Below, one piece after another: positions 1 to 64,000 of a DNA stretch of 64,000 bases. A program made the position numbers and the translations under genes. Numbering within the stretch: the stretch's first letter is position 1; every line of letters begins with the position of its first letter. This stretch comes from Carnobacterium sp. CP1 (GTDB taxonomy: Bacteria > Bacillota > Bacilli > Lactobacillales > Carnobacteriaceae), in contig NZ_CP010796.1 in NCBI RefSeq assembly GCF_001483965.1, positions 372,001-436,000 of the forward strand, read 5' to 3'. Below the pieces are notes generated by a model. That model had not been told where the DNA came from and ran no database searches. It saw nothing but the letters and a program-made list of their open reading frames with translations.

Positions 1-60
1 TGGGAGCACCGTTAATGGGAGCACCGATAAACGGAGCACCGATAACGGGGGTACTAATAA
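1..60 (+). repeat. Degenerate 15-bp tandem repeat inside replication gene
   Basis: Four imperfect copies of a 15-bp unit (core GGAGCACCGATAA) run from the first base. In the reading frame of the surrounding gene they encode Gly-Ser-Thr-x-Asn/Asp units and then an Asn/Ser-rich stretch. This is a low-complexity linker between two domains of the replication protein, likely variable in length between relatives. Confidence 0.8.
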
Positions 61-550
61 TAACAGTTCTATTAATAACAGTATTACTAATAACAGTTCT
101 AATAATTTACAACAACAACCCGCTGAGAAAAAAAGACCCAACTTCATCACTGCCTGGGAACAAAACGGATTCGGAACAATTTCTCCAATGAAGATCGAAC
201 AGCTTGATCACTGGGTAAGTGACTTTGGCGGTAAAGAAGAAATCATTGTTAAAGCTATTGAGTTAGCAGATGACAATGGGAAACGTTCATACAACTATGT
301 TGAAGCTATATTAAAAAACTGGGAGAACAAAGGTGTTAAAGAACTTTCTGATATTGATGCCTTAGAGAAACAAAGGCAGCAAGAGTTAGCTGCTAAAAAA
401 TCGAAACCGACTAATCAGTACAATAAACAACCTATTCGTAAAGAAACACTAACTGAATGGCACGGTAAACCAGCAGTCACAGAGAAACCAATGGATGCAG
501 CAGCACAAGCAGAACTGCAGGCACGGTTAGATAAGATAAGAGCTTTATAA
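2..550 (+). CDS. Phage replisome organizer, DnaD-like C-terminal part (5' partial)
   Basis: The frame is open from the left edge, so the ATG at 188 is internal and the N-terminal DNA-binding part lies outside the window. After the Gly-Ser-Thr/Asn linker comes a DnaD/DnaB_2-type domain: a Phe-x-x-Ala-Trp-Glu-Gln-Asn-Gly-Phe-Gly motif, Ile-Glu-Gln-Leu-x-x-Trp, and the family hallmark Tyr-x-x-Ala-Ile-Leu-x-x-Trp. These phage proteins bind the replication origin and help load the host helicase. The lysine/glutamine-rich tail is typical. Its place ahead of small early genes and ssb fits a phage replication module. Confidence 0.85.
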   Translation, partial: GSTVNGSTDKRSTDNGGTNNNSSINNSITNNSSNNLQQQPAEKKRPNFITAWEQNGFGTISPMKIEQLDHWVSDFGGKEEIIVKAIELADDNGKRSYNYVEAILKNWENKGVKELSDIDALEKQRQQELAAKKSKPTNQYNKQPIRKETLTEWHGKPAVTEKPMDAAAQAELQARLDKIRAL

Positions 551-562
551 ACCAGAAAGTGA

Positions 563-775
563 GTGATGAGTATGACAGCCAATGATATGAAAGCAGCCTT
601 ACATGATTATCTGATTATGAATGGTTATCGACCAACTGGATCGGCTTATATGATTGAGAGTGAATTACAAATGGATGCACTCGATGAATATGGAAAGTTT
701 AGCCTATTCAGAATTAACCCTAAAAATGTTATTAGAACATTCGTCATCTCCCAAAGAGCATGGGTAGAGATATGA
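563..775 (+). CDS. Small phage early protein, unknown function
   Basis: This 70-residue ORF is not recognised. The start could be GTG 563, ATG 566 or ATG 572, because no strong ribosome binding site decides between them (a GAAAGTGAG stretch precedes). The sequence is mixed polar with no membrane segment or obvious motif. It belongs to a chain of short early genes that touch or overlap, which supports translation. Confidence 0.6.
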   Translation: MMSMTANDMKAALHDYLIMNGYRPTGSAYMIESELQMDALDEYGKFSLFRINPKNVIRTFVISQRAWVEI

Positions 776-987
776 ACACTGCAGAGTATGGACTTCAAAA
801 GATTCCAGAAATCAAGCAAGCCACTGATTACATGGAGCGAAAAGGGATTTACTTTATGAGCTGGTTTATAAACGGCAGCAACTATGTGGTGGAAGGCGAA
901 TTCTTAGGAAAATACGTATTGATCCTTATTCAAAACGAAAAGTTGTATTTGTTTAAAGACTATAAGTGGGAGGCAATCGAAGAATGA
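772..987 (+). CDS. Small phage early protein, unknown function
   Basis: The start is taken at ATG 772, which overlaps the previous stop as ATGA, with GGTAGAG just upstream; an ATG at 760 in the same frame is possible. The 71-residue product is rich in Tyr, Trp and Phe and ends in acidic residues. No family is recognised. Translational coupling with both neighbours suggests a real gene. Confidence 0.6.
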   Translation: MNTAEYGLQKIPEIKQATDYMERKGIYFMSWFINGSNYVVEGEFLGKYVLILIQNEKLYLFKDYKWEAIEE

Positions 988-1481
988 ACAAAATAAATGA
1001 AATGTCTTTTGAAACGAAACGCAAAAGAAACGTCACGAATGTAACTGTTGGCAGCGTTGTTGAATGCAAAACAATAGGCAAGCCATTTAAAGGCAAAATA
1101 GAAGTCCTTTACAACAATAGCGCTATGGTAGCTCAATCGCGATTTGATAAAACAGTCGTCAACTTTAAAGATATGAGCGTGGGTGGTAAGAAAGTAAAAG
1201 TAATCAAGCAAGTGGTTGAAAAAATAAACGTTAGCAATCGGCAAAAGGTTAGATCCCGAACTAAACCTCCAATAGCTCCGCAACCAGTTGAACAATGGGA
1301 TGCAGAAGGAAAAGTGTTGATAAAAACGTATGAATCAGCAATAGAAGCTGGCAAATACCATGGAGTTCATGATACTACCATCTATAGCTATATCAAAGGT
1401 CGTTCATCAGCTTCAGCCTTTAAATGGAAATATCAAAAAGACAAGGAATTCAAACAAAAGAAAGTGAGTGATGCTAAATGA
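984..1481 (+). CDS. DUF2187-like domain fused to NUMOD1-type DNA-binding motif
   Basis: ATG 984 overlaps the upstream stop; GTG 966 is the alternative start. Residues of about 15-70 resemble DUF2187 (YkvS): a Val-Gly-x-Val-Val-Glu start, a Gly-Lys-Ile segment, an Asn-Asn-Ser-Ala core and a closing Val-Val-Asn-Phe-Lys-Asp. Residues of about 105-155 look like a NUMOD1/helix-turn-helix unit (Trp-Asp-x-x-Gly-Lys-Val, Ser-Ala-x-x-Ala-Gly, Thr-Thr-Ile-Tyr-Ser-Tyr-Ile-Lys-Gly, then Phe-Lys-Trp-Lys-Tyr). NUMOD1 is usually attached to homing endonucleases, but no nuclease domain is present here. A DNA-binding regulatory role is an inference. Confidence 0.6.
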   Translation: MNKINEMSFETKRKRNVTNVTVGSVVECKTIGKPFKGKIEVLYNNSAMVAQSRFDKTVVNFKDMSVGGKKVKVIKQVVEKINVSNRQKVRSRTKPPIAPQPVEQWDAEGKVLIKTYESAIEAGKYHGVHDTTIYSYIKGRSSASAFKWKYQKDKEFKQKKVSDAK

Positions 1482-1684
1482 TCAAGTTTGGTGACTGGGT
1501 AGAAATTAATTGTGATTTTCCTTTTGAAAGTCCCCATTATAAAAATGGCAGTAAGTGCTTAGTGATAGAAGTGGATAAGACAGATCTAGAACTTCCGTAT
1601 TGCTTATTGAAAGAAGGACGAAAAGAAACGGTGTGGGCATCAGAAAATGATGTGTTTAAGGTTACTGAGGAGGATGCAGAATGA
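1478..1684 (+). CDS. Small phage protein, unknown function
   Basis: This 68-residue protein starts at ATG 1478, overlapping the preceding stop by four bases. A beta-rich pattern (Phe-Gly-Asp-Trp-Val-Glu-Ile, then a Cys-Leu-Val-Ile-Glu-Val segment and Val-Trp-Ala-Ser-Glu-Asn-Asp-Val) suggests a small SH3-like barrel, as in other short phage early proteins that begin this way. That is a guess from pattern alone. Function unknown. Confidence 0.65.
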   Translation: MIKFGDWVEINCDFPFESPHYKNGSKCLVIEVDKTDLELPYCLLKEGRKETVWASENDVFKVTEEDAE

Positions 1685-2103
1685 GCGAGACGTACAAAGT
1701 AGAGGTAGATGGGAAAACAATTGAATATGGAGCGTATACAAATCATAGCCATTTCAGCGATGTGGAATGGGAAGCTATCTATCACAAAATGGTAAAAGAA
1801 AATCATCCAGGAGTATATGAGATTAAAAAAAATGATGATGACTTCATAATGACAGCAGGATCTTTAATTGGTATTGAAGAACGGTATGAAGCTTTATTAG
1901 AATTATTGCCTCAAAGTTCTTTTAGTAAAGCGGGAACACATCCGCAATGGGTGGCTGATGCAGTTGAAGAAAATACGTTAGACAAATTAATTACGCAAAA
2001 TGATGTAAAAGACATGATAAAAGATGTAGATGACGTTGAAGAATTAAAAGAATGTTTGGTTAATTATTTTGAGATTATGAAATTAGTTGGAAGAGGTGCT
2101 TAA
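1681..2103 (+). CDS. Phage early protein, unknown function
   Basis: This 140-residue acidic protein is coupled to the upstream gene by an ATGA overlap and ends one base before the ssb start. It has an N-terminal beta-like Lys-Val-Glu-Val-Asp-Gly-Lys segment and a C-terminal helical half rich in Asp/Glu. No family is recognised. Its position directly before ssb places it in the replication/recombination cluster. Confidence 0.65.
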   Translation: MSETYKVEVDGKTIEYGAYTNHSHFSDVEWEAIYHKMVKENHPGVYEIKKNDDDFIMTAGSLIGIEERYEALLELLPQSSFSKAGTHPQWVADAVEENTLDKLITQNDVKDMIKDVDDVEELKECLVNYFEIMKLVGRGA

Positions 2104-2574
2104 ATGATTAACAACGTTGTTTTAGTTGGACGATTAACAAAAGAATTAGATTTACGCTATACAGCAAATGGAACCGCAGTTGCTTCCTTTACGACAGCTG
2201 TAAATAGACAGTTCACCAACCAAAAAGGAGAACGTGATGCAGACTTCATTAATTGTGTCATCTGGCGCAAGGCTGCAGAGAACATGGCTAGCTATACAAA
2301 AAAAGGATCACTCGTTGGCTTAGAAGGACGACTTCAAACAAGATCCTATGATAATCAACAAGGACAACGAGTTTATGTGACAGAAGTAGTAGTTGAAACA
2401 TTCTCATTACTTGAATCAAAGAGTAAAAATACGGCTGAGCAATCAAGTGGAAGTGTACCTACTGGACCATCACCAGCTCCTAATCGGTCACAAGGAAGTG
2501 ATGCTCCACAAAATGACCCATTTGAAAACAGCAGCCAACCGATAGACATATCAGATGATGACTTGCCATTCTAA
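2104..2574 (+). CDS. ssb: Single-stranded DNA-binding protein
   Basis: The protein has 156 residues. The OB-fold occupies about residues 1-108, starting with Met-Ile-Asn-Asn-Val-Val-Leu-Val-Gly-Arg-Leu-Thr and including Asp-Phe-Ile-Asn-Cys-Val-Ile-Trp-Arg, both hallmarks of bacterial and phage SSB. A Gly/Pro/Ser/Gln-rich linker follows. The acidic tip Asp-Asp-Asp-Leu-Pro-Phe is the partner-binding tail used to recruit replication and repair enzymes. It would coat single-stranded DNA during phage replication. It directly follows its neighbour and precedes a nuclease gene, the usual phage arrangement. Confidence 0.97.
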   Translation: MINNVVLVGRLTKELDLRYTANGTAVASFTTAVNRQFTNQKGERDADFINCVIWRKAAENMASYTKKGSLVGLEGRLQTRSYDNQQGQRVYVTEVVVETFSLLESKSKNTAEQSSGSVPTGPSPAPNRSQGSDAPQNDPFENSSQPIDISDDDLPF

Positions 2575-2587
2575 GGTAGCCAGAGCC

Positions 2588-3286
2588 ATGAACATCTATT
2601 CAGAAGTGACCGGTAACCGAACAAATGATAAAGGAGAACAGTTGCTCACCATAAAGTTAGACAAAAACATTCCTGGTTACATGCTAGAACGCTACCTAGA
2701 TGAAAATGGACAACTTTCTGGAGAGTTTACTCTCTTCGACAATAGAATCATCACCGCACCGCAAAGGAAGAAAATACACGCTATTTTTGGCGATATCGTA
2801 AAGGCAACTGGAGACGGTAAAAGCGACTATGACATAGAGTCCATTAAATATGATATGAAACTTATCTTTTGTGAGCAAGAGAAAATAAAAATGTTTAGCT
2901 TATCTGAAAAGAGCAAAACGTGTACAGTGACCCTTGCATCACAGTTCATCACTTTCTTATTAGATTTCTGTATGGAATACAAAATAGGGTTAACGGTGCC
3001 GCCTCTTAGTTTGGTGGAGGACATCAAGCATTACCTCATCAAGTGCCTGCATGAAAGACAGTGTGCCATCTGTTGGGAGCATGGAGAAGTGCATCACGTT
3101 GACACAGTTGGTGCAGGACGTGACAGAAAACACATCGATCATACAAAACATGAGCTGATGTGCCTATGCCGTACTCATCACCAAGAATCACATACGATCG
3201 GTCAAATAACATTTGCTAAGAAGCATCACGTGCTTGGAGTAGTCATGAATGACGAACAGTTTAAGAAGTTGAAGTATAAGGGATAG
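2588..3286 (+). CDS. Putative HNHc nuclease (HNHc_6 family), phage recombination module
   Basis: ATG 2588 is chosen because TAAGGTAG lies 8-10 bases upstream; an in-frame ATG at 2555 inside ssb would add 11 residues. The C-terminal third carries Cys-Ala-Ile-Cys, a Val-His-His-Val-Asp motif and Cys-Leu-Cys-Arg-Thr-His-His-Gln-Glu. This matches the HNHc_6 group of phage proteins located beside ssb and replication genes. Relatives are thought to act in recombination or replication fork processing, like lambda Orf/NinG-type functions. Metal binding by the Cys/His residues is inferred. Confidence 0.75.
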   Translation: MNIYSEVTGNRTNDKGEQLLTIKLDKNIPGYMLERYLDENGQLSGEFTLFDNRIITAPQRKKIHAIFGDIVKATGDGKSDYDIESIKYDMKLIFCEQEKIKMFSLSEKSKTCTVTLASQFITFLLDFCMEYKIGLTVPPLSLVEDIKHYLIKCLHERQCAICWEHGEVHHVDTVGAGRDRKHIDHTKHELMCLCRTHHQESHTIGQITFAKKHHVLGVVMNDEQFKKLKYKG

Positions 3287-3312
3287 CCAAATAATTGATT
3301 GGAGTGAAGAGA

Positions 3313-3603
3313 ATGAATAAGCAATCTATTAAAAAAGAGTTGGTATGGTACGCATTGTTTGTATTAGCAGTCCTTGTTTTTAGTTATGGAGTGTTTTCTG
3401 GTGCTAAAGCAAACAGTCTAGAGAAAACGGTCATTGAGAATGAACAAGAAATAAAAGTATTAAATAAAGATTTAAAAGAACATAAAACTTTGATGCTGGA
3501 ACGTGACATTAAGCTTTTAGATAAAGACAGTACGATCCAATCATTAGTGGCGCAAAATGAAGCGTTGATGTGGCGGATACCAGGAGGTAGTCAGGATGAA
3601 TAA
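3313..3603 (+). CDS. Small membrane-anchored coiled-coil phage protein
   Basis: ATG 3313 has GGAGTGAAGAGA just upstream; an in-frame TTG at 3295 is less likely. The product (96 residues) has one N-terminal membrane helix (about residues 10-30, Trp-Tyr-Ala-Leu-Phe-Val-Leu and following). A long Lys/Glu heptad-like coiled coil follows. This resembles the small membrane coiled-coil proteins common in phage early regions. Function unknown. Confidence 0.65.
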   Translation: MNKQSIKKELVWYALFVLAVLVFSYGVFSGAKANSLEKTVIENEQEIKVLNKDLKEHKTLMLERDIKLLDKDSTIQSLVAQNEALMWRIPGGSQDE

Positions 3604-3820
3604 ACTCCACTACTATAAAGCAGTTTTCATGAAAGACAATTATCCAAAATACGCCACTAGAGACTGGTCTAATGGTGTGACAGGTTACAAGTTCAAGTTG
3701 GACGAAAGAGTGGCTAAGGAGCTTAATTTTAGCTATATGGGGTACATGAGCGAGGGTGAGCTGGACGAGAAGATGAATGTTAAAGTTTTTAAGAAACCGC
3801 GGAACGTAAATGGATTTTAG
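3596..3820 (+). CDS. Small phage protein, unknown function
   Basis: This 74-residue, Lys/Tyr-rich basic protein overlaps the previous gene by eight bases, with AGGAGGTAG as ribosome binding site. No family is recognised. It starts a run of five very short genes (3.6-4.6 kb) with stop/start overlaps. Confidence 0.65.
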   Translation: MNKLHYYKAVFMKDNYPKYATRDWSNGVTGYKFKLDERVAKELNFSYMGYMSEGELDEKMNVKVFKKPRNVNGF

Positions 3821-3832
3821 GGGGATGAGTAG

Positions 3833-4033
3833 ATAGATATTAAAGATATAGCTGTCGAAACGTTGTTCGTGATAGTCGATAAAGAAACAGGTTTAGTAAA
3901 GAAGCACCATTCAAAAGGAACTATTGCTGTTTTTAAGAGTAAAGAGATGGCCGAAAAACATGCTTTTAGATACGGTGCAAGAAATGATAATTACAGAATC
4001 GTTGAATATAAACCGGTGGAGGTAATCAAATGA
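3833..4033 (+). CDS. Small phage ORF with ATA where a start codon is expected
   Basis: Codons run open from just after an in-frame TAG (3830) to TGA 4031-4033. The translation is protein-like (Phe-Val-Ile-Val-Asp-Lys-Glu-Thr-Gly-Leu, Phe-Lys-Ser-Lys-Glu-Met-Ala-Glu-Lys-His-Ala). There is no ATG/GTG/TTG at the expected place: GGGGGATGAG is followed by TAG-ATA, whereas the gene at 4568 has the same layout with TAG-ATG. So it uses an ATA start, starts later at TTG 3863 or GTG 3869, or is a recently silenced gene. The stop overlaps the next ATG, so the chain is otherwise intact. Confidence 0.5.
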   Translation: MDIKDIAVETLFVIVDKETGLVKKHHSKGTIAVFKSKEMAEKHAFRYGARNDNYRIVEYKPVEVIK

Positions 4034-4203
4034 TTATTAAATATGCAGTAAAAAGAAGAGAGTTATACAAAACTTCACAGCAAGGAGTGTTTAGCAATTT
4101 AGCTAGCGCTGCTCTTTATACGAGTATAAAGACCGCTGAAAGAATAGCTAAAATTAACGATGGAAAAGTAATAAAAGTAGAGATTAAGGAAGTGATCGAA
4201 TGA
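4030..4203 (+). CDS. Very small phage protein, unknown function
   Basis: A 57-residue ORF starts at ATG 4030, overlapping the upstream TGA, with GGTGGAGG as ribosome binding site. It ends by overlapping the next ATG at 4200. It begins Met-Ile-Ile-Lys-Tyr-Ala-Val-Lys and has an Ala-Glu-Arg-Ile-Ala-Lys-Ile helix, the pattern of a short alpha/beta domain. Not recognised. Confidence 0.6.
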   Translation: MIIKYAVKRRELYKTSQQGVFSNLASAALYTSIKTAERIAKINDGKVIKVEIKEVIE

Positions 4204-4403
4204 ACAGAAAAGATGAATTGCTAACCGATTTTGTTGCCGCTAGAGACGAATATGATGCAGCAATCGATGAATATAACAAATCAGTTATGGAAATAAGCAG
4301 GCTGAATATAGAACAAAATGATCTTATCGTTAACATGTCTCGCAAAGAAAAAGCTTTTCATTCAACTAAAGAAGTATGGCTTAAATTTAAGGGGGACGAG
4401 TGA
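4200..4403 (+). CDS. Small coiled-coil phage protein
   Basis: This 67-residue, highly charged protein is probably one long helix (Ala-Arg-Asp-Glu-Tyr-Asp-Ala-Ala-Ile-Asp-Glu-Tyr with regular hydrophobic spacing). It is coupled to both neighbours by ATGA/TGATG overlaps. Function unknown. Confidence 0.6.
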   Translation: MNRKDELLTDFVAARDEYDAAIDEYNKSVMEISRLNIEQNDLIVNMSRKEKAFHSTKEVWLKFKGDE

Positions 4404-4567
4404 TGATAATCGACTTGAACGTTGCGGAAAATGAAAAGGAAAAATTAAGAAAAATAGGAAAAGTTATTTTCGAAATGAATGAATTGGGCATGATTGATAG
4501 TTCAGATTTCACTAACTTAATAAACATAGTCAATGACCGTCTAGTTCTTTTAAAGGAGGACGAGTAG
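4403..4567 (+). CDS. Very small phage protein, unknown function
   Basis: A 54-residue ORF at ATG 4403 overlaps the previous TGA by one base and has GGGGGACGAG upstream. It ends at TAG 4565, directly before the next ATG. It is helical and acidic. No family is recognised. Confidence 0.55.
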   Translation: MIIDLNVAENEKEKLRKIGKVIFEMNELGMIDSSDFTNLINIVNDRLVLLKEDE

Positions 4568-5068
4568 ATGAAAAAAGATAAAGAGTGGTTGAAGGATAGT
4601 TTAGCTAAAGAAATGTATAACGCAGAGATTCAAGGGATGTTTAGTTCTTCTGGTATGTCAAATCTTTTATATGACGATATTGTTAAACTAATTGGCCAAC
4701 TAGAAGAATCAGAAATCACCGAAGAGCAGGCAACTCTTTCCAAAAAGGAAATTGTTGAGGTTCCGCAGTTTGTTGCTGACTGGCATGAAGAAAACAAGCA
4801 TGACATTTTAGAGTATAAATTCAGAAAAATAGAACGGCACGAATGCGAAGAAGTTAGGAATTGGTATAACAACTGCAAAGGGCGGCATCCAAACCCTGTA
4901 TCTAATGCTCAAGAAACAATTGCAAAAATGGATTTGTATGGCTACACCATCGAACCACCAAAAACCTTACAAGTAATCGTCAAGAACTACGACAGCACAG
5001 TTTTCACAACAGAACTACCAGAAGACGAAGCGATGAAGTTGATTGAAGGGTGGAAGGGTAATGAATAA
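4568..5068 (+). CDS. DUF1642-like phage protein
   Basis: The 166-residue product has the DUF1642 pattern: a Val-Pro-Gln-Phe-Val-Ala-Asp-Trp segment in the middle and a C-terminal Ala-Lys-Met-x-x-x-Gly-Tyr-Thr-Ile-Glu segment. Such proteins are widespread in early regions of lactococcal, enterococcal and Listeria phages, with no known biochemical role. The ribosome binding site AAAGGAGGACGAG is strong. The short N-terminal helical extension is variable in the family. Confidence 0.7.
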   Translation: MKKDKEWLKDSLAKEMYNAEIQGMFSSSGMSNLLYDDIVKLIGQLEESEITEEQATLSKKEIVEVPQFVADWHEENKHDILEYKFRKIERHECEEVRNWYNNCKGRHPNPVSNAQETIAKMDLYGYTIEPPKTLQVIVKNYDSTVFTTELPEDEAMKLIEGWKGNE

Positions 5069-5285
5069 AAGAGAAGGTTTCGTCCAAATATCCATTGAGG
5101 AGTATGACGATCTAAAAGAAGCAGCAAAGTTTAAGGAGATACCAGCAACGATATCTAAAATAACCGTTGCTGGGTCATTAGTTCCTGAAACAGTGATAGT
5201 TGATATCGATATGTACAAATTGAAACGTCAGATATGCAATCAAAATAATATTGATCCAAATAATACGACTGTCCAGTTTTATTAA
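5061..5285 (+). CDS. Small phage protein, unknown function
   Basis: ATG 5061 overlaps the end of the DUF1642 gene and has GGAAGGG upstream; the TTG at 5043 is rejected for lack of spacing. The 74-residue product contains Ile-Ser-Ile-Glu-Glu-Tyr-Asp-Asp-Leu, a motif seen near the start of many small phage proteins. Function unknown. Confidence 0.6.
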   Translation: MNKREGFVQISIEEYDDLKEAAKFKEIPATISKITVAGSLVPETVIVDIDMYKLKRQICNQNNIDPNNTTVQFY

Positions 5286-5300
5286 AGGGAGGAACTGTGA

Positions 5301-5813
5301 ATGAATAAACCATTGGTTCACGCTAAAATAACGCAAGAATTAAACGAAATATATAAGTCTAAGAATGCTGATTATGGTGATGCGTTTGGTGACACATTTC
5401 AAAAGTTAGGCATTGTTTCAGCCGTTACTAGAATTAGCGATAAGACAAATAGATTAGTGTCATTAGCTGCTAAGACAGATGAAGAACGATTGGTTAAAGA
5501 TGAAACCATCAAGGACACTTTAATGGACCTTGCTAACTATGCCATCATGACATTAATCGAAATGGAGAAAGATAAACAAAATCATATTGTTAACACAATC
5601 GGAAAAAACTTTACGAAAATCTCTACAGCACCGATGTCTTTATTTCATAAAAGTTGTATTCAAACAGCAGTGGAGCATGAAGAGGATAAATGTAAAGTAG
5701 ATGCATACTCTTCTTTCATGCATGACTTGGCAAAAATAACAAGTAGTGATGAGTGTCCACCATCAAACAATAAAATTTCAACATATTACCATGGTACAAA
5801 TCCTAACGACTAA
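5301..5813 (+). CDS. DUF1599 / nucleotide-modification-associated domain protein
   Basis: The N-terminal 100 residues fit DUF1599: Lys-Asn-Ala-Asp-Tyr-Gly-Asp-Ala-Phe, Ile-Val-Ser-Ala-Val-Thr-Arg-Ile-Ser-Asp-Lys, then Ile-Lys-Asp-Thr-Leu-Met-Asp-Leu-Ala-Asn-Tyr-Ala. This all-alpha domain is related to MazG-like pyrophosphohydrolases and is linked in the literature with phage nucleotide metabolism. The C-terminal 70 residues are unrelated polar sequence. A role in phage nucleotide pools is inferred. GGGAGG precedes the ATG. Confidence 0.75.
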   Translation: MNKPLVHAKITQELNEIYKSKNADYGDAFGDTFQKLGIVSAVTRISDKTNRLVSLAAKTDEERLVKDETIKDTLMDLANYAIMTLIEMEKDKQNHIVNTIGKNFTKISTAPMSLFHKSCIQTAVEHEEDKCKVDAYSSFMHDLAKITSSDECPPSNNKISTYYHGTNPND

Positions 5814-5827
5814 GAGGGGGCAATCGC

Positions 5828-6280
5828 TTGGAATATACAGACGAAGAACTAGAAGTGATGCTGTTCAGTTACAGGCAGTTAGAAGCTCAATTAAATAAAA
5901 TCCGATTGAACATATTAAGCCCTTATAGAATTTCAGACAGCAACATTGGTGGAGGTCGTTCGAGCTTTGTTAGTAACCCAACAGAAATGACAGCTGTTCG
6001 ATTATCTGACGATGAAGAAATATTACGGATCAAGCAGAAAGGTATCGCAATAGAAAATACTTATGCATCACTAACCAGCGATAAGCAAAAAATGATGATG
6101 GTCTATTACATAGATCCGAATCCTTTGAAGAGAGACAAACACATAGCAGACCAATTGCACATTGATCGTTCCACGTTATGGCGTTGGAGAACTATGGTAG
6201 TCAATGTTTTCAGAAACGAATTAGATAAACAGGAGACAAGAGAACTAAGAACGTTGATACCTTCTTCTGATAAAAACTAA
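5828..6280 (+). CDS. Phage late transcriptional regulator (ArpU/RinA-like)
   Basis: TTG 5828 follows AGAGGGGG by eight bases. The 150-residue protein has a charged helical N-terminal half. A C-terminal sigma-region-4-like helix-turn-helix (about residues 105-130: His-Ile-Ala-Asp-Gln-Leu-His-Ile-Asp-Arg-Ser-Thr-Leu-Trp-Arg-Trp) matches phage ArpU/RinA-type activators. These sit at the end of the early region and switch on packaging, structural and lysis genes. The phased TTGCA repeats immediately downstream are the natural candidate target. Confidence 0.8.
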   Translation: MEYTDEELEVMLFSYRQLEAQLNKIRLNILSPYRISDSNIGGGRSSFVSNPTEMTAVRLSDDEEILRIKQKGIAIENTYASLTSDKQKMMMVYYIDPNPLKRDKHIADQLHIDRSTLWRWRTMVVNVFRNELDKQETRELRTLIPSSDKN

Positions 6281-6281
6281 A

Positions 6282-6322
6282 AACGTTGCATAACGTTGCA
6301 GAAACTTGCAACCACGTGCAAC
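6282..6322 (+). promoter_or_regulatory. Four 10-bp-phased TTGCA repeats before the late operon
   Basis: Starting right after the regulator stop, AACGTTGCAT, AACGTTGCAG, AAACTTGCAA and CCACGTGCAAC follow one another at one helical turn. Copies 2 and 3 also form GTTGCA/TGCAAC inverted half-sites. The arrangement looks like a binding site for an oligomeric activator, presumably the adjacent late regulator. Confidence 0.6.
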
Positions 6323-6435
6323 ATTTACGGTGTTAAGATGATAGCGTGAAAGAATAAGGAAAGCGATATGAACTCAATCCTTTAGGAAATAACTGTCATC
6401 AAACGACTTTCTTTATTCGTTCATCATATAGTGTT

Positions 6436-6495
6436 ACTTACCGATGTTAAGCGGTAAGTATTGGGATCCGTCAGCGGAAACTGACGGTTCTTTTC
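6436..6495 (+). terminator. Two stem-loops, the second terminator-like
   Basis: The first hairpin is ACTTACCG/CGGTAAGT (6436-6459). The second is CCGTCAG, a six-base loop, CTGACGG and then TTCTTTTC (6468-6495). The second looks like an intrinsic terminator or processing hairpin between the late regulator and the late genes. Confidence 0.55.
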
Positions 6496-6498
6496 TTA

Positions 6499-6526
6499 TT
6501 ACGTATAGCTCAATGGATGGAGCGTT
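6499..6526 (+). other. tRNA 5'-half-like fragment
   Basis: TTACGTA-TA-GCTC-AATGGATG-GAGC-G-TT has the spacing of a tRNA acceptor strand, U8-purine9, a 4-bp D-stem with a GG-containing loop and the start of an anticodon stem. No anticodon arm, T-arm or 3' acceptor follows; the homing endonuclease ribosome binding site comes instead. It is read as a remnant, not a functional tRNA. Confidence 0.35.
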
Positions 6527-6544
6527 AAATAGGAGGTATTTTGA

Positions 6545-7045
6545 ATGACTATGGGTATGTCTAAAGATATGTACGCGTTCATTATGAACTATAAGCATAG
6601 AATACCTAATATTGATTTAGAAACTGGAACTATTACAACTGCAAAGAGGACGAACGGAACTGTTTGTTCAAGCACTGGGTATCTTAGGGTGAAAGTAAAC
6701 AAAAAGTTGCTGCAAGTCCACCAGGTATTAGCAGTGTGTTATTTTGGTGAGCAATGCATAGGTATGCAGATCAATCACATAGATGGAAATAAAACAAATA
6801 ATCTAAAGACCAATTTAGAGGTCGTTACTCAGATAGAGAATATAAAACACGGGTGGGAGACGGGATTGTCCGCAGCTCATCCTCAAACAAACAGGAAATT
6901 AAATGAAGATCAAGTTAGATTTATTAGAGAGAACCATATACGCAAAGGGAAATTTACCACAGCATACTTCGCTAATAAATTTAGCGTTAGCAGAACAGCA
7001 GTACGGCAAATTCTCACAGGGGTAACATATAAAGAAATTCTATAA
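6545..7045 (+). CDS. HNH homing endonuclease, free-standing
   Basis: The 166-residue protein has a NUMOD4-like opening (Pro-Asn-Ile-Asp-Leu-Glu-Thr-Gly) and a beta-beta-alpha HNH core: Val-His-Gln-Val-Leu-Ala, then Ile-Asn-His-Ile-Asp-Gly-Asn-Lys-Thr-Asn-Asn, then Leu-Glu-Val-Val-Thr-x-x-Glu-Asn. A C-terminal helix-turn-helix (Ser-Val-Ser-Arg-Thr-Ala-Val-Arg-Gln-Ile) would give DNA specificity. Enzymes of this type nick intronless phage DNA and spread their own gene. It has its own AGGAGG site and terminator and sits next to a broken tRNA-like sequence. Confidence 0.85.
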   Translation: MTMGMSKDMYAFIMNYKHRIPNIDLETGTITTAKRTNGTVCSSTGYLRVKVNKKLLQVHQVLAVCYFGEQCIGMQINHIDGNKTNNLKTNLEVVTQIENIKHGWETGLSAAHPQTNRKLNEDQVRFIRENHIRKGKFTTAYFANKFSVSRTAVRQILTGVTYKEIL

Positions 7046-7056
7046 ACTAAACAGTA

Positions 7057-7089
7057 AAGCATTCACTCAATTGGATGGGTGCTTTTTTT
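7057..7089 (+). terminator. Intrinsic terminator after homing endonuclease
   Basis: AAGCA...TGCTT forms the base of an imperfect hairpin (with G-T pairs inside) followed by seven T. It would end the endonuclease transcript before the packaging genes. Confidence 0.6.
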
Positions 7090-7166
7090 ACATTCAAATA
7101 TGAGGTGGCGGGTTCTCTTGCCCTAATTAATGCAACGTACCTAATTGAAGCGGGAGATGATAATCA

Positions 7167-7532
7167 ATGGCGAACAAAAACATTAAGCAGCCGCAAGACT
7201 TTAAACGCAAGGCAAGCAAAGCTGCTACTAACCCTAAGGCTACTCAACAGGACTTCTTAGAGCTACTAACCTCTATTCGTGAGGAGAAAGACTTGGATCA
7301 GATGCAGGAGTTGTTTGTGTCTATATTCTCTATGTACGGATTAACGACTGATGAAGTTGCTGCATTACTATTCTCAACGATGCGACAGGTATTACATGAA
7401 CAGCAGAACAAAGATATGTTGGCGGACAAGTTCAGCATCGATGTGACGAAGCTAGGAGCTGAAGGAGTGCTGCGGGTTCAGCGTGCCTTGCTATCCGCAT
7501 ACCTAGATAAGGTGAACACCAATGAGGCCTAA
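7167..7532 (+). CDS. Phage protein upstream of the HNH/terminase cluster, unknown function
   Basis: ATG 7167 has GCGGGAGATGAT upstream. The 121-residue protein is helical. Its N-terminus is basic (Lys-Asn-Ile-Lys-Gln-Pro-Gln-Asp-Phe-Lys-Arg-Lys) and an Ala-Ala-Leu-Leu-Phe-Ser-Thr-Met helix lies in the centre. It overlaps the HNH gene by 11 bases, which ties it to packaging. Function unknown. Confidence 0.65.
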   Translation: MANKNIKQPQDFKRKASKAATNPKATQQDFLELLTSIREEKDLDQMQELFVSIFSMYGLTTDEVAALLFSTMRQVLHEQQNKDMLADKFSIDVTKLGAEGVLRVQRALLSAYLDKVNTNEA

Positions 7533-7863
7533 GAAGCTAGCGTTTGTTAATGGCAAGAGAGTGCTGGTCGAACATGATTCACGCAAAGAAGAGGACAGAG
7601 AATACAACAAGACAAGGTGGAAGCATCAACGTGAACTGATGTCATTCTATAACTCGAAAGCCTGGCGAACATTAAGCAAGCAAGTATTGAATGGTGACTA
7701 TTATGTTTGCCGAATGTGCGGTGGAGATGCCACACTAGCTGATCACATCATACCTGTTAGGGTTGATTGGTCTTTACGCTTAGTCAGGACCAATCTGCAA
7801 CCATTATGTGGTGAATGCCATGCGATAAAGACTAAGGATGATGAAAAAAGGTATAACATATAG
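7522..7863 (+). CDS. HNH endonuclease of the DNA packaging module
   Basis: The 113-residue protein has a zinc-bound HNH fold: Cys-Arg-Met-Cys, Ala-Asp-His-Ile-Ile-Pro-Val, Asn-Leu-Gln-Pro-Leu-Cys-Gly-Glu-Cys-His. In HK97-like cos phages (HK97 gp74, phi11-type) such an HNH protein next to the terminase is needed for cos cleavage. Its position immediately before a GC-rich non-coding stretch and terS agrees with that role. It differs from the homing HNH at 6545 by its Cys pairs. Confidence 0.88.
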   Translation: MRPKKLAFVNGKRVLVEHDSRKEEDREYNKTRWKHQRELMSFYNSKAWRTLSKQVLNGDYYVCRMCGGDATLADHIIPVRVDWSLRLVRTNLQPLCGECHAIKTKDDEKRYNI

Positions 7864-7882
7864 AACTATCAGCTCAATAAAG

Positions 7883-8020
7883 GTGGGGGATATTTTCACA
7901 AAGGGTTCGAAAGTGGGGAGTAGTACCCCTACGAAGTGCAACGGGGCGCGGTTTGTGGAATCCAAAACAACGGCCCCCCTTTCCGTACCCGAAATTCCCT
8001 TTTTGAAAATATTTGAAGGA
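7883..8020 (+). other. GC-rich non-coding stretch, candidate cos site
   Basis: The gap between the HNH gene and terS holds clustered G and C runs, unlike the AT-rich surroundings: GTGGGG...CCCCTAC as a hairpin, GGGGCGCGG, and CGGCCCCCC. Short inverted repeats such as TGGAATCCA lie between. The place, next to an HNH protein and terS, is where cos lies in related phages. The cut position cannot be told from sequence. Confidence 0.4.
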
Positions 8021-8031
8021 GGTGGAAAAGG

Positions 8032-8556
8032 ATGTCAGGTAGAAAATTCAAGGTTTTAGAAAACAACAAAAAGAACTTTACAAAAAACGAAATTGAAGAC
8101 CGGAAAGTCATACAGGATAAAGCTTCAGATGGTTTAAAGTCGTTGCAAAAATCTGCTCCCAACCATCTAAATCCTATTGCTCGCTATGAATACGAAAGAG
8201 TGTGGGAAGACCTTCAAACCCTCCCTGTTAAAAACCTAGATCGGGCAGTTTTGGAAATGTACTGTACGTGGTATGCAATTTACCGAGAAGCTGAAAAAGA
8301 TGTTAAAGAAAATGGCATTTTTATGGAAGCCAACTACCTCGAAGAAATTACAGAAAAAGATGGAACTAAAAGAAAAGAGTTAATAACTTATACAGATAAA
8401 TCTAAAAAGAATCCTTCTGTATCTGTTATGAATGATGCAAGTTCAAATATTATGCGTTGTGCAAGCAATCTCGGCTTAACAGTAGATAGTCGAATGCGAA
8501 TCTACACACCACCGAAAGAAGAGAAAAAACAAACGTTAGCAGATTTATTCGGATAG
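8032..8556 (+). CDS. terS: Terminase small subunit, P27 family
   Basis: ATG 8032 follows a near-perfect GAAGGAGGTGG. The 174-residue protein has the P27/Terminase_4 layout: a Leu-Asn-Pro-Ile-Ala-Arg-x-Glu-Tyr-x-Arg segment, a Leu-Glu-Met-Tyr-Cys-x-x-Tyr helix, and a C-terminal Asn-x-Met-Arg-x-x-Ala-x-x-Leu-Gly-Leu-Thr-x-x-Ser-Arg-Met-Arg motif. It recognises phage DNA and positions the large subunit for packaging. It is separated from terL by an inserted GIY-YIG gene. Confidence 0.9.
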   Translation: MSGRKFKVLENNKKNFTKNEIEDRKVIQDKASDGLKSLQKSAPNHLNPIARYEYERVWEDLQTLPVKNLDRAVLEMYCTWYAIYREAEKDVKENGIFMEANYLEEITEKDGTKRKELITYTDKSKKNPSVSVMNDASSNIMRCASNLGLTVDSRMRIYTPPKEEKKQTLADLFG

Positions 8557-8557
8557 T

Positions 8558-8584
8558 CATTAGCAATCGCTAGTGGCTATTTTT
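8558..8584 (+). terminator. Terminator-like hairpin after terS
   Basis: CATTAGC, a four-base loop and GCTAGTG (one G-T pair) are followed by GCTATTTTTAT. It probably marks the junction of the inserted endonuclease gene. Confidence 0.5.
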
Positions 8585-8603
8585 ATGCAAAGGAGTTGAT
8601 TAA

Positions 8604-9551
8604 GTGACTTGTGGTATCTATGAAATAAGAAATAGAATCAACGGAAAAGTTTATATTGGCTTGAGCGTAAATGTAGATAATCGTATTAGAAATCATAAGT
8701 ATAAGCTGAAAAGAGGTAACCATGACAATCCTTATCTTCAAAAAGCTTATTCCAAAAGTAAAGACGCCTTCTTTTTCTCGTTGATAGAAGAATGTAAAGA
8801 AGAAGAATTAGAACAAAAAGAGATAGAATGGATCAATCATTTTAATTCTAATCTAACAGAACATGGATATAACTTGTTATCTGGCGGCGTTTCATGCTTT
8901 AGACATCATGAAACTAGCATTAAAAAAATGAAAATAAGCAGTAGGTTATGTAACACTAAATTATCTTATGAGGATGTTAAATATATTAAAATGAGCTTGT
9001 TTTTATGTATGGATGTTAAAGATATAGCTGATTTATTTAATACTACGATGGATATTGTTTATAAAATAAAGCAAGGTAACGAATCTAATTTCGGTTGGGT
9101 TCTTCCTGAATTAAATGGTCGTTTTGATGAATTAAGAAAAGAAGACAACATCAATCTTGAAAGTGAAATAGTTAAATTGATGCAACAAGGTTACTCTGCT
9201 CTGTCTATCTCTAATCAATTGAACATTCCTTATGAAAAGGTATTAGGAATATTTAAAACCGAAGGAGCATTTGAATCAAAAAAAGAAGATATACAAACGA
9301 GAAACAAATCAATGAGAGAAGAATTTAAATTGGGGATAAGCAAAAAAGAAATACTAAAAAAATATAAAATATCCGCTTCTCAATATAACAGAATATTAGG
9401 TAAAAGATTGTCGGAAAGAAAAAAAGAGATTTATATAAAAGTGATAGCACTTCATAAAGAAGGAATAAGCAATAGTGAGATAGGTAAAATATTTAATTTG
9501 AATAGGTGTACGGTTGGAGATTACGTTAACGGTAAAATAATTTTTAAATAA
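8604..9551 (+). CDS. GIY-YIG homing endonuclease between terS and terL
   Basis: GTG 8604 has AAAGGAG eight bases upstream. Residues 1-85 are a GIY-YIG nuclease (Cys-Gly-Ile-Tyr-Glu-Ile-Arg, Lys-Val-Tyr-Ile-Gly-Leu, catalytic-type Arg in Arg-Ile-Arg-Asn-His, later Glu in Glu-Lys-Glu-Ile-Glu-Trp-Ile). The remaining 230 residues contain about four helix-turn-helix units in a row (near residues 118-150, 188-215, 245-268 and 275-310), far more DNA-binding surface than usual. It is more AT-rich and Lys/Ile-rich than the flanking packaging genes, which supports independent acquisition. As a free-standing homing enzyme it would target terminase genes lacking the insert. Confidence 0.85.
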   Translation: MTCGIYEIRNRINGKVYIGLSVNVDNRIRNHKYKLKRGNHDNPYLQKAYSKSKDAFFFSLIEECKEEELEQKEIEWINHFNSNLTEHGYNLLSGGVSCFRHHETSIKKMKISSRLCNTKLSYEDVKYIKMSLFLCMDVKDIADLFNTTMDIVYKIKQGNESNFGWVLPELNGRFDELRKEDNINLESEIVKLMQQGYSALSISNQLNIPYEKVLGIFKTEGAFESKKEDIQTRNKSMREEFKLGISKKEILKKYKISASQYNRILGKRLSERKKEIYIKVIALHKEGISNSEIGKIFNLNRCTVGDYVNGKIIFK

Positions 9552-9561
9552 GGAGAAAAAG

Positions 9562-11277
9562 ATGGATTACACAACAGAATACGCTAGAAAAGTAGTTAAG
9601 GGCGATATTCTAGCGTGTAAATCAGTCATTAAGTCTTGTGAACGTCATATGAAAGATTTGCAAAGAATTTCTGATGATGATTTTCTTTATTTTTATGATG
9701 AAGAGTCAGCAAACAAAGTGATTGCGTTCATGGAAATTCTACCTGATCCAAAGACTGGACAAACGTTCCCTTTAGCAATGTTCCAAAAATTTGTTGTCGG
9801 TTCTATTTATGGTTGGCGCTTGAAAAACAATCCTGATGCTAGAAGATTTAAAAAGGTTGTTGTTAGCGTAGCGAGGAAAAACGGTAAATCTTTATTAATA
9901 TCAGGCATAGTTTTATATGAATTTTTGTTCGGTAAAAACCCAGCTCAAAGTAGACAGCTTTTTACTGCTGCGAACGACAAAGAGCAAGCTAAAATCGTCT
10001 TTAATATGGTCGCTAAGCAATTAGAATCTTTAAGGAGTAAATACCCTGAAGTAAGTAAGTCTACAAAGCGCGTACGTGAAGAATTAAAGAATATAGATGA
10101 TTATTCTTTTGTTCGCCCCCTTTCTCGTGAAACAGGTGGCTTAGACGGATATGAAATGTATGTTGCAGTAATTGACGAGTACGCTGCTGCTAAAACTACC
10201 GAGGTAATGGAATTAATAGAATCCTCTCAAGCTCAATTACAATCTCCTTTAACTTTTATTATTTCTACAGCTGGTTTCAATTTGAATGCACCATTTTATA
10301 AAATCGAATGGCCATATGCTAAGAAAGTTATTGATGGTGAAATACAAAACGAAACTTATTTTTCTTATATTGCTGAGCAAGATAGCATAGAAGAATTAGA
10401 GGATGAAGTAAATTGGATTAAGAGCAACCCTATTCTTGAGGTTGAAGGACTTTACGATCAGTTAACTGGTTATTTAAGAGAACGAAAAAAAGAATCACAG
10501 CTAAAAGGCACATACAACTCTGTTCTCGTTAAAAACTTTAACATGTGGCGACAAGCCAGCGAAGAATCTTATTTATCTACTGAACATTGGGAAGCTGTTA
10601 AAAATGAGGTTCCAGAAGATATAACTGGTAGAAGAGCGTGGTTAGGTGTCGATGTAGGGAAATCAAGTGACTTATTTTCAATCAGCTGGGCAACGATGGC
10701 TGACGATCATTGGCATGTTGATAGCCATTCATTTATAGCTACTAAATACGGATTAGAAACAAAAATAAAACGTGATGGTATAGATTATCTGGTCCTGGAA
10801 CAAAGAGGCGAATGCGATATTACAGAACTCGAAAGTGGGGTTATTGATTATGACTTTGTCTTTGAATGGTTAGAGAACTTTATATACAGCAATGATTTAG
10901 ATGTACAGGGTATCTGCTATGACCCTTATCAATTTGGACACATCCTCACATTGATTGAAAAGAATCATCCTGAGTGGCCATTAATTGAAATTAGACAAGG
11001 AACCATGACGTTGTCTATGCCAACAAAACAATTTAGAGATGATGTTATCAATAAAAAGATAAGACACGATGGAAATGAACTTTTAACGTCTGCTATCAAT
11101 AACGCGATCACGTTAGAAGACAACAATGGTATTCGAATCAACAAAAGTAAGAATAGCAATAAAATTGATCCTATTGATGCTTTACTCGATGCGTTTGCAA
11201 TCTGTTACCTAGAATCGTTTGACGGAAGTGGTTATTGGACAGACGAGAAAGTGATGAGTGATGACTTTGGTTTTTAG
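9562..11277 (+). CDS. terL: Terminase large subunit
   Basis: The 571-residue protein is a Terminase_1-type packaging motor. The Walker A variant Val-Ala-Arg-Lys-Asn-Gly-Lys-Ser is at residues 103-110, Walker B Tyr-Val-Ala-Val-Ile-Asp-Glu at about 200-206, and a coupling Ser-Thr-Ala-Gly motif lies after it. The nuclease domain starts around residue 355 with Gly-Val-Asp-Val-Gly-Lys-Ser-Ser-Asp and ends with Asp-Pro-Ile-Asp-Ala-Leu-Leu-Asp-Ala. The N-terminal ATPase drives DNA into the prohead and the C-terminal RNase H-like domain cuts concatemers. The gene is full length and intact. Confidence 0.96.
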   Translation: MDYTTEYARKVVKGDILACKSVIKSCERHMKDLQRISDDDFLYFYDEESANKVIAFMEILPDPKTGQTFPLAMFQKFVVGSIYGWRLKNNPDARRFKKVVVSVARKNGKSLLISGIVLYEFLFGKNPAQSRQLFTAANDKEQAKIVFNMVAKQLESLRSKYPEVSKSTKRVREELKNIDDYSFVRPLSRETGGLDGYEMYVAVIDEYAAAKTTEVMELIESSQAQLQSPLTFIISTAGFNLNAPFYKIEWPYAKKVIDGEIQNETYFSYIAEQDSIEELEDEVNWIKSNPILEVEGLYDQLTGYLRERKKESQLKGTYNSVLVKNFNMWRQASEESYLSTEHWEAVKNEVPEDITGRRAWLGVDVGKSSDLFSISWATMADDHWHVDSHSFIATKYGLETKIKRDGIDYLVLEQRGECDITELESGVIDYDFVFEWLENFIYSNDLDVQGICYDPYQFGHILTLIEKNHPEWPLIEIRQGTMTLSMPTKQFRDDVINKKIRHDGNELLTSAINNAITLEDNNGIRINKSKNSNKIDPIDALLDAFAICYLESFDGSGYWTDEKVMSDDFGF

Positions 11278-11290
11278 AAAGGGTGATGTA

Positions 11291-11506
11291 ATGACAATAA
11301 AAATGAAAATACTATTTCAATATTTGATATTAAGAGTAAAAGTATTCTTCAATTTTTTAATGTTAAATATCCACACTATATTATTATTCGTCGGTATCGC
11401 ATTTATTGCGTTAGCGGCTTTTTTGTTCAATCAAATTATAGGTTTCCTAGTATTAGGGATTGCTTTAATTGTCGTTAGTTATTTGATAAATATGAGCGTT
11501 GGTTAA
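11291..11506 (+). CDS. Small phage membrane protein
   Basis: ATG 11291 follows GAAAGGGTGATG; an in-frame ATG at 11258 inside terL has no comparable site. The 71-residue product is almost wholly hydrophobic with two predicted membrane helices. Small genes at this place between terL and portal are common in HK97-like phages. Function unknown. Confidence 0.65.
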   Translation: MTIKMKILFQYLILRVKVFFNFLMLNIHTILLFVGIAFIALAAFLFNQIIGFLVLGIALIVVSYLINMSVG

Positions 11507-11539
11507 CTAATCTTATTAGAGAGGTGGTGAGAAAAATAT

Positions 11540-12760
11540 ATGGCATATTTTAAATCAATACAAGGTAACGTTGGCTATGATGACTACATCGAATCGGTGT
11601 TAGCTGGTAGCAACACACCACAGTATGTCGGACTGTCCGCCTTAAAAAACAGTGACATACTAACTGCAGTATCTATTATCGCGGGAGATATAGCTCGCTT
11701 CCCAATAATCAAAAAAGACTTAGACGACAATATTGTTCAAGATGAAGAGTTGAGTTACTTATTGAATGTTCGATCAACATCAAATGCTACTGCGAGGGCA
11801 TGGAAATTCGCCATGACGGTAAATGCTATTTTAACCGGAAATTCTTATTCAAGAGCTTTACGAGATCCAACAACAAATAAAATTATTCAATATGTATTTT
11901 ATCGTCCTTCAGAAACTTTAGTAGAAGAAGATGTGGATACACATAGATTAACTTACACATTTACTGACTCTGCTACTGGAAAAGTATTTAATTGCAACGA
12001 TAACGATGTTGTTCATTGGAAATTTTTTACGCATGACACAGTTACCGGACGTTCCCCTCTCTTATCACTTGCTGACGAGATAGCATTGCAAGAAAACGGA
12101 GTAGATACTCTTAAAAAGTTTTTTAAAAGTGGTTTTTCTAGTGGGATATTGACGATGAAAGGCGCTCAATTGAATAAAGAAGCTAGAAAAAGAGCTAGAG
12201 AAGAATTTGATTATATGCGTGAAGGCTCAACTGGAGGAAGCCCATTAGTGATGGACTCTACACAAGAATTTTCTCCTTTGGAAATCGATACAAACGTTCT
12301 TCAACTTATTAACTCAAATAATTATTCGACAGCTCAAATTGCTAAATGTTTACGTATACCCGCATATAAGTTAGCAGTGAATAGTCCTAACCAATCTGTC
12401 AAGCAGCTTAATGAAGATTATATAACAAATGATCTTCCTTTTTATTTTGATGCCATTACAAGTGAACATGGGCTTAAGAATTTTGGTGAAACGGAACGTA
12501 GAAAATACCGGTTAGTGTTTGATACGAGAGCAGTTACTGGAAGGAATGTAGAAGAAGTCATTAAGCTTTATAATGGCGGAATTTACACTGGAAATGATGC
12601 ACTGGTTGATCTAGGTAAATCTCCGGATACAGATCCTAACATGAAAAGAAGAAAGGCCAGTTTGAACTATGTTTGGGCTGACAAGGTTGAGGAGTACCAA
12701 GATAAAAGGAACGGACAAAAACAAGTGAAGGGTGGTGATGAACAAGATGATAAAGATTAA
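11540..12760 (+). CDS. Phage portal protein, HK97 family
   Basis: The 406-residue product has the HK97/SPP1-type portal core: Ser-Ala-Leu-Lys-Asn-Ser-Asp, Val-Val-His-Trp-Lys, Leu-Gln-Glu-Asn-Gly, Ile-Ala-Lys-Cys-Leu-Arg-Ile-Pro and a C-terminal Tyr-Asn-Gly-Gly-Ile-Tyr-Thr-Gly-Asn-Asp-Ala. A dodecamer forms the DNA entry pore of the head and docks the terminase. Its end overlaps the protease gene by 23 bases. Confidence 0.93.
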   Translation: MAYFKSIQGNVGYDDYIESVLAGSNTPQYVGLSALKNSDILTAVSIIAGDIARFPIIKKDLDDNIVQDEELSYLLNVRSTSNATARAWKFAMTVNAILTGNSYSRALRDPTTNKIIQYVFYRPSETLVEEDVDTHRLTYTFTDSATGKVFNCNDNDVVHWKFFTHDTVTGRSPLLSLADEIALQENGVDTLKKFFKSGFSSGILTMKGAQLNKEARKRAREEFDYMREGSTGGSPLVMDSTQEFSPLEIDTNVLQLINSNNYSTAQIAKCLRIPAYKLAVNSPNQSVKQLNEDYITNDLPFYFDAITSEHGLKNFGETERRKYRLVFDTRAVTGRNVEEVIKLYNGGIYTGNDALVDLGKSPDTDPNMKRRKASLNYVWADKVEEYQDKRNGQKQVKGGDEQDDKD

Positions 12761-13457
12761 CTTGAAAGGTCCAATTGTAAACGATAGTCAAAAACGTATA
12801 TATGATTGGATGGGTATGGATGCGGTATGTCCTAAAGATATCTCCGATAACTTACCAGATAATGGAGAAGAAATTGAACTAACCGTAAATTCACCTGGGG
12901 GGATAGTGGATGCTGGAAGTGAAATCTACACTGCTCTTAGAGAATATACAGGCCAAATAACAGCTAAAGTCGTTGGTATGGCAGCAAGTGCTGCTTCAGT
13001 AGTTATTATGGCAGCTGACACGGTTAAAATATCACCAACAGCAAGAATAATGATTCATAACGGCTGGAGATACGCTGAAGGTGACCATAGAGACATGGAA
13101 TCAGCAAAAGAGGCTTTAACAACAGCTGATAAAGGTATCAGAAGTGCCTATATCAGTAAAACGAAGTTATCAGAATCAGAAATAACTGAACTGATGAATA
13201 AGGAAACTTACATGGATGCGCAAAAAGCATTAGATTTAGGTTTTGCAGACGAAATTATGTTTCAAGAAGATGCGATAGCTTTAGCTGCAAGTGTAGAAAA
13301 TGGCCTTTTGTCTGAAACAGCTATAAATAAAGTTAGAACTATTATGGCTAAAGAAAGTGACGAACCACCTTTTATTGCTCCTGCAGTTAATTTAGAAGAA
13401 ATTGCTCAAATGAAAAACGAGTTATTAAAAGAAGAAATATTAAATAGTTTGTACTAG
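12738..13457 (+). CDS. Prohead protease, ClpP-like (S14)
   Basis: Four starts are possible (GTG 12732, GTG 12735, ATG 12738, ATG 12747); 12738 is best spaced from GAAGGG. The fold follows ClpP: Ser-Pro-Gly-Gly oxyanion loop (about 52-55), nucleophile Ser84 in Gly-Met-Ala-Ala-Ser-Ala-Ala-Ser, and His107 in Met-Ile-His-Asn. The third catalytic position lies near the Lys-Glu-Thr-Tyr-Met segment, where relatives more often have Asp; this deserves an alignment. It should cleave the capsid scaffold domain during head maturation. Confidence 0.9.
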   Translation: MNKMIKINLKGPIVNDSQKRIYDWMGMDAVCPKDISDNLPDNGEEIELTVNSPGGIVDAGSEIYTALREYTGQITAKVVGMAASAASVVIMAADTVKISPTARIMIHNGWRYAEGDHRDMESAKEALTTADKGIRSAYISKTKLSESEITELMNKETYMDAQKALDLGFADEIMFQEDAIALAASVENGLLSETAINKVRTIMAKESDEPPFIAPAVNLEEIAQMKNELLKEEILNSLY

Positions 13458-13491
13458 ATATTCGAAATATTATCGGATGTCTATTTTTTTA
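13456..13491 (+). terminator. Hairpin plus T-run between protease and capsid genes
   Basis: AGATATTCGA pairs with TCGGATGTCT (two G-T pairs) over a seven-base loop, followed by A and seven T. It lies just ahead of the capsid AGGAGG and could tune transcription or protect the abundant capsid mRNA. Confidence 0.6.
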
Positions 13492-13513
13492 CCAAAAATT
13501 AGGAGGAAAATAT

Positions 13514-14713
13514 ATGTTTAACGAAAAAGTAGAGGCTTTAAAAGCTAATATCAAGGAATTATCAGCAACAATTAATACTCAAAAAGGTGAAATCACAGCT
13601 AAGTTAAACGCTGAAGATTTAGAAGGCGCTAAAAATATTAAGGATCTACGCGAAGAAAACAAAGCGAAGTTAGAAACAGAGAAAGCGACGTTAGCAACTT
13701 ATGAAGCTGCACTAGAACCAGATGGTGTATCGAATGAATCAGATGGAACTAAAAAGGTTGTTGGTGATCCAACTGATGAATATCGTAATGCGATTAATAA
13801 TTTTATCCGAACAAAAGGTTACGATGTTAATGGTTTGAAAATGGAAGGAAAAGATGAAGCTATTGTTCCATATTCTGTTATTAAGAATGAAATTACTCCA
13901 ACAACAGATGGGATTGTTAAACAAGATACTAAACTTGTTACTTCTGATGATACTTCATACATTCCCAGCCATGAAGTAAATACAGTAGTTGATTTGAAAC
14001 GTTTCACTCGCTTAATTCCTGCCAAAAAAGGTAAAGGATCATATCCTGTTTTGAAATCAGCGACCACAAAAATGATCAGTGTAGCTGAGTTAGAAAAGAA
14101 TCCTAAACTAGCAAAACCTGAATTTGATAACGTAGATTGGACAGTCTTAACTTATCGTGGTGCCATTCCGTTGTCTCAAGAATCAATTGATGATGCAGAT
14201 GTTGATTTAATTAGTTTAGTAAATGAAAACGTCAATGAAATCAAACTCAACACAACAAACTCAGCCGTGGCAACAGTTATGAAAACATTTACTGCTAAAA
14301 ACATCTCTGATTTAGATGATTTAAAAGCGATCCAAAACGTAGAACTAGATCCTGCATATGTAATTTCTTACGTTGTCTCTCAATCATTCTACCAATTCTT
14401 AGATACAGTAAAAGATGGTAATGGTCGTTACTTATTGCAAGACTCTATCATCAGCCCCACTGGAAAAGTTTTTTCTGGTCACCCTATTTTTGTTATTAAA
14501 GATGAAGAATTTGGAGCAGCTGGAGACAGCAAGGCATGGGTAGGAGACATGAAACGCGCTATCTTATTTGCAGATCGTAAAAATTTAGGGCTACGTTGGG
14601 CAGACAATGAAATCTATGGTCAATACTTGCAAGCTGTTACTCGTTTTGATGTAAAAGTAGCTGATAAGAAAGCTGGCTTCTTCTTAACTTACACAGCACC
14701 AGTGGGGGAGTAA
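13514..14713 (+). CDS. Major capsid protein, HK97 fold
   Basis: The 399-residue protein has an N-terminal coiled-coil delta (scaffold) region of about 75 residues (Lys-Ala-Asn-Ile-Lys-Glu-Leu, Gly-Ala-Lys-Asn-Ile-Lys-Asp-Leu). A linker and the HK97 capsid fold follow (Ala-Lys-Lys-Gly-Lys-Gly-Ser-Tyr-Pro-Val, Pro-Leu-Ser-Gln-Glu-Ser-Ile-Asp-Asp-Ala, Leu-Leu-Gln-Asp-Ser-Ile). The scaffold should be removed by the upstream protease. The strong AGGAGG site fits its abundance. A -1 frameshift signal at its stop codon could give a 446-residue form. Confidence 0.95.
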   Translation: MFNEKVEALKANIKELSATINTQKGEITAKLNAEDLEGAKNIKDLREENKAKLETEKATLATYEAALEPDGVSNESDGTKKVVGDPTDEYRNAINNFIRTKGYDVNGLKMEGKDEAIVPYSVIKNEITPTTDGIVKQDTKLVTSDDTSYIPSHEVNTVVDLKRFTRLIPAKKGKGSYPVLKSATTKMISVAELEKNPKLAKPEFDNVDWTVLTYRGAIPLSQESIDDADVDLISLVNENVNEIKLNTTNSAVATVMKTFTAKNISDLDDLKAIQNVELDPAYVISYVVSQSFYQFLDTVKDGNGRYLLQDSIISPTGKVFSGHPIFVIKDEEFGAAGDSKAWVGDMKRAILFADRKNLGLRWADNEIYGQYLQAVTRFDVKVADKKAGFFLTYTAPVGE

Positions 14714-14853
14714 CACCGCCACAATCAAGAGTGGCGGCAGTAGACTATAACAGCCTGACTGTTGTTGATTTAAAAGCTTTGCTTGATGAAAGAGGCATTG
14801 AGTATAAATCAGGTGATAACAAAGCAGCATTAATTGCATTGTTGGAGGGATAG
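14704..14853 (+). CDS. -1 frameshift extension of capsid protein with HeH-like domain
   Basis: The -1 frame is open across the capsid stop to TAG 14851 and has no good start of its own. The capsid reads GTG-GGG-GAG-TAA over a run of five G (14704-14708). Seven bases later CCGCCAC (14716) pairs with GTGGCGG (14731) in a GC hairpin that has no T-run and so is not a terminator. Shifting -1 on the G run would add 48 residues. These end in a HeH/LEM-like unit (Leu-Thr-Val-Val-Asp-Leu-Lys-Ala-Leu-Leu-Asp, then Lys-Ala-Ala-Leu-Ile-Ala-Leu-Leu). Recoding is inferred, not proven. Confidence 0.6.
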   Translation, partial: GGVTPPQSRVAAVDYNSLTVVDLKALLDERGIEYKSGDNKAALIALLEG

Positions 14854-14855
14854 AC

Positions 14856-15167
14856 ATGAATTTAACACCGGATGAACTCCAAAATTTGAAACTTTATTGC
14901 AAAGTGGATCATGACTTTGAAGATGATTTGTTAATGGAAATGGTTGAGGGAGTAGAATTGCAAATTTGCGATGCGATTGAGCAAGGTTCTGCTCCTCAAT
15001 CTTTTTTAAAGGATGCACGATTTTCATTGGCTGTAAAAAAACAAGTGAAAGAAGAATATGAACACCGTGGTTTATCTGCTGATTCTGAACGCTATCCATT
15101 GGCTAATGGTGTTTTAAACATTATCCACCAATTGCGCTACAGAAAGGTTGAGATAAATGATCACTAG
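14856..15167 (+). CDS. Head-tail connector (gp6-like)
   Basis: The 103-residue protein has the compact all-helical pattern of HK97 gp6/Phage_connect_1: Leu-Lys-Leu-Tyr-Cys-Lys-Val-Asp-x-Asp-x-Glu-Asp-Asp-Leu-Leu, a central Ile-Cys-Asp-Ala-Ile helix, and a C-terminal Tyr-Pro-Leu-Ala-Asn-Gly-Val-Leu-Asn-Ile-Ile-His-Gln-Leu-Arg. It would form the ring below the portal. It overlaps the next gene by 11 bases. Confidence 0.82.
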   Translation: MNLTPDELQNLKLYCKVDHDFEDDLLMEMVEGVELQICDAIEQGSAPQSFLKDARFSLAVKKQVKEEYEHRGLSADSERYPLANGVLNIIHQLRYRKVEINDH

Positions 15168-15507
15168 AAATATGAATGAACGTATTACTTTTTTCGTTAT
15201 TAAAAATGGCCAAAATGAAGATGGTGAAGTTATTCCTGGACAAAAAGAAGAATTGTTTACTTGTTGGGCAGAGGCTAGCAAAGCTACTGTTAAAGAATTT
15301 AGAGAACGGACCACTCAAGACATGGCCGGTGAAGGAATCAAGAAACGGAAAGACACCATTATCTTTAATATCCGTTACCAACAAAAACGAGTAGTTGATT
15401 CAACTATGATGATTGTTTTTAGAGGGAATGACTACGAAATATTAAATGTTGAAACAGACTTTATGAGAAAAGATTTTAGTATGATAAGCGCGGTGATGAT
15501 CGAATGA
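15157..15507 (+). CDS. Head-tail joining (stopper) protein
   Basis: The 116-residue product shows the Phage_H_T_join pattern: Met-Asn-Glu-Arg-Ile-Thr-Phe, Phe-Thr-Cys-Trp-Ala-Glu-Ala, Phe-Asn-Ile-Arg-Tyr, then Phe-Arg-Gly-Asn-Asp-Tyr-Glu-Ile-Leu-Asn-Val. SPP1 gp16-like stoppers close the head exit channel. ATG 15157 lies inside the previous gene; ATG 15172 is the alternative. It is coupled downstream by an ATGA overlap. Confidence 0.82.
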   Translation: MITRNMNERITFFVIKNGQNEDGEVIPGQKEELFTCWAEASKATVKEFRERTTQDMAGEGIKKRKDTIIFNIRYQQKRVVDSTMMIVFRGNDYEILNVETDFMRKDFSMISAVMIE

Positions 15508-15872
15508 CAACCGGAACAAATGATCTTCTTGCTAACCTTACGAAGCTGCAGCTAAATAATAAAAGTGCAGCGCGTAAAGCGGTAGATGAGGGAGCGCAGT
15601 TGTTTGCTAAGAATTTAACGGCAAATACACCAATCGGTGAAACGGGAGAGATGGCTGCAAGTGTAGAAGTTTCTGGTTTTAAAGGCGCTAATCAAGGTTT
15701 AATTGAAAAAGATATCGGATATAACCATGCCGTCGGGAATCGAGTTCACTATCCAGACACGGGAACAATTTACCAAAGCGCTCAGAACTTTGTTGAACAG
15801 ACCATTAATCAATCTACACCGCAAGTGCAAGAAATATACAGAGAACAAATCATGAAGGGGTTGAAGCTATAA
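15504..15872 (+). CDS. HK97 gp10-like tail completion protein
   Basis: The 122-residue protein resembles HK97-gp10-like proteins: an N-terminal Leu-x-x-Leu-x-Lys-Leu helix, Ala-Asn-Thr-Pro-Ile-Gly-Glu-Thr-Gly with a following beta segment, and Gly-Tyr-Asn-His-Ala-Val-Gly-Asn-Arg-Val-His-Tyr-Pro. These proteins join the tail to the head. It is coupled by overlaps to both neighbours. Confidence 0.8.
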   Translation: MTTGTNDLLANLTKLQLNNKSAARKAVDEGAQLFAKNLTANTPIGETGEMAASVEVSGFKGANQGLIEKDIGYNHAVGNRVHYPDTGTIYQSAQNFVEQTINQSTPQVQEIYREQIMKGLKL

Positions 15873-16294
15873 TGTTGGCCGAAACAAGAGCTTATCGTTT
15901 ATTGGCGAATGATAGTGAACTCAATTCTCTTTTTGATGCATTGAGAGGCGGTAAATTTGATAAAACAGGTCAGTATATACAAGGAATATTCCTTGATGAC
16001 ATTCCTGATAACTTCAAAAAAGTAGAATCCGCTCCTTTTATGCGAATAAATCCGATCGATGAAAATCCAGCAATTTATTCAGATGATGAAAACCTTGCTG
16101 AGGAACAAACGATACAGATTGACTGGTGGTGCACGTCGGCTAGTCAATCGCTACAAATAAAGAAACTTGTCGATAAAATTTTAAAAAGAAATGGACACAT
16201 TCAATATTATTCAAAGCGATATAAAGACCCTGATATTAACCTCAAAATGAACGTGAGGAAATATCGGGTCTTTGATTTTGACTTAGAAAACTAA
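15872..16294 (+). CDS. Tail terminator-like protein (DUF806-type)
   Basis: The 140-residue protein begins one base into the previous stop. Order (after gp10-like, before the tail tube) and pattern (Asp-Ile-Pro-Asp-Asn-Phe, Pro-Phe-Met-Arg-Ile-Asn-Pro-Ile, Ile-Gln-Ile-Asp-Trp-Trp) fit the tail terminator that caps the growing tube. DUF806 is the likeliest family name. A short inverted repeat (AAAGACCC/GGGTCTTT) near the gene end is incidental to the coding. Confidence 0.75.
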   Translation: MLAETRAYRLLANDSELNSLFDALRGGKFDKTGQYIQGIFLDDIPDNFKKVESAPFMRINPIDENPAIYSDDENLAEEQTIQIDWWCTSASQSLQIKKLVDKILKRNGHIQYYSKRYKDPDINLKMNVRKYRVFDFDLEN

Positions 16295-16315
16295 AAATAG
16301 AAAGAGGTAGAAAAA

Positions 16316-16879
16316 ATGGGAAAAGTAAAATTTGGTTTAAGTGCAGTAGAATACGGGAAAGTTGATTCTGATAACACGGTAAAAGTAACGAACAAGTTGC
16401 CGGGAGTAAAAACAGCGAAGATCAATATCACAAATGAATTAGTAACGGTTATGGCTGATGATGGTCCAGATGCAGTTCTATCAGGAGGCATTACAGATAC
16501 TCAATTAGAGCTAGCCGTTTTAGATTTAGCTTCTACAGCTCGTGTTGATTTCTTTGGAATCACGATTGAAAAAGGAGTAGAAAAATATAACAAAAACCTA
16601 ACTCCTAACGACATTGCGATTATGTTTAAAACGAAAATGGAAGACGGGAAAGCCGTTTGGTTCGGTCTTTTGAAAGGTAAGTTCAATATCCCTGGTTTCG
16701 ATGGAGCGACAAAAGAAGGAACGCCTGCACCAACTACTGATGCTACTACTGGTCAATTTGTTGCTCGTGGAGATGAAGAAGAAGGCGATATTTTATATAT
16801 CGGTCGTGAAGATAATGAAGACTTTGTCTTTGAAGACTTCAAGAAAATGGTATTCCCAAGCACTCCGGTGTTGCCCTGA
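16316..16879 (+). CDS. Major tail (tube) protein, phi13-like
   Basis: The 187-residue protein matches the phi13-type major tail protein: Val-Lys-Phe-Gly-Leu-Ser-Ala-Val-Glu-Tyr-Gly at the start, Leu-Pro-Gly-Val-Lys-Thr-Ala-Lys-Ile in the first third, and Thr-Gln-Leu-Glu-Leu-Ala-Val. It stacks as hexameric rings to make the tail tube. The gene ends Leu-Pro with the codons TTG-CCC-TGA, a known type of +1 slippery stop, and the +1 frame stays open for 17 residues. Confidence 0.92.
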   Translation: MGKVKFGLSAVEYGKVDSDNTVKVTNKLPGVKTAKINITNELVTVMADDGPDAVLSGGITDTQLELAVLDLASTARVDFFGITIEKGVEKYNKNLTPNDIAIMFKTKMEDGKAVWFGLLKGKFNIPGFDGATKEGTPAPTTDATTGQFVARGDEEEGDILYIGREDNEDFVFEDFKKMVFPSTPVLP

Positions 16880-16931
16880 ACCTCCTCTTTTTAAAGAAGA
16901 GGAAGAACCAGAAGAAGAAATAACAGAATAA
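16874..16931 (+). CDS. +1 frameshift extension of tail tube protein
   Basis: At CCC-TGA (16874-16879) a Pro-tRNA can slip to CCT and continue Glu-Pro-Pro-Leu-Phe-Lys, then an acidic stretch to TAA 16929. The total would be 204 residues. SPP1 gp17.1* and Listeria phage PSA Tsh use comparable +1 shifts at CCC near the stop. Here the added tail is short and acidic rather than an Ig or FN3 domain. Inferred from sequence only. Confidence 0.55.
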
Positions 16932-16936
16932 ACGTG

Positions 16937-16967
16937 AAAGGTTAGTCATTTGACTAGCCTTTTTTAT
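16937..16967 (+). terminator. Terminator between tail tube and tail chaperone genes
   Basis: GGTTAGTCA and TGACTAGCC form a nine-pair stem (one G-T) followed by TTTTTTAT. A partial terminator here would keep tail tube mRNA in excess over downstream tail genes. Confidence 0.75.
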
Positions 16968-16990
16968 TTGAAATATAGGAGGAAAAAAAG

Positions 16991-17308
16991 ATGGTAGCAA
17001 TTGAATTGACGATTGATGGAAAAGTTAAGAAGTTTGAAAAGAAAGAGCTGTTCATACGAGAAAACATTGCTGCGATGCAGTTTAGTTTTAAGCAAAACAA
17101 ATACTTAAATAAAGAAGATCAAACAGAAGAAGATATTGAAGAAAATCAAACAAATTTTGCTGACTTTATTTCTTATGTCTTCAATCGAGAGTTTACAGCA
17201 GAGGAATTTATCAATGGTTGCACCATAAAGGATTCAAAAAAAGCTGAAAATATTTATATCGAATGCCTTGGAGGAAAAAGCGACGACGAAAAAAAGGACC
17301 AAGCCTAA
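16991..17308 (+). CDS. Tail assembly chaperone, G-like
   Basis: The 105-residue acidic protein (Phe-Lys-Gln-Asn-Lys-Tyr, Phe-Thr-Ala-Glu-Glu-Phe-Ile-Asn-Gly-Cys) precedes the tape measure gene, as does lambda gpG. Its end carries A-AAA-AAG (17290-17296) in the reading frame, the classic -1 slippery heptamer. Most ribosomes would stop at 17308 and a minority would read on into the T frame. It coats the tape measure during tail assembly. Confidence 0.85.
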   Translation: MVAIELTIDGKVKKFEKKELFIRENIAAMQFSFKQNKYLNKEDQTEEDIEENQTNFADFISYVFNREFTAEEFINGCTIKDSKKAENIYIECLGGKSDDEKKDQA

Positions 17309-17496
17309 CCATTGAGGAAGGCTATCAAAAAATGAAAGAACTCATTAATAGTCTGATTAAAAGTGGCTATAAGCTTCCGGAAATATACGGAATGACATTA
17401 GCTGATATCGACTTCCTAATAGAAGTTTCAAATGTTGAAGAAACCAAAGAAGAGGAGTTGGTAACGCTAGATCAGGCGTTCCCATTCCTGTTTTAA
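17296..17496 (+). CDS. Tail assembly chaperone T part, reached by -1 frameshift
   Basis: This frame continues from the slippery A-AAA-AAG as Gly-Pro-Ser-Leu-Thr-Ile-Glu-Glu-Gly-Tyr to a stop at 17496. The fused G-T product would be about 168 residues. There is no ribosome binding site for the internal ATG at 17263, so frameshifting is the plausible route. G-T recruits the tape measure and tail tube subunits. An Asp-Ile-Asp-Phe-Leu-Ile helix dominates the C-terminus. Confidence 0.8.
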   Translation, partial: GPSLTIEEGYQKMKELINSLIKSGYKLPEIYGMTLADIDFLIEVSNVEETKEEELVTLDQAFPFLF

Positions 17497-17513
17497 AAGA
17501 AAGGAGGTAAATA

Positions 17514-20500
17514 ATGAATGGTAATTTAGGCCATATAGCAGCAACAGCCACATTAAATATTGACCCGTTTCAACAAAGTACCAGAGTATTAGGGACACAA
17601 ATCCGATCGCTGGATAAAGCTTTGAAAGCACAAGAAACAGCCTTTAAAAATAGCGGGAAATCAATAAATAGCATGAAAGCGACTTATACCCAAACCGGAC
17701 AAAGTGCTAAAGCATATAGTGCTTTATTAACCCAACAAAAAGCGAAATATGATGAACTTAAAAAAGGCATTGGTGATGTGAGCAAAGCCACTGCTGGCCA
17801 AAAGACAGATTTATTAAGTGCTGAGGCAGCAATGAACGGAACTGCAAGTAAGCTAGAAACACTTACTGGAAAATATAACGACTTAGGAAAAACGATTGCT
17901 ATTCAAGAATCGAATTGGACTAAAGTTGGAACCAGTTTACAAGCTATTGGCGACAAAGGGAAGAAAATCGGCGATGGACTAACCAGTTTTGGGAACAAGT
18001 GGACCGTTGGCGTGACAGCACCTATTATCGCAGGGGTTGCAGGAAGTGTTAAAGCTGCAATAGATTTCGAATCAGCTTTCGCAGGAGTAAAGAAAACAGT
18101 TGATGAAGTAGTCGATTCAAACGGTATTGTCGTTATTTCTTATAAGGAACTATCAAAGGGCATAAGAGAAATGTCAAAAGAATTGCCTGCTAGTGCTGTA
18201 GAAATATCAAACGTGGCTGAAGCGGCTGGACAATTAGGTATCCAAACAGAAAATGTTCTTTCTTTCTCTAAAACGATGATAGATTTAGGTGAATCTACAA
18301 ATATGGGAGCAACTGAAGCTGCAACTGCATTGGCTAGGTTTGCAAACATAACGGGACTAAGTCAAGATAAGTTCTCTAATTTAGGCTCTGCAATCGTGGA
18401 TTTAGGAAACAACTTTGCTACTACTGAAAGTGAAATAGTAGCAATGTCTCTTAGGCTGGCCGGTGCAGGTGCACAAATTGGACTTAGTGAAGCAGACATA
18501 CTAGGACTTTCAGCGGCGTTAAGTTCTGTAGGCATAGAAAGTGAAGCAGGTGGTTCTGCTTTCAGTAAAATTATGGTGAATATGCAATTAGCTGCAGCAA
18601 AAGGTGGGCAAGAATTAGAAGACTTTGCAAACATAGCTGGAATGAGTGCTGCTGACTTTAAAAAAGCCTTTGAAACTGATGCTGTTGGAGCAATTGGGGC
18701 ATTCGTTGAAGGATTAGGAAAAGCTGAAGAAAAAGGAACGACAGCAATAGAGTTATTAGATGAGATGGGTATTTCAGAAGTTCGCTTACGTGATGCTCTT
18801 TTGCGTGCAGGTAATGCAAGCGAGTTGTTTGGTGGTGCTGTTGAAATGTCTAATAAAGCGTTTAGTGAAAACACGGCTCTAACTGAAGAAGCAAGCAAAC
18901 GTTACGAAACAACCGAATCAAAACTGAAAATATTAAGAAATCAAGTAACAGATACAGCTATTGAGTTTGGTGGTCCTTTTGTAGATGCTTTAAGAAACGG
19001 ATTAGAAGCTGCTGAACCATTAATTCAAACTCTAGGAAACTTAGCTCAATCCTTTAGTGAAGCTAGTCCTGAAATGCAAGGTACTATCGTCAAAGCGTTA
19101 GCGTTCACTGCTGCAATAGGTCCAGCAAGTAGTATTCTAGGGAAGTTTATCAGCATTGGTAGTGGCGGACTGTCTATGATGGGAGGGCTTGCTAAACATT
19201 TTGGAGTAGTAAGTGGAACGGCTAAAGCTAGTTCTGCAGCATTTGAAATTGCGGCTGATGGAACATTGAAACTATTAGGTGGAACAGAAGCTTTGAGTGC
19301 TGGGATGGTAGGTGCTTCCGGAAGCTCTGCTGGTTTAATTGCTTCGCTTGGTGCCATTGCCCCAGCTTTACTAGTGGTAGGCGGCGTAGTTGCTGCAGGA
19401 GCGGTTGTCTGGAAAGTATGGGGAGAAGATGCATGGAAAGCAGGGGAGCGAACACGTAAGTGGGGCACCGACGTTGGTGAAAGTGCAGACAAAGCCTTGA
19501 ATGAATTCCAAACAATGTCTGATGAAGCCAGCCTTGCCACTGATTTGATGGCTTTCAATATAGAAGAAGGAACCACTAGAGCTGTTGGTGCTTATGAGGG
19601 CATGTCTAACAGCATTAAAGAAGACATTCAAGAAACGATCTCTGAAACAGAAGAAGGATTGGCTGGTCTACCTGAATCAGTAAGAAAAATTGTCGGAGAG
19701 TCAATGACAGAGGGAATGGCTGAACAGACCAAAATGATCGCTGAAGTGGATAAAATACAATCAGCGATTACAGGAATATATGAAAATGCATTAGCTGAAA
19801 ATAGAGAAGTAACCGATGCTGAATTAACCGTCATAGAAAACTATCATTCTCGATTAGCTGAAATCAGAAGTGAAACACTTCAACTGAGTGCTGAAGAACA
19901 ACGAAGTGTGCAGGCCGTTATGGCTAATGATCTGAAAGAATTTTCTGCTGAACAGTTAAGGCAACGTATAGAAATGTTACATGAAGAAAAAACAGCTATT
20001 CAAGCTGGTTATGCTGAACAAGCTGCACTATTAGAAGAGCAACGAACAAGCGGGAAAATTAGTGGACAGGAGTACAATGATGCGATGTCTGCTTTACGTA
20101 TTTCTGAGTTAGAAGACTTGAAAGAAATAGGCGCTGAATATATTAAAGTTTGGGAAGAACAAGGTAATGTTCCTGTGGAAGTTCAGAAGAAAATGCTTGC
20201 TGATATGGGACTTAATTATGATGAAATTCAAGCTAGAATCGAATTAGCTAACCAGAAAATAGACCAATCGAATCAAAGCATGATTGAATCATCAAAAGGT
20301 GCTTCTGAAGAAGTTCGTGAAGCGAATGAAGCTTGGAACGGTATGATACTTGATGAAAAAACCGGTGAAGTTAAAACAAACCTTGATGAAGTTATTACTG
20401 AAGCCAGCCAGTCTGAAGAAGGTTGGAACAATCTTGAATTTATCATGCAAAACGCTGAATTAGATACTAACGCTAAAGAAAAAATTATGGAAGCGTTAAT

Positions 20501-21563
20501 GGCTAATGGTAAATGGTGGGAAATGGACTTCCCTACTCAATTCGCAGACGTCGAAACAAACGCTGGGGAAACCGCAACTTATTTCTTGCAGTCAAATTAT
20601 GATTGGGAAAATATGGAATACAAAGATCAGATGGCTATTTTAAATACCAATACCCCCGAAATGCTTAAACAAGCATTAATGGATACAGGTGTTTGGAATA
20701 ATTTGAGTCCATCTGAACAAGAGATGATCATGACTACCACAGCTGGCGCTGCTGCAAAACAAGCATTAATCGCAACAGGTCAATGGGATTCTTTAAGCCC
20801 AAAGCAAAAAGAAATGGTTGTGACAAGTAATTCCACACAGAAAGCATTAGAAGGCGTTCAAGCTGCTAGTAGTTGGAACGGTAAAGAGTGGGTACCCAAA
20901 GATATCCGAGTCGAGACAAACGCAGCAACAGTTGCTAGTTCTGCTCAAAGGTCGATAGACGGAGTGGTTGGTAAAACAGTTACGATTAAAACCATTAAGG
21001 AAAATATTACCAGCTACCAAACCATTCAAAAGGGAGGTTTAGGTGGACCTAGATTAGCTAAAGGAACGAATTTCCATATTGGTGGGCTTGCTACATTAGG
21101 TGACGGTGGAAATCATGAGCCTTATTTAACTCCGCAAGGTGAATTTGGTATTTCTCCTAATGTAGATACCCTATTTAATTTGCCAAGAGGAACTAAAGTT
21201 TGGCCGACAATAGAAAAGTTCAAAGCTGCAATACCTAAATTTGCAAATGGCACTGATATTGCTGACACAAAAATAATGAACACATTAAGCATGATGAGCA
21301 ACGTTACTAGAAACAACGGTAATAGACAATCTCCCGCAAACAATTCTGAAACGGCGCGAGAATCGTCCTCTCAAACAGTGATAAATCAGTTAGTTGATGG
21401 TCAAAATGCTTTAACCACTATGATGAGTCAATTAATTAATAATAGTGGTAAACCTATTTACTTTAATTTTAATGGTAAACAATTTGGTCAGCTATTAGTT
21501 CCTATTTTAGATCAACAAGATGGCCAAAGAATACAAGATGCTGAAGGGAGGATATTTATTTGA
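17514..21563 (+). CDS. Tail tape measure protein
   Basis: The 1349-residue protein sets tail length. Residues 1-160 are coiled coil. Residues of about 215-560 are a TP901-type core (Val-Ala-Glu-Ala-Ala-Gly-Gln-Leu-Gly-Ile, Ala-Ala-Leu-Ser-Ser-Val-Gly-Ile-Glu, Ala-Gly-Gly-Ser-Ala-Phe-Ser). Hydrophobic segments follow near 610-640. Residues of about 965-1125 hold five or so tandem units of about 31 residues, each with a Gly-x-Trp-x-x-Leu/Met and a Thr-Asn or similar step. AAAGGAGG precedes ATG 17514. At about 3 bases per angstrom-scale residue step the tail would be roughly 200 nm (inferred from the family rule). Confidence 0.95.
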   Translation: MNGNLGHIAATATLNIDPFQQSTRVLGTQIRSLDKALKAQETAFKNSGKSINSMKATYTQTGQSAKAYSALLTQQKAKYDELKKGIGDVSKATAGQKTDLLSAEAAMNGTASKLETLTGKYNDLGKTIAIQESNWTKVGTSLQAIGDKGKKIGDGLTSFGNKWTVGVTAPIIAGVAGSVKAAIDFESAFAGVKKTVDEVVDSNGIVVISYKELSKGIREMSKELPASAVEISNVAEAAGQLGIQTENVLSFSKTMIDLGESTNMGATEAATALARFANITGLSQDKFSNLGSAIVDLGNNFATTESEIVAMSLRLAGAGAQIGLSEADILGLSAALSSVGIESEAGGSAFSKIMVNMQLAAAKGGQELEDFANIAGMSAADFKKAFETDAVGAIGAFVEGLGKAEEKGTTAIELLDEMGISEVRLRDALLRAGNASELFGGAVEMSNKAFSENTALTEEASKRYETTESKLKILRNQVTDTAIEFGGPFVDALRNGLEAAEPLIQTLGNLAQSFSEASPEMQGTIVKALAFTAAIGPASSILGKFISIGSGGLSMMGGLAKHFGVVSGTAKASSAAFEIAADGTLKLLGGTEALSAGMVGASGSSAGLIASLGAIAPALLVVGGVVAAGAVVWKVWGEDAWKAGERTRKWGTDVGESADKALNEFQTMSDEASLATDLMAFNIEEGTTRAVGAYEGMSNSIKEDIQETISETEEGLAGLPESVRKIVGESMTEGMAEQTKMIAEVDKIQSAITGIYENALAENREVTDAELTVIENYHSRLAEIRSETLQLSAEEQRSVQAVMANDLKEFSAEQLRQRIEMLHEEKTAIQAGYAEQAALLEEQRTSGKISGQEYNDAMSALRISELEDLKEIGAEYIKVWEEQGNVPVEVQKKMLADMGLNYDEIQARIELANQKIDQSNQSMIESSKGASEEVREANEAWNGMILDEKTGEVKTNLDEVITEASQSEEGWNNLEFIMQNAELDTNAKEKIMEALMANGKWWEMDFPTQFADVETNAGETATYFLQSNYDWENMEYKDQMAILNTNTPEMLKQALMDTGVWNNLSPSEQEMIMTTTAGAAAKQALIATGQWDSLSPKQKEMVVTSNSTQKALEGVQAASSWNGKEWVPKDIRVETNAATVASSAQRSIDGVVGKTVTIKTIKENITSYQTIQKGGLGGPRLAKGTNFHIGGLATLGDGGNHEPYLTPQGEFGISPNVDTLFNLPRGTKVWPTIEKFKAAIPKFANGTDIADTKIMNTLSMMSNVTRNNGNRQSPANNSETARESSSQTVINQLVDGQNALTTMMSQLINNSGKPIYFNFNGKQFGQLLVPILDQQDGQRIQDAEGRIFI

Positions 21564-22264
21564 GATTAGGAATAAAAATTGATGAAATAGATTTGTTTAA
21601 AGAATATAGAATTAATGTTGAATCAAGAAGTATCGGCAATCCAGACAAAAACAAAATACTGGAAGAGATTCCGTTTTCGAATAAACTTCTCGACTTCAGC
21701 GAATTGTATGGAGAACAAACTTATACAGAAAGACCTATATCGTATGTTCTGAATTTAATCGGCACACAACCCACAAGGGAGTCAGCTTATTATTTGCAAA
21801 CGATCATGACCAATCTGTTAATGGAGAAACAACAATTCAAATTGTATGACGATATCTTCCCCGGCTACTTTTTTTTAGCTGAAGTAAGGGAAGGTACCGC
21901 ATTTGAACCGATCGTCTATGCGGGTAAGTTGCAGGTCAACATGACAGCTTATCCGTACAAAATTAAAGAAGCTCGTGAAGGCAGCCCTTACTGGGATGAT
22001 TATTCCGAGTTGGATTATTACCAGGAGTCAACGTATACGATCAACGGGTCCAAAACGATTGAATTGATGAATAATGGAATGGCTTCGGTGGTTCCCAAAG
22101 TAACCTGTTCCGCTCCAATGGCGGTCAAAAAAGATACGGTTCAGATTAATTTTCCAAAAGGCACGAATGAATCATTGGATTTTGTTATCAATAAAGGTAT
22201 GAACCATTTGACAGTGACCGGCAATGGCACGATCGACTTCGAGTTTCATAAGGAGTTGATTTAA
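21560..22264 (+). CDS. Distal tail protein (Dit)
   Basis: TTG 21560 overlaps the tape measure stop, with GGGAGG upstream. The 234-residue protein has the Dit/Sipho_tail layout: a beta-rich N-terminal belt with Phe-Ser-Asn-Lys-Leu-Leu-Asp-Phe-Ser and Tyr-Glu/Tyr-Gly features, and a C-terminal galectin-like domain ending in Gly-x-Gly-Thr-Ile-Asp-Phe-Glu-Phe. It forms the hub joining tail tube and baseplate. Confidence 0.87.
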   Translation: MRLGIKIDEIDLFKEYRINVESRSIGNPDKNKILEEIPFSNKLLDFSELYGEQTYTERPISYVLNLIGTQPTRESAYYLQTIMTNLLMEKQQFKLYDDIFPGYFFLAEVREGTAFEPIVYAGKLQVNMTAYPYKIKEAREGSPYWDDYSELDYYQESTYTINGSKTIELMNNGMASVVPKVTCSAPMAVKKDTVQINFPKGTNESLDFVINKGMNHLTVTGNGTIDFEFHKELI

Positions 22265-23838
22265 TGTATCGCGTTACTTTTCATGAAGATATTAACGACA
22301 AAAAAAGCACCATCATACACTATCCGAACATTGAGCAAATAAAGTTAACTAGCGGGAATGTAGGACAAGGAGTCAATGTGGTCAATTCTTTTACGTTTAC
22401 TTTAAACATGAAAAACCCGGCCTACAGCAAAATTAAACCCAGAAAGTCGCTGCTGAATGTCTACAACACGAAGACCGGAAAAGATGAGTTTAACGGGTAT
22501 GTTTTGCGGTTGAACAGCACGATGGCGGCTAACGGAATGTACAACAAATCGTTTACTGCAGTCGATGGATTGAATTATTTAAAAGAGACCAGCCAACCAT
22601 TTGCTGAAATACACAATAAGACACCAAAAGAATTTCTTCAAATCGTTATTGATAATCATAACGCCAGCACCGACAACCATAAGAAATTTATATTAGGTAC
22701 GGTCAACGTTACGAATTCAACAGATAACGTTTACCGCTTTTTAAGCCAAGACATGAATACATTTGATACTATTTTTGACAAGCTCGTGGATCGCTTAGGT
22801 GGAGAAATAAGAACGAGATTCGTTGATGGCCAATGGTATTTAGACTGGATGACGGTTATTGGTGAGGAGAAGACAACTGAAATAAGAGTTGGCAAAAACT
22901 TAAAGTCGCAAGATCGTGACGAGGACACAGAGACCGTTGCTACTCGCTGGTACATTTATGGTGCTACGATTGAAGCAGAAGAAGGCGCTGAGGTATCAGA
23001 CGTCTCTAGGCCACGAATCAGCATCAGCAGTGTTAACGGTGGCAAAGCCTATATTGATGATGTAAAAGGAATTGAACAATTTGGCATTATTGCTGGAATA
23101 AAGGTATTTGACGATGTGAATCAGCCGAACATTCTGTTGACGAAAGGCAAAGAATTCGTTAACACCTATAAGCAGGTGACCATCAGTAATCAAGTGTCCG
23201 CTTATGATTTGTCATTGATTGGGAAAGATATTGATGCTTATGAAGTTTATAATTCATATCCGTTAAATAATCCTGGCATAACGGAAAAAGAAACTGTCCG
23301 GATCGTAGAAAAAAGAATCGATATCAATAACCCGCAATTGAATACTTTAACGATTGGCGATAAATACCAAACCGCAAGCCAGTATCAAGCAGATATGAAA
23401 AAGTCGCAAAAGTCTTATGAAGGTCTACGGACTATGGTGGCCAATCAAACGCAAACGATTGGAAACTTAAAAACGCAGATAGCGAATGTTGGCGAAATAG
23501 TCGATGTAATCAATCTTGAAATTGGCGAGGCTGACATACCAGGTTTAAAGCAAGCAGTAAATAACCTGAATGATGTGGTAGATGCGCTAAATGATTCTAT
23601 TGGCAGTATTCCCGTTTACGACGTGGCCACCGTTTATAAAGATGGTTTAATGAGCTCTCAGAATGTCATCAAACTCAATTCATTGCAGCACTACGATAAA
23701 GCAACTGGATTGACTGATGGATTGATGGCGAAAGAAGATAAGCAAAAATTGAATAGAATCTTAGCAAATCAGTCGATTGATCTAGATCAGTTTATGGCTG
23801 ATTTTTTAGCGTTGAAAGAATTGGTTGAGGGAATTTAG
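22264..23838 (+). CDS. Tail-associated protein (Tal), prophage endopeptidase-tail type
   Basis: The 524-residue protein follows Dit, as Tal always does. The first 370 residues match the prophage-tail/endopeptidase family (Asn-Val-Val-Asn-Ser-Phe-Thr-Phe-Thr, Arg-Lys-Ser-Leu-Leu-Asn-Val, Phe-Asp-Lys-Leu-Val-Asp-Arg-Leu-Gly-Gly). It then changes to coiled coil (about 385-450). The C-terminal section has two similar Asp-Gly-Leu-Met units, as in phage baseplate stalks. No lytic domain is visible. ATG 22264 overlaps the Dit stop. Confidence 0.87.
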   Translation: MYRVTFHEDINDKKSTIIHYPNIEQIKLTSGNVGQGVNVVNSFTFTLNMKNPAYSKIKPRKSLLNVYNTKTGKDEFNGYVLRLNSTMAANGMYNKSFTAVDGLNYLKETSQPFAEIHNKTPKEFLQIVIDNHNASTDNHKKFILGTVNVTNSTDNVYRFLSQDMNTFDTIFDKLVDRLGGEIRTRFVDGQWYLDWMTVIGEEKTTEIRVGKNLKSQDRDEDTETVATRWYIYGATIEAEEGAEVSDVSRPRISISSVNGGKAYIDDVKGIEQFGIIAGIKVFDDVNQPNILLTKGKEFVNTYKQVTISNQVSAYDLSLIGKDIDAYEVYNSYPLNNPGITEKETVRIVEKRIDINNPQLNTLTIGDKYQTASQYQADMKKSQKSYEGLRTMVANQTQTIGNLKTQIANVGEIVDVINLEIGEADIPGLKQAVNNLNDVVDALNDSIGSIPVYDVATVYKDGLMSSQNVIKLNSLQHYDKATGLTDGLMAKEDKQKLNRILANQSIDLDQFMADFLALKELVEGI

Positions 23839-23850
23839 AGGAGGGATTAG

Positions 23851-24015
23851 ATGAGTATATTTATTTATTCATTAATATTAATAGCTATTTCAGTTACCGT
23901 CTCAACAATCATAAATATAATAATCATGAGACAGGTTGCTGAAATAGCTGCTAAAGAAGTTGGGAAAATTGAAGAAAGAATTAAAAGGTTTCTAGAACTT
24001 ATGACTCAGAAATAA
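23851..24015 (+). CDS. Very small membrane protein after Tal
   Basis: A 54-residue ORF has a strong AGAGGAGGG. One hydrophobic helix (residues 3-27) is followed by a charged helical tail (Ala-Ala-Lys-Glu-Val-Gly-Lys-Ile-Glu-Glu-Arg). Its last 17 bases overlap the convergent Abi-like gene. Function unknown. Confidence 0.6.
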   Translation: MSIFIYSLILIAISVTVSTIINIIIMRQVAEIAAKEVGKIEERIKRFLELMTQK

Positions 24016-24787
24016 CAATTTTTGCAAATTGTTTTCCTAGAGGACTTATTGCTACGTTCCCTCTAATTATAGTTAATACTTCAAAAGTATATTCTCCCAC
24101 ACTTATTGGAAGCTTGGATTTTTCATCTTTAAAATAAGTAGTTTTTTCAAATTCCTCATATTTAAATTCGTTGTCAGGAGATACTAACGCAATATCTGGA
24201 GAAATTTTAACAAGCCCAAATCTTTCCAGATTATTTAAGGAAACTTGTTCCGTAAATTTTATATTATTCCCTAAAATTATATTTTCGATATCATTAAGAT
24301 TGAAATCGCCATTCTCGGTTTGTAATTTTAAAGAAACTAATGGTAATGTCTCGGATTGGTGCATCTCTTTAAATAATGAAGCATCTTTTGGAGATAAATC
24401 TTTTAGAATTGTCGAAAAAGAAGGATGAACAAGTTGGTTAACTTCTGAATCTACAGTAGCGGAAATTAAGTTAGCGAACATTTCTCTTAATTCTTCTGAA
24501 TCTAGCTGATAGGCTGCATCTTCGACTGCTTTGTATGCCAATCCAATTTTTTCTGAACTCCTGTTTTCGATAGGGACGGCAGCAGTTTTGTTTCTCACTT
24601 TTTGAGTAAAGTCTTCCAATTCTGCATCCTTAACTATGTTGTATCTAACTAATGGACCTAGTACTTTATGTGCAATTCCTTTAAACGCTTGTCCAACTAA
24701 ATTAGCTGAAGGGTTAAGCAATTCTTCTTTAGTTGATTCTGGTAAATCAGGTATTAAATTTATATTAACAAGCTTATTATCAGTCAT
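23999..24787 (-). CDS. Abi-alpha-like (DUF4393) protein, antisense in the tail module
   Basis: ATG 24787 has GAGGTG six bases upstream; a GTG at 24796 is in frame. The 262-residue product fits the DUF4393/abortive-infection-alpha pattern: an N-terminal Ala-Phe-Lys-Gly-Ile-Ala-His-Lys-Val-Leu-Gly-Pro-Leu segment, Ala-Val-Pro-Ile-Glu, then Glu-Leu-Arg-Glu-Met-Phe-Ala-Asn-Leu-Ile-Ser-Ala-Thr, and Val-His-Pro-Ser-Phe-x-x-Ile-Leu-Lys-Asp-Leu-Ser-Pro-Lys-Asp-Ala. It is the only minus-strand gene in the prophage and has its own promoter, so it can be expressed during lysogeny. A superinfection or defence role is inferred. Confidence 0.75.
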   Translation of the reverse strand: MTDNKLVNINLIPDLPESTKEELLNPSANLVGQAFKGIAHKVLGPLVRYNIVKDAELEDFTQKVRNKTAAVPIENRSSEKIGLAYKAVEDAAYQLDSEELREMFANLISATVDSEVNQLVHPSFSTILKDLSPKDASLFKEMHQSETLPLVSLKLQTENGDFNLNDIENIILGNNIKFTEQVSLNNLERFGLVKISPDIALVSPDNEFKYEEFEKTTYFKDEKSKLPISVGEYTFEVLTIIRGNVAISPLGKQFAKIVISES

Positions 24788-24806
24788 GTTTTTCACCTCA
24801 CTTTCT

Positions 24807-24845
24807 AAGGAAAGTATACCAAACTAAAAATTAAATAACACAATA
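24807..24845 (-). promoter_or_regulatory. Promoter for the antisense Abi-like gene
   Basis: Read on the minus strand, TGG-TATACT (extended -10; TATACT at 24818-24813) lies about 26 bases before the start codon, with a weak TTGTGT farther upstream. This supports expression independent of phage late transcription. Confidence 0.55.
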
Positions 24846-24901
24846 TTTTAAGGGTTACCAATAAGGTAGGCCTTTTTATTATGCAAAAAAGGAGTGATTT
24901 A

Positions 24902-26488
24902 ATGTCAGCAAAAGAGACGATCAAACGAATCGTTGATAGTTTTAATAGTAAACCACATTTAAAAGATAAAACCCGTGAAATGGGCGAAGGTTTGATGCTA
25001 GGCGCAAGTCTGGCAGATGATGCCAACGAATTATCTAAAGATGTGCAAGCACAAGTTGACCAGTTAGTCGTTGAGGGTGATTCGTCCGTTGAGGCAGCAC
25101 AAGCAAGGGTGGACGCAAGCGGTAGAGCATACACCACTTTAAAGAAAAGATTAGACGAAAAAGAACAAGAAACTACCGCGCAGTTTCAACAAACTAAAAG
25201 AAATATTAGCATAACGCCTGACGATTTTACCGGCTTAACAGATTCGGAAAAGATAACTAATGCATATGCATTCGCGCTAGAAAATAAGATACCCAATATT
25301 AGGTTAAACCGGACGTATGACTTAACAGGCGGTAGTGTTTTTTTGCCGGAAGGTGATTGGATTGGCGAAGTAGGTTTTATAGATGGACATTTAGTTAAAT
25401 ATGACAGTGGGTATATGTTCACAAGAGCTTCAACCTCTAACGGCATCAATAGCCCGATGTTTCATCACGTGAGATTTACTGGTGATCCTGAAGGGAAAAC
25501 AATTATATCAGATGGAGATAAAATGATTAGGCACGCTTTTTACTCATGTTATTTCAAATATATTAGTGGAATAAAAACAACCAAATATACTCAATCTTTG
25601 CGGATAATCAATTGTGAGGGATCGTTATTCACTTCCCCTTTCATTGAATCTCCACATAATTTGGATACAGTGATAGATGGCGGACGCATGGAATCTTCGA
25701 TGGAACCTTTGATAGAAGCTTTGTCAACAGAATTAACATCTTACGCTTGTACTAATCTACGGATTAATAATTGTGTAATCGAAGGATATACACAAAAATG
25801 TCCTATTCGTCTTTCGTCAGCAATTGGACTAGACATCAGTCGAAACTATTTCGAAAAAAACATGCACGATATCGAGCTTGTACAAACAACAGGGTTAAAA
25901 AATGTTATTGGAAATATTAAGTTGAATAGTTTTTGGGGAGCAATGAAAGATTTAAATATCTCTATAGCAATCGGATTGAATATTGATCGTATGCGGATTG
26001 AGGATAACACTTCCAATATGCAACTCTCAGATACAAAAGCATTGATGAATCGTATGCCTGGATATTATGAAAACAACTATATGTTAGGCGGAAACGTATT
26101 TTTGAAATCTCTTTTAGTGCAACCACAAGACATTAATTTAAAAGCTAATAGAAGTTTGGAACCGTTTATTTCTGGAACAACGTTAAATGGATGGTCCGGT
26201 AAAGTCGAATATGCAAAAAACGATTTAGGTCAAGTATTGTTTAAAGCTAAATTAACTGCTGGAACCGTTTCGGGATCAACAGCTTTGTGCTTAATCCCTT
26301 CGGGTTATAGACCTTTCGTAAGAGTTTTTTTTGGTGGATTTAATGTAACTAAAGGTCTCGCTCTCAGCGATATGTTTATTCATACTAACGGAAATATATA
26401 TCTTAACACATCTTCCGTTAATGTCTCTACAGGTGATTCGATCGAATTCAGCTTCATAATTTATACGGAGCAAGGAGGTACATCATGA
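24902..26488 (+). CDS. Receptor-binding / tail spike protein with beta-helix
   Basis: ATG 24902 follows AAAGGAGTGATTTA. Of 528 residues, the first 95 form a trimeric coiled coil (Ala-Asp-Asp-Ala-Asn-Glu-Leu, Glu-Gln-Glu-Thr-Thr-Ala-Gln-Phe). Residues of about 100-390 look like a pectate-lyase-type right-handed beta-helix with repeated Asn-Cys/Ile-Asn-Asn-Cys turns (Arg-Ile-Ile-Asn-Cys-Glu-Gly, Leu-Arg-Ile-Asn-Asn-Cys-Val-Ile-Glu-Gly). The last 110 residues form a beta-rich head (Leu-Pro-Ser-Gly-Tyr-Arg-Pro). It probably binds cell-wall sugars. The codons for Thr-Ala-Gln-Phe contain the 13-bp element found inverted in the cargo region. Confidence 0.82.
   Translation: MSAKETIKRIVDSFNSKPHLKDKTREMGEGLMLGASLADDANELSKDVQAQVDQLVVEGDSSVEAAQARVDASGRAYTTLKKRLDEKEQETTAQFQQTKRNISITPDDFTGLTDSEKITNAYAFALENKIPNIRLNRTYDLTGGSVFLPEGDWIGEVGFIDGHLVKYDSGYMFTRASTSNGINSPMFHHVRFTGDPEGKTIISDGDKMIRHAFYSCYFKYISGIKTTKYTQSLRIINCEGSLFTSPFIESPHNLDTVIDGGRMESSMEPLIEALSTELTSYACTNLRINNCVIEGYTQKCPIRLSSAIGLDISRNYFEKNMHDIELVQTTGLKNVIGNIKLNSFWGAMKDLNISIAIGLNIDRMRIEDNTSNMQLSDTKALMNRMPGYYENNYMLGGNVFLKSLLVQPQDINLKANRSLEPFISGTTLNGWSGKVEYAKNDLGQVLFKAKLTAGTVSGSTALCLIPSGYRPFVRVFFGGFNVTKGLALSDMFIHTNGNIYLNTSSVNVSTGDSIEFSFIIYTEQGGTS
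25174..25186 (-). repeat. Inverted copy of cargo-region repeat core inside tail spike gene
   Basis: TACCGCGCAGTTT is the exact reverse complement of the core AAACTGCGCGGTA of the repeats at 28042, 28403 and 29306. A 13-base match of such GC content is not expected by chance in this AT-rich window. Confidence 0.7.
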
Positions 26489-26736
26489 AAATTCAAATAT
26501 ATAAAGTAAATGAAGAAGGTTTTTTGATAGATATAAAAACTGTTCTATTAGATCAACCAAAAGAAGAAGATTGGATTTATACAGAAATGCCCAACGGGTT
26601 ATATAAAGCTAAATGGGATGGTGAAAAATGGCTAGAGGCGGGAAAGGAACCGGATCAAACGCCCAAACTTCCCTCATTGGAAAAACGGTTAGAAACAGCA
26701 GAAAATACAATATTAAGCTTGTTATTCATGGCATAG
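26485..26736 (+). CDS. Small tail accessory protein
   Basis: This 83-residue protein is coupled to the spike gene by an ATGA overlap with CAAGGAGG upstream. It has a beta-rich start (Ile-Gln-Ile-Tyr-Lys-Val-Asn-Glu-Glu-Gly-Phe) and Trp-Asp-Gly-Glu-Lys-Trp, then a short C-terminal helix (Leu-Glu-Lys-Arg-Leu). This is the layout of many small proteins encoded between tail fibre and XkdX genes. A chaperone or baseplate part is possible. Confidence 0.65.
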   Translation: MKIQIYKVNEEGFLIDIKTVLLDQPKEEDWIYTEMPNGLYKAKWDGEKWLEAGKEPDQTPKLPSLEKRLETAENTILSLLFMA

Positions 26737-26751
26737 AAAGGAAGAAAGGAG

Positions 26752-26895
26752 ATGAGTGATATGTACGGGTTTTTATTGAATATGTGGATTATGAATCGTA
26801 TTGATAGTAGTTATTTAGATGTAATGGTTGAAAAGAAATTCATTACATTAGAAGAAAAAGAAATGATCATTGCGACACCTCGGGTTGAAAAGTAG
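26752..26895 (+). CDS. XkdX-like small protein
   Basis: A 47-residue ORF starts at ATG 26752 with AAAGGAG upstream. Trp-Ile-Met-Asn-Arg-Ile-Asp, then Val-Glu-Lys-Lys-Phe-Ile-Thr-Leu-Glu-Glu-Lys-Glu-Met-Ile, follows the XkdX pattern (Tyr-x-x-x-Ile-Thr-x-Glu-Glu-Tyr). XkdX proteins are found between tail fibres and holins in Gram-positive phages; role unknown. Confidence 0.7.
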   Translation: MSDMYGFLLNMWIMNRIDSSYLDVMVEKKFITLEEKEMIIATPRVEK

Positions 26896-26972
26896 AACAA
26901 AATTTCCATCTGAAATTAAAAAAGGTACAGACAAACAAATCAATGGCAAACAGATACTGATACTAAAAACTT

Positions 26973-27022
26973 CCTAATTATATTATGTTATACTATCAAC
27001 AGTTTGACATAATATAATTAGG
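26973..27022. promoter_or_regulatory. 15-bp perfect inverted repeat upstream of acyltransferase
   Basis: CCTAATTATATTATG (26973) and CATAATATAATTAGG (27008) are exact reverse complements separated by 20 bases containing TATACT. TTGACA (27004) with TATAAA 17 bases on would start transcription at the start codon itself. The arms may be an operator or an RNA hairpin hiding the GGGGG ribosome binding site. Confidence 0.6.
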
Positions 27023-27036
27023 GGGTTATAAAGCAA

Positions 27037-28032
27037 ATGGTTAACAATTCTTCTCAGATCACAGAAAGAAATTATATTTACTCTTTAAAAGGACTCGCAA
27101 TCATCAGTATTGTATCTGCTCATTGTGCCACTGTTTTCAGAGATACCAATCAACTAAATGTACAGTTTTCATGGATATTGGAACAGATAGGTAGTGTAGG
27201 TGTGGGTATATTTTTTATTATATCTGGCTATTTATTTTATCGAAATAAATACACTATTAAGACCTATTTCAAACGAAAAGTAAACACTATATTGATACCG
27301 TGGATAGTGACGGGAACAGTAGTTTATCTTTATATCGTATTGAGAAAAGGGGGAATAGAGTTTGGTGGTTGGGTAGACTTTATATTAGGGAACGGAAGCT
27401 ATTTGTATTACCTAACTCTATTGGTCTTTTTTTATCTTTTATTTTTTTATACTTCAAAAAATAACGCTTTTGTTATCAGCACAATTGCAGTATCGTGCTT
27501 AAGTATTTTAATAACGGCAACGGGATTTATTGATGGGATAAATAACTTTTTGAATCCTTTAAATTTCATTGGCTATTTTAGTGTTGGTTTGATAATAGCC
27601 AGTAATAATTCTTTAATGAAATTAGGATACAGATGCAGTAAATATAAATTCTTTTTGTTATTTATGTATGTAGCTTTGTTAATTTTTATAAAACTATTTG
27701 ATATTACATCCGGATACTGGGGTTATGCCACCTTGATTTTACAACCTATTGCAATTTCACTGGTGTTTGGACTAGCTACAATGAAATTTATGAACACTAA
27801 AGTTTTTCTAAATATAGGATTAGAATCTTTTAGTATCTATCTACTCCACATGCCAGTGGCAGGTCTAGTAACTTCTATTTTTAATCGGTATGATTTGTGG
27901 GCACTAACACTAGCAAGACCTTTGATTATTGTAGGAATCACTTTAAGTTGTATATTTTTATATAAATATATCGGAAGTAAATTTAAAGTCGATACTTACA
28001 GTAATTTGATTATTGGCACCCGACTAGTTTAA
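27037..28032 (+). CDS. Acyltransferase 3 family membrane protein
   Basis: The 331-residue, ten-helix membrane protein begins with the family signature: Arg-Asn-Tyr-Ile-Tyr-Ser-Leu-Lys-Gly-Leu-Ala-Ile-Ile-Ser-Ile-Val, catalytic-type His in Ser-Ala-His-Cys, then Gly-Val-Gly-Ile-Phe-Phe-Ile-Ile-Ser-Gly-Tyr-Leu. Acyltransferase 3 proteins O-acetylate surface polysaccharide or peptidoglycan. In a prophage, next to the receptor-binding genes, it probably alters the surface of the lysogen and blocks related phages (inference). It is markedly AT-rich and flanked downstream by the GC-rich repeat, consistent with insertion as a module. Confidence 0.85.
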   Translation: MVNNSSQITERNYIYSLKGLAIISIVSAHCATVFRDTNQLNVQFSWILEQIGSVGVGIFFIISGYLFYRNKYTIKTYFKRKVNTILIPWIVTGTVVYLYIVLRKGGIEFGGWVDFILGNGSYLYYLTLLVFFYLLFFYTSKNNAFVISTIAVSCLSILITATGFIDGINNFLNPLNFIGYFSVGLIIASNNSLMKLGYRCSKYKFFLLFMYVALLIFIKLFDITSGYWGYATLILQPIAISLVFGLATMKFMNTKVFLNIGLESFSIYLLHMPVAGLVTSIFNRYDLWALTLARPLIIVGITLSCIFLYKYIGSKFKVDTYSNLIIGTRLV

Positions 28033-28041
28033 AGGAAATCA

Positions 28042-28060
28042 GAACCAAACTGCGCGGTAA
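28042..28060 (+). repeat. GC-rich cargo repeat, copy 1
   Basis: GAACCAAACTGCGCGGTAA lies ten bases after the acyltransferase stop. It is identical to 28403-28421 and 29306-29324. The core ACTGCGCGGT is a near palindrome. Confidence 0.85.
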
Positions 28061-28103
28061 TGCGTATTAGTGTGTATTGATATTTATTAGCGAATAAATG
28101 ATA

Positions 28104-28135
28104 ATATGTATATCTCATTTAGGGGGTATACATAT
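28104..28135. promoter_or_regulatory. 9-bp inverted repeat, probable operator of the RHH gene
   Basis: ATATGTATA (28104) and TATACATAT (28127) are perfect reverse complements and surround the ribosome binding site of the ribbon-helix-helix gene. Autoregulation by its product is the simplest reading. Confidence 0.55.
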
Positions 28136-28304
28136 GGTTTCAAAAAGATTAAATATTACTGTTGAGGAAGAAATCTATGAAGAATTTCTTAAACACGCAA
28201 GTAAACAAGGTATAAAAGTTTCTACTTGGATTGGTGCTCAAATGAATCAATTCAATGATGAACAACAAATGTTAGAAGAATATCGTAAAGAGAAGCGCTC
28301 ATAA
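28134..28304 (+). CDS. Ribbon-helix-helix (Arc/CopG-like) DNA-binding protein
   Basis: ATG 28134 follows AGGGGG by 12 bases; an in-frame ATG at 28098 would put the repeat inside the gene. The 56-residue product starts Lys-Arg-Leu-Asn-Ile-Thr-Val-Glu-Glu-Glu-Ile-Tyr, a typical RHH beta strand plus helix, followed by Ala-Ser-Lys-Gln-Gly-Ile-Lys-Val-Ser-Thr-Trp-Ile. It could be a repressor or an unpaired antitoxin; no toxin-like gene is directly adjacent. Confidence 0.75.
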   Translation: MVSKRLNITVEEEIYEEFLKHASKQGIKVSTWIGAQMNQFNDEQQMLEEYRKEKRS

Positions 28305-28320
28305 TTGAGGGCTTTTTATT

Positions 28321-28332
28321 TTACCGCGCAGT
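28321..28332 (-). repeat. Cargo repeat, inverted partial copy
   Basis: TTACCGCGCAGT is the reverse complement of the last 12 bases of the cargo repeat. With the forward copy at 28403 it forms an inverted pair around a 75-base non-coding spacer after the RHH gene. Confidence 0.75.
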
Positions 28333-28402
28333 AATACAGATGAGTGGTTAAAAGTAGCTATAAACACTTATAAATCAATACTTGTGTCAATGATTTGGAC
28401 AG

Positions 28403-28436
28403 GAACCAAACTGCGCGGTAACTGAAAAATAAGAAT
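28403..28436 (+). repeat. GC-rich cargo repeat, copy 2 (extended)
   Basis: The 19-bp core is followed by CTGAAAAATAAGAAT. Copy 3 has the same extension with one substitution and one missing A, so the duplicated unit is about 34 bp. Confidence 0.85.
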
Positions 28437-28504
28437 ATAAAAATTAGACTCTCTTTTTATATTTAGTTAGTATATAATTAAATGAAAAAGAGAAGAGTGA
28501 TATT

Positions 28505-29125
28505 TTGTTTCCATCAGTATGTGATAGTTGTGGTAATATTTTTTCAACGAACATTATTGGAATGTCAGGGGCAGGATCAGCTACTATAGTAATGAAAGGT
28601 AACAAAACAAATTGTCCGAAATGTGGCAATATGGCTAGAATATTAGACGGAACGTATGAAATGGTAAATAATATCATCAACATAATAAGTTCTCCTCAAA
28701 GACAATTTGAAGAATTAAAAACATTCTCTGAAATATTAAAAGAAGCCCAAAAAAATGGTTTTTCTGTTGATGAAATAGCTATTAAAACAAAAAAACAAAC
28801 ACCAGGATTATCGAGTCTAGTCGATCTTTTGCCAAAAAGCAGAGATGAAAAAAGAAGTGATATTCAATTTTGGATTAACATAATTTTAACTATTATTTTA
28901 TTCATATTGCCTCGAATGTTAGATGGTGAAGTAACTGGAACTCAAAATATAAATACTGAACAAATTATAAACACTACTATAAATAATTACTATGATAATA
29001 ATGAAGAAAGTATTAAGCCAATAGAACCAGTTAGAAATCAACCAACAATTAAAAATAAAATAGGCAGAAACGAAAAATGCCCTTGTGGTAGTGGGATAAA
29101 GTATAAAAAATGTCACAGTAAATAG
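28505..29125 (+). CDS. Zinc-ribbon, membrane helix and SEC-C motif protein
   Basis: TTG 28505 follows AGAGAAGAGTG; no ATG or GTG fits better. The 206-residue protein has an N-terminal zinc ribbon (Cys-Asp-Ser-Cys near residue 6, Cys-Pro-Lys-Cys near residue 37). A charged helical region and one membrane helix (about 120-138) follow. The C-terminal SEC-C motif reads Gly-Arg-Asn-Glu-Lys-Cys-Pro-Cys-Gly-Ser-Gly with closing Lys-Lys-Cys-His. SEC-C binds zinc in SecA and in many accessory proteins. It sits between two repeat copies with its own AT-rich promoter region (TATAAT near 28475). Lysogen-expressed cargo; function unknown. Confidence 0.7.
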   Translation: MFPSVCDSCGNIFSTNIIGMSGAGSATIVMKGNKTNCPKCGNMARILDGTYEMVNNIINIISSPQRQFEELKTFSEILKEAQKNGFSVDEIAIKTKKQTPGLSSLVDLLPKSRDEKRSDIQFWINIILTIILFILPRMLDGEVTGTQNINTEQIINTTINNYYDNNEESIKPIEPVRNQPTIKNKIGRNEKCPCGSGIKYKKCHSK

Positions 29126-29138
29126 AGGAGGAGTTTAA

Positions 29139-29324
29139 GTGAATCCTACTTTTATAGTTTTAGAATTCGGGACATTATTCAATTTTATTTCAATTGTAAT
29201 GTTAATTTTGCTCATTATATCTTATATAAATTATATTAAAATATCAAAAAAACAGAAGATGAAGTTAGCTGAATTAGAAATTTTAATAAAAGAGATCAAT
29301 CACCTGAACCAAACTGCGCGGTAA
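29139..29324 (+). CDS. Small membrane protein ending in the cargo repeat
   Basis: GTG 29139 follows AGGAGGAG. The 61-residue product has one long hydrophobic segment (residues 14-32) and a charged tail. The last residues (Asn-Gln-Thr-Ala-Arg) and the stop codon are encoded by repeat copy 3. It is probably co-transcribed with the SEC-C gene. Function unknown. Confidence 0.6.
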   Translation: MNPTFIVLEFGTLFNFISIVMLILLIISYINYIKISKKQKMKLAELEILIKEINHLNQTAR

Positions 29325-29339
29325 CCGAAAATAAGAATG
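29306..29339 (+). repeat. GC-rich cargo repeat, copy 3 (extended)
   Basis: It has the 19-bp core identical to copies 1 and 2 and the extension CCGAAAATAAGAAT. It supplies the stop codon of the small membrane protein and marks the return to conserved phage lysis sequence. Confidence 0.85.
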
Positions 29340-29350
29340 AAATGAAGATT

Positions 29351-29376
29351 CACTCAATTATGAGTGGGTCTTTTTA
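29351..29376 (+). terminator. Terminator before the lysis genes
   Basis: CACTCA, ATTA loop and TGAGTG are followed by GGTCTTTTTAT. Confidence 0.65.
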
Positions 29377-29400
29377 TATTGAGAAAAGGAGTGACGAAAT

Positions 29401-29778
29401 GTGAAAGAAGTTGAAGCGCCTAGCTTGGATAATCATGAAAAACGTATTTATAAATTGGAACAGTCGAATGAAGACATCCAGAAAAATATTAAAGAACTAA
29501 AAGATTCGGTCTTAATTAACCAAGCTCAATCAGCCGAACGTTCAAAAATTATGATGAGTCAGAATGAAAGTTTGATGAAGCAAAATGAACGATTATCAGA
29601 ACAAATGGGTAGTGTATTCAACACGGTTACCACGACAAGAGAAAAAGAAGCTGAACGATCTAGTGAAATGAAGAAGCTAAGCACAGATACACGGATGAAG
29701 TTGCTTGCGATGGTTTTCGGTGGTGGTAGCGCAGGCTACTTAGTTATACAAACAATATTAAATCTATTAGGAAAGTAG
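29401..29778 (+). CDS. XhlA-like coiled-coil membrane protein (lysis)
   Basis: GTG 29401 has AAAGGAG upstream. The 125-residue product is a long coiled coil (residues 10-90) and one C-terminal membrane helix (about 98-120, Leu-Leu-Ala-Met-Val-Phe-Gly-Gly-Gly). This is the layout of hemolysin XhlA-type proteins encoded just before holin. It likely assists holin function at the membrane. Confidence 0.72.
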   Translation: MKEVEAPSLDNHEKRIYKLEQSNEDIQKNIKELKDSVLINQAQSAERSKIMMSQNESLMKQNERLSEQMGSVFNTVTTTREKEAERSSEMKKLSTDTRMKLLAMVFGGGSAGYLVIQTILNLLGK

Positions 29779-29789
29779 GAGAAACAATA

Positions 29790-30053
29790 ATGAAAAGTTT
29801 TAATTTTAAAGGAGTACCAACAAAAACGTGGGTACGCATTATCGGTTTATTCTTCATATTAATCAATCAAGTATCGGTTTCTATTTTCGAATTCCAATTG
29901 TTACCTTTTGGCGATGCTGAAATTTATGAAGGTGTGTCAACGATTCTTACTTTAGTCATTTCAATATTTGCTGGTTGGAAAAACAATTCACTGACCGCAG
30001 AAGCGCAATATGCTGACAACGTTTTGAAAGATATGAAAGGGGAGAACAAATAA
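29790..30053 (+). CDS. Holin, SPP1 type
   Basis: The 87-residue protein starts [11 protein letters not shown] and has two hydrophobic segments (about 14-36 and 50-66). Phe-Ala-Gly-Trp-Lys-Asn-Asn-Ser and a charged tail with Ala-Glu-Ala-Gln-Tyr-Ala-Asp follow, matching SPP1-type holins. It opens the membrane at the end of the lytic cycle so that the endolysin reaches the wall. The stop overlaps the endolysin start. Confidence 0.9.
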
Positions 30054-31048
30054 TGAGCGCATTAACAGAAAACTTCATTAATAAAGTTAAACCAGGAGCC
30101 ATGCAGTTGTGGTCCATTTACAAAGTTTTACCATCCGTGGCCATCGCACAAGCAGCACTAGAAAGCTCGTGGGGTCAATCCGGTTTAGCTACCAAGTATA
30201 ACAACCTATTTGGTATCAAAGGGTCATACGGAGGCAACGCAGCAAACATGGCCACGTGGGAAGTGTATGGTGGTGTCACTTATAATATCACCGCTAACTT
30301 TAGATCGTATCCGGATTGGGCAACCTCTATTAAAGACTACGGTGTGTTTTTAAATGTAAACAGCCGCTATAAGAATGCTTTAGAATTGACAGACTATAAA
30401 AAACAAATCAAAGCTATTCACGATGCTGGATATGCTACGGATCCACAGTATCAATTTAAAATCATTTCTATCATTAAAGCTAACAATTTAGTTCAATTCG
30501 ACAAACAAGTATTAGGTGGCGCAGTAGCAGCGCCTAGCAAACCTGCACCAGAACCAGCTAAACCAACAAACGATAAAATTACTGGTGATAGCTACACGGT
30601 TAAATCAGGTGACACATTATCCGCTATTTCTAGCAAAAGCGGTGTGAGCGTGGGTAATTTGGCTGCATGGAACGGAATTAAAAATAAGAACGTGATCAGT
30701 GTTGGCCAGAAGCTAATACTTAAAGCACCAGTTGCGGCAGTACCGACCAAAACAGCAACGTATACCGTTAAAAGTGGAGATAACTTAAGCACTATCGCAG
30801 CTAAACACGGCACGACTGTTAAAGCGTTGCAGGATTTGAACGGCATTAAGAACGCAAACTTAATTAATGTTGGTCAAGTTATCAAGCTTTCAGGCGCCGC
30901 AGCTGCAGGCGGAACCTATACAGTCAAATCAGGTGATACTCTAAGTGGAATTGCTTTGAAAGTGGAATCAACTACTAAGCAGCTACAAGACAAAAACGGA
31001 ATTAAAGATGCTAATAAAATTTATGTTGGTCAAAAGATTAAATATTAA
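30053..31048 (+). CDS. Endolysin: glucosaminidase with three LysM domains
   Basis: The 331-residue protein has an N-terminal N-acetylglucosaminidase domain (about 8-150) with catalytic Glu37 in Gln-Ala-Ala-Leu-Glu-Ser-Ser-Trp-Gly and Asn-Asn-Leu-Phe-Gly-Ile-Lys-Gly. A Pro/Ala linker leads to three LysM repeats (181-224, 237-280, 289-331), each starting Tyr-Thr-Val-Lys-Ser-Gly-Asp. There is no signal peptide, so release depends on the holin. LysM units bind the GlcNAc-containing wall. Confidence 0.95.
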
Positions 31049-31057
31049 GTATAGTAA

Positions 31058-31093
31058 AACCCTATCTCAATTAAGAGGTAGGGTTATTTTTTT
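31058..31093 (+). terminator. Terminator after endolysin
   Basis: AACCCTATCTC pairs with GAGGTAGGGTT (one mismatch) and is followed by ATTTTTTT. It is the end of the phage late transcript, so the two genes downstream need their own promoters. Confidence 0.85.
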
Positions 31094-31146
31094 GATGTTT
31101 TTACTGTATCATGATTAATAAATGTGATTGGAGGATAAATAACAAA

Positions 31147-31773
31147 ATGATTCTAGGTAATTTAGTATATATGGTAGTTCGTGAAACATCAGGAACTGAT
31201 TTTTGGTTAAATCTATTATCAACTATAAGTACATTTTCGGCAGTAATTATTTCTTTATTCTTTGCATGGGGGGAACGGAGATTAAGGAAACAACAAGAAA
31301 GAGACCACGATAACAAGATAAAAGAAATAATAAGTACTATGCTATCCAACGCAAATTCGAATTTTACGTTATATCAAGAAGAAATAAAAAAACAAATAAA
31401 ACTATTTCCGTTATTGCCGCCTAAAGTTACAGCTTCTTTTTTTATTGAGAATGGAAAAAAACAATCAATATCACAATCTGCATTTGATAAAATAGAAGAG
31501 TATATTGATAAAAATATTGCTACTGATGCTTTAGCTGCTACTCATCAAATTAGTATATTAACAAGATTAGATATTAAGGATATTCCAATCGATATAATTA
31601 ATGACTATAGTGAAGCTATTTCAAAATTAAATTTGCTAATAAAGTGGATAGAGGATATAAGAGATGGTCCTAAGTCATTGAGAGCTGAAGAATTTTTAAA
31701 AGACTTTGATCACTATTATACACCTACAGAAGAAGCAATAGGGAAAATAACTGCTACTTGTATCAAAACATAA
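31147..31773 (+). CDS. Membrane-anchored cargo protein, unknown function
   Basis: ATG 31147 has GGAGG 12 bases upstream; ATG 31111 would add 12 residues. The 208-residue product has one N-terminal membrane helix (about 18-40, then Trp-Gly-Glu-Arg-Arg) and a long soluble helical domain with an Arg-Lys-Gln-Gln-Glu-Arg coiled-coil start. It lies beyond the late terminator at the phage end, the usual place for lysogen-expressed cargo. It is very AT-rich. Family not recognised; a surface-exclusion or defence effector is possible. Confidence 0.65.
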   Translation: MILGNLVYMVVRETSGTDFWLNLLSTISTFSAVIISLFFAWGERRLRKQQERDHDNKIKEIISTMLSNANSNFTLYQEEIKKQIKLFPLLPPKVTASFFIENGKKQSISQSAFDKIEEYIDKNIATDALAATHQISILTRLDIKDIPIDIINDYSEAISKLNLLIKWIEDIRDGPKSLRAEEFLKDFDHYYTPTEEAIGKITATCIKT

Positions 31774-31889
31774 ACTTATTATGCGACATCTTTCATCCTT
31801 ATATAATAACCAAAATTTATAATTCGACTTATGCATATTTTGTTTTAAAAATGTATATAATTGAAATGAAAGGAGCATCAGTATAAATA

Positions 31890-32651
31890 ATGAATAATCA
31901 AGTGTTTTTAATAAAATTTATAGATAAAGAGTATCTTAAATCATTTCTTGATGGCGAAATTTATTTTCCGCTCTTAAAGACATTTTGGGATATAGAAATA
32001 AAAGAAGAAGATAAAATACGTGGAGATATCTATGAAGGGTACTTTTCAAAATTACTTCCAAAGGGGACTAAGGTAAGTATAAAGCAAGAAGAGAATGATG
32101 AATGGTTTGATTTTCCGATTACGGACATAGTACAGACTAAATTAAAAGGAGAATATGGTTATTTACCAATAGCTTGTTTTTCTTTAATAAAAGTAGAAGA
32201 ATTATTTTTGCCTATAAAAAATAATAAAGTAATTATCAATCCTAATATAATTGAAGAATTGAAAAAGATAAAAGGAAAAAGAGAAATGGTAATTATTTCT
32301 AAAGAAGCATTTCTAAAAAAAATAAAAAATCAGTCGGAAATTGATGGATTAAAAAACGTTTCTAAAAGAGTTGACTACTATAATCATTTAAAAGATTCTA
32401 ATATAAAGGAAGAAGAATTTGAAAAAGGATCATTAGAAGTAGTTTTTTCTAAACGTTTAGAATACGAATACCAAAGAGAGTTTAGGTTGCTCTATGATAA
32501 TAAAATTTACACAGAAAACCAAGTACTTAAAATTGGTGACATTAGAGATATAACGATTAGTTTGGAAAACATTCCTTTAAATAAAATGAAATTAGAGTAT
32601 ATAACGGAAGACAAAATAGGAAATCCGAAAATCTTTCACCTAAAAAGATAG
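31890..32651 (+). CDS. Cargo protein at prophage right end, unknown function
   Basis: The 253-residue soluble protein is rich in Lys, Glu and Ile. The N-terminus reads Phe-Ile-Asp-Lys-Glu-Tyr-Leu-Lys-Ser-Phe-Leu-Asp-Gly with Tyr-Phe-Pro-Leu-Leu-Lys-Thr-Phe-Trp and Arg-Gly-Asp-Ile-Tyr-Glu-Gly. The C-terminal half has Tyr-Gln-Arg-Glu-Phe-Arg-Leu-Leu, the kind of layout seen in uncharacterised proteins near DUF2971, but I cannot assign the family. AAGGAG is 15 bases from the ATG, unusually far. A strong terminator follows. Confidence 0.65.
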   Translation: MNNQVFLIKFIDKEYLKSFLDGEIYFPLLKTFWDIEIKEEDKIRGDIYEGYFSKLLPKGTKVSIKQEENDEWFDFPITDIVQTKLKGEYGYLPIACFSLIKVEELFLPIKNNKVIINPNIIEELKKIKGKREMVIISKEAFLKKIKNQSEIDGLKNVSKRVDYYNHLKDSNIKEEEFEKGSLEVVFSKRLEYEYQREFRLLYDNKIYTENQVLKIGDIRDITISLENIPLNKMKLEYITEDKIGNPKIFHLKR

Positions 32652-32658
32652 CCACATA

Positions 32659-32692
32659 AAAACAGAACTCCATTAAATGAAGTTCTGTTTTT
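32659..32692. terminator. Bidirectional terminator at prophage right end
   Basis: AAAACAGAACT pairs perfectly with AGTTCTGTTTT over an 11-base loop, with A-run before and T-run after. Confidence 0.85.
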
Positions 32693-32722
32693 GCCCTATT
32701 ATGCTAAAAAGTATTAAGAAAA

Positions 32723-32866
32723 ATTCTGCTCATATTCTGCTCACCTTGTAATTAAAAAGTAGCGAGAAACCTATATGGGATAAGGATTGTAGAGGTAGGT
32801 TTCAACCCCTTATCTTCCGTAACAAGCATTATTCTGCATTTTAATAACTCTGCTCCCATCCTGCTT
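32723..32866. other. Candidate right attachment region with TCTGCTC repeats
   Basis: ATTCTGCTCA occurs twice in a row (32723, 32734), with ATTCTGCA at 32831 and TCTGCTCCC plus a TCCTGCT echo at 32849-32865. Between them lies an inverted pair GATAAGG/CCTTATC. Short direct repeats around an inverted core at the phage/host border are what a tyrosine integrase attachment site looks like. The core cannot be fixed without the left end. The stretch 32693-33225 holds no convincing gene. Confidence 0.4.
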
Positions 32867-32942
32867 ATCTTTTTAGAGCTCTGATTCAGGGGGAGATGTA
32901 TGTAAATTGTTCGTTGTGAGTTTTATTGTAAATAACGCTTAG

Positions 32943-32985
32943 TACTCATGAAATTCTAGTCTATAGAATTTTATGAGTATTTTTT
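32943..32985 (+). terminator. Terminator hairpin in phage/host border region
   Basis: TACTCAT...TAGAATTTTATGAGTA, with AAATTCTA pairing inside, is followed by TTTTTTAG. It may belong to a host transcript interrupted by the prophage. Confidence 0.75.
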
Positions 32986-33168
32986 AGATAAAAAAGTTAG
33001 CGCAATGAAAGTGATAATAAAATGAGAAAAGTGGGACAGATAGATAAAATAAAAAAAATCAAGTAGAAACTGGGAGATTCAACAATTTTTCAAAGAAATC
33101 GAATGAGCTTAAAAAAGATTTATTTGTTTAAAAGATATCATCTAAGCTTATTTTTCAGGGGATAACAT

Positions 33169-33197
33169 TTGGTATAAAAATTAAAATACGGTACAAT
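33169..33197 (+). promoter_or_regulatory. Sigma-A-type promoter
   Basis: TTGGTA, 17 bases, TACAAT lies 29 bases before the small ORF at 33226 and may also serve the lipoprotein genes. Confidence 0.55.
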
Positions 33198-33225
33198 TAA
33201 ATCAAATTTAATAGGTGAACAAAAT

Positions 33226-33357
33226 GTGAATAATGAGAAAATGATTAAATGGTTGCAGAAGTTAAACTATATTTGTTGGGTTCATTGGACACAAAAAGGC
33301 AGGTGTGTGAAACCACAAGAGGGCTTAACAAACCAAGAAAATATTTTTTACACCTAA
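33226..33357 (+). CDS. Possible 43-residue peptide
   Basis: GTG 33226 has AGGTGA eight bases upstream and a good promoter before it. The product (Lys-Trp-Leu-Gln-Lys-Leu-Asn-Tyr-Ile-Cys-Trp-Val-His-Trp) is Trp-rich and of no known family. Codon statistics are not informative at this length, so it could be chance. Confidence 0.3.
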   Translation: MNNEKMIKWLQKLNYICWVHWTQKGRCVKPQEGLTNQENIFYT

Positions 33358-33443
33358 ACAGCTAGTTAGAGAACAAATTATTATAAATCCTACCGGAAAT
33401 AAAACACAACTGGAGAATGTGTGAATAAGGAGGTAGAGAGAAA

Positions 33444-34544
33444 ATGAATAAAATGTTGGTGTTCATTGGTATTGCAGCTTTATTAGCAGGATGTGATTTA
33501 ATAGGAAATACAAAAGATGAATCTTCTAGTCAAGAATCAAGTTCAATAATCAAAGCTAGTGATGATTCAGTTTCACAAACAGCTGCTGCATCTACTAGCG
33601 AAATGAATAGTGATGAAGAGAAGTCAGCGAAAGAAGTACTTTCGTTTGTGCCTCAAACAGATGAAATCAATAAAGGCCTAACCATTGAAAATGATGAAGT
33701 GTTGTCCACTTTACAGCAAATGGTGGAAGAAGACCAAGATATGGGATTTGATGATGATGTGACCATTATTTATTCTGGACAAACTTTTGGTAAAACTCCT
33801 AATTTGTCTGGTGTGTTTTTAATAGTTAACCGAACAGACATACCAATGAAAAACATGGAGTTTACTTATACATTTGGCGGTATTGATAGGAAACTCATCT
33901 TTGATAAGAAAGCCTTTAGATTAACGGAAGAAAATTTTGGAGTATTGGAGCCAAATACTGTAATGCCGATGTACTTATCTATTCCATCAGAAAGCGAAGC
34001 AGCTTTTGCAGCATTAGATGCGAAACAAGTCATTGAAGAAATAAATGCATTTAATTATGATATAGCTGATTCAAGCAGCGACTCTTCAGAGACTATAGAT
34101 CAAGATCAGCTGTTTTTAAAACTGCCAAAACAAAATAGCGATAAAGGACAGACCATTGACAATAATCCATTAATGGCTGAGTTCAATCAATTAGTGATCG
34201 AACATCCTGAAATGGGTTTTGAAAATGATGTAACTGTTCTATATTCTCAACTGTATGATAAAACCGATAACGGAGTGCTAGCTTATTTCCTAGTTATCAA
34301 TAAAACAATGGTGACAATGGAAGATATCAGTTTTAATTTCAGTTATGGAACCGAAAACAACGAAATGGTTTGGGATCAAGAGCCATATACAATGACTAAA
34401 GAAATATTTGGCGTACTGGAACCTAATGCAGTTATACCTATGACTTTAAGTGTTCCAGCTGATAAAGAAACCTTGTTTTTCTCCATCACCGAAGAAAACG
34501 TTCAGACAAGTGTAGATAAATTTAATTACCAAATCGTTAAATAA
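33444..34544 (+). CDS. Lipoprotein with two copies of an unknown domain
   Basis: The 366-residue protein has a lipoprotein signal (residues 1-16) and lipobox Leu-Leu-Ala-Gly-Cys17, then a Ser/Glu-rich linker. Two homologous domains follow (about 70-205 and 230-366). Each starts with Lys-Gly/Gly-Gln-Thr-Ile-x-x-Asn/Asp and Met-Gly-Phe-x-x-Asp-Val-Thr, has a Phe-Leu-Val-Ile-Asn-Lys/Arg-Thr strand and ends Phe-Gly-Val-Leu-Glu-Pro-Asn-x-Val-x-Pro-Met. This predicts a beta-sandwich anchored outside the membrane. Function unknown; the next gene encodes a one-domain relative. Confidence 0.8.
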   Translation: MNKMLVFIGIAALLAGCDLIGNTKDESSSQESSSIIKASDDSVSQTAAASTSEMNSDEEKSAKEVLSFVPQTDEINKGLTIENDEVLSTLQQMVEEDQDMGFDDDVTIIYSGQTFGKTPNLSGVFLIVNRTDIPMKNMEFTYTFGGIDRKLIFDKKAFRLTEENFGVLEPNTVMPMYLSIPSESEAAFAALDAKQVIEEINAFNYDIADSSSDSSETIDQDQLFLKLPKQNSDKGQTIDNNPLMAEFNQLVIEHPEMGFENDVTVLYSQLYDKTDNGVLAYFLVINKTMVTMEDISFNFSYGTENNEMVWDQEPYTMTKEIFGVLEPNAVIPMTLSVPADKETLFFSITEENVQTSVDKFNYQIVK

Positions 34545-34599
34545 GAAAACAAAAAAGGATAGTGATTTTTAGATTTAATTGAATGGAGGAGAAAGAAAA

Positions 34600-35334
34600 A
34601 TGAAAAAACTAATGGTGGTATTAGGGATAGCTTTTCTTATGGCAGGATGCGATTTAATGGGTGGTGGAAGCGATTCAACAGAATCGTCCTCTGCTGTTAC
34701 GAGCGAATCAACAATTGAGAGCCAATCTTCTTCAGAAGTCAGTCAATCCTCAGTCAGTTCAGACTCTTCAATTAATGAATCTATGACCAGTTCGGATTCA
34801 TCTACTACAGATACAACGAAAGGTGAAGGCGCAGGGGCAGGCGGAAATATTCAAAATCCAAAAAATGATTCTAGTGAAACTGCACCAATAGAAAACGATA
34901 TTACCTTAGTTCCTCAAAAATCAGATATTGAAAATGGCTTTACTCTTGAAAGCGATCCAGTTCTACAAGAAATCGAAGCGAGAATACAAGGAGCCGATTC
35001 AGTTGGCATTCCCAATGATGTAGCTATTCATTTTACAGGTATGTATCTAGGTGAAGCAGGAAAAACACAAGCTATTTTTATACTTGTTAACCTGACTAAA
35101 ATAGCTATGACTAATATTGAGTTGACAGTCAGTTTCAGCAATACATCAGGAGATGTCATCTTAGATAAAGCACCTTTTTCTCTTTCAGAAGATAAATTTG
35201 GAATTTTAGAGCCAAATACCGCTATGCCTATTTATCTAGATATCCCGGTAGAAGCCGAAGATACGTTCTACAATCTTCAAGATTTTAATGAAATGGTCTA
35301 CTCCATTGACTCATTCGATTATGAAGAACGTTAA
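34600..35334 (+). CDS. Lipoprotein with one copy of the same domain
   Basis: ATG 34600 follows GGAGGAG. The 244-residue protein has lipobox Leu-Met-Ala-Gly-Cys17, a Ser/Thr-rich linker to about residue 95, and one domain matching those of the upstream gene: Gly-Phe-Thr-Leu-Glu-Ser-Asp-Pro-Val-Leu, Ile-Leu-Val-Asn-Leu-Thr, Phe-Gly-Ile-Leu-Glu-Pro-Asn-Thr-Ala-Met-Pro-Ile. The pair arose by tandem duplication. It is probably an operon ended by the terminator at 35375. Confidence 0.8.
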   Translation: MKKLMVVLGIAFLMAGCDLMGGGSDSTESSSAVTSESTIESQSSSEVSQSSVSSDSSINESMTSSDSSTTDTTKGEGAGAGGNIQNPKNDSSETAPIENDITLVPQKSDIENGFTLESDPVLQEIEARIQGADSVGIPNDVAIHFTGMYLGEAGKTQAIFILVNLTKIAMTNIELTVSFSNTSGDVILDKAPFSLSEDKFGILEPNTAMPIYLDIPVEAEDTFYNLQDFNEMVYSIDSFDYEER

Positions 35335-35374
35335 AAAACTATTCTTAAAATCTAGGCAAAAAGTGTACGCCAAG

Positions 35375-35411
35375 TGAATCACTCTTAAGAAAGGGAGTGA
35401 TTCATTTTTTA
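35375..35411 (+). terminator. Terminator after lipoprotein pair
   Basis: TGAATCACTC pairs with GAGTGATTCA and is followed by TTTTTT. Confidence 0.85.
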
Positions 35412-35515
35412 TGGGTTCTACACAATTTTATCCGAAAGCATATTAGGAGGATTAATAGGCTATTACGAATATATTAAATAAAGACTACTATTATTTACTA
35501 GGAGGTCGTTTTGAT

Positions 35516-36081
35516 TTGTCATCATATAATAGAAGAGATTGGTTTACGATACCCAACATATTATCGTATATTCGTATATTATTGGTTCCGGTATTTATTT
35601 TTATTTACTTGAATGCAACTGAAACAAAGCATTTTCAATATGCTGCTTTAATTGTTGTTTTTTCTGGTTTGACTGATTTATTAGATGGATGGATCGCTCG
35701 AAAATACAACCAAATTACGGAGATTGGAAAGTTGTTAGATCCAATAGCTGATAAAATTACACAAGCAGCGATTATATTTTGTCTGATATTTCGTTATGAT
35801 TACATGTGGTTGCTTGTTTTATTGTTTGTAGTGAAAGAATTAACCATGGGGATATGCAATGTAGTCCTTTTCAAAAAGGAAAGAAACTAGATGGAGCAAA
35901 GTGGTTTGGAAAAATTTCTACTGCTGTTTTTTATGGGTGTATGACCGGTTTAGTCGCATTTCCGATGATCTCTGATGGGACAGCAACACTTTTAATGAGT
36001 GTAACAGGATTTTTTTTATTTTTATCTTTTATTCTGTACGCAAAAGTTTTTACAGAAATGCTTCGATCGGTAAAAAAGTAA
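35516..36081 (+). pseudogene. CDP-alcohol phosphatidyltransferase (PgsA-like), frameshifted
   Basis: The first frame (TTG 35516, AGGAGG upstream) encodes the whole catalytic motif Asp-x2-Asp-Gly-x2-Ala-Arg-x8-Gly-x3-Asp-x3-Asp plus membrane helices, then stops at 35890. The other frame continues as Lys-Lys-Leu-Asp-Gly-Ala-Lys-Trp-Phe-Gly-Lys-Ile-Ser-Thr-Ala and further helices to 36081, exactly the expected C-terminus. The frames join near AAAAAGGAAAG (35872-35882), so one base appears missing in an A/G run. The intact enzyme (about 188 residues) would make phosphatidylglycerol phosphate or a related lipid. It could be a real null, a sequencing error or a recoding site. Confidence 0.8.
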
Positions 36082-36128
36082 ATCCGTTGTTCTACAAGGA
36101 ACAGTCTATCAGACTGTATTCGCTGCTT

Positions 36129-36170
36129 ATTACTTAAAGTACTGTTAAGTAATAATAACAATTTTTGTTT
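36129..36170 (+). terminator. Terminator after phosphatidyltransferase remnant
   Basis: ATTACTTAA and TTAAGTAAT form a nine-pair stem followed by AATAACAATTTTTG. A second small hairpin ACAGTCT/AGACTGT lies just before. Confidence 0.65.
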
Positions 36171-36195
36171 TTACTCTGTTAACCAATCAATTTAG

Positions 36196-36224
36196 TTGAT
36201 TAGTGTAAGGATTTACGATACACT
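36196..36224 (+). promoter_or_regulatory. Promoter of the FMN reductase gene
   Basis: TTGATT, 17 bases, TACACT. An inverted repeat AATCAA/TTGATT (36185-36201) overlaps the -35 and could be an operator. Confidence 0.65.
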
Positions 36225-36305
36225 TACTTTATGTTAGCGATAAGATTTTGAAAAAGTTAACAGAATGCTGATTAAAATCAGAAAAAACCAAGGAGGAATA
36301 ATGAT

Positions 36306-36869
36306 ATGACAAAAATTGGTATTATCACCGGAAGCACACGTCCAGGGCGCAATAGTTTACAAGTGGCTCAATGGGTAAAAGAGCTTGCTGACAAACGCGG
36401 GGATGCGGCATATGAAGTAATTGATATTGCAGATTATCATTTGCCAATGTATGCAGAACCTATTTCTGCGGCTTATAGCCAAGACTATCAAACGCCTGAA
36501 GCTAAACCATGGTCAGCAAAAATCGCTGAAATGGATGGTTATGTATTTATTACACCTGAGTATAATCACGGAATGACTTCTGCCTTAAAAAACGCCATTG
36601 ACTATCTTTACCCAGAATGGAATAACAAAGCAGCTGGGATCGTCAGCTATGGTTCATCAGGCGGGGTTCGTGCTGCTGAGACATTACGTATTGTTCTTGC
36701 TGAATTGCAAGTAGCAGATGTACGTACGCATCCAGCAATGTCATTGTTTACTGATTTTGAAAATATGTCTGTTTTCAAACCAGCTGATTTGCATGCAGAA
36801 ACAGTTGGAGTTATGTTAGATCAAGTAATAGCTTGGTCCAACGCATTAAAAACAGTTCGAGAAAAATAA
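36306..36869 (+). CDS. NADPH-dependent FMN reductase family protein
   Basis: The 187-residue flavodoxin-fold enzyme has Gly-Ser-Thr-Arg-Pro-Gly-Arg-Asn-Ser at residues 9-17 (FMN phosphate loop), Thr-Pro-Glu-Tyr-Asn-His-Gly near 80, and Ser-Tyr-Gly-Ser-Ser-Gly-Gly near 118, typical of NADPH:FMN or azo/quinone reductases. It would reduce quinones, azo dyes or flavin in the cytosol. A MarR/esterase pair that resembles the quinone-stress genes of Bacillus lies downstream, beyond two RNAs. AGGAGG precedes ATG 36306. Confidence 0.88.
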   Translation: MTKIGIITGSTRPGRNSLQVAQWVKELADKRGDAAYEVIDIADYHLPMYAEPISAAYSQDYQTPEAKPWSAKIAEMDGYVFITPEYNHGMTSALKNAIDYLYPEWNNKAAGIVSYGSSGGVRAAETLRIVLAELQVADVRTHPAMSLFTDFENMSVFKPADLHAETVGVMLDQVIAWSNALKTVREK

Positions 36870-36896
36870 TTTTTTCATAACAAAGAAGCAAAAAAA

Positions 36897-36925
36897 TTGT
36901 ACTATAAAGAATTACTTGGTATTAT
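36897..36925 (+). promoter_or_regulatory. Promoter of structured RNA 1
   Basis: TTGTAC, 17 bases, TATTAT (with TATAAT overlapping three bases on). Confidence 0.6.
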
Positions 36926-36931
36926 AATAGT

Positions 36932-37289
36932 GAAGAGAAGGACAAGGTACAATGTCTTCTTTTCTAGAGTTGATTAAACTGACTCTAAGGTCAACAATGA
37001 AAATTGTTGTTGACTGAACCTTTGAGAATTCTATTTTAAGAAAAAAGTAAGCTTAAAGAGTAATAAAATAGAGTGATCGAAGGAAAACTTCATAGCGTGG
37101 CTAAGTTCCTGAAAAATGAACAAGTCAAGAAGAAGTAACTAAAACCCACATGAAAGAAACTAAAGTTCATGTGCCGAAAAGAACCAAGTTTTATTCTAGT
37201 GGGACTACTGCTAGAAACCAAGTAAAAAAATAGGAACTGGCTACAAAATGAAAGAAAGAGGGCTCAGCATTGATGAGCTCTCTTTTTTT
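36932..37289 (+). ncRNA. Large structured RNA 1, unknown class
   Basis: No ORF of note is present. Successive hairpins can be drawn: GAGAAGGACA/TGTCTTCTTTTC, AGAGT/ACTCT, GTCAACAA/TTGTTGAC, CACATGAA/TTCATGTG, and TTCTAG/CTAGAA. AACTTCATAGCGTGGC (37086) is followed by AAGTTCCT, which can pair with AGGAACT at 37232, closing a large domain. A nine-pair terminator stem GAGGGCTCA/TGAGCTCTC with seven T ends it. The second RNA shares the conserved strands in the same order. It is not RNase P, tmRNA, 6S or a T-box as far as I can see. Confidence 0.65.
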
Positions 37290-37320
37290 ACATAAAATCA
37301 TACCATTTAAGTCTCTTTTC

Positions 37321-37349
37321 TTGCGGTTAAAGCGGATACATACTATACT
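37321..37349 (+). promoter_or_regulatory. Promoter of structured RNA 2
   Basis: TTGCGG, 17 bases, TATACT; predicted start near 37356. Confidence 0.7.
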
Positions 37350-37355
37350 TACAGT

Positions 37356-37718
37356 GTAGAGATAGAGGAGAAATAAACCTCATCTTTACGTCAGAGAACG
37401 AGCGTCAGTTGTTCTCAGGTTAATAGTTTTTCACTATTAACCAGCAGATGATTCTAAAGGAGTAGCACTAAGTTTTTACATTAAGCTATTCATCTAGAAA
37501 GAATCATCGACCGATACAACTTCATAATGTGGCGCGGTTCCTTTCTAGGACAAAGTCAATAAAAGAAGTTTAAACACGCAGCATCTAAAGCAGAAAAGCG
37601 ATAGATAGCTTACTAGAATGGAATGAACCAACTGAAAAAGAGTTGGAGATAAACGACTAAGGAACTACGTTACAAAATGAAGCAGGGAGAGCCTAAAAAT
37701 TTGGGCTCTTCTTTTTTT
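37356..37718 (+). ncRNA. Large structured RNA 2, related to RNA 1
   Basis: The 5' half has hairpins GAGATAGAGG/CCTCATCTT, CAGAGAAC/GTTCTCAG, GGTTAATAGT/ACTATTAACC and GATGATTCT/AGAATCATC. AACTTCATAATGTGGC (37518) with GGTTCCT pairs with AAGGAACT (37659), as in RNA 1, followed by the shared TACAAAATGAA. A CCAACT/AGTTGG hairpin lies inside. It ends at AGAGCC/GGCTCT and seven T. Length matches RNA 1 within a few bases while hairpin sequences differ but pair, which argues for conserved structure. Confidence 0.65.
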
Positions 37719-37769
37719 GGATTTATAGCTCTTTTTAATAAGCAGACATACATAAAGTAAGCGAATGGA

Positions 37770-37818
37770 TTGACATGAAATAAGTTAAATGGTATATTTA
37801 TCTCGATAAAGAGATAAA
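37770..37818 (+). promoter_or_regulatory. Promoter and MarR-type operator
   Basis: TTGACA, 17 bases, TATATT (37793). An 8-bp inverted repeat TTTATCTC/GAGATAAA (37797-37818) overlaps the -10 end, and a further half-site TTCGAGATAAA lies at 37823. It fits autorepression by the following MarR gene. Confidence 0.75.
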
Positions 37819-37859
37819 CACGTTCGAGATAAAATGCATTTGTGAAAGGAAGTTCTTTA

Positions 37860-38297
37860 ATGGATAGACAAGATAGATCTTTAAAAGCATTGACGGTCTT
37901 ACTGCGCTCTTCTCAAAGTGTACAAGAAGTGATCAAAAAAGATATGATAAAGTATGGGGTAAATCCAACTGAATTTGCTGTACTTGAGCTCTTGTATCAT
38001 AAAGGGGAGCAACAAATTCAACACCTGGGTAAAAAGATATTATTAGCTAGCAGCAGCATCACATATGTTGTAGACAAATTAGAAAAGAAAGGGTATGTAG
38101 AAAGAAAACCGTCCCCAACGGATCGAAGAGTCATTCACGCTAATATCACAGAAAGCGGCAAAGCATTCATGGATAACGCTTTTCCAAAACATAAAGAATT
38201 GATTGGACAGGTTTTTGAAGAGTTATCAGAAGAAGAAATTGAAACAGCTATCGTTATCTTGAAAAAATTAGGGTTACATGCGGTGGAAATAAAGTAA
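37860..38297 (+). CDS. MarR family regulator (MhqR-like)
   Basis: ATG 37860 has AAAGGAAG seven bases upstream; GTG 37842 is in frame but unlikely. The 145-residue protein has a MarR winged helix (about 30-100): Phe-Ala-Val-Leu-Glu-Leu-Leu-Tyr, Ser-Ser-Ser-Ile-Thr-Tyr-Val-Val-Asp-Lys-Leu-Glu recognition helix, Asp-Arg-Arg-Val wing. Overall it resembles Bacillus MhqR, a repressor released by quinone stress, and the next gene is MhqD-like. No Cys is obvious, so sensing by oxidation is not supported here. Confidence 0.82.
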   Translation: MDRQDRSLKALTVLLRSSQSVQEVIKKDMIKYGVNPTEFAVLELLYHKGEQQIQHLGKKILLASSSITYVVDKLEKKGYVERKPSPTDRRVIHANITESGKAFMDNAFPKHKELIGQVFEELSEEEIETAIVILKKLGLHAVEIK

Positions 38298-38356
38298 ACG
38301 TTCTAACCAGGATGGTATTAATTTCATCTTGATATGCAGAAGCGAGGAGGAAAAAA

Positions 38357-38965
38357 ATGATTCATTTATTTAAAAAAGGAATAAATCCTTCAAGCTCCAC
38401 ATTACTTTTATTGCACGGCACAGGTGGAGATGAAAAAGATTTATTGCCATTAGCACATGTGATCGATAAAGATGCTGCTATTTTAAGTGTACGAGGCAAT
38501 ATTTTGGAAAATGGTATGCCTCGGTTTTTTAAGCGATTAGCCGAAGGCGTCTTTGATGAAGAAAGTTTGAAAACAGAAACAGAAAACTTGTATCATTTTA
38601 TCAAAAAATCAGCTGAACAATATGGTTTTGATTCTACTAATGTAATTGCTTTAGGTTACTCAAATGGTGCAAATATTGCTGCTAGTTTATTGTACCATTA
38701 CCCAAATGTATTAAATGGAGCAATCTTGCATCATCCAATGGTTCCATTAAGGAATATTGAATTACCTGATTTAACGAACACGCCTATTTTTATTGGGGCT
38801 GGCATCAACGACCCTATATGTCCGGCTGAGGAAAGCAAAGAATTAAAAAATACGCTCGAAGCAGCAGGAGCTGAAGTGACTATTGAATGGGGCAATCAAG
38901 GCCATTCTCTAACTCAACTTGAAGTAACCGCAGCTGCTAATTGGTATCGTCGACAATTTTATTAA
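38357..38965 (+). CDS. Phospholipase/carboxylesterase family hydrolase (MhqD-like)
   Basis: The 202-residue alpha/beta hydrolase has Leu-Leu-His-Gly-Thr-Gly-Gly-Asp-Glu (about 19-27), nucleophile Ser in Gly-Tyr-Ser-Asn-Gly-Ala-Asn (about 98), Asp in Gly-Ile-Asn-Asp-Pro-Ile-Cys (about 153) and catalytic His in Gln-Gly-His-Ser-Leu (about 181). Homologues of MhqD take part in hydroquinone tolerance. It follows the MarR gene by 59 bases and has GCGAGGAGG, so it is probably in the same operon. Confidence 0.85.
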   Translation: MIHLFKKGINPSSSTLLLLHGTGGDEKDLLPLAHVIDKDAAILSVRGNILENGMPRFFKRLAEGVFDEESLKTETENLYHFIKKSAEQYGFDSTNVIALGYSNGANIAASLLYHYPNVLNGAILHHPMVPLRNIELPDLTNTPIFIGAGINDPICPAEESKELKNTLEAAGAEVTIEWGNQGHSLTQLEVTAAANWYRRQFY

Positions 38966-38985
38966 TAATAGCATTTGAAAGTAAG

Positions 38986-39017
38986 AGCTGAGGTTTATAT
39001 CTCGGCTTTATTTTTTT
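38986..39017 (+). terminator. Terminator after esterase
   Basis: AGCTGAG/CTCGGCT stem (one G-T pair) followed by TTATTTTTTT. Confidence 0.8.
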
Positions 39018-39270
39018 GTTCTAGCCGCAGAGTGTCTTTATGAATGGACTCGTTATCAAATCGTGTTGATGATTCTTTGGGTTTTAAATTTCCTTCGAAA
39101 CTTACGTGGTTACTTGTAGAAAACCATGGGATCTCTTTGAGCCTTGTGAGTCTCCAGGTTTCCAAGATTGTAGAATAAAGTCATTTCACCTGGCATCATC
39201 AAAAATGATAGAACTTATAAATACTGTTTTCAGGGCATCAAGTTAAGGTCGTTTAAAAAGCGGTGATTTA
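39018..39270. other. Gap without a convincing gene
   Basis: No ORF above 30 residues with a ribosome binding site is visible on either strand. A 29-residue minus-strand frame exists but has no support. No clear hairpin or repeat is seen. It may be decayed sequence. Confidence 0.5.
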
Positions 39271-39271
39271 T

Positions 39272-39305
39272 ACACATTTCATTTTGATGAGAAATGTGTT
39301 ATAAT
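39272..39305 (+). promoter_or_regulatory. Promoter with overlapping 9-bp inverted repeat
   Basis: ACACATTTC (39272) and GAAATGTGT (39291) form an inverted repeat. TATAAT (39300) begins directly after it, so the spacer and -35 are inside the palindrome. Likely an operator controlling the DUF2187 gene. Confidence 0.6.
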
Positions 39306-39370
39306 AGTATAACGAGAGATAAAATATTCGGGTTACGTTCTTTAAGAACCAAAGAAATGAGGGAATTTAC

Positions 39371-39706
39371 GTGGGAAACAAAATAACCAAAGAAATTCAA
39401 TCGTTAGTTGAGGTTGAGCTTCGAAAAGGAGCCAGCAAATCAAGAATTGCGACTCTTTTAGGCGTGCCGTATGATGAAGCAAACGAAATCATCGACGAAA
39501 TCAAAGCTTCTTTCAGACCAGATTTAGGCGATCAAATCATTTTTTCTTTTAGAGATGAAAAGATGGCTGGAACTATTGTTAAGTTATTAAACAATAGTGC
39601 TGTTGTCGAAATTTACTGGGAAAAATCTTCTGAAAAGATGAAAGATATTATGGAGACGAAGACAATTGTAAACTTTAAAGATATTGTTGAATTTGTTCAT
39701 AAGTAA
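39371..39706 (+). CDS. DUF2187 (YkvS-like) protein with N-terminal HTH
   Basis: GTG 39371 has GAGGGA upstream. In the 111-residue product residues 1-45 look like a helix-turn-helix (Leu-Arg-Lys-Gly-Ala-Ser-Lys-Ser-Arg-Ile-Ala-Thr-Leu-Leu-Gly). Residues of about 50-110 are the DUF2187 beta domain (Leu-Gly-Asp-Gln-Ile-Ile-Phe, Gly-Thr-Ile-Val-Lys-Leu-Leu-Asn-Asn-Ser-Ala-Val-Val, Thr-Ile-Val-Asn-Phe-Lys-Asp-Ile). A prophage protein at 984 has the same domain core. Function unknown. Confidence 0.75.
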   Translation: MGNKITKEIQSLVEVELRKGASKSRIATLLGVPYDEANEIIDEIKASFRPDLGDQIIFSFRDEKMAGTIVKLLNNSAVVEIYWEKSSEKMKDIMETKTIVNFKDIVEFVHK

Positions 39707-39732
39707 ATCGAGAATTTAAACCGATGCAAAAA

Positions 39733-39768
39733 ACATTCACCCATTAAAAGCGGGTGAATGTTTTTTTG
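39733..39768. terminator. Terminator after DUF2187 gene
   Basis: ACATTCACCC pairs with GGGTGAATGT; A-run before, TTTTTTT after. Confidence 0.85.
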
Positions 39769-39886
39769 TTTTTCAAAACTCCGCAAAAAAGATAGATATG
39801 AGAAAAAGATAAAATAAAAAAATGCTGCATAAAGCTTCATTTTTCAACATCCATCAAGAGAGAAGAAATTAAATACAATTTTATTC

Positions 39887-39915
39887 TTGACAGACACATG
39901 TTTTAATAATATAGT
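39887..39915 (+). promoter_or_regulatory. Promoter of the fab-acc operon
   Basis: TTGACA, 17 bases, TATAGT, located about 72 bases before fabT. Confidence 0.85.
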
Positions 39916-39943
39916 TTGATAGTCAAATGATTTGATGTTCAAA
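39915..39943 (+). promoter_or_regulatory. Two FabT boxes
   Basis: TTTGATAGTCAAA (39915) and TTTGATGTTCAAA (39931) match the streptococcal and enterococcal FabT palindrome and lie 16 bases apart, right at and after the -10. FabT with acyl-ACP bound here would block transcription. Confidence 0.85.
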
Positions 39944-39986
39944 GTAATTTCGGATTTTGGCAAAATGAAAGAATGGAGGAGTTGAT

Positions 39987-40439
39987 GTGGACGATTTATT
40001 AGTTCATGAAATTAATTCTTATTTAATCACAATATTTAATGAAATTATGATTATTGAAGAAGATGCACTCCAAGGAAGCACATTTAAAGATATTTCCATA
40101 AAAGAAATGCATACTATTGAAGCTATCGGAATGTATCGCGTGCATACGACCTCAGAAGTTGCCAAAAAATTAGCTATTACTGCTGGGACATTAACGGTTT
40201 CTGTCAATAACCTAGTTAAAAAAGGGTACGTTGAGAGGATACGTAGTGAAACAGATCGACGAGTCGTTAAATTAGGGTTAACTAAAAAAGGGCGTCTGCT
40301 TTACCGTTTACATGATAAATTTCATCGTGACATGGTTAAAGAAACTGTTGTTGGGATGAAAAAGGAAGAAGCCGAAGTTTTGATTAAAGGTTTAAGAAAT
40401 CTTCACGGTTTCTTAGATGAAATAAAAAATAATTTATAA
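39987..40439 (+). CDS. fabT: Fatty acid biosynthesis repressor FabT (MarR family)
   Basis: GTG 39987 follows GGAGGAG. The 150-residue MarR protein (Ile-Lys-Glu-Met-His-Thr-Ile-Glu-Ala-Ile, Thr-Ala-Gly-Thr-Leu-Thr-Val-Ser-Val-Asn-Asn-Leu recognition helix, Glu-Thr-Asp-Arg-Arg-Val wing) is the first gene of the fab operon and faces two matching boxes. FabT represses the operon with long-chain acyl-ACP as co-repressor, so external fatty acids shut down synthesis. The gene is autoregulated because it lies behind the boxes. Confidence 0.92.
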   Translation: MDDLLVHEINSYLITIFNEIMIIEEDALQGSTFKDISIKEMHTIEAIGMYRVHTTSEVAKKLAITAGTLTVSVNNLVKKGYVERIRSETDRRVVKLGLTKKGRLLYRLHDKFHRDMVKETVVGMKKEEAEVLIKGLRNLHGFLDEIKNNL

Positions 40440-40456
40440 GAACAGAGTTGAACTCG

Positions 40457-41434
40457 ATGCAAGCAAAAATTATTGGTACCGGGAGCTATGTTCCTAAAAA
40501 AGTAGTTTCCAATGAGATGCTAGAAAGTTTAATGGATACAAATGATGAATGGATCAAAACGAGGACAGGGATTGAAAAACGGCGCATAAGCGAAGAAGAG
40601 AATACTTCTGTTCTTTGTGGAAAAGCAGCTCAAAGCATTCTTGATAAAGCAGGCGTTGCGGCTGAAGAAATCGATTTGATCATTGTCGCTACCATGTCAC
40701 CGGATTATTTAAGTCCTTCAACGGCTTGTTTGGTTCAAGATTTTCTTGGTGCTAAACAAGGAATGGCGTTTGATATAAGCGCAGCGTGCTCAGGATTTAT
40801 TTATGCTTTATCTGTTGCTGAAAAAATGTTGCAAAGCGGAGGGTTCCGTTATGCTCTTGTTTTAGGCGGAGAAGTTATGTCTAAAATCATTAATTGGGAA
40901 GACCGCAGCACAGCTGTTTTGTTTGGCGATGGTGCTGGTGGGGTTTTATTAGAACGGACAGATCATGAAGGCAGTTTTCTAGGCGAAGACATCCATGCAG
41001 ATGGGAGTCGAGGCTTAGCTTTAACGACTGGTTCATTAGCTGTTCAAAATCCTTACAGCTCTCAAAAAGAGTTGAATGATGTATTTTTAAAAATGGAAGG
41101 TCGAGCTATTTTTGATTTTGCTATCCGTAGTGTGCCTCAAAGCATTCGGACGGTTGCAGAAGCTGCAAATCTTTCCTTATCCGATATCACTCGAATCATT
41201 CCGCATCAAGCGAATTCACGAATCATTCAAGCTATCGCAAAAAAATTAAAAATTCCTAATGAGCAGTTTGCATTGAATATTGCTAATTATGGAAATACTT
41301 CAGCAGCAAGCATACCCATTTTATTAGACGAGCTTGTCACAGCTGGTGAATTGACTCTTGGAACTAAAGAGAAAATTATATTAACTGGATTTGGTGGAGG
41401 ACTTACTTGGGGCTCCATGCTCATCCAACTTTAA
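40457..41434 (+). CDS. fabH: Beta-ketoacyl-ACP synthase III
   Basis: ATG 40457 is chosen; the TTG at 40448 is possible and the ribosome binding site is weak, suggesting coupling to fabT. The 325-residue enzyme has nucleophile Cys in Ser-Ala-Ala-Cys-Ser-Gly-Phe (about 112), His in Ile-Pro-His-Gln-Ala-Asn (about 248) and Asn in Asn-Tyr-Gly-Asn-Thr-Ser (about 278). It condenses acyl-CoA with malonyl-ACP to start fatty acid synthesis. Confidence 0.96.
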   Translation: MQAKIIGTGSYVPKKVVSNEMLESLMDTNDEWIKTRTGIEKRRISEEENTSVLCGKAAQSILDKAGVAAEEIDLIIVATMSPDYLSPSTACLVQDFLGAKQGMAFDISAACSGFIYALSVAEKMLQSGGFRYALVLGGEVMSKIINWEDRSTAVLFGDGAGGVLLERTDHEGSFLGEDIHADGSRGLALTTGSLAVQNPYSSQKELNDVFLKMEGRAIFDFAIRSVPQSIRTVAEAANLSLSDITRIIPHQANSRIIQAIAKKLKIPNEQFALNIANYGNTSAASIPILLDELVTAGELTLGTKEKIILTGFGGGLTWGSMLIQL

Positions 41435-41517
41435 ACAGGTAACAATCAGCTCGCTTAAGCTATAAAAAAATTAAGCAAAAATAAACTAAAAAAACAACTT
41501 AAATGGAGGAAATAAAA

Positions 41518-41748
41518 ATGACATTCGAAAAAATTCAAGCAATTATCGTGGACCAATTAGACAAAGAGGAAGAAGAAGTACAATTAGATACAAACTTCCG
41601 TGAAGATTTAGAAGCAGATAGTTTAGACTTATTCCAAATCATCAATGATATTGAAGACGAATTCGATATTAAAATTGAATCTGAAGAAGGATTAACAACG
41701 GTTCAAGATATCGTAACTTTTGTAGAAGCAGAATTAGCTAAAAAATAA
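41518..41748 (+). CDS. acpP: Acyl carrier protein
   Basis: ATG 41518 has GGAGGAA upstream; the ATG at 41503 lies before that site and is rejected. The 76-residue acidic protein has the 4'-phosphopantetheine site Glu-Ala-Asp-Ser-Leu-Asp-Leu near Ser37. It carries the growing chain between the enzymes encoded around it. A second AcpP copy often exists elsewhere in such genomes. Confidence 0.96.
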
Positions 41749-41775
41749 TGCAATCATTAGAAAGAGGGAACCTAT

Positions 41776-42735
41776 ATGCAGTCTGAATTAATTGAAAAAC
41801 TTGGTATCAAGTATCCAATCATTCAAGGCGCTATGTCATGGGTAGCAGATCCAAGTCTAGTAAGTGCGGTTTCAAATGCAGGCGGTTTAGGAATCCTAGC
41901 TTGTGGGCATGCAACAGCAGACACTGTTCGTGAGTTGATTAGAGAAACAAAAGCTCTAACCGACAAACCTTTTGGAATCAACGTATTACTACTCTCTCCA
42001 CATGTAGATGCAGTCGTAAAAGTTGTCTGCGAAGAAAGAATACGAGTAGTGACAACAGGTGCAGGAAGTCCTGGAAGATACATGGAGCAGTTTAAAGCAG
42101 TTGGAACGGTTGTTATTCCTGTAGTTGCGTCAGTTGCATTAGCAAGACGGATGCAACAAGATGGAGCAGATGCTATTATCTGTGAAGGAATGGAAGCCGG
42201 CGGACATATCGGTAGAACGACTACGATGAACTTAGTTCCGCAAGTCGTCGATGCTGTTTCTATCCCTGTTATAGCCGCTGGAGGTATCGCGGATGGTCGC
42301 GGAGTGGCTGCTATTATGTCACTAGGAGCTTCAGCAGCTCAGCTTGGAACCCGTTTTGTAGTTGCTTATGAAAGTAATGCACATCGCAATTTTAAAGATT
42401 CTATTTTAAAAGCAAAAGATATTGATACTGTAGTAACTGGTTTAATTACTGGACACCCTGTACGTGTTTTACGTAACAAACTAACCCGTCAATACTTAAA
42501 AGTAGAAAAAGAAATTACTAGTGATGAAAAACCAGATTTTGATCGCTTAGAAGCCATTGGAAAAGGAGCTTTAAAACGGGCAGTTGTCGATGGAGACAAA
42601 GATACCGGTTCGTTCATGTCGGGACAAAGTGCAGGACTAGTCAAGAAAGAACAAAGTTGTGAAGAAATCATCCATGAATTAATGTATGAATATAAAGAAG
42701 TAATCAAAAAACAAGCAGAACTTCTATCATTGTAG
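41776..42735 (+). CDS. fabK: Enoyl-ACP reductase II (FMN-dependent)
   Basis: The 319-residue TIM-barrel flavoprotein of the nitronate monooxygenase/FabK group has Ile-Ile-Gln-Gly-Ala-Met-Ser-Trp at the start, Glu-Ala-Gly-Gly-His-Ile-Gly-Arg near 141, and Ala-Ala-Gly-Gly-Ile-Ala-Asp-Gly-Arg-Gly and Gly-Thr-Arg-Phe phosphate-binding loops. It performs the last reduction of each elongation cycle and replaces FabI, which gives natural triclosan tolerance in the family. GAAAGAGGG precedes the ATG. Confidence 0.93.
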   Translation: MQSELIEKLGIKYPIIQGAMSWVADPSLVSAVSNAGGLGILACGHATADTVRELIRETKALTDKPFGINVLLLSPHVDAVVKVVCEERIRVVTTGAGSPGRYMEQFKAVGTVVIPVVASVALARRMQQDGADAIICEGMEAGGHIGRTTTMNLVPQVVDAVSIPVIAAGGIADGRGVAAIMSLGASAAQLGTRFVVAYESNAHRNFKDSILKAKDIDTVVTGLITGHPVRVLRNKLTRQYLKVEKEITSDEKPDFDRLEAIGKGALKRAVVDGDKDTGSFMSGQSAGLVKKEQSCEEIIHELMYEYKEVIKKQAELLSL

Positions 42736-42761
42736 AAGCATATGTTTAAGTCATTAAAATA

Positions 42762-42813
42762 CCAGAAAGCTGAAAGAAGTTTCTATTAGCTTCCAAGGAT
42801 TTCTGGTTATTTT
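42762..42813 (+). terminator. Internal terminator/attenuator between fabK and fabD
   Basis: CCAGAAA and TTTCTGG enclose a 31-base loop containing the pair GAAGCT-like/AGCTTC, followed by TTATTTTTA. It probably reduces read-through rather than ending the operon. Confidence 0.6.
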
Positions 42814-42898
42814 TATGGAATGACTGTTTCTTTTATTCGTGTATCAGTGAATCGGATGATTTTTTTCAAATAAAAAGCTAATTAAAGGAGTCACCAAT

Positions 42899-43849
42899 AT
42901 GAAGATAGCTTTTGTATACAGTGGTCAAGGTGCTCAATACTACGGTATGGGAAAAGAGCTCTATGATGAATACGAAGTCGTCCAAAATGTCTTTAATACA
43001 GCGAGTGCTGCTCTAGAAATGGATGTCGCCTCACTTTGTTTTGAAGAAAATGAATTGCTGAATCAAACGACTTACACGCAGCCTGCTATTTTGACGCTCA
43101 GCACAGCGATTGACGCTTTACTGAAAGAAAAAGGGATTCAACCTGACGTTGTAGCTGGTTTAAGTCTAGGCGAATACAGTGCTTTTGTGAAAGCTGAAGT
43201 ATTGGAATTCACTGCAGCAGTCAACTTAGTGAAAAAGCGTGGTCAGTATATGACGGATGCAGTGCCATTAGGCGAAGGTGCTATGAGTGCTGTAATGGGA
43301 TTAGACCGTGAAACGATTAGTGAAGCTTGTCAAGAAGCGAGTGTTTTAGGTGTTGTTTCTCCAGCAAACTACAACATGCCCGGTCAAATTGCTATCGCGG
43401 GTATTAAGGCTGCAGTCGAAAAAGCTGGGGAAATTTTACTAGAAAAAGGCGCTAAGCGGGTTATTCCGTTACAAGTGAGTGGTCCATTCCATACCGAATT
43501 GCTCCTGCCTGCTGCACAGCAGTTAGCCAAAGCTTTAAAAGAGGTAGCGATTCAAGATCCCGCTTTACCCATTGTCAGCAATACAACGGCTAAAGTGTTT
43601 TCTGACAAGGCAGAGATTGCCGATATAATGGTCAAGCAAGTGATGTCCCCTGTTTATTGGGAAGACAGTGTGAAAACGATGATTGATCTAGGTGTAGATA
43701 TCTTTATCGAAGTAGGGCCAGGGAAAACATTAAGCAGCTTCATTAAAAAAATTGATAAAACTGTTCTCACATTAAATGTGGAAAACAAAAAATCGTTAGA
43801 AAAAACGTTAACGAAATTAGCAGCTTTGAAAGCAGAGAACCAGGTATAA
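42899..43849 (+). CDS. fabD: Malonyl-CoA:ACP transacylase
   Basis: The 316-residue enzyme has Ser-Gly-Gln-Gly-Ala-Gln (8-13), the nucleophile in Gly-Leu-Ser-Leu-Gly-Glu-Tyr-Ser (about Ser88), Arg in Lys-Arg-Gly-Gln-Tyr-Met and His in Gly-Pro-Phe-His-Thr (about 198). It loads malonate onto ACP. GGAGTCACC precedes ATG 42899. Confidence 0.95.
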   Translation: MKIAFVYSGQGAQYYGMGKELYDEYEVVQNVFNTASAALEMDVASLCFEENELLNQTTYTQPAILTLSTAIDALLKEKGIQPDVVAGLSLGEYSAFVKAEVLEFTAAVNLVKKRGQYMTDAVPLGEGAMSAVMGLDRETISEACQEASVLGVVSPANYNMPGQIAIAGIKAAVEKAGEILLEKGAKRVIPLQVSGPFHTELLLPAAQQLAKALKEVAIQDPALPIVSNTTAKVFSDKAEIADIMVKQVMSPVYWEDSVKTMIDLGVDIFIEVGPGKTLSSFIKKIDKTVLTLNVENKKSLEKTLTKLAALKAENQV

Positions 43850-43887
43850 CGTACTTGCTTTTAACTATATAAAAAAGGAATGAGTTC

Positions 43888-44625
43888 ATGACGTTAGAAA
43901 ACAAAACCGTTATCGTCACAGGTAGTTCTAGAGGAATTGGAAAAGCAATTGCTTTAGCATTTGCAAAAGCCGGAGCAAACATTGTTTTAAATGGACGGAA
44001 ACCGATTCCAACGGAACTAGTTGAAGAAGTCCAAGCATATGGTGTTAAGGTACATACCATTCTTGGAGATATGAGTGACTTTGAAAGTGCCAAACGATTA
44101 ATTGAAGAAACCAAAGAAGTATTTGGCAGTGTAGATGTTTTAGTTAACAATGCCGGTATCACAAACGACAAGCTTTTGATGCGGATGTCTGAAGAAGATT
44201 TCGACCAGACAATTGCGGTCAATTTAAAGGGAACGTTCAATACGATTCGGCATGCGACAAAAGTTATGTTGAAACAACGAAGCGGGACGATCATCAACTT
44301 ATCAAGTGTTGTTGGTTTAGTCGGAAATGTCGGACAAGCAAACTATGCAGCTAGTAAAGCGGGCGTAGTAGGCCTGACAAAATCGGCGGCTAGAGAGTTG
44401 GCAGCTAGAGGAATCACAGTCAATGCGATTGCTCCAGGATTCATTGAAACTGAGATGACTGATGTCTTAGCAGATAAAATGAAAGAACAAGCTGTCGGAC
44501 AAATACCTTTAAAACGGTTTGGTCAAGTGGAAGACGTTGCGCGAGCTGCAGTTTTTCTAAGCGAAAACAACTATATTACCGGCCAAGTGATCAATATCGA
44601 TGGCGGTATGGTAATGAATGGTTAA
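43888..44625 (+). CDS. fabG: 3-oxoacyl-ACP reductase
   Basis: The 245-residue classical SDR has Thr-Gly-Ser-Ser-Arg-Gly-Ile-Gly at 11-18, Asn-Asn-Ala-Gly near 87, catalytic Ser in Ile-Asn-Leu-Ser-Ser (about 138) and Tyr-x3-Lys in Asn-Tyr-Ala-Ala-Ser-Lys (about 151-155). It reduces 3-oxoacyl-ACP with NADPH. The gene is followed closely by fabF. Confidence 0.95.
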   Translation: MTLENKTVIVTGSSRGIGKAIALAFAKAGANIVLNGRKPIPTELVEEVQAYGVKVHTILGDMSDFESAKRLIEETKEVFGSVDVLVNNAGITNDKLLMRMSEEDFDQTIAVNLKGTFNTIRHATKVMLKQRSGTIINLSSVVGLVGNVGQANYAASKAGVVGLTKSAARELAARGITVNAIAPGFIETEMTDVLADKMKEQAVGQIPLKRFGQVEDVARAAVFLSENNYITGQVINIDGGMVMNG

Positions 44626-44644
44626 AGAAGGAGGAACAACAGAT

Positions 44645-45886
44645 ATGAACCGTGTAGTAATTACAGGAATGGGTGCTGTTACACCTTTAGGAAATACAGT
44701 AGATGAATTCTGGGATGGTTTAAAAGCCGGTAAAAACGGGATTGCACCTATTACAAAATTTGATGCAAGTGAAACAGGTATTAGTGTAGCGGGGGAATTG
44801 AAAGATTTTGACGCAACCAACTATATGCCGCGAAAAATCTCGAAACGAATGGATGAATTTTCAAGATACGGTGTTGCTGCAGCTGTTCAAGCTGTTGAAA
44901 TGAGCGGAATCGATACAGAAAAAACAGATATGGACCGTTTTGGTGTCATTGTTGGTTCTGGTATTGGCGGGTTGAATGCTATGCAGGAACAAATCATCAA
45001 AATGCACGACAAAGGACCGCAACGTGTTGCACCTTTCTTTGTACCAATGGCTATCGGAAATATGGTCGCTGGTAATATTTCAATTGCAATCGGAACGAAA
45101 GGAATCAATACATCGATCGTGACGGCTTGTGCTTCAGGAAATAACGCTATTGGGGAAGCTTACCGCAACATCAAACACGGCTATTCAGATGCTATTTTAG
45201 CTGGAGGAGCAGAAGGAATGATCAACGAAATCGGGATTTCGGGATTTGCGGCTTTAACGGCGCTTTCTACGAGTACAGATCCGGATCGTGCGTCGATTCC
45301 ATTTGACAAAGAACGCCACGGTTTTGTCATGGGTGAAGGTGCTGGTGTTCTATTGCTGGAAAGTCTAGAACATGCGTTGGAACGCGGAGCAACGATTTAT
45401 GGAGAAGTAGTCGGTTATGGCTCAACAGGTGATGGTTACCATATGACAGCACCTACTCCTGATGGCAGCGGAGCAGGTAAAGCTATGCTTAATGCTATGG
45501 CAGAAGCAGGGATCAAAGCTGAAGAAGTAGGCTATATTAATGCTCATGGAACAAGTACGCCGGCAAATGATTCAGCGGAAACTATGGCGATCAAATATGC
45601 TTTTGGTGAAGAAGGAGCTAAAAAAGTTGCTATTTCTAGTACTAAGAGTATGACCGGGCACTTATTAGGAGCTGCGGGAGCAATTGAAGCTATTGCATGT
45701 GTGAAAGCCTTAGAAGAAGATTTCTTACCGCCAACTATCGGTTTGACAGTAAAAGATGAAAACTGTGATTTGGATTATATTCCAAATGTAGGAAGAAAAG
45801 CGGACGTTCGTTACGCTTTAAATAACTCATTAGGATTCGGTGGCCATAATGCCGTCACTTGTTTCAAAAAATGGGAGGGACAGTAA
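44645..45886 (+). CDS. fabF: Beta-ketoacyl-ACP synthase II
   Basis: ATG 44645 follows GGAGGAACAACAG; the ATG at 44618 inside fabG is rejected. The 413-residue enzyme has nucleophile Cys in Thr-Ala-Cys-Ala-Ser-Gly (about 164), His in Asn-Ala-His-Gly-Thr-Ser-Thr-Pro (about 304) and His in Met-Thr-Gly-His-Leu-Leu-Gly (about 341). It elongates acyl-ACP. The stop overlaps the accB start by one base. Confidence 0.96.
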   Translation: MNRVVITGMGAVTPLGNTVDEFWDGLKAGKNGIAPITKFDASETGISVAGELKDFDATNYMPRKISKRMDEFSRYGVAAAVQAVEMSGIDTEKTDMDRFGVIVGSGIGGLNAMQEQIIKMHDKGPQRVAPFFVPMAIGNMVAGNISIAIGTKGINTSIVTACASGNNAIGEAYRNIKHGYSDAILAGGAEGMINEIGISGFAALTALSTSTDPDRASIPFDKERHGFVMGEGAGVLLLESLEHALERGATIYGEVVGYGSTGDGYHMTAPTPDGSGAGKAMLNAMAEAGIKAEEVGYINAHGTSTPANDSAETMAIKYAFGEEGAKKVAISSTKSMTGHLLGAAGAIEAIACVKALEEDFLPPTIGLTVKDENCDLDYIPNVGRKADVRYALNNSLGFGGHNAVTCFKKWEGQ

Positions 45887-46386
45887 TGGATTTCTCACAA
45901 GTCAAAGAATTGCTTGCATTAGTAGATCATTCGGAGTTAACGGAATTTGATTTACAAATAGACAATGTAACCATGCGAATGAGCAAAAACAGTATTTCGA
46001 CCCAACAAACGGTCCAAACTACTGCTCCTAATCAAGCAACGGAAGCACCGTCTGCTGGACAGCACCAGAATGCAGCACCTCAAACAGCATCTTCTCTTCA
46101 AAAGGATGCTATCACAGCATCGGAAACGATTGAAGTAGAAGAAATAAAAGAAGGCCATATTGTTCAATCGCCGCTTGTAGGAGTAACGTACATGGCGCCT
46201 TCACCAGATCAAGACGTTTTTAAAAAAGTTGGCGATCCAGTCACCGTTGGCGAAACGTTGTGTATTGTTGAAGCAATGAAATTAATGAATGAAATCAAAA
46301 GTGATATCGAAGGCACAATAGCTGAAGTCTTTATTGAAGATGAGCAAGTTGTCGAATACAACCAACCACTTTTCAGAATCGTCTAG
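45886..46386 (+). CDS. accB: Biotin carboxyl carrier protein of acetyl-CoA carboxylase
   Basis: ATG 45886 follows GGGAGGGACA. The 166-residue protein has a short N-terminal domain, a Gln/Ala/Pro-rich linker (about 40-80) and a biotinyl domain (about 90-166) with biotin Lys in Glu-Ala-Met-Lys-Leu-Met-Asn-Glu. It swings carboxybiotin between AccC and AccA/AccD. Confidence 0.95.
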   Translation: MDFSQVKELLALVDHSELTEFDLQIDNVTMRMSKNSISTQQTVQTTAPNQATEAPSAGQHQNAAPQTASSLQKDAITASETIEVEEIKEGHIVQSPLVGVTYMAPSPDQDVFKKVGDPVTVGETLCIVEAMKLMNEIKSDIEGTIAEVFIEDEQVVEYNQPLFRIV

Positions 46387-46397
46387 GAGGAAATAAA

Positions 46398-46829
46398 ATG
46401 ACCAAAATGAATATTGCAGAAATCCAAGAACTAATCCCCAACCGTTACCCGATTTACTTTATTGACCGTGTAGATGAAATGATTCCAGGTGAACGTGTAG
46501 TAGCATTGAAAAACGTTACGATCAACGAAGAAGTTTTTCAAGGGCACTTCCCAGGCGAACCTGTTTTGCCAGGCGTTTACATTTTAGAAAGTTTAGCACA
46601 AGCAGGTTCTATTCCGTTGTTGCAATTAGATCGTTTTAAAGGAAAAACAGCTTATTTAGGTGGCATGAACAAAGTTAAATTCCGTAAAAAAGTTGTTCCT
46701 GGAGACCAATTGGTTTTGGAAGTTGATATTATTAAATTAAAAGAATATGCTGGTATCGGTAAAGGCGTAGCTTACGTTGATGGCAAAAAAGTTTGCGAAG
46801 TCGAATTAACGTTTATTATTGGAAGATAA
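46398..46829 (+). CDS. fabZ: 3-hydroxyacyl-ACP dehydratase
   Basis: The 143-residue hot-dog-fold enzyme has catalytic His in Gly-His-Phe-Pro-Gly-Glu-Pro-Val-Leu-Pro-Gly-Val (about 50) and Glu in Ile-Leu-Glu-Ser-Leu-Ala-Gln (about 64). It is placed between accB and accC, as in lactic acid bacteria. It dehydrates 3-hydroxyacyl-ACP. Confidence 0.95.
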   Translation: MTKMNIAEIQELIPNRYPIYFIDRVDEMIPGERVVALKNVTINEEVFQGHFPGEPVLPGVYILESLAQAGSIPLLQLDRFKGKTAYLGGMNKVKFRKKVVPGDQLVLEVDIIKLKEYAGIGKGVAYVDGKKVCEVELTFIIGR

Positions 46830-46833
46830 CCGC

Positions 46834-48201
46834 ATGTTCGATAAAATTTTAATTGCAAACCGCGGTGAAATTGCAGTCCGGATCATACGCGCTTGTCGCG
46901 AATTAGGGATTCAAACTGTCGCGGTTTACTCAGAAGCAGACCGAGACGCATTGCATATGCAGTTAGCGGATGAAGCTATCTGTATTGGTCCAGCAAAAGC
47001 TACAGATTCTTATTTAGACATGCAAAGCATTTTAAGTGCAGCAGTTGTAACACATTCCCAGGCTATTCATCCTGGGTTTGGTTTTTTATCAGAAAACAGC
47101 ACTTTTGCGACTATGTGTAAAGAGATGAACGTGACTTTCATTGGACCGGATCCTGAAACCATTGATCAAATGGGAAATAAATCTAATGCCCGAGATTTAA
47201 TGATCCAAGCAGGAGTCCCGGTTATTCCTGGAAGTGATGGTTTTATCACCGATACTGATAAAGCTAAAGAACTTGCAGACAAGTTAGGTTATCCAGTAAT
47301 GGTAAAAGCCGCTGCGGGTGGCGGAGGAAAAGGAATTCGTAAAGTATTTAACAGCGAAGAACTTGTTCCAGCTTTTAATAGTGCTAAAAATGAAGCAAAA
47401 GCTGCTTTTGGCGATGATCGTATGTACATGGAAAAAATCATTGAACATGCCCGCCACATTGAAGTACAAATATTAGGAGACCACTATGGAAATATTATTC
47501 ATTTAGGTGAACGCGATTGCTCGTTACAACGCAACAATCAAAAAGTGATTGAAGAATCACCATCTGTGGCGATTAGTGAAGAACAACGCCAATCTTTAGG
47601 CGAAACGGCGATTCGTGCTGCAAAACATGTTGGCTATAAGAACGCTGGCACCATCGAATTTTTATTGGATCAAAATGGAGATTTCTACTTTATGGAAATG
47701 AACACGCGTATCCAAGTGGAACATCCAGTTACCGAAATGGCAACTGAAATCGATATTGTCAAAGAACAATTAACGATTGCAAGTGGCGGCGAGTTGACAA
47801 TTCAACAATCAGATGTCAAACTTACAGGACACACGATCGAATGTCGAATCAATGCTGAAAATCCAGCGTTTAATTTTGCTCCTTCACCGGGTAAAATCAC
47901 TTATTTGTTGATGCCAAGTGGCGGAAATGGGTTACGTGTTGACAGTGCAATGTTTGCAGGCTATGTGATTCCGCCTTACTACGATGCTATGATCGCTAAA
48001 ATCATCGTAAAAGGCGCAGACCGAGCTGAGGCGATAGCCAAAATGAAACGTGCATTAGGAGAATTAGTCATTGAAGGCATTATCAGCAATCAATTTTTCC
48101 AAGAAGATTTATTAGAAGATGAACGGTTTGTTAATGGAGAATACGATACGAGTTTCTTGCAGGATGTCTTTCTTAAAGAATGGGAACCGCGTGTTGAATA
48201 A
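46834..48201 (+). CDS. accC: Biotin carboxylase subunit of acetyl-CoA carboxylase
   Basis: ATG 46834 lies five bases after fabZ with GGAAG upstream. The 455-residue ATP-grasp enzyme has Ile-Ala-Asn-Arg-Gly-Glu-Ile-Ala-Val-Arg-Ile at the start, the Gly-rich lid Lys-Ala-Ala-Ala-Gly-Gly-Gly-Gly-Lys-Gly near 159-168, Glu-Arg-Asp-Cys-Ser near 227, and Glu-Met-Asn-Thr-Arg-Ile-Gln-Val-Glu-His near 287. It carboxylates biotin on AccB. Confidence 0.96.
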   Translation: MFDKILIANRGEIAVRIIRACRELGIQTVAVYSEADRDALHMQLADEAICIGPAKATDSYLDMQSILSAAVVTHSQAIHPGFGFLSENSTFATMCKEMNVTFIGPDPETIDQMGNKSNARDLMIQAGVPVIPGSDGFITDTDKAKELADKLGYPVMVKAAAGGGGKGIRKVFNSEELVPAFNSAKNEAKAAFGDDRMYMEKIIEHARHIEVQILGDHYGNIIHLGERDCSLQRNNQKVIEESPSVAISEEQRQSLGETAIRAAKHVGYKNAGTIEFLLDQNGDFYFMEMNTRIQVEHPVTEMATEIDIVKEQLTIASGGELTIQQSDVKLTGHTIECRINAENPAFNFAPSPGKITYLLMPSGGNGLRVDSAMFAGYVIPPYYDAMIAKIIVKGADRAEAIAKMKRALGELVIEGIISNQFFQEDLLEDERFVNGEYDTSFLQDVFLKEWEPRVE

Positions 48202-48229
48202 TCCATCAAGGTTGTAAAGAGGTGAGAAA

Positions 48230-49078
48230 GTGAGACTGTTTAAAAAACGAGCTTTTATTCCAATTACTAAAAGTTCACAACTCGAAGATGAAAAAAACGC
48301 TCCTAAAGTACCCGATGGCATGTTTACACAATGTCCTAATTGCAAACGGGCTATTTATGGAAAAGACTTAGGATCAGAAAAGATTTGTCCAGAATGTGGT
48401 TATACTTTTAGAGTAGGCGCCCAAGAAAGAATTCAGCTTACTGTAGATGAGGATAGCTTTGAGGAATGGAATTTGGACGTCGTAACTGAAAACCCTCTTG
48501 ATTTTCCTGGTTATGAAGAAAAAATCCAAACGATTCAAAAAAGAACAGGATTGCATGAAGCAGTTGTGACTGGAAAAGCACGAATCGAAGGTATGGAAAC
48601 AGCGATTTGTGTGATGGATTCCTCTTTTATTATGGGAAGTATGGGAAAAGTAGTTGGGGAAAAAATCACCCGTACATTTGAGCGGGCGCTTAACGAGTCA
48701 TTGCCGGTTATTATTTTCACGGCTTCCGGTGGAGCTCGGATGCAAGAAGGCATTTTATCTTTAATGCAAATGGCAAAAATTAGTGGAGCGGTAGCTCGCC
48801 ATAGTGAAGCGGGTTTACTGTACATCACTGTTTTGACAGATCCGACAACCGGCGGGGTCACGGCTAGTTTTGCTATGCAAGGAGATATTATTCTTTCAGA
48901 ACCTAGAGCTTTAGTAGGGTTTGCTGGCAGACGCGTTATTGAACAAACGATTAAAGAGACACTGCCCGATGATTTTCAATTGGCAGAATCTGTTTTGAGA
49001 AATGGGTTTATTGATAAAATCGTTCCGAGAAAGGACCTTAGACAAACACTAGGGCTTTTACTAGAACTGCATCAATAA
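48230..49078 (+). CDS. accD: Carboxyltransferase beta subunit of acetyl-CoA carboxylase
   Basis: GTG 48230 has GAGGTGAGAA upstream. The 282-residue protein has a zinc ribbon Cys-Pro-Asn-Cys / Cys-Pro-Glu-Cys (about 36-58). A crotonase-fold domain follows with [10 protein letters not shown] and [10 protein letters not shown]. It pairs with AccA to make malonyl-CoA. Confidence 0.95.
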
Positions 49079-49129
49079 GTAGGAAAACGCAGTTAAGAAA
49101 GAAACTTTGTATAAGAGAAGGTGAAACAT

Positions 49130-49912
49130 TTGAGCGAAGCGATCGAGATTGTCGCCTTGGCCAGGAAAACGTCACGCTTAACGGCTTTAGAAATAATTGA
49201 ATCGATTTTTGAAGGGTTTATTGAGTTTCATGGAGATCGTTCTTTTCGTGACGATAAAGCCATTGTAGGAGGCATAGCAACCTTAAATGGTCAACCCGTT
49301 ACCGTAATCGGCAACCAAAAGGGACATGATTTAAAAGAAAATATTGAACGAAACTTTGGGTCGCCTCATCCTGAAGGCTACCGAAAAGCTTTGCGTTTAA
49401 TGAAACAAGCAGAGAAATTTAAACGACCGATCGTCACGTTGATCAATACATCAGGAGCTTACTGTGGTGTGGAAGCTGAAGAAAGGGGACAAGGTGAAGC
49501 TATTGCTCGAAATCTAGTAGAAATGAGCCAGTTAAAAGTCCCAGTTCTTTCCATTATCATCGGTGAAGGCGGCAGCGGTGGAGCACTTGCGTTAGCTATG
49601 GGAAACCAAGTTTGGATGATGGAGCATACAATGTACTCTGTTCTTTCTCCAGAAGGCTTTTCGTCAATCTTATGGAAGGATGCCTCCAGATCCAATGAAG
49701 CTGCTGAGATTATGAAGTTAACAGCTCAGGATTTACTAGGTTTGGACATAATCGACCAAATCATCCCCGAGGTACAAGAAGGCGAATTGCTAACGCATGA
49801 CGCTATTCTGATAAACTTGCGTAAACAAATAGCGAAAGAGTTAAGCAATTTGTCTGCTAAAACTCCTGCTGAGTTGGTTGAAGAAAGATACCAACGTTTC
49901 AGAAAATATTGA
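49130..49912 (+). CDS. accA: Carboxyltransferase alpha subunit of acetyl-CoA carboxylase
   Basis: TTG 49130 is seven bases from GAAGGTG; GTG 49121 is in frame but sits in that site. The 260-residue protein has Glu-Phe-His-Gly-Asp-Arg near 28, Gly-x-Pro-His-Pro-Glu-Gly-Tyr-Arg-Lys-Ala near 83, and [11 protein letters not shown] near 145. It is the last gene of the operon. Confidence 0.95.
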
Positions 49913-49920
49913 TGAATAAA

Positions 49921-49960
49921 ACAAGCACATGCTCAGTTCAACTGAATGGTGCTTGTTTTT
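49921..49960. terminator. Terminator of the fab-acc operon
   Basis: ACAAGCAC and GTGCTTGT stem with CAGTTCAACTG inside, followed by TTTTC; AAA precedes it. Confidence 0.85.
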
Positions 49961-50077
49961 CATTGTGTTTCGTTATAGAAAAATGAAGCGGGAGAGGTTA
50001 AACAAGATGCTTCGCAAGATCACAAAACCTATGGTACACTGGGAACAGACAAAAAGGGTATCTTACGAAAAGATTGG

Positions 50078-51043
50078 GTGAACAATGTGGGAGAAAAGAT
50101 TGAATTTCCTAAAAATTATGAACTTTATTTAAAACAAGCGATGGAACAATTCAATGCTGGGAATATGCAAGAAGCCGCTAATTACTTTAAAGAGGCTTAC
50201 AGCATTGAACAAGATAAAACAGTTAATACTTTCTATGTGACGGCTTTATACCAAATAGGTGAGTATCGAAAAGCTAAAGAAATTGCCGATACGCAGTTCG
50301 TTTTTTATCAGAGTGAAGAACGGTTATATGCCTTTTATACTTCTGTCTTGATCAAAGCTCATTTCTTTGATCAGGCAACACAAATCATCAAAAAAGAACT
50401 GACTAAAATGAAAAACCTTGACTCAATTGCTGTTTGGCAAGCGTTGTCAGAAATGAACATTAACGAAAAAGCGGAAGATGAGCACCAGAAAGAAAAACGG
50501 CATCAAGAAATCCTGAAAAATGCTTTTTCAATGGGCAATCAATCTTTTGAAAAACAAGCGCAAACTATAAAAGAGATAGAGACGTTGCCGCTTGATTTAT
50601 TTATTAAAGCAGCTAAAACGTTATTGGCTAATCCTTTTGTGAATGGAATCGCTAAAGCATCGGTCATTGAGCACTTGATCCTGCACCAAGTCAATGAATC
50701 GTTCACGATCGATTGGTTTACTGAACAACGGACGATAGTGCCTATAAAATTGACAATGCTGGCAAAAAATAAGACCGTTCAGATTGTAGCGGCTTTATTA
50801 AAAGAAGAAATCGAAAACAATGATCCTGTTTTGTATCAAGCTATCCATCAAGAAGCCAATCTGCATTTTATGTTACTGTATCCATTTATTGATGAAGTGA
50901 TTACGTTGCCTGACTATTGGATTGATTTGTACCGAGAACGTTATGAGATAGATTATCAAGCTGAAATGATCGATTCTACAGCACATTTGCTGATGAAAGA
51001 ATGGATGAAGAAATTAAACGAAGAGATACAAGGATGGATCTGA
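50078..51043 (+). CDS. TPR-repeat protein, unknown function
   Basis: GTG 50078 is the first start in frame, though no strong ribosome binding site is seen; GTG 50087 is possible. The 321-residue protein has TPR-like helices near residues 14-80 (Ala-Met-Glu-Gln-Phe-Asn-Ala-Gly-Asn-Met-Gln-Glu-Ala-Ala, then Tyr-Gln-Ile-Gly-Glu-Tyr-Arg-Lys-Ala). A further all-helical C-terminal part follows. No signal peptide is present. Similar TPR genes precede tig in related bacteria. A scaffold role is inferred. Confidence 0.75.
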   Translation: MNNVGEKIEFPKNYELYLKQAMEQFNAGNMQEAANYFKEAYSIEQDKTVNTFYVTALYQIGEYRKAKEIADTQFVFYQSEERLYAFYTSVLIKAHFFDQATQIIKKELTKMKNLDSIAVWQALSEMNINEKAEDEHQKEKRHQEILKNAFSMGNQSFEKQAQTIKEIETLPLDLFIKAAKTLLANPFVNGIAKASVIEHLILHQVNESFTIDWFTEQRTIVPIKLTMLAKNKTVQIVAALLKEEIENNDPVLYQAIHQEANLHFMLLYPFIDEVITLPDYWIDLYRERYEIDYQAEMIDSTAHLLMKEWMKKLNEEIQGWI

Positions 51044-51197
51044 CAAAATAGCCTTATGGCATCATCTAATTAATGCATCAGTCCATTCGATAAAGGTTCA
51101 TTTGTACACCTTCAAAAGAAGATAATGAACCTAAGTCCCAGATTTGGACTCAAACAGAAAAATAAATCCGAATTTTTCCGGGTTTCAACGGTTTGTA

Positions 51198-51226
51198 TTT
51201 ACAAAATTTCAGTGATAGTGTAAGAT
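51198..51226 (+). promoter_or_regulatory. Promoter of tig
   Basis: TTTACA, 17 bases, TAAGAT, about 60 bases before the start. The rest of the 242-base gap before tig shows nothing else firm. Confidence 0.6.
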
Positions 51227-51285
51227 TAGGGAGTATGCAATTTTAAAAGATTGCCAAAAATAGAGTGTTTCGGAGGGAAATATAC

Positions 51286-52566
51286 ATGACTGCAAAATGG
51301 GAAAAAAAAGGCACCAATGATGGTGTTTTAACATTTGAAATTTCAGAAGAAAAAATCCAAGAAGGCATGACTACAGCTTTCAACAAAGTGAAAGGTACTT
51401 TAAACGTACCAGGTTTCCGTAAAGGGAAAGTTTCACGTCAAGTATTTAATAAAATGTACGGCGAAGAAGCACTTTTTGAAGACGCATTAAATGCTGTATT
51501 ACCTGCAGAATATGATGCAGCAGTAAAAGAGTCAGGAATCGATCCAGTTGACCAACCGAAAATTGATGTTAAATCAATGGAAAAAGGACAACCATGGGTT
51601 ATCGAAGCAGCGGTCACTGTTAAACCTGAAGTAAAATTAGGCGAATACAAAGGCTTAACGATCGAAAAACAAGATCGTGAAGTTACTGATGCGGATGTTG
51701 AAGAAAACTTAGAAACAAAACGCGCTGCTCAAGCAGAATTAGTATTGAAAGAAGATGCAGCAGTTGAAGGCGATACAGTTGTTATCGATTTTGATGGATA
51801 CAAAGACGGTGTTGCTTTTGAAGGTGGAAAAGGCGAAAATCATTCACTAGAAATCGGATCAAATTCTTTCATTCCAGGATTCGAAGAACAATTGATCGGG
51901 GCAAAAGCTGGCGATGAATTAGATGTTACTGTCACTTTCCCTGAAGACTACCATGCTGAGGATTTAAAAGGCGCTGAAGCAGTCTTTAAAGTGAAAGTTC
52001 ACGAAGTAAAAGCAAAAGAATTACCAGCATTAGATGATGAGTTTGCTAAAGATGTAGATGAAGAAGTTGAAACATTAGCAGCATTGAAAGAAAAAATCAA
52101 AACTCAATTAGTTGAAGCTAAAAATGCTGCAGCAGACGAGGCGATTGAAGAATCTGCTATCCGCCAAGCAGTAGAAAATGCAACAATTGAAGACTTGCCA
52201 TGGGCTATGGTCCATGACGAAGTTCACCGTCAAATGGACATGTTCTTAAACGATATGCAACGCCAAGGTGTTTCTCCTGAAATGTACTACCAAATCACTG
52301 GTACAAAAGAAGAAGACTTACACAAACAAATGGAAGGCGATGCTGATTTAAGAACTCGTACTAACTTAGTTCTTGAAGCAGTCGTTGAAGCTGAAGCTTT
52401 TGAACCATCTGAAGAAGAAGTAGAAGCAGAAATCAAAAACTTATCAGAACAATACGGTATGGAAGAAAAAGCAGTTCGTGCTGCATTGACTCCTGAAATG
52501 TTGAAACATGATATTTCAATGAAAAAAGCAATTGACTTAATTACTTCTACAGCTGTAGAAAAATAA
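51286..52566 (+). CDS. tig: Trigger factor
   Basis: ATG 51286 follows GGAGGGAAATATAC. The 426-residue chaperone has an N-terminal ribosome-binding domain with Gly-Phe-Arg-Lys-Gly-Lys-Val (about 43-49; Ser follows where Pro is usual). An FKBP-type prolyl isomerase domain (about 160-245, Phe-Glu-Gly-Gly-Lys-Gly) and a helical C-terminal cradle follow. It binds nascent chains at the exit tunnel. Confidence 0.96.
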
Positions 52567-52604
52567 TTTTTTAGATCAGTTCAATTTAAATGAAAATTGA
52601 AGAG

Positions 52605-52645
52605 AAGAACTTCAAAGGTTAATAAACTTTTGAGGTTCTTTTCTG
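52605..52645 (+). terminator. Terminator after tig
   Basis: AAGAACTTCAAAG pairs with CTTTTGAGGTTCTT (one bulge) and is followed by TTCT. Confidence 0.75.
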
Positions 52646-52800
52646 TTAGGATGAAGTCACTAAAACTACGAATAGAATCATGGCAATGCAAGTGAGATTA
52701 TGCTATGATTATTAGTGTTTGAAGTAAGCTTACCGTTGTTTATGCAGCAGGTTTGCTATGAAGTAACGAGTATGAATGAAGAATAGAGGTGGGCAAGTAG

Positions 52801-54045
52801 ATGTTTGTTGATGAAGAAACTAAAGGACCTGTAAATTGTTCATTTTGTGGGAAATCCCAGGACCAAGTGAAAAAAATCGTTGCAGGACCAGGAGTCTATA
52901 TTTGTAATGAATGTATCGACTTATGTAAAGAAATTATTGATGAGGAATTTAGCGATGCAGGTTACGGTGAATTTTTAGAAGTGCCAAAACCGCAAGAAAT
53001 TAGAAGCATTCTGAATGATTATGTGATCGGACAAGAACAAGCTAAAAAAGCTCTTTCTGTTGCAGTCTATAACCATTATAAACGTGTCAATCAAATTGGA
53101 ACTGAAGAAGATGGTGTGGAACTGCAAAAAAGTAACATCTGTCTAATTGGGCCTACAGGATCAGGAAAAACGTTCTTGGCACAAAGTTTGGCTCGTATTC
53201 TAAATGTTCCATTTGCAATTGCAGATGCGACCAGTTTAACTGAAGCAGGTTATGTTGGTGAAGACGTTGAAAACATTTTACTAAAATTAATGCAAGCAGC
53301 TGACTACGATGTAGAACGCGCTCAAAAAGGCATTATTTATATCGATGAAATTGATAAAATTGCTCGAAAAAGCGAAAATGTTTCTATCACACGTGATGTT
53401 AGTGGTGAAGGTGTCCAACAAGCTTTGCTGAAGATCTTGGAAGGCACAGTTGCGAATATTCCGCCACAAGGTGGAAGAAAACACCCTAACCAAGAATTTA
53501 TTCAATTGGATACTAGCAATATACTCTTTATTGTTGGTGGAGCTTTTGATGGAATCGATAAAATCGTTAAAAACCGAATGGGTGAAAAAGTGATTGGTTT
53601 TGGGTCTGGTAAAAAAGTATTGGATCAAAATGCCAGTGTCATGCAACAAATCAACCCTGAAGATTTATTGAAATTTGGTTTGATTCCTGAATTTATCGGA
53701 CGTTTGCCAGTAATGGCAGCTTTAGAGAAGTTAACTGAAGATGATTTAGTGCATATTCTGACACAACCTAAAAACGCATTAGAAAAACAATATAAAAAAT
53801 TAATGATGTTGGATAATGTTGAATTGGAATTCGAAGAGAAAGCTCTTAGGGAGATTGCTAAAAAAGCGATCGAACGGAATACTGGAGCTCGGGGATTACG
53901 TTCAATTATTGAAAGCATCATGTTGGAAATCATGTTTGATTTACCTAGTCGTCCAGAGATCGCTAAATGCGTTATCACGGAAGAAACAGTAATCGGAGAT
54001 GGCCAACCAGATTTTTATACTGTTGAGGGTCAAAAAATCGTTTAA
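52801..54045 (+). CDS. clpX: ATP-dependent protease ATPase subunit ClpX
   Basis: GAGGTGGG precedes ATG 52801. The 414-residue AAA+ unfoldase has zinc-binding Cys13, Cys16, Cys35 and Cys38, Walker A Gly-Pro-Thr-Gly-Ser-Gly-Lys-Thr (about 118-125), and Walker B Ile-Ile-Tyr-Ile-Asp-Glu-Ile-Asp. The pore loop is Gly-Tyr-Val-Gly, the ClpP-binding loop Ile-Gly-Phe-Gly and sensor 2 Thr-Gly-Ala-Arg-Gly-Leu-Arg. It feeds substrates to ClpP. The adjacency tig-clpX is typical. Confidence 0.97.
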
Positions 54046-54055
54046 GATAGACAAA

Positions 54056-54107
54056 AGAAGCCGTCATTATCCATCTTTTGATTTGGATAATTTCTGGTTT
54101 CTTTTTT
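54056..54107 (+). terminator. Terminator after clpX
   Basis: GAAGCC...ATTATCC / GGATAAT...GGTTTC in one long stem, then TTTTTT. Confidence 0.8.
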
Positions 54108-54253
54108 AAAAAAGAAGAATAAACGCATTTTGTCATTTAATTCCTAAAAATAAGGGAAGCTGAACAGATTCTGATCAAAAATAAAGTCCTGTTTTTGCTA
54201 CTGATATATGGTAGAATAATGGAAGAATTTAGTTTAGAGATGGAGATTAAAAT

Positions 54254-54844
54254 ATGAAAGTTAACAAAGCTGATATCGTGATTAGTGCAGTTTCACCAGC
54301 ACAATACCCAAATACGGGCTTGCCAGAAATTGCGCTTGCTGGACGTTCAAATGTAGGGAAGTCATCATTCATCAATACATTGATCAACCGTAAAGGGTTG
54401 GCGCGTACTTCGAGTAAACCTGGTAAAACACAAACACTTAATTATTATATTATTGAAGACCAATTTTATTTTGTTGATGTTCCTGGCTACGGCTATGCAA
54501 AAGTATCTAAAACAGAACGGGCGAAATGGGGCGAAATGTTAGAAACTTATTTTACTCAAAGAGAACCTTTAAAGGCGACCCTATGCGTTATTGACTTTAG
54601 ACACCCAGCTACTGTAGACGATAAACAAATGTATGAGTTTCTTAAACACTTTAATATTCCTGTGATTGTTGTTGCCACAAAAGCAGATAAAATATCTAAA
54701 AGTAAATGGAATAAACATGTGAAAATCGCTAAAGAATCATTAGGATTTGATCCAGCAGATGATTTCGTTTTGTTTTCATCTGAAACAGGGGAAGGCAAAG
54801 AAGAAGCGTGGAGTTTGATTGAAGGTTATTTGAAAAAAAAGTAA
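54254..54844 (+). CDS. ysxC: Ribosome biogenesis GTPase YsxC/EngB
   Basis: The 196-residue GTPase has G1 Gly-Arg-Ser-Asn-Val-Gly-Lys-Ser-Ser (about 30-38), G3 Asp-Val-Pro-Gly-Tyr-Gly-Tyr-Ala (about 76), G4 Thr-Lys-Ala-Asp-Lys (about 142) and G5 Ser-Ser-Glu-Thr-Gly. It helps late assembly of the 50S subunit and is essential in Bacillus. The position after clpX is conserved among Firmicutes. Confidence 0.95.
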
Positions 54845-54947
54845 TTTTTCTGGCAGATAAATAGAAGTGTGTTTTTTAATTGTAAAAAGTTAATAAAAAT
54901 GACTAGTATTTAAAGAGCGTGAGTATGGATAAAAGGGGTTCATAATA

Positions 54948-55277
54948 ATGGAGTTTAATGAATATCAAAAATTAGCAAATCGTACTTTATATGGAAATGA
55001 ACAAGTATTGACTAATTGTGCGCTAGGCGTAGCCAGCGAAGCAGGCGAGTTAGTAGACTTAATTAAGAAATACACTTTTCATGGGTATGATTTGGATAAA
55101 AAAGAGCTTGTCAAAGAAATGGGTGACGTTCTTTGGTACTTGTCTCAAATTGCTGAGTGGGCAGATATTTCTTTTGAAGAAGTAGCCATTCAAAATATTG
55201 AGAAGTTAAAACGTCGCTACCCCGATGGCTTTTCTGAAGAAAGAAGCCAAAAACGAACTGAACATGAACCTATTTGA
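54948..55277 (+). CDS. MazG-like nucleotide pyrophosphohydrolase
   Basis: The 109-residue all-alpha protein has the MazG metal motif: Ala-Ser-Glu-Ala-Gly-Glu-Leu-Val-Asp (about 30-38) and Val-Lys-Glu-Met-Gly-Asp-Val-Leu-Trp-Tyr (about 57-66). It would hydrolyse abnormal or excess NTP or dNTP. It is not the two-domain MazG. The start ATG has AAAGGGG upstream and its own terminator follows. Confidence 0.85.
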   Translation: MEFNEYQKLANRTLYGNEQVLTNCALGVASEAGELVDLIKKYTFHGYDLDKKELVKEMGDVLWYLSQIAEWADISFEEVAIQNIEKLKRRYPDGFSEERSQKRTEHEPI

Positions 55278-55289
55278 TTTTCATAACTA

Positions 55290-55331
55290 AAGCCCCCTTG
55301 CTATACGGTATGTATAGCGAGGGGGCTTTTT
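55290..55331. terminator. Strong bidirectional terminator
   Basis: AAGCCCCCTTGCTATAC pairs with GTATAGCGAGGGGGCTT (one mismatch) and ends in TTTTT. It separates the MazG gene from the convergent small gene. Confidence 0.9.
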
Positions 55332-55343
55332 GATTACATTGTT

Positions 55344-55481
55344 TTATTTAGAGGATAGTTCATTATGATTGTCTTTGTCCTCTTCAGTTTCATCTTTTTT
55401 AGTAGTGGCTTCTTCTGGGTCTAGTACGAATTTGTGAAATAAATCGTCTAAACTAGTTTCAACTTTAGATAATTGTCCCAT
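55344..55481 (-). CDS. Small acidic protein, unknown function
   Basis: ATG 55481 on the minus strand has TAGGAGG seven bases upstream, which outweighs the longer in-frame reading to 55529. The 45-residue product begins Met-Gly-Gln-Leu-Ser-Lys-Val-Glu-Thr-Ser-Leu-Asp-Asp-Leu-Phe-His-Lys-Phe and ends in a strongly acidic/Lys tail. It resembles the short conserved SPJ_0845-type proteins of streptococci and relatives; that naming is tentative. Confidence 0.65.
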   Translation of the reverse strand: MGQLSKVETSLDDLFHKFVLDPEEATTKKDETEEDKDNHNELSSK

Positions 55482-55635
55482 ATTATACCTCCTATTTAAA
55501 GCTATTCTTATCTTAACGCCATTGGACAAAAAATGCCACTATTTTATTTCAGTACATCTTCCAAAAGTATATATAGAAAAAATGCGTCCCTTTTAATTTT
55601 TAACAGTAAGACAGAAACTTCTGGCATTGAAAATC

Positions 55636-55730
55636 TTTAACAATTCTTTTTATTCAGTATATTATGCATAAAAAGATATAAATAAGAATAAACAACGGAG
55701 ATATGTTTTATATATTGCATAAATATCCTT
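55636..55730 (+). promoter_or_regulatory. Promoter and two ArgR-like boxes before the ABC transporter
   Basis: TTTAAC, 16 bases, TATATT (55658) makes a weak promoter. TTATGCATAAAAAGAT (55662) and ATTGCATAAATATCCTT (55714) both resemble ARG boxes (TGNATWWWWAT). Control by arginine or a related amino acid is a possibility only. Confidence 0.4.
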
Positions 55731-55788
55731 GTTCTGCTACACTACAGAGGTGTTTAAGAAAATGCAGAAAGAGAAAAGAGGAAATAAA

Positions 55789-57285
55789 ATGAAAAGAAAG
55801 TCGCTTGTTACTGCTCTACTTATCCTGTTTACTGCTCTAATTAGTTTTACTATGCCATCTTTGCAAGTGGCAGCAGCAGATACTTCATTATCAGATGTCC
55901 AATCAAAAGGAACGTTGACTATTGGAACGAGCGCTGATTTTCCGCCATATGAATTTCACGCTACTGTTAATGGCAAGGATGAAATCGTCGGAATGGATAT
56001 ATCTATTGCTCAAAAAATTGCTGACGATTTAGGCGTAACATTGGAAATACAAGATATGGGATTTGATAGTCTGTTGCCTGCTTTGGAAGTAAATAAAGTA
56101 GACATGATTCTAGCAGGTATGAGTCCTTCTGAAGAACGAAAAAAAAGTGTTGATTTTTCTACTGTTTATTATACAGGAGGGCAAAATTTAGTTGTCCGTC
56201 AATCTGATGAAGGCATCTATCAAACTAAAGATGATCTGCATGGGAAAAAAATTGGAGTTCAAACAGGCTCATTACAAGAAACATTAGCCCAGAAACAAAT
56301 GCCGGATTCTGATTTGTTGAGTTTATCAAAAATCACCGATTTGATTCTAGCTTTAAAAACGAACAAAATAGAAGCTATCGTAATGGAAAAACCAAGTGCG
56401 ACTGCTTACGTTTCAAATGATACAGGATTAGTTACTTTTGATGGAGCGTTTGAATTGGCTGAAGGTGAGCAAGGAACAGCGATCGCTTTTAAAAAAGGTA
56501 CTCAAACCCTTTTAGAGAGTGTCAATGATTCTCTTGTAGAAATAAAAGAGGGAAATTTAATTGAAGGGTATTTAAAAGAAGCTGGAGAACACTTGAAAGA
56601 TAGTCAAGGTGGAACGATTGATTCAGAAGACGCCGAAGACACAGGGTCAAATACAATGATCAACTATTGGAACTATTTTGCCAAAGGAACGGGTTATACC
56701 ATTCTGATATCTGTTTCAAGTGTATTATTCGGAAGCATTTTAGGAATATTTTTGTCCTTGATGCGTATGGCGGATAATAAAGTTATCCGCGGTTTGGCTA
56801 CCGCTTATGTCGAATTTGTTCGTGGGACGCCAATGATGATCCAAGTAATGTTCATCTATTTTGCAGTAGGATACTTAGTAAATATCCCTGCTTTAGCTTC
56901 CGGCATCATTGCGGTTTCTTTGAACAGCGGAGCCTATATCTGCGAAATTATCCGTTCAGGATTAAATTCCGTATCTAAAGGACAAGCAGAAGCAGCAAGA
57001 AGTTTAGGGATGAGCAAGAAGCTTTCAATGCGATATATTATTTTCCCGCAAGCGCTAAAAAATATTTGGCCAGCCTTAGGAAATGAATTTATCACGGTCA
57101 TTAAAGAAAGCTCGATTGTGTCGATTATTGGTGTAAGTGATTTGATTTTCCAAACAAAAGTCGTCACTTCAGTTTCATATCGTGGGATTGCACCGTTAGC
57201 TGTTACGATGGTCATTTATTTTGTTTTAACTTTTAGCTTAACAAAACTGTTGAATTATTATGAAGGGAAGATGAATCATGATTAA
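55789..57285 (+). CDS. Amino-acid ABC transporter, fused binding protein and permease
   Basis: ATG 55789 follows AGAGGAAATAAA; the TTG at 55729 is rejected. Of 498 residues, 1-30 are a signal peptide (Ala-Leu-Leu-Ile-Leu-Phe). Residues of about 35-270 are a solute-binding domain ([14 protein letters not shown], Met-Ile-Leu-Ala-Gly-Met). Residues of about 290-495 are a HisM/GlnP-type permease with the EAA loop [10 protein letters not shown]. GlnP-type fusions import glutamine, glutamate, asparagine or basic amino acids. Specificity is not readable here. Confidence 0.9.
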
Positions 57286-58003
57286 ATTTAACCATTTAAA
57301 AAAATCTTTTGATAAAAATGAAGTCTTGATCGACATTAATGGAGAAGTAAAAAAAGGGGAAGTCGTCGTGATCATCGGACCATCAGGATCGGGTAAAAGC
57401 ACGTTGCTGCGGTGCTTAAATTTACTGGAGACTCCGACAAGCGGTGAAATTATTTTTGAAGATATTGCTTTAACAGGACTTAACGAAACAAAGTTAAATC
57501 AATTGCGAGAAAAAATGGGAATGGTCTTTCAAAGTTTTAATTTATTTCCACATTTGTCTGTGTTAGATAATTTAAAAATAGCGCCGATCAAAGTTAAAGG
57601 AATGCCTGAAACAGAAGCGGAAAGCCAGGCGCGAAGATTGTTGAAACAAGTGGGTTTAGAAGACAAAGATACAGCTTATCCAGCTAGTTTATCGGGTGGT
57701 CAGCAACAACGAGTAGCTATCGCACGTGCATTAGCAATGAACCCAAAAGTCATGTTGTTTGATGAACCGACATCTGCATTGGATCCTGAAATGGTAGGAG
57801 AAGTTTTAAAAGTTATTCAAGATTTAGCAGAAACCGGAATGACGATGGTTGTTGTGACTCATGAAATGGGATTTGCTAAGCAAGTAGCTGATCGCGTCAT
57901 TTTTATGGACGCAGGTTATATTGTAGAAGAAGGAACTCCAGAACAGCTCTTTGATCACCCGGAACATAACCGAACCAAAGATTTTTTAGCAAAAGTATTA
58001 TAA
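57278..58003 (+). CDS. Amino-acid ABC transporter ATP-binding protein
   Basis: The 241-residue ATPase overlaps the permease gene by eight bases. Walker A Gly-Pro-Ser-Gly-Ser-Gly-Lys-Ser-Thr (about 32-40), Q-loop [10 protein letters not shown], signature Leu-Ser-Gly-Gly-Gln-Gln-Gln-Arg (about 132), Walker B Val-Met-Leu-Phe-Asp-Glu-Pro and H-loop Thr-His-Glu are all present. It is a GlnQ-type polar amino-acid importer ATPase and powers the upstream permease. Confidence 0.94.
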
Positions 58004-58009
58004 AAAAAT

Positions 58010-58188
58010 GGGAGTGAGACAAAAAGCGTTTAGACCCGAATCACTGGAACGAATAAGCGCAGTATGGTCACAGACCATCGAGCATTATTCGTGAAGTGGA
58101 CGTCGGGTCTGCTTTTTGGAACACGTTCTAGAATAAATATTCGGATATGCAAAAGAGGTTGGGACTTTTGTCCCAACCTCTTTTTTTT
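58010..58188. repeat. 180-bp palindromic intergenic element
   Basis: The ends are imperfect inverted copies of GGTTGGGACAAAAG (left GGGAGTGAGACAAAAAG). Inside, AAAAAGC-TAGACCCGA pairs with TCGGGTCT-GCTTTTT, then CGAATAA with TTATTCG and ATGGTC with GACCAT, nested. It closes with AGAGGTTGGGAC/GTCCCAACCTCT and eight T (58154-58188), which also ends the transporter transcript. Similar GGGAGTGGGACA...TGTCCCA elements occur between genes in enterococci and relatives (from memory). Confidence 0.7.
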
Positions 58189-58196
58189 GTTTCTTC

Positions 58197-60098
58197 TTAG
58201 TTCATTGCTTCGTTTGTATCGTTAACGGTTTTTTTCCAAAAGCCTAAAATCAGGGCAGAAACAGCCGTTCCAATCGCTAATGCTGCCAAGAATAGCAAGG
58301 CGTGGTTTGAAAGACCAATAGCGAAGATGCCACCGTGCGGCGCTGGAATAGTGATATCCCAGAATTGAGTTAAGCCGCCAGCAATTGCTGCTCCGATAAC
58401 CGATGATCCGATAATGCGTAATGGATCAGCAGCCGCAAAAGGAATAGCTCCTTCAGTGATAAAAGAAAGCCCTAAAACATAGTTTGTGATTCCTGATTTT
58501 CTTTCGTCTTCTGTAAATTTGTTTTTAAATAGTGTACTTGCAACAGCGATTGCTAGAGGCGGAATCATACCACCAGCCATAACAGCAGCCATCAAACTAC
58601 CGTCACCTGTATCAGTGAAGATACCTATTGAAAAGGCATATGCCGCTTTATTAAATGGACCTCCCATATCAATAGCCATCATTCCGCCCAATAATGCGCC
58701 TAGTAACACAGCATTTCCTGTACCAAGGTTTTCTAGGAAGTTAACCATAGCTGTATTGATTGTTGAGAAGACCGGATCAATGATGAAATACATTACTAGA
58801 CCAATAAGGAGTAGACTAAGAACAGGATACAATAAGATTGATTTTAAACCTTCTAATGACTTTGGCAATCCTTTCAACAATCGTCTTAAAAGAAGAATAG
58901 AGTAACCGGCTAGGAAACCAGCAGCTAATCCACCTAAGAAACCAGCGTTGCTTTGGACGGCCATTAATCCACCAACCATCCCTGGCATCAAGCCTGGACG
59001 ATCGCCGATACTCATGGCGATATAACCTGCCAAGATAGGAATCAAGAAGTTAAAAGCATTGCTACCTAAAGAGTTTAAGAACGTGAAGATCTCGCTGCTT
59101 TCTCCAAAGTAAGGTTCTACAAAGAAAGAAAGAGCCAAGACGATCCCGCCGCCGACAACGAAAGGCAACATATGAGAAATTCCGTTCATTAAATCTTTAT
59201 AAACTTTACTAATAATAGAGCCGTTGCCTTCATCGCTGTCTTCAGTGTCTTTTTCACCACTAGCATGATAGGTTGGTGCTTGTTGATTCATAGCTTTGGT
59301 GATCAACTCTTCAGATTTACGAATACCATCGCTGACGGGTCGCTGCAAAAGGTGTTTTCCATCAAAACGAGCCATTTCGACATTTTTATCAGCAGCGACG
59401 ATAACGCCGGCTGCACGTTCGATATCAGCTGCGGTCAACCGGTTTTTAACGCCTTCAGTTCCGTTGGTTTCAACTTTGATATCAACGCCCATTTCAGCAG
59501 CTTTTTTCTTCAAAGCATCTTCAGCCATATACGTATGAGCAATACCAGTTGGACAAGCCGTTACGGCAATAACAAATGGGCGATCAGCATCAGGAGTTTT
59601 AGTTGCTTCTGCTTGTTGTTCGGCTTTTTCATCTGCTAGCCGTTTTTGTTCTGCTTCTGTAAATAATGTTTGGACTTCATCAGGTGTCGTTGTTTCTTTT
59701 AGAGAAGCAACAAATTCAGGGTTTATCAGCAACCGAGACAAGCCAGCTAGAGCTTGTAAATGCGTATCATTTGCCCCTTCAGGAGCCGCGATCATGAAAA
59801 ACAGATGGGTAGGTTGTCCGTCTAGTGCTTCGTAATCAACTCCGGCAGTACTTTTTGCAAATAAAACGGTAGCTTCGTTGACAGCTGTTGTTTTTGCATG
59901 CGGCATAGCGATTCCATCGCCTAGCCCTGTAGAAGTTTGGGCTTCTCTAGCCATAATGCCTTGTTTAAACAAAGCTGGGTCATTGAGGCGCTTCTTTGAA
60001 GCCAGACTAGCGATCATTTCGTCAATCGCTGCTTCTTTAGTTGTTGCTTTTAGATCCATGATCATGACATCTTTAAGCAATAAGTCATTGATATTCAT
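58197..60098 (-). CDS. fruA: PTS fructose transporter IIABC
   Basis: The 633-residue protein has IIA (about 1-150, phospho-His67 in Met-Pro-His-Ala), IIB (about 172-270, phospho-Cys182 in Thr-Ala-Cys-Pro-Thr-Gly-Ile-Ala-His-Thr) and IIC (about 300-633, ten or so membrane helices with Gly-Gly-Pro-Phe-Asn-Lys and Thr-Glu-Gly-Ala-Ile-Pro-Phe). It imports fructose as fructose-1-phosphate. GGAGGAAAAAAA precedes the ATG. It is the last gene of the fruR-fruK-fruA operon. Confidence 0.95.
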   Translation of the reverse strand: MNINDLLLKDVMIMDLKATTKEAAIDEMIASLASKKRLNDPALFKQGIMAREAQTSTGLGDGIAMPHAKTTAVNEATVLFAKSTAGVDYEALDGQPTHLFFMIAAPEGANDTHLQALAGLSRLLINPEFVASLKETTTPDEVQTLFTEAEQKRLADEKAEQQAEATKTPDADRPFVIAVTACPTGIAHTYMAEDALKKKAAEMGVDIKVETNGTEGVKNRLTAADIERAAGVIVAADKNVEMARFDGKHLLQRPVSDGIRKSEELITKAMNQQAPTYHASGEKDTEDSDEGNGSIISKVYKDLMNGISHMLPFVVGGGIVLALSFFVEPYFGESSEIFTFLNSLGSNAFNFLIPILAGYIAMSIGDRPGLMPGMVGGLMAVQSNAGFLGGLAAGFLAGYSILLLRRLLKGLPKSLEGLKSILLYPVLSLLLIGLVMYFIIDPVFSTINTAMVNFLENLGTGNAVLLGALLGGMMAIDMGGPFNKAAYAFSIGIFTDTGDGSLMAAVMAGGMIPPLAIAVASTLFKNKFTEDERKSGITNYVLGLSFITEGAIPFAAADPLRIIGSSVIGAAIAGGLTQFWDITIPAPHGGIFAIGLSNHALLFLAALAIGTAVSALILGFWKKTVNDTNEAMN

Positions 60099-60125
60099 TT
60101 TTTTTCCTCCTATGGGTACTGTTTT

Positions 60126-61040
60126 TTAATTTAATACTGTTAGTTGAACTTGAGAAATCAGGTTATCGATATCTTCTTTTTTTGCCAAATCATCTGAAAA
60201 AGCTGTGGCACTTCCAGTAGCGACACTTGTTTGAAAAGCAAGCAGCGGGTCATTCGTTCGGACTAACGTTCCAATAAATCCAGCTACCATTGAATCGCCA
60301 GCTCCAACGGAATTTTTCACTTGTCCTTTAGGGACCGTTGAAAGATAGACCTTATCAGCAGTGAAGAATAAAGCGCCATCGCCAGCCATTGAGACCAAAG
60401 CATACGTTGCTCCCATTTCGATCAGTTTTTTCCCATAAGGAACCATTTCTTCAACGCTGTTAAAAGTGACTTGGAACAATTCCGCTAATTCATGGTGATT
60501 GGGTTTAACTAATATAGGATGAGAAGGAAGAGCATCTAATAGTGATTGACCTGTTGTATCTACAGCAAATTTTGCGCCTGCAGCGGTAACTCGTTCAATA
60601 ATAGATTGATAAAAATCTGCTGGTAATGCCGGCGGTTGGTTTCCTGAAAGAATCACTAAGTCATCAGCTGTTAATGTATCAAATTGTGCTAGTAAGGCAT
60701 TCGCTTCTTTGTCAGTGATTTTTGGACCTTGAGCGTTAATTTCAGTTTCTTGGTCGGATTTCAATTTGACGTTGATTCGGGTGTCGTCTTGCACCTGAGT
60801 AAATTGAGTATGAACTCCTTCTTTTATCAACCAATTTTGAATGAATTGGCCGGTAAAGCCACCTAAAAAACCTAATGTAGTAGTAGGCAGTTGAAGACTG
60901 TGCAGCACCCGTGATACATTGATGCCTTTTCCGCCAGGTAATTTTAAATCCCGCTTCATTCGGTTCAAATCGCCCATTTTAAAATCAGCGACTTCAACAA
61001 TGTAATCAATAGAAGGGTTAAGAGTTACCGTATATATCAT
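60126..61040 (-). CDS. fruK: 1-phosphofructokinase
   Basis: The 304-residue PfkB-family kinase starts Met-Ile-Tyr-Thr-Val-Thr-Leu-Asn-Pro-Ser-Ile-Asp. It has Gly-Gly-Lys-Gly-Ile-Asn-Val-Ser near 36-43, a Thr-Gly/Asp-Thr segment near 180, and catalytic Asp249 in Gly-Ala-Gly-Asp-Ser. It makes fructose-1,6-bisphosphate from the FruA product. Its start overlaps the fruR stop by four bases. Confidence 0.95.
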   Translation of the reverse strand: MIYTVTLNPSIDYIVEVADFKMGDLNRMKRDLKLPGGKGINVSRVLHSLQLPTTTLGFLGGFTGQFIQNWLIKEGVHTQFTQVQDDTRINVKLKSDQETEINAQGPKITDKEANALLAQFDTLTADDLVILSGNQPPALPADFYQSIIERVTAAGAKFAVDTTGQSLLDALPSHPILVKPNHHELAELFQVTFNSVEEMVPYGKKLIEMGATYALVSMAGDGALFFTADKVYLSTVPKGQVKNSVGAGDSMVAGFIGTLVRTNDPLLAFQTSVATGSATAFSDDLAKKEDIDNLISQVQLTVLN

Positions 61041-61789
61041 TTTGTGACCTCCTTAATAGATGTTTGAGAAAAATATTTTTTATATAAAGCATGATCCATA
61101 GCCTCAGTCACAATAGTGGCATCTTCTAGTTCACAAACTTTTACAAAATTAACTTTATTAAACTTCGTTTGATCGGCTAAAACAAATGTTTTAGCGCTGT
61201 GCAAATGAGCCTGTTTCTTTACGGCAGCTTCTTCGGAATCAGGGGTAGTATAACCGAATTCAACATCGATCCCATTCATTCCTAAAAAACACTTATTGAA
61301 ACGATAGTCTCCCATTTGCTGAAGACTTGTAGTGCCAATAATCGCTTTCGTTGTCGCTTTGATTTTTCCGCCAAGCAAAATCGTTTCTGTTTGTTGGTCC
61401 GCCAGCAACGAAGCATGTTGAATACCATTGGTAACGACTCGAACGTTTTTGTCTTTTAAAAAAGGAATCAAGTAAATAGTTGTTGTCCCAGCATCCAAAT
61501 AAATCGTATCATTTTCTTCAATGAAAGAAGCAGCTAATTCAGCAATCGCTTTTTTTTCTTGAACGTTTTTGAACGTTTTTTCAGTAGCGGACAATTCCTC
61601 ATCTAAATGATAAACCCGTTTTGCTCCTCCATGTATCCGAATCAATTCGCCTGCTTCTTCTAATAATGCTAAGTCTCGTCGAATAGTAGATTCAGAACAA
61701 TCTAGTGCTGTCATTAGGTCTTGCGACTTTACGAGTCCAGATTGTTTCAATTGCACGAGGATAAAGTTATGTCGTTCTTCCGTTAACAT
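61037..61789 (-). CDS. fruR: DeoR-family fructose operon repressor
   Basis: The 250-residue regulator has an N-terminal HTH (Glu-Glu-Arg-His-Asn-Phe-Ile-Leu, Ser-Glu-Ser-Thr-Ile-Arg-Arg-Asp-Leu at about 30-38). A sugar-phosphate sensor domain follows with Asp-Ala-Gly-Thr-Thr near 100 and Gly-Gly-Lys near 142. It probably senses fructose-1-phosphate and represses its own operon. GGGAGTGATGAT precedes the ATG. Confidence 0.92.
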   Translation of the reverse strand: MLTEERHNFILVQLKQSGLVKSQDLMTALDCSESTIRRDLALLEEAGELIRIHGGAKRVYHLDEELSATEKTFKNVQEKKAIAELAASFIEENDTIYLDAGTTTIYLIPFLKDKNVRVVTNGIQHASLLADQQTETILLGGKIKATTKAIIGTTSLQQMGDYRFNKCFLGMNGIDVEFGYTTPDSEEAAVKKQAHLHSAKTFVLADQTKFNKVNFVKVCELEDATIVTEAMDHALYKKYFSQTSIKEVTK

Positions 61790-61844
61790 ATCATCACTCC
61801 CATCGCCTTATAATACCATCAAAATCAACCAAAAACAATCAATT

Positions 61845-61858
61845 AACAAGCGGTTACA
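61845..61858 (-). promoter_or_regulatory. cre site in the fruR promoter region
   Basis: On the minus strand TGTAACCGCTTGTT fits the CcpA cre consensus. It lies about 60 bases before fruR, upstream of a TATTAT-like -10, implying carbon catabolite control. Direct TTGATT repeats nearby may be FruR sites. Confidence 0.6.
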
Positions 61859-61863
61859 CCTAA

Positions 61864-61909
61864 TTGTAATAAAACTCTACAAGTGTTATACTTGTTATAG
61901 AGCAAGTAT
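61864..61909 (+). promoter_or_regulatory. Promoter and inverted repeat before the GntR gene
   Basis: TTGTAA, 17 bases, TATACT (61887). ATACTTG (61888) and CAAGTAT (61903) form an inverted repeat over the start region, a probable operator for the YtrA-like repressor. Confidence 0.65.
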
Positions 61910-61933
61910 AAACATAAGGAAGAAGTGAGCTCA

Positions 61934-62323
61934 TTGTTTATTCATATTAAACCAGAAAGCGATACCCCTATTTATTCTCAACTGATTTACCAAATAAAGA
62001 CTGGAATTTTAAAGAAAGAATTAATGCCCGGCGAGTTGCTGCCCAGTGTACGAAGCTTAGCAGGAGATATTGGTATCAACATGCATACAGTCAATAAAGC
62101 CTACAATTATTTAGTCAGAGAAGAAATCCTTATCAACCAGAAGAAAGGTTTTCAAATAAAAAACCGTGAGCAAATGAAAATGTCTGTTGAATATCAAGAA
62201 GAGTTTAAAACGAAGTTAACAGAATTGATGATCGATGCTGCTGTGTATCAGTTATCAGAGCAAGAGCTGAAAGAGATGCAACAGGCCGTCAATAAAAAAA
62301 TACAGGGTGGTGAAGCAAAATGA
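61934..62323 (+). CDS. GntR-family regulator, YtrA subfamily
   Basis: TTG 61934 is ten bases from AAGGAAG; GTG 61925 is too close to that site. The 129-residue protein has a GntR winged helix (about 8-75: Pro-Ile-Tyr-Ser-Gln-Leu, Pro-Ser-Val-Arg-Ser-Leu-Ala-Gly-Asp-Ile-Gly-Ile-Asn, Val-Asn-Lys-Ala-Tyr). Its short helical C-terminus marks the YtrA group. It overlaps the membrane protein gene by four bases and probably represses this two-gene operon; cell-envelope stress control is known for the group. Confidence 0.88.
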   Translation: MFIHIKPESDTPIYSQLIYQIKTGILKKELMPGELLPSVRSLAGDIGINMHTVNKAYNYLVREEILINQKKGFQIKNREQMKMSVEYQEEFKTKLTELMIDAAVYQLSEQELKEMQQAVNKKIQGGEAK

Positions 62324-63450
62324 GTTTATTCATAGGTTTTATGATCAGTTTATTTTTATTGATTGGACTCATAACTGGGTTGACTCCATTCATGGGACGT
62401 AAAAGCAGTCAATTTGGCGTTAGTTTACCGGAAAATTATCAAGAAGACCCTCAGTTAAAAAAGTGGATGAAACAGTATTGTTTCATTACGGTTTTGAGCA
62501 GTGTACTTTTTTCGTTGCCGTTTTTATGGTTTACCCGTAATAAAGATGCCGTACAAACAGAGATGCAGTTAGGCATTTACAGCGTAGTGGGGATAGCAGC
62601 AGTCTTAGCTGTCAGTGGATTAGCCTATTTGGTGATCCATAAAAAAGTGTCCACATGGAAAAAGAACTTGCCTAAAACAGCCGATCAAGACAGTGGGCAA
62701 GAAATAGTTGTAGAATTGAATTATCGGAAAAAGGGGACAACTATTTCAAACACACTGATTATCATCAGTAATTTAATCATTATTAGCGGTACGGCTTTTG
62801 CCACTTGGCTAAATTATCAACAGATCCCTGAAACGTTTCCCATTCATTGGGGAATCGATTTTAAACCCGATCGCTTTGCAACAAAATCAGTTAAAACTGT
62901 TTTTGGTTTACTAGCTGTGCAGTTGATCATGATCATTATTTTTGTGATCAGCAATTATTCCATAAAAAATGCAAAGCAATCATTGAATCCTAAAAACGCA
63001 TCAGTTTCTAGTTTAAAGAATCGTTTGTTTCGGCAAGCATGGTCCCGTTTTACTTTGGTGATCTCCATGTTAACTCAATTGTTGATGAGTGCGCTCCAAC
63101 TTGCTACTGTATTCGTTAACGATGTAGAGATTCAATGGTTTATTTACCTAACAATCGGCTATACCATACTTGTGATCGTTTATGCCATAGTTTTATCGAT
63201 GAAGTATGGGCAAGGTGGGGAACGATTAAAGATGGCGGATTCTTTAGAAGAAAAAGATATTTTAGAATACCGTTACAATGAAGATCAGTACTGGAAATTA
63301 GGGGTTTTTTATTACAATCCTGCTGATCCGTCTATTTGGGTAGAAAAAAGGTTTGGTGTTGGAACAACAACCAACTTTGCCCGCTGGCAAAGTTGGGCGA
63401 TCATCGTTGGTATCTTGATCTTAGCTTTTTCACCACTCTTATTTTTATAG
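62320..63450 (+). CDS. DUF1648-type membrane protein
   Basis: The 376-residue protein has about eight membrane helices. A DUF1648 motif near residues 165-190 reads Pro-Glu-Thr-Phe-Pro-Ile-His-Trp-Gly-Ile-Asp-Phe-Lys-Pro-Asp. A C-terminal DUF5808-like segment contains Tyr-Trp-Lys-Leu-Gly-Val-Phe-Tyr-Tyr-Asn-Pro-Ala-Asp-Pro. Such proteins travel with YtrA-like regulators. The biochemical role is unknown; an envelope-stress or antimicrobial response part is inferred. Confidence 0.85.
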   Translation: MSLFIGFMISLFLLIGLITGLTPFMGRKSSQFGVSLPENYQEDPQLKKWMKQYCFITVLSSVLFSLPFLWFTRNKDAVQTEMQLGIYSVVGIAAVLAVSGLAYLVIHKKVSTWKKNLPKTADQDSGQEIVVELNYRKKGTTISNTLIIISNLIIISGTAFATWLNYQQIPETFPIHWGIDFKPDRFATKSVKTVFGLLAVQLIMIIIFVISNYSIKNAKQSLNPKNASVSSLKNRLFRQAWSRFTLVISMLTQLLMSALQLATVFVNDVEIQWFIYLTIGYTILVIVYAIVLSMKYGQGGERLKMADSLEEKDILEYRYNEDQYWKLGVFYYNPADPSIWVEKRFGVGTTTNFARWQSWAIIVGILILAFSPLLFL

Positions 63451-63467
63451 CAGGTTCATGAAATCAA

Positions 63468-63509
63468 TAACTAAGGAGGCTTCCGCTATAGCGGAAGCCT
63501 CCTTAGTTA
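63468..63509. terminator. 42-bp perfect palindrome, convergent terminator
   Basis: Both halves of 21 bases are exact reverse complements (TAACTAAGGAGGCTTCCGCTA and its mirror). It lies between two convergent genes and can end both transcripts, though the T-runs are weak on both sides. Confidence 0.8.
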
Positions 63510-63514
63510 ACTTA

Positions 63515-64000
63515 TTATAATTGACTGCGACGTTCAGTTGAATGGATAAACAAACGTTTCAATGTTTTCGTATCATTTTCAGCGACAGCCACTTTTATTT
63601 TGGTTAATTCTGTTTCGAATAAATCAATAGCCTCTAATAAGTTGGATTTGTTTCCGATAAACAATTCGCTCCATAGCTCTTCATTGATATTAGCTATTCG
63701 TGTCAACTCACGGTAACTGTCTCCAACGAAATCTCCTGTTTTTTCATTTATATCGCTGTTTACCAAAGCGACTGCAATAGCATGAGGCAATTGGCTAGTG
63801 AACCCGATTAATTGATCGTGCTCATGAGGAGTGATGCGTGTGACTTTTTTGAATCCTAATTCTTTAACCAGCTGTTCTAGAAAAACTAAATTCTTCTCTT
63901 GGTTTTTAACAGTAGGAGTTAATAAATAATTCGCGTCTTTAAAAACAGCTTGATTTGCAAAATCGATTCCTCTTTTTTCGCGACCAGCCATTGGATGTCC
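63515..64000 (-). CDS. tyrA: Prephenate dehydrogenase, C-terminal part (partial)
   Basis: The frame is open to the right edge, so the true start lies outside; the first visible residues are Gly-His-Pro-Met-Ala-Gly-Arg-Glu-Lys-Arg-Gly, the substrate-binding motif of TyrA. The visible 161 residues form the helical dimerisation domain (Pro-His-Glu-His-Asp-Gln-Leu-Ile-Gly-Phe-Thr-Ser-Gln-Leu-Pro-His, then Phe-Val-Gly-Asp-Ser-Tyr-Arg-Glu-Leu-Thr-Arg-Ile-Ala). It oxidises prephenate to 4-hydroxyphenylpyruvate for tyrosine. No ACT domain follows. Confidence 0.92.
   Translation of the reverse strand, partial: GHPMAGREKRGIDFANQAVFKDANYLLTPTVKNQEKNLVFLEQLVKELGFKKVTRITPHEHDQLIGFTSQLPHAIAVALVNSDINEKTGDFVGDSYRELTRIANINEELWSELFIGNKSNLLEAIDLFETELTKIKVAVAENDTKTLKRLFIHSTERRSQL

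Follow-up and report, generated by a model that had tools for sequence, protein, structure and literature searches.

A 64,000 nt stretch of Carnobacterium sp. CP1 DNA (the window) contains two tandem, related units that are best explained as belonging to a new structured RNA family of the Carnobacterium, Trichococcus, and Jeotgalibaca lineage; its members would be stand-alone and non-coding, act in trans, and be repressed by CcpA on preferred sugars. We put the probability of this reading at roughly 0.7. The family, its architecture, its covariation, and its cre-bearing promoter were computed; transcription, CcpA binding, and action in trans we infer.

Both units consist, from 5′ to 3′, of a 5′ hairpin, variable hairpins, a 3′ core, and an intrinsic terminator (Table 1). 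The initial annotation had described two structured units of about 360 nt, and their positions, shared strands, and strong folds are all borne out: relative to dinucleotide shuffles, the minimum free energies have z-scores of -7.07 (copy 1) and -6.94 (copy 2), with none of 100 shuffles for either copy reaching a value as low. A repeat search finds AACTTCATA..GTGGC..GTTCCT in both copies (37086-37110 and 37518-37542, 80% identical), as well as TACAAAATGAA (at 37242 and 37671). GTTCCT pairs with AGGAAC, as had been claimed, CTTCAT pairs with ATGAA(G), and GTGGC pairs with GCTAC in copy 1 or GTTAC in copy 2. The intrinsic terminators are likewise present, that of copy 2 in both the fold and a scan of the + strand (the only one of the two that the scan returned), and that of copy 1 in the fold, followed by a T run. 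The 'consensus promoter with a 17-base spacer' held up in its second half: the spacers are indeed 17 nt, but the -35 hexamers (TTGTAC in copy 1, TTGCGG in copy 2) each match the consensus at three of six positions, and neither promoter appears in the output of a promoter consensus scan. Their credibility comes from the homologous promoters, which share the same layout.

Table 1. Positions of the two RNA units and their parts in the window (1-based window coordinates).
Feature	Position	Strand	Basis
Copy 1 promoter, TTGTAC-17 nt-TATTAT	36897-36925	+	Direct reading; homologous promoters laid out alike
Copy 1 degenerate cre position TATAAAGAATTACT, -27 to -14, box lost	36903-36916	+	-5.5 bits, B. 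subtilis cre matrix
RNA copy 1, about 362 nt, start inferred	36930-37291	+	Fold; core model R1, 124.2 bits
Copy 1 5′ hairpin P0	36930-36965	+	Fold; pairing across 16 sequences
Copy 1 variable hairpins, three in predicted fold	36966-37083	+	Fold
Copy 1 conserved core: P1 CUUCAU/AUGAA, P2 GUGGC/GCUAC, P3 GUUCC/GGAAC, enclosing hairpins P4 and P5	37086-37253	+	Core model, covariation
Copy 1 intrinsic terminator	37253-37291	+	Fold, then T run
Copy 2 promoter, TTGCGG-17 nt-TATACT	37321-37349	+	Direct reading
Copy 2 predicted CcpA cre box TTAAAGCGGATACA, -27 to -14, within spacer	37327-37340	+	13.0 bits
RNA copy 2, about 365 nt, start inferred	37354-37718	+	Fold; core model R1, 97.3 bits
Copy 2 5′ hairpin P0	37354-37390	+	Fold; pairing across relatives
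Copy 2 conserved core, P2 = GUGGC/GUUAC	37518-37682	+	Core model, covariation
Copy 2 intrinsic terminator	37684-37718	+	Terminator scan (37684-37713) and fold

Relatives were sought with a pattern built from the core (TTCATNNNGTGGCNNNGTTCC), which gave candidates both in the window's family and among 395 Lactobacillales genomes, and with R1, a covariance model for the 3′ core, for which matches with an E value of 0.01 or better were counted. R1 matched 25 of the 395 genomes, or 23 after the removal of two whose hits of 27-28 bits overlap protein genes (G006 and G093), and a second covariance model (R2) returned the same 23 plus one false hit inside a protein gene (G328). The carriers comprise three of five genomes of the window's own genus, all six of Carnobacterium, 10 of 11 of Trichococcus, and four of six of Jeotgalibaca. 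Presence is patchy, with 9/18 genomes of the window's family and, once G328 is dropped, 15/76 genomes of the family of Trichococcus carrying the RNA. With its filters off, R1 scored nothing above 12.1 bits on the pgsA-like loci of five non-carriers (L095-L099). Across a sample of 398 Bacilli genomes, searched with stricter filters that can lose weak matches, only the window genome and one false locus (L084) were returned, and the phage and plasmid collections held no match to the window units. Several candidates were rejected as relatives: three pattern hits (L013, L028, and L029) that were judged by eye to be protein-coding, and four loci scoring 25-28 bits that lie within or across protein ORFs (L053 in G006, L054 in G093, L084 in G626, and L110 in G328).

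The Trichococcus loci are 85-93% identical to named Trichococcus records, some of which have the same cores. A scan of contigs from named genomes gave 16 loci, nine of which match the Trichococcus RNA by BLAST (eight in records named as Trichococcus, the ninth in one bearing the label Sedimentibacter sp. SX930); the remaining seven lack such a match and were dropped. The Sedimentibacter-labelled locus (L077) is Trichococcus-like, at 93% identity, and its assembly is probably mislabelled or contaminated.

The 16 transcripts that were folded range from 250 to 593 nt: 250-301 nt in Carnobacterium (n=6), 266-367 nt in the window's genus (n=4), 562-579 nt in Jeotgalibaca (n=3), and 591-593 nt in Trichococcus (n=3). 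Despite this range, all 16 keep the same layout of promoter, P0, core, and terminator, in which P0 sits at the predicted +1, a variable middle follows, and the terminator lies directly behind the 3′ core. The core is a long helix composed of P1 (CUUCAU/AUGAAG), P2 (GUGGC/GCUAC), and P3 (GUUCC/GGAAC), with short internal loops between them, and it closes around two hairpins. In an alignment of 22 distinct core sequences fitted to the covariance model, 97.2% of cells are paired (27-47% in slid controls) and seven of 18 pairs have changed on both sides; on four of five measures, both-side changes among them, none of 500 shuffles scored as high, and on the fifth two did. An alignment of 15 sequences made with MAFFT, not fitted to the model, has 95.4% paired cells and five pairs changed on both sides, and is weaker on two measures, with both-side changes reached by 14 and pair types by 159 of 500 shuffles. 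P1 and P2 are nearly invariant, so that their support comes from conservation, and the covariation rests on P3 and P5, where the compensatory changes sit; P4 could not be aligned across lineages and was left out of the count. P0 is paired in 93.4% of cells over 16 sequences (14 distinct) from four genera, with little covariation (254/500 shuffles as high). The core is thus a conserved structured RNA with covariation beyond chance, weaker on the two measures of the unfitted alignment. The conserved structure that had initially been proposed from the two copies is thereby extended to homologues in four genera, whose core helices are kept with compensatory changes.

The units had also been said to belong to no recognized class, and we find the same: no Rfam 15 family reaches its gathering threshold in window positions 36000-38600. 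Hits within the units up to an E value of 5 are animal and plant microRNA models far below their cut-offs, all other hits lie outside the units, and one Trichococcus and one Jeotgalibaca relative have no Rfam match either. Given these results, the units are very unlikely to be a known RNA in diverged form, although RNase P type B, 6S, tmRNA, OLE, GOLLD, and ROOL are of the same order in size and helix number. RNase P type B (RF00011) has its one match in the genome elsewhere (C1:362940-363315, 334 bits), as does 6S RNA (RF00013; C1:180223-180410, 76 bits), and the window units match neither model. OLE, GOLLD, and ROOL resemble the units as large, highly structured bacterial non-coding RNAs (described as such in the cited part of PMC12286853), but the units lack an Rfam match, are chromosomal beside ordinary genes, and matched no phage record. 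In the literature searched (titles and abstract openings, sometimes the top of long lists), no description of this RNA was found. The window units and their relatives therefore appear, from sequence comparison, to form a structured RNA family absent from Rfam 15.

When the 23 promoters are aligned on the predicted start (four of them anchored by hand), a CG-centred palindrome appears at one fixed place, and the inferred start trinucleotide is GUG in 20, with AUG or ACG in the other three. Scored with a matrix made from 31 high-affinity Bacillus subtilis cre boxes (from the cited part of PMC3463425), 19 of the 23 have a predicted cre box of at least 8.4 bits at -27 to -14, between the -35 and -10 elements, a score that no more than 0.016% of 127,974 window positions attain; only about 1e-5 of these positions score as high as the box of copy 2. 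Among offsets from -60 to -14, none but -27 reaches even a mean of -8 bits. Counting the letters that agree with a cre consensus, which departs at a single position from the version printed in PMC3463425, gives a mean of 11.6 of 14 at the cre offset versus 7.8 at the next best. The nine promoters from Trichococcus are closely related and not independent, and the boxes of Jeotgalibaca, Carnobacterium, and Trichococcus have different letters that all fit cre. Four promoters are degenerate at this place: G009 (-0.7 bits), G011 (-3.9), window copy 1 (-5.5), and G008 (-10.4). Overlap of cre and promoter is thus found for window copy 2 and the family, and not for copy 1. CcpA itself (TIGR01481) scores over its cut-off in 22 of the 23 carriers, including the window genome, and in G380 the best match is below it. 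At promoter-overlapping cre boxes, CcpA is described as keeping RNA polymerase off the promoter, and a table lists the acoR and glpF boxes at -27 (both in the cited part of PMC3463425). The family promoters thus carry a predicted cre box through which CcpA may repress transcription.

The two window copies share 49% identity at aligned positions. Of the two, copy 1 has the more typical sequence (59-70% identical to relatives in the window's family) and copy 2 is diverged (53-56%); in a mostly unresolved tree of 22 cores, copy 2 is placed weakly beside Jeotgalibaca (support 75/82). A duplication, as suggested initially, is a plausible origin of the pair, since the window genome has two R1 matches and each of the other 22 carriers has one, but a recent origin of copy 2 from copy 1 is not established by the identity or the tree. 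Judged from their promoters, copy 2, which keeps the cre box, should be repressed by sugar, and copy 1, which has lost it, should be expressed more constitutively.

The genes that follow the RNA differ between carriers. Copy 1 in the window is followed by copy 2 and then by a MarR-type gene, and elsewhere the next gene encodes an MhqD-like esterase (G003), a 126 aa protein (G001), or a MarR-type protein (Carnobacterium G012), or belongs to an rRNA operon (Trichococcus G312, Jeotgalibaca G265 and G228); the MarR and esterase names rest on matches below curated cut-offs in the window and were given by eye in G003 and G012. Upstream, an FMN reductase gene is common to the window and Carnobacterium G012, and a family-65 glycoside hydrolase/phosphorylase gene is found in Trichococcus G312 and Jeotgalibaca G265, with a beta-phosphoglucomutase gene next in G265. 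A terminator at the end of each unit would also suit a cis-acting leader or attenuator controlling the gene behind it, but this variation in the following gene makes such a role unlikely, and the MarR-type gene of the window has a promoter-like site of its own (TTGACA-17-TATATT, 37770-37798).

No ORF is common across genera among the transcripts examined, which together with the differing neighbours also speaks against a messenger RNA. In favour of an RNA that encodes a small peptide, as a messenger or with a dual function, are an SD-like AAGAAGGA with an ATG behind it in P0 of seven of 10 Carnobacterium-type copies (a frame of 21 codons in copy 1), and a Trichococcus frame of 40-58 codons that begins at the same place in nine of 10 loci. 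We consider this reading improbable, because the P0 frame stops after 4 to 21 codons depending on the species (by eye) and copy 2 has no ATG there, while the Trichococcus frame shows no upstream SD, has a GTG start in one case, is shifted or cut in three of 10 loci (58, 40, and 18 codons), and was not found in the other genera. Moreover, six of the 16 transcripts have no ATG, GTG, or TTG frame of at least 15 codons. The differing neighbours and the lack of a cross-genus ORF argue instead for action in trans, and at the level of sequence the units look as a trans-acting sRNA should: they have their own promoter and terminator, no cross-genus ORF, and no conserved downstream gene.

Three further observations concern the surroundings of the units. 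Just behind the promoter-like site of the MarR-type and esterase genes lies an inverted repeat, TATCTCGA..TCGAGATA (37799-37831), which we take to resemble an MhqR operator, presumably fitting an MhqR/MhqD quinone-response pair; the esterase has a match to NF047577 that stays under the cut-off. A sub-threshold Rfam hit to Spy392987 (33.5 bits against a cut-off of 47) lies antisense to the start of the esterase gene (38373-38450, - strand), perhaps because that family overlaps a homologous coding region. The pgsA-like gene at 35516-36081 is split into two overlapping frames (124 aa, then 91 aa), where G003 and G001 have a single one of 188 and 185 aa; this is a frameshift, reflecting either a pseudogene or a sequencing error.

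In the mechanism that we favour, a sigma-A promoter would drive transcription from the conserved GUG. When a preferred sugar is present, CcpA with HPr-Ser-P would occupy the cre box, which sits between -35 and -10, and would hinder RNA polymerase, so that the RNA would be made as the sugar falls. Its two ends would be protected, by the 5′ hairpin P0 and by the 3′ terminator beside helix P1. The sequence-conserved P1-P3 helix could then display P4, P5, and single-stranded A-rich segments for a protein or target mRNAs to bind, and metabolism would thereby be adjusted once the transcriptional switch has taken place.

A different partner for the same core is conceivable, though we hold it to be distinctly less probable. 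The units would then be large structured RNAs of a new class, made on sugar exhaustion, that work mainly in the form of an RNA-protein particle or through global machinery (ribosome, RNA polymerase, or RNase) and not by mRNA pairing. The P1-P3 core would bind either a protein of its own or the apparatus of translation or transcription, and the window pair would have split into constitutive and CcpA-repressed forms. P1 and P2 are conserved in sequence as well as in pairing, which pairing alone would not need. In the one Trichococcus and both Jeotgalibaca loci that were examined, the RNA immediately precedes an rRNA operon: in G312 and G228 this is a 16S-23S-5S operon in the same direction, and in G265 it is followed by the start of a 16S gene (loci L056 6522, L057 6627, and L058 6739). 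CcpA control of a machinery-binding RNA also has a precedent in the 6S RNA of lactic acid bacteria (cited part of PMC8414754). Yet the RNA is not beside rRNA genes in Carnobacterium G012 or the window, no protein partner is known, and the patchy distribution within the window's family speaks against a core role.

For the preferred reading of stand-alone, trans-acting RNAs under CcpA, the nearest functional precedents are SR1, RosA, and the 6S RNA of lactic acid bacteria. RsaI of Staphylococcus aureus is a further CcpA-repressed sRNA, made when glucose is exhausted, and is shorter than the present units, with which it was compared by Rfam search only. SR1 and RosA of B. subtilis are CcpA-linked trans-acting sRNAs of 92-225 nt, stand-alone and with their own sigma-A promoter under carbon catabolite control (cited part of PMC8464778), features that are predicted for the present family. 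The same source places the SR1 cre about 260 bp upstream and describes a peptide encoded by SR1, whereas the predicted cre here lies inside the promoter spacer and no peptide is common across genera; Rfam searches, the sole sequence comparison made, showed no homology to SR1 or RosA. The 6S RNA is likewise structured and non-coding and occurs in Lactobacillales, where roughly a third of species have a cre box close to its promoter (cited part of PMC8414754). It belongs to another family of another length (its model has 187 positions), and 15 of the 18 genomes of the window's family, including that of the window, have it elsewhere. The cre of the Lactococcus 6S gene is placed upstream of the -35 (PMC8414754, same part), in contrast to the position between -35 and -10 in the present family.

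The family would thus be a structured RNA family new to Rfam 15, and its conserved, predicted cre box offers a physiological context, carbon catabolite control, of a kind that is usually missing for orphan RNAs. The tandem pair amounts to a natural experiment, with the predicted switch kept in one copy and the typical sequence in the other. If the core does bind the cellular machinery, carbon state would be relayed to that machinery through RNA.
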